Assembly: GCA_026989995.1 (NCBI GenBank)
Contig: JALSIO010000795.1
Location: 1-8,109, forward strand
Length of the DNA: 8,109 nt
Reading direction: 5' to 3'
Source: Myxococcales bacterium
GTDB lineage: Bacteria; Myxococcota_A; UBA9160; JALSIO01
The notes beneath the pieces are model-generated. The model was not told the origin of the DNA, made no database searches, and saw only the letters and a list, made by a program, of their open reading frames with translations. Of this stretch, positions 1 to 8,109 are shown piece by piece. The position numbers and the translations under genes are program-made. The first letter of the stretch is position 1. Each line of letters opens with the position of its first letter.

Positions 1-295
1 CCACGAAGGGAACTCCCCGGCGATCCTCCTCCTGCCCGGGCCCCTCCCCGACGAAGAGGAGATCCGCCTCCGGGTTCCCGTCTCCGAAGACGATCTTCGT
101 GCGGCTCTCGGAGAGGCGGCAGCGCCGGCAGTCGCCGATCCAGGCACGGACCTCCTCGAGGGTCCTGGGCCGGGACGGGCCGGCGGCCTCCGCGGCCGGC
201 GGCGGGGGCTCGTAGCCCTCCTCGGCGAGCTCGGCGAGGAGCGCACACGCGCTGCGCAGGATGGCCCGCGCCTCCTCCCGCTGCGTCGGCTCCAC
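1..295 (-). CDS. Family 4 uracil-DNA glycosylase, N-terminal part (cut by window edge)
   Basis: This gene encodes an iron-sulfur uracil-DNA glycosylase that removes uracil from DNA in base-excision repair. Only the first 98 codons are present. After about 50 low-complexity residues, including a proline run at 30-33, comes CRRC (C56, C59). These would be the first two of four cysteines that hold the 4Fe-4S cluster in this family. Next is the conserved [13 protein letters not shown] segment at 68-75, then motif 1, GEGPGQEED (83-91), which contains the family's catalytic acidic position and uracil-pocket residues. The last visible residues, RRGVPFV, lead into the usual GxAG region, which is outside the window. 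The GTG start lies one base after the stop of the upstream cytochrome gene and has a GGGAGGG ribosome site 5 bases upstream, so the two are probably co-transcribed. The other two cluster cysteines and the second motif cannot be checked. The family call is strong. Confidence 0.9.
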
Positions 296-296
296 C

Positions 297-2396
297 CTAG
301 CCCTCCCGCGGTGCGAAGCCGGCCGCACCGAAGGCCCGCTCGAGCAGACCGAGCTGTGCGTCGGCGGGGATCGGCGGGGGGAGCGGCGGGCCCGCGGCAG
401 CGCCGGATCGGTCGAGGGTGCCGTGGCGCTGGGCCTCGATCTTCTCCTCGACCTCGAACTCGAAGCCGGGGTCGTTGGCCTCGTCGTGGCAGCTCCCGCA
501 GATCTCGAGGATCACGCAGGTGTCGCACTTGTCCGAGAGGGAGAGGATCGTCCCCCGTTTGGGCGCCTGCTCCGGAACGTGGTTCCCACCGGGTCCGTGG
601 CAGGACTCGCACCCCACCCGCGCGAGATCCGGGTGGTCCGCGGGTGAGCCGTCCTCCGGGAATCCGCCCTCCTGGCCGAAACCGGTGGTGTGGCAGCGGA
701 GGCACGCCGGGTCCTCCGAGGCATCCTTCGCGGCCAGGGACTCCACCGACCGGGCATGGCGTCCCCGGGCCCAGGTCTCGTACTCCGCCGGGTGGCAGGA
801 CCGGCAGGCCTCCGAGCCGACGTGCGGGGCCGTGCCCCCGAGCACGGCCGGCCTCGGCCCCCCGCGTTCGGCCAGCAGCCGGGCGCGCTCCGCGGGCGGG
901 AGCTCCGCCAGGTGGGCGTTGGCCGCGTGCGACACGTGTGGCAGGAAGCGGGCGTAGTCGAAGCCGAGTGAGTGCTTCTCGTCGTGGCAGCGCAGGCAGA
1001 CCGGTTCGTAGTTGCCGTCGCGCACGAAGCCGGGCGAGAGATGGGGGCCCCCGCGGCCGTGGCAGGACTCGCAGCCCACGTCCTCGAGCTCCGGGCGCGG
1101 GCCGGCGAGGGACCACCCGCCCGGCTCGCCGTATCCCACCACGTGGCAGCCGACGCACTCGGGATCGGAGTCGGCTCCGTGCCGGACCAGGGTGTCGAAG
1201 GCCACGGCGTGCCGGGTGAGCTCCCAGGTGAGGGTCTCCCGCTCGTGGCAGACCCCGCAGACCTCTCCGCCGCTGTAGCCCTCGCGGGCGAGGAGCATGG
1301 GCACGGGTACGCCGGCGAGGGCAGCCAGCCGCATGCGGAGGAGCGCCGGGTCGCGCCCCTCCCGCCAGCCGCGGAACCGGGCCCGGATGCGTCCCTCGGC
1401 GTCGATGAGGAAGATGTCCGGCACGCCCCCGAAGACGCCGAAGGCCCGGCGGATCGAGCCGTCGGGATCCATCACGACCGGGAAGAAGTCGAGACCCGCC
1501 GATTCAAGCGCCGCCCGGACCGCGTAGGGCTTGTCCTGCACCGACACCCCGACGAGCGCGGGCCGCCGTTCCTCGGGAATCGCGGGGAGCTCCGACTTCA
1601 GCGTCTCGAGGGCTTCGTGACAGTGCGGGCAGGTATGGAGGAAGAAGATCAACACCACCGGCCGGCCGCGCAGCGCGCCGAGGTGGAAGGGCTCGCCCCC
1701 GTCGAGCCGCGGCCCCGTGAAATCGGGCGCGGGCGGATGGACCCCGGCGGCCGCTTCCCGCGGCTCCGGAAGCCGCAGGCGCTCGCGCAGCAGTGCCGCG
1801 AGGGACTCCCGCGCCTCCTCCGCCGAGGCCGAGGGCGCGGCGAGGGCGAAGGAGAGATTTCCCTCGGCGTCCACGCCGAAGAGCGCCACCGGGGCCCGGA
1901 CCAGCCGGGTGGCCACGCGGCCGCTCGAATCGTCGATCACCGGGAAGCGGATGCCGCGCGAGGCCACGAAGGCCTCGATGGCCTCGCGGTCCGCCGCGGT
2001 CGCGATGCCCAGGATCTCGAAGTTCTCCGCGGCGCGGAGGTCCTGGATGGAGACCACCGCCTCCGCCGCCGGGCCGGCCTCGGGGGCCTCCGGGTTGAAG
2101 ATGAACAGCAGCAGCCGCCGGCCGAGGAGATCCCGCGCCGAGACGGTCCGGCCGTCGAGGGTGGTGCCGGAAAAGGAGGGCAGGGGCCGCTTCTGCGGCG
2201 GGTGCGGGTGGTCGTGCTCCCGGCCCGGCCCCGCGGCCCGGTCGGCGCCCGCCTCCGAGGCCGCCTGCACGTCCGCACCCCCTCCGCCGGACTCGGCACC
2301 ACAGCCCGCGAGGACCAGGAGCCCCGCCGAGGCAGCGGCGAGAAGCCAGAGCAGGACACACGGGTGGCGACGCGAGGCCCTCACCGCGCGCAGCAT
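297..2396 (-). CDS. Lipoprotein with tandem thioredoxin-like domains and an octahaem c554-type cytochrome region
   Basis: Residues are numbered from an in-frame TTG at 2420. I prefer the ATG at 2396 (residue 9), which gives 699 residues and a better-sized signal peptide; neither start has a strong ribosome site. An arginine-rich n-region, a hydrophobic core and a LAGC lipobox (C40) indicate an exported lipoprotein. A His/Pro-rich linker follows. The first redoxin-like domain (about 80-195) has NPEAPEAG where the CxxC should be, so it lacks redox cysteines. The second, TlpA/AhpC-like domain (about 230-370) has C264-P-H-C267 and a GVPDIF cis-proline segment. Eight CxxCH haem motifs follow in two sets of four, at 388, 422, 450 and 475, then 539, 573, 604 and 641. 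Possible distal histidines include H404 and H555. The set resembles the cytochrome c554 family. The likely role is periplasmic or cell-surface electron transfer joined to thiol/disulfide chemistry; substrate and partners are unknown. A CDTC at 632-635 is not followed by His. Confidence 0.9.
301..307 (-). promoter_or_regulatory. Ribosome binding site for the uracil-DNA glycosylase
   Basis: GGGAGGG lies within the last codons of the upstream cytochrome gene, 5 bases before GTG at 295. It supports a GTG start and suggests translational coupling of the two genes. Confidence 0.7.
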
Positions 2397-2457
2397 ACGC
2401 GGGCCGCGGTCGCCGGGCAAGGAGCCCGCCGCCGATCGCGGCCCGGATTCCTCCGCC

Positions 2458-3606
2458 TCAGGAGGCGACGCGCTCGAGGATGTGGATGCCGCACGCGCTG
2501 CCGAGCCCGATCACGTGCGTCAGGCCCACCCGCGCGCCCTCCACCTGCCGCCGCCCCGCCTCGCCGCGCAGGTGGGTCGCCACCTCGTAGACGTTCGCCA
2601 CGCCGGTGGCTCCGAGGGGGTGCCCCTTCGAGAGCAGGCCCCCGGAGACGTTCACCGGGATCCGACCGCCGAGCGCCGTCTCGCCCTCGTCGATGAGCTT
2701 TCCCGCCTCGCCCTCGGCGCAGAGGCCGAGGTTCTCGTAGTGCAGGATCTCGGCCGTCGCGAAGCAGTCGTGGAGCTCCACGAGATCGAGGTCCTCGGGG
2801 CCCACGCCCGCCATCTCGTAGGCCCGCTTCGCCGCCTGCCGGGTGCAGGTGTTCACGTCCGGCATCACGAGGTCGCGGTCGGTGTACGGGTCGCTGGTGA
2901 GCACCGATGCGCTCACCCTGACCGCGCGTCCCATCCCGAGCTCGCGCGCCTTGCGCTCCGAGGCGAGCACGGCAGCCGCGGCGCCGTCGACGTTCACCGA
3001 GCACATCAGCTTGGTGTTCGGGTAGGCGATCATCTCGGCATTCATGACCGTCTCGAGGGGCGTCTCGATCTGGTACATGGCCTTCGGGTTCATGGTGGAG
3101 TGGTGGTGGTTCTTCACCGAGACCTTGGCGAATTGCTCGAAGGTGGTGCCGTACTTGCGGGCGTGCTCCATGCCCGCCTCTGCGAAGACCGCCGGCATCA
3201 GTCCCGAGCCGAGCAGGCCTTCGGTGGGGATGCCGCGGCCGCCTCCGCCTCCGCCGAGCAGCCCCGCCTTCCCCATCTGCTCGACCCCCACCACGAGGCA
3301 GAGGTCGTAGAGGCCGGCGCGGATCGCGGCCCAGGCCTCGCGGAAGGCGGTGGCCCCGGTGGCGCAGGCGTTGGCGCAGTTGATCACGGGAATCCCGGTC
3401 TGGCCGATCTCCTGGAGGATGCGCTGGCCGACCATCGCGCTGGCCTGGAGGAGATTCCCGCAGTAGAAGGCCTCCATCTGCCGGATGTCGAGCCCGGCGT
3501 CGTCGAGGGCGAGCAGCGCCGCCTCCGCGCCGAGCTGCGGCACGGTCCGCTCCGGAAAGCGGCCGAACTTGATCATGTCGATGCCCATCACGTAGACGTC
3601 GCTCAC
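2458..3606 (-). CDS. Thiolase family protein (acetyl-CoA acetyltransferase / SCP2-thiolase-like)
   Basis: This is a 382-residue thiolase-fold enzyme, expected to be cytoplasmic and to cleave or form carbon-carbon bonds on CoA thioesters. The nucleophile region is NACATGATAF with C81. The C-terminal half has ELHDCF (H279) and GHPLGATG (H329), the two usual active-site histidine motifs, and GSACG (C372), which may supply the acid/base cysteine. These intact residues favour true thiolase chemistry over the retro-aldolase variants (Ltp2 type) that lost the cysteine. A six-glycine stretch lies at 118-123 and a triple histidine at 167-169. The length suits the short thiolases that pair with DUF35 proteins rather than the roughly 390-residue FadA/AtoB type. 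The GTG start has a strong AGGAGGG site. The DUF35 gene lies 28 bases upstream on the same strand, so the two products probably form a complex. The acyl substrate cannot be read from sequence: fatty-acid, sterol side-chain or acetoacetyl-CoA metabolism are all possible. Confidence 0.92.
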   Translation of the reverse strand: MSDVYVMGIDMIKFGRFPERTVPQLGAEAALLALDDAGLDIRQMEAFYCGNLLQASAMVGQRILQEIGQTGIPVINCANACATGATAFREAWAAIRAGLYDLCLVVGVEQMGKAGLLGGGGGGRGIPTEGLLGSGLMPAVFAEAGMEHARKYGTTFEQFAKVSVKNHHHSTMNPKAMYQIETPLETVMNAEMIAYPNTKLMCSVNVDGAAAAVLASERKARELGMGRAVRVSASVLTSDPYTDRDLVMPDVNTCTRQAAKRAYEMAGVGPEDLDLVELHDCFATAEILHYENLGLCAEGEAGKLIDEGETALGGRIPVNVSGGLLSKGHPLGATGVANVYEVATHLRGEAGRRQVEGARVGLTHVIGLGSACGIHILERVAS

Positions 3607-3611
3607 CGTCT

Positions 3612-3618
3612 CCCTCCT
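3612..3618 (-). promoter_or_regulatory. Ribosome binding site for the thiolase
   Basis: AGGAGGG lies 5 bases before GTG at 3606. It fixes the start as GTG. Confidence 0.8.
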
Positions 3619-3634
3619 GCTCCGGCCCGTGGCG

Positions 3635-4066
3635 CTAGTCGCTGCGCGGCCGGAAGTACCAGGTCAGATACTCGTTGCCCTCGGCATCCTTGCGCGGGGC
3701 CACCCGGAAGACCACCTCCACCGGCATCCCCATCTGGATCTTGTCCGGGTCGGGCTCCACATCGATCAGGTTGCCCTTGAGCGTGCCCCCGCCCTCGAGG
3801 TCCACCACCGCCGACACGTAGGGAACCTCCACGCCCGGGAAGGAGCGGTGGACGATGCTGTAGACGTAGAGGGTCCCCCGGTTCGACAGGCGCACGGGCT
3901 CGAATCCCTCCCGCGAGCCGCACTTCGCGCAGGCGATCCGCTCGCCGAGGAAGATCTCGCCGCAGCTCCGGCACTTCTGGCCCTCGAGGTGGGGCTCGCC
4001 GTCGTCGGGGATCTTGAGGAAGGGCCGGATCGGAAGGGGCTTTCGGGCCTGGGCTGCCTCGGTCAT
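3635..4066 (-). CDS. DUF35-type OB-fold protein with rubredoxin-like zinc ribbon (thiolase partner)
   Basis: This is a 143-residue protein of the family found beside thiolases. In known complexes (archaeal acetoacetyl-CoA thiolase with HMG-CoA synthase, and steroid side-chain Ltp2/ChsH2) such proteins bridge subunits and hold the CoA ester. A short N-terminal helix region (about 8-30) precedes a zinc ribbon with C32-RS-C35 and C46-AK-C49. An OB-fold barrel follows from about 52 to 123, with the typical GTLYVYSIVHRSFPG and PYVSAVVDLEGG segments. The frame stays open upstream to 4237, but ATG at 4066 is chosen because it has a GAGGA site 5 bases before it and begins where family similarity begins. 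The upstream part is low-complexity and Pro/Arg/Gly-rich. It is the first gene of a likely two-gene unit with the thiolase. No HMG-CoA synthase or acyl-CoA dehydrogenase gene is in view. Confidence 0.9.
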   Translation of the reverse strand: MTEAAQARKPLPIRPFLKIPDDGEPHLEGQKCRSCGEIFLGERIACAKCGSREGFEPVRLSNRGTLYVYSIVHRSFPGVEVPYVSAVVDLEGGGTLKGNLIDVEPDPDKIQMGMPVEVVFRVAPRKDAEGNEYLTWYFRPRSD

Positions 4067-4071
4067 GCAGG

Positions 4072-4076
4072 TCCTC
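4072..4076 (-). promoter_or_regulatory. Ribosome binding site for the DUF35 protein
   Basis: GAGGA lies 5 bases before ATG at 4066. It decides this start over the longer open frame. Confidence 0.65.
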
Positions 4077-4167
4077 GCACCGGGTGGTCCGCCCCGCCGG
4101 ACGGGACGGTGCGGCTTCCCGGCGCGGGGCCCCGCCGGCTGCGCGGGACGGCCGCGCGGGGAACCTC

Positions 4168-4198
4168 CCGCCACCGCAAGCCGCGGCTTGACTGGCGG
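4168..4198 (-). repeat. Nested palindrome upstream of the DUF35-thiolase genes; possible operator
   Basis: The core CAAGCCGCGGCTTG (4177-4190) is a perfect 14-base palindrome. It is flanked by CCGCCA (4168-4173) and its reverse complement TGGCGG (4193-4198), with 3 and 2 unpaired bases between arms. The whole 31-base element lies in the 167-base gap between the J-domain gene and the DUF35 gene, about 100 bases upstream of the DUF35 start. There is no T-run after it on either strand, so it is a poor intrinsic terminator. A TTGATC on the - strand (4203-4198) could be a -35 element beside it, but no convincing -10 follows. Its size and symmetry fit a dimeric repressor site such as those of TetR-family regulators, which often control acyl-CoA genes. 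That function is inference. Confidence 0.4.
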
Positions 4199-4233
4199 AT
4201 CAACCACGATCTTGCAGGCGGTGGGGCCGGGTG

Positions 4234-4769
4234 TCAATCCCGCTCGAGCTCCGGCACCTCGCGTCCCTCGCGGAGGGCGGCGAGGGCACCCTCGAAGTGG
4301 GGATTGCCCGGCTCGAAGGCGAGGGCCATCTGGAGGTTGCGGAGGGCCGCGGCGCGGTCCCCGCGGCGGAGGTCGCGGCGGGCGGCCTCGAAGAATCGGC
4401 GGCCCCTGCCCGTGCGGCCGGAGCGCTCCGCGCTTGCCGAGCGCGCAGCCGCCCCTGCCTGGCCGATCCCGAGCCGGAGCGCCCGCGGATCGCGCTCGAG
4501 CTGGCGGTCGTAGGCCGCCCGGCGACCGGGGTCCCGGAGCACGGCGTAGGCCTCCGAGAGCCGGGCGGCGACGCGTGCCGAGGCCACGCGCAGCTCGTCC
4601 GGGGCCTGCCTCCAGGCGTCCGGATGGAAGCGCCGGGAGGCCCGGTGGTAGGCGCGGCGCACCGCCTCGCCGCTGGCACCGCGCTCGAGCTCGAGCAGCT
4701 CGTAGTAGTCGAGCTGGTCGAGCATGGAGGCGACGGCGCGGAGCTCCCCCGCCCGCTGCGGGGCCCCGG

Positions 4770-4773
<4 letters not shown>
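4234..4773 (-). CDS. Small J-domain co-chaperone with TPR-like C-terminal region
   Basis: This is a 179-residue J protein. The J domain (about 22-92) has [13 protein letters not shown], the signature HPD (50-52) that stimulates Hsp70 ATPase, and a helix IV segment with [16 protein letters not shown] (75-90). It lacks the Gly/Phe region, cysteine zinc fingers and C-terminal barrels of full DnaJ. Instead, a basic linker (93-126) leads to a helical region at 127-170 containing [20 protein letters not shown], a good match to one TPR-like helix pair. The chosen GTG start overlaps the dnaK stop as GTGA and has a weak GGGGA site 9 bases upstream. An alternative ATG at 4725 gives 163 residues and still keeps the whole J domain, but has no ribosome site nearby. 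The overlap implies translational coupling to the Hsp70, so this is probably its dedicated partner, with the TPR-like part binding a client or a scaffold. Confidence 0.88.
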
Positions 4774-6521
<1,748 letters not shown>

Positions 6522-6694
6522 CGATTCCTCCTCCCTGACCGGATCCCCGCAGGGAAAGCGGAGCGCGGGCTCCAACTGCACCCGTCCGGATATCGGCCGG
6601 TCGCCGCCTTCCCTACAGGGGCGGGCGGGAGGGCGGTCCCCGCGGCCCGGAGGGCGGCGGCACCCGGGGCTTTCGTGCTACTTACACCCCCGCC
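6522..6694. promoter_or_regulatory. Divergent intergenic region between dnaK and yebC
   Basis: These 173 bases separate two genes transcribed away from each other, so promoters for both should lie here. On the + strand TGCTACTTA (6676-6684) resembles an extended -10 (TG-n-TACTTA). It has no recognisable -35 and would start transcription only a few bases before the yebC ATG, giving an almost leaderless mRNA. I see no Shine-Dalgarno site for yebC, which agrees with that. On the - strand no convincing promoter is visible, and there is no CIRCE-type heat-shock repeat. The existence of promoters is inferred from layout; exact elements are uncertain. Confidence 0.45.
6526..6535 (-). promoter_or_regulatory. 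Ribosome binding site for the Hsp70 gene
   Basis: GGGAGGAGGA lies 4 bases before ATG at 6521. It is the strongest ribosome site in the window and fixes the start. Confidence 0.85.
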
Positions 6695-7438
6695 ATGTCC
6701 GGGCACTCCAAGTGGTCCACGATCAAGCGGAAGAAGGGCGCCGCCGACGCGAAGCGCGGAAAGCTCTTCACCAAGCTGATCCGGGAGCTCGAGACCGCCG
6801 CCCGGCTCGGGGGGGGCGACCCGGATGCCAACCCCCGGCTCCGGCTCGCGGTCGACCGGGCCCGGGCGGCCAACATGCCCAAGGACAACATCCTCCGGGC
6901 GATCGCCAAGGGCACGGGCGCGGGCGGCAGCGAGCACTACGAAGAGGTGGTCTACGAGGGCTACGGGCCGGGCGGGGCTGCGATCCTCGTGGAGGCCCTC
7001 ACCGACAACCGCAACCGGACGGTGGGGGAGATCCGCCATCTCCTGTCGAAATACGGCGGCAACCTCGGGGCGAGCGGTTGCGTCGCCTACCTCTTCGCGA
7101 AAAAGGGTCTGATCCAGATCGACGGCGAGGTCGATCCGGACGCGGTGCTCGAGGTCGCGCTCGAGGCCGGTGCCGAGGATGTCGTGGAGCGCGAGGGCGG
7201 CGTGGACGTGCTCACCGCACCTGCCGACTTCGACCCGGTGCGGGAGGCGCTCGCGGCTGCCGGTTTCGAGCTCGCCGGGGCCGAGCTCACCATGCAGCCG
7301 AACACCACGGTGAAGCTCGAGGGGCGCGAGGCCGAGTCCATGCTGAAGCTCGCCGAGGCCCTCGAGGACCTCGACGACGTGCAGCACGTCCACGCGAACT
7401 TCGACATCAGCGACGAGGAGCTCCAGAAGTTCGCCTGA
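6695..7438 (+). CDS. yebC: YebC/PmpR/TACO1 family protein
   Basis: This is a full-length 247-residue YebC-family protein. The N-terminus [15 protein letters not shown] is diagnostic and fixes the ATG start. It is followed by [37 protein letters not shown] and the three-domain body typical of the family, ending [10 protein letters not shown]. Members have been described as DNA-binding transcriptional regulators, and relatives including mitochondrial TACO1 act in translation; which applies here cannot be read from sequence. The gene is the first of the right-hand block and lies 47 bases upstream of ruvC, the common yebC-ruvC-ruvA arrangement, so it is likely co-transcribed with the Ruv genes. 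No clear Shine-Dalgarno precedes it. Length and motifs are intact. Confidence 0.97.
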
Positions 7439-7473
7439 AGGCCGCGTCCCCCCCGACGCGAGGCCAGCCGCAA

Positions 7474-7480
7474 GGGAGGG
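7474..7480 (+). promoter_or_regulatory. Ribosome binding site for ruvC
   Basis: GGGAGGG lies 5 bases before GTG at 7486. It decides the GTG start over the much longer open frame that reads back through yebC. Confidence 0.8.
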
Positions 7481-7485
7481 ACGAG

Positions 7486-8031
7486 GTGCGCGTGCTCGGG
7501 ATCGATCCCGGTTCGGCCGCCACCGGCTGGGGACTGGTGGAGCTCGTCGGCGGATCCCTCCGCCACGGCGGCCACGGCGTGCTCCGCACGGGCTCCGGCG
7601 AAGCGGCGCCGAAGCTGGGCCTCCTGGCCGGGGCGCTCGCGGAGCTCTTCGAGCGCGAGCGGCCGGAGGTCGCCGCGGTGGAGCGGATCTTCGTGGCCCG
7701 CAGTCCGCGCTCGGCCCTGGTGCTCGGCCAGGCCCGGGGTGTGGCTCTGGCGGTGGCGGCGCTGGCCGGGGTGCCGGTGGCGGAGTACACCCCGGCCGAG
7801 GTCAAGCGGGCGGTCACGGGAAGCGGACGGGCCGCCAAGCCCCAGGTCCAGTGGATGGTGGAGGCGCTGCTCTCGCTTCCGCGCCGACCGGCTCGCGACG
7901 CTGCCGACGCGCTCGCGCTCGCGATCTGCCACGCCCGCGCGGGGCGGCTGCGGGCGCTCGGCGCCGGGGGTCGGCGCCGGTCGCTTCGGGACGTGGCCGC
8001 GGTGGCCCTCCGCCGGGGGGCGCGCCCGTGA
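7486..8031 (+). CDS. ruvC: Crossover junction endodeoxyribonuclease RuvC
   Basis: RuvC is a dimeric nuclease with an RNase H fold that cuts Holliday junctions made by RecA-dependent recombination, working with the RuvAB branch-migration motor. All four metal-binding acids are present: D7 in LGIDPGS, E66 in AVERIF, and D138 and D141 in ARDAADALALAICHA. These occupy the same residue numbers as in the E. coli enzyme. The KRAVTGSGRAAKPQVQ segment (108-123), a conserved DNA-contact region, is also there. The protein is 181 residues, slightly longer than many RuvCs because of an arginine-rich C-terminal extension (about 151-180). The GTG start has a strong ribosome site. The stop overlaps the start of ruvA in a GTGA arrangement, so the two are translationally coupled. 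Confidence 0.97.
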   Translation: MRVLGIDPGSAATGWGLVELVGGSLRHGGHGVLRTGSGEAAPKLGLLAGALAELFERERPEVAAVERIFVARSPRSALVLGQARGVALAVAALAGVPVAEYTPAEVKRAVTGSGRAAKPQVQWMVEALLSLPRRPARDAADALALAICHARAGRLRALGAGGRRRSLRDVAAVALRRGARP

Positions 8032-8109
8032 TCGCGCGCCTCGAGGGCGTCCTTCGGGAGAAGCGACCCACTGCGGTGCTGATCGAGGTGGGCGGCGTGG
8101 GTTACGAGG
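8028..8109 (+). CDS. ruvA: Holliday junction DNA helicase subunit RuvA, N-terminal fragment (cut by window edge)
   Basis: Only the first 27 codons are present, read from a GTG that overlaps the ruvC stop. The peptide begins IARLEGVLREKRPTAVL and ends with the IEVGGVGYE signature of the RuvA N-terminal OB-fold domain, which binds four-way junction DNA and recruits the RuvB motor. The position directly after ruvC is the expected one and ruvB may follow outside the window. The remainder cannot be assessed. Confidence 0.92.
   Translation, partial: MIARLEGVLREKRPTAVLIEVGGVGYE

Follow-up and report, generated by a model that had tools for sequence, protein, structure and literature searches.

The window analysed here is a stretch of 8,109 nucleotides of contig JALSIO010000795.1, from the Myxococcales assembly GCA_026989995.1. 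It carries a gene for a predicted lipoprotein of 699 amino acids that joins redoxin domains to a part with eight c-type haem motifs, assigned from the open frame, Pfam and homologues. The initial annotation had placed this gene at 297..2396, and these coordinates are right; the gene lies on the minus strand, with its ATG at 2396 and its stop codon ending at 297, and the plus strand of the same interval holds two stops. The source genome has one copy of the gene plus two other matches, one of which, run against Pfam, proved to be a single redoxin domain.

The neighbouring genes all lie on the minus strand and were identified with Pfam. Downstream, the frame of a uracil-DNA glycosylase gene (2..295, Pfam UDG, start codon GTG at 295) begins one base after the stop of the redoxin-haem gene. 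Upstream, 61 bases separate the gene from the frame of a thiolase-like gene (2458..3606), beyond which are found a ChsH2-type OB-fold/zinc-ribbon gene (open frame 3635..4237, the true start probably lying further in), a J-domain protein gene (4234..4725, Pfam DnaJ) and an Hsp70, DnaK-like gene (4770..6581, Pfam HSP70). From 2458 to 6581, these four genes all point into the redoxin-haem gene.

Domains and redox motifs of the protein

In the initial annotation, one polypeptide of about 700 residues combined eight haem motifs with two redoxin folds and a lipobox, and the 699-residue translation, the motif count and Pfam bear this description out. In Pfam, AhpC-TSA and Cytochrome_C554 match over their cut-offs in two stretches each, and Redoxin also matches in two stretches. 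With 22 cysteines and 29 histidines in 699 residues, simple arithmetic gives about 0.03 CxxCH motifs expected by chance against nine found, which rules out a chance origin of the motifs. Conservation was read from an alignment (A1) of 139 rows, namely 119 proteins of the same long form, the window's own included, and 20 of 120 listed proteins of a shorter form. One homologue of 812 residues, P0106, was excluded from A1 since it contains a verbatim duplicate of a haem block that probably stems from faulty assembly.

At the N-terminus, a signal peptide with the lipobox LAGC, in which Cys32 is the lipidation candidate, is recognised by eye (2301..2396, minus strand), and a simple pattern finds a lipobox-like motif in 74 of the 119 long proteins. 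From such motifs we predict export, a lipid anchor and covalently bound haems.

The first redoxin domain spans about residues 70-212 (1761..2189, minus strand), as indicated by the two Pfam AhpC-TSA stretches and by VIA structure matches on model residues 37-179. A peroxidatic cysteine was sought in this fold and none was found in the 119 long rows of A1, in which the domain has no cysteine at all (P0003 covers it partly); it is likewise cysteine-free in 47 of 47 long loci of another sequence set. The name peroxiredoxin, which is common for these proteins in databases, is therefore rejected for the first domain, which would instead be a docking or spacer domain.

The second redoxin domain, at about residues 219-345 (1362..1742, minus strand), is ResA-like and carries a CPHC dithiol site followed by His260 (1617..1631, minus strand, from A1 columns). 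Both of the thioredoxin folds seen earlier are present, but the dithiol belongs to the second one only; its cysteines, formerly numbered C264 and C267, are C256 and C259 when counted from the ATG at 2396. C256, H258 and C259 are found in every one of the 139 rows of A1, P257 is kept in 135, and P326, which by its position we take to be the cis-proline, is invariant too. The domain thus has the ResA-like fold with a CxxC site that characterises ResA/TlpA-type oxidoreductases, and structure searches with the model gave ResA- and CcmG-type proteins as the nearest folds to it; when the complete model was the query, hits to the redoxin domains took up all places listed, so that the absence of other folds there is uninformative. 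Despite the CPHC motif, the DSBA family has no Pfam match in the protein at E 0.001, AhpC-TSA and Redoxin matching instead, and neither have the DsbB and VKOR families.

Compared with ResA, TlpA and CcmG of the AhpC-TSA and Redoxin families, the present protein differs in its CPHC site, in the additional cysteine-free redoxin fold, in the eight haem motifs and in its scores, which fall far under the curated cut-offs (47.5 bits against 170 for ResA, 32.3 against 123 for DsbE). These low scores also count against the proposal that the protein is a helper of cytochrome biogenesis or disulfide isomerisation, acting like ResA or DsbC on client cysteines, with haems that do no more than maintain its redox state or attach it to a maturation complex. 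The proposal seems to us distinctly unlikely, given that the source genome has at least one single-domain redoxin besides and that eight conserved haem motifs exceed what a helper needs.

The histidine behind the dithiol raises the question of the haem number. H260 is found in 119/119 long and 0/20 short rows of A1, and in 47/47 long and 0/20 short sequences of the other set; among the 120 listed short proteins a pattern search gives CxHC in 118 and CPHC in 114, with a histidine never next. Since H260 follows CPHC in every long-form row, the thioredoxin site itself is a CxxCH motif. The eight haem sites counted earlier (residues 380 to 633) are all confirmed, but the total of CxxCH motifs is nine, the ninth being CPHCH at residue 256, and the haem number may accordingly be eight or nine. 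Under the latter count, the long-form thioredoxin site would be haemylated and would have turned from a redox site into a haem site. The strict tie of the histidine to the long form agrees with such a change, as does the motif scan, in which 120 of 121 proteins carry nine CxxCH. On the other side, the fold around the site is ResA-like, and DsbC of E. coli has a CGYCH site without haem. In addition, PMC3420020 cites a study in which a thioredoxin-like fold that had been given a haem motif showed no high degree of haem attachment. We therefore regard a ninth haem as very improbable.

The eight remaining motifs form two c554-type four-haem modules as judged from the sequence: module 1 with CxxCH at residues 380, 414, 442 and 467 (984..1259, minus strand; Pfam, motif scan and invariant A1 columns) and module 2 with CxxCH at residues 531, 565, 596 and 633 (486..806, minus strand). 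Cytochrome_C554 (PF13435) scores 102.3 bits against a cut-off of 20.8 over two stretches, with four CxxCH motifs per module. None of the 139 rows deviates at a cysteine or histidine of the haem motifs or at the non-motif histidines 396, 452, 475, 547, 606 and 658, and His490 is kept in 138. In c554 itself, three haems are bis-histidine ligated and one is five-coordinate. In one long-form locus, L015, the third and fourth motifs of module 1 are missing, through either a real deletion or an assembly error.

A second CxxC, C624/C627, which belongs to no haem motif, precedes haem motif 8 with five residues in between (516..527, minus strand) and was recognised as a pattern in the listed proteins. 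The pattern C..C-x5-C..CH before haem 8 occurs in 119/119 long and 120/120 short listed proteins, that is 239/239 with the two queries included; C624 and C627 are present in all 139 rows of A1, and the second CxxC in 66 of 67 sequences of the other set, where one of 20 short loci has a Gln aligned at C624. This pair may be a relay or a structural disulfide. Because the dithiol, the second CxxC and the haem-motif residues are invariant in A1, both redox centres are evidently kept on one chain.

Several known systems resemble one part of this protein. From Nitrosomonas cytochrome c554 (PF13435) it differs by having two modules in tandem, by the joined redoxin domains and by the extra CxxC before the last haem, and its score for the CycA family is 91.9 bits against a cut-off of 400. 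The best NCBIfam match is the UshA-like PCGU family NF041198, at 180.9 bits under an equivalog cut-off of 275 and with the best stretch on the C-terminal haem part. Like the present protein, the UshA-like proteins unite a multihaem part with a CxxC-type motif (PCGU) in a single chain, as seen in 7 of 12 loci; unlike it, they have a UshA-like body in place of the redoxin domains and a single haem module, with the PCGU far upstream of the haem motifs. We compared the second CxxC with the PCGU of NF041198 and found no correspondence. UshA-like proteins over the cut-off occur in 7 of 140 genomes of the phylum, each with one in-frame TGA, and at E 1e-30 in 95 of 140, a figure that counts partial matches too, as well as four or more hits to the redoxin-haem family itself. 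At L174-L176, L178-L180 and L184, reading through the in-frame TGA gives EPCGUP, a site well ahead of the four haem motifs.

The resemblance of the haem part to c554, and weakly to OcwA and to the undecahaem cytochrome of Carboxydothermus, would also suit a cytochrome for extracellular electron transfer, with the two redoxin folds having a structural or partner-binding role, and the cysteine-free first fold is in keeping with this. Such a role hardly accounts for the invariance of C256, H258, C259 and P326, and no porin gene was found among the neighbours run against Pfam; hence we consider it highly unlikely.

Distribution of the family and its gene neighbourhood

A homologue search gave at least 1086 proteins at E 0.001 or better, which rules out an assembly artefact. 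Among the 120 matches listed, the window's own included, the names are peroxiredoxin, redoxin domain-containing protein, multiheme c-type cytochrome and cytochrome c-554, and the organisms, where given, are Myxococcota or Myxococcaceae. With the short form as query, at least 1347 proteins were obtained, and the 120 listed include names from Myxococcota, Deltaproteobacteria, Proteobacteria and one Kiritimatiellia. Scanning one genome per species yielded 17 loci that, apart from two partial matches (L019 and L020), are titled Myxococcota, Myxococcales, Deltaproteobacteria, Proteobacteria or uncultured bacterium.

How widespread the architecture is had been left open by the initial annotation, and a sample of 377 genomes of the phylum, searched at E 1e-30 or better, now supplies the answer: matches occur in 74 of 79 genomes of the source's order (its own included, several split or partial), in 7 of 11 other genomes of the class and in 34 of 287 others of the phylum. 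The fusion of redoxin and haem parts is thus real and conserved, both in the 139 aligned relatives and in nearly all sampled genomes of this order. Twenty of the 34 matches in the rest of the phylum were read, and all are the shorter form, with one redoxin domain and eight haem motifs. This form, which belongs to other families of the phylum, shares with the long one the CxHC redoxin domain, the eight haem motifs and the same second CxxC, and differs from it in lacking the cysteine-free first redoxin domain and the histidine after the site, and in showing the lipobox pattern in only 3 of the 120 listed proteins. A phylogeny of 67 sequences made with FastTree groups the long form into one clade of 47 tips with a support of 0.97.

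Gene neighbourhoods were compared at 32 long-form loci, 20 from the phylum sample (four of them belonging to the class but not to the order) and 12 from the species scan. At 25 of the 32, the gene is preceded by a co-oriented Hsp70 gene, and a J-domain gene is present at 24; some of the seven loci without Hsp70 are cut by contig ends. OB-fold and thiolase genes are found at some loci, with Ruv and YebC beyond on the other strand. The Hsp70 neighbour is a weak hint at protein folding, and the long-form neighbours give nothing direct on electrons. Among the few neighbours that were run against Pfam there is no respiratory partner. The short form often stands downstream of large membrane proteins, four of which were run against Pfam, three being without a match and one giving a weak PMT_2. 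At L070, L077, L078, L081 and L085 the short form follows large membrane proteins with no confident Pfam match, in some cases with overlapping stop and start.

Oxidative-folding genes and cysteine parity

Bacterial thiol oxidation is known to run via DsbB or VKOR to quinones, and both of these are quinone-linked membrane proteins. We counted the profile hits for such genes at E 0.001 in the 79 genomes of the order. VKOR hits occur in 7 (five over the cut-off), leaving 72 without one; DsbB hits occur in 23, leaving 56 without; and either of the two is found in 28. Restricting the count to the 37 genomes with a completeness of 90% or more and a contamination of 5% or less gives VKOR in 5, DsbB in 9 and neither in 24, the union being made by hand. 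The source genome, which is 89.9% complete, has neither hit. Thioredoxin_4 (DsbA-like) hits are found in 79/79 genomes, and the 12 DsbA-like loci that were read have C[PR][FY]C sites, 11 of them behind a long N-terminal extension; an oxidant for these proteins is therefore expected in the order. Those with the extension are L186-L196, and some further hits have an in-frame TGA. DsbD_TM/CcdA hits are present in 74 of the 79. Two other profiles carry no weight here, PF01323 being too broad for use with its 79/79, and Erv1/ALR (PF04777) giving 0/79 with a control that likewise matched nowhere, so that its zero is no sign of absence.

Over the phylum sample, VKOR hits are found in 235 of 356 genomes, of which 7 belong to the order and 3 to the rest of the class. 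All 34 genomes with the short form have a VKOR hit, as a comparison of the lists by hand showed. Among the five genomes of the order without the redoxin-haem gene, DsbB occurs in three, a number too small for a test.

Whether disulfides are made in genomes of this kind was approached through the cysteine parity of exported proteins in G264 and G210, both of which gave no hit to DsbB or VKOR. From 800 kb of each, with genes called by script (1343 in total), 238 proteins without CxxCH were predicted as exported, eight exported ones with CxxCH being dropped. Among proteins with one to six cysteines, the exported ones number 84 even and 55 odd (p = 0.017), whereas the cytoplasmic ones number 235 even and 292 odd (p = 0.015), an odd excess that is unexplained; the two groups differ at p = 0.0011 by Fisher's test. 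The first half of the data alone gives 41 even and 30 odd (p = 0.235), and the half fetched later 43 to 25 (p = 0.0385). It is G210 that carries the parity signal (48 to 21), with none in G264 (36 to 34). An initial run with a poor gene caller (252 + 227 genes) had given 8 even and 10 odd. An excess of two-cysteine proteins was noticed post hoc in the first half, and the second half was taken to test it; proteins with two against one or three cysteines number 29 to 19 for the exported set and 57 to 131 for the cytoplasmic set (p = 0.0002). With gene and export calls that are rough, these counts suggest that one or both of these genomes, which lack hits to the usual reoxidases, make disulfides.

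Direction of electron flow and possible function

The reading that we favour, with a probability of roughly 0.4, is that this presumably periplasm-facing lipoprotein acts as a haem-wired thiol oxidase, which would carry electrons from the thiols of proteins, DsbA-like ones among them, through its haems to the respiratory chain in the place of DsbB or VKOR. The thiols of client or DsbA-like proteins would reduce the CPHC disulfide; the electrons would then pass, perhaps via C624/C627, to the octahaem chain and would leave it to a soluble cytochrome or an oxidase, towards the respiratory chain. In the source's order, the redoxin-haem protein would thereby fill the place of DsbB or VKOR. With the DsbA system and its DsbB or VKOR partner it shares the CPHC motif and the proposed role of bringing electrons from thiols to the respiratory chain, and it has haems where that system has a quinone-linked membrane protein. 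Of the wiring of a thiol centre to a haem chain suggested in the initial annotation, the fusion and the conservation of both redox centres stand as features of the sequences, while we infer the direction of flow, as we do haem loading, the proximity of dithiol and haems, and the partners.

The strongest point for a thiol oxidase is that an order mostly without VKOR or DsbB hits has DsbA-like proteins and nearly always keeps the redoxin-haem protein. The strongest point against it is that the short form is accompanied by VKOR in every genome seen, and because of this the redoxin-haem family as such is no substitute for VKOR. Loss of VKOR and the long form moreover coincide in one clade and may therefore be a single event. 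The lack of a respiratory partner among the few neighbours run against Pfam weighs against a thiol oxidase too. The nearest folds of the active domain also count against it, since ResA- and CcmG-type proteins are reductases.

The last point leads to the main rival, in which the electrons run the other way, from CcdA or DsbD to the CPHC dithiol and through the haems to an acceptor such as an oxidised periplasmic protein, a peroxide or another cytochrome. CcdA-type proteins reduce ResA- and CcmG-type proteins, which are the closest relatives of the active domain, and with DsbD_TM/CcdA in 74 of 79 genomes the dithiol could equally receive electrons. A pure reductase would, on the other hand, not explain why the protein is retained in an order mostly without VKOR or DsbB hits, and no gene for an acceptor is seen among the annotated neighbours. 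Redox potentials of CPHC sites speak to both directions. As quoted in PMC4395160, they are -89/-124 mV for DsbA, -32 mV for AfTrx1 and -221 mV for a thioredoxin engineered to carry CPHC; the natural CPHC proteins quoted there are oxidising, although the one engineered protein stays low. As these values span -32 to -221 mV, a flow from the dithiol to c-type haems is plausible and is not fixed by the motif. Taken together, we judge the reverse flow from CcdA to be rather unlikely.

With regard to novelty, a fusion of a redoxin or thioredoxin with a multihaem (c554) part was not found in the literature searched, most subscription journals lying outside the scope of the search. As far as we found, the domains are known and their combination, together with the second CxxC, is undescribed. 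A bolder form of the thiol oxidase reading is that CPHC and an octahaem wire on one chain make up a third bacterial route to disulfides, which would pass thiol electrons to cytochromes without quinone or flavin and would have replaced both DsbB and VKOR in this order; on the sequence evidence at hand we put this forward with considerable doubt.

If true, it would explain how DsbA-like proteins could be oxidised in an order where VKOR and DsbB hits are mostly absent. Mitochondria have a link from Erv1 to cytochrome c, and if the dithiol couples directly to the haems, the present protein would be a bacterial counterpart of that link. Even on a weaker reading, the analysis names a conserved family whose members appear in databases merely as peroxiredoxin, redoxin domain protein or multihaem cytochrome.
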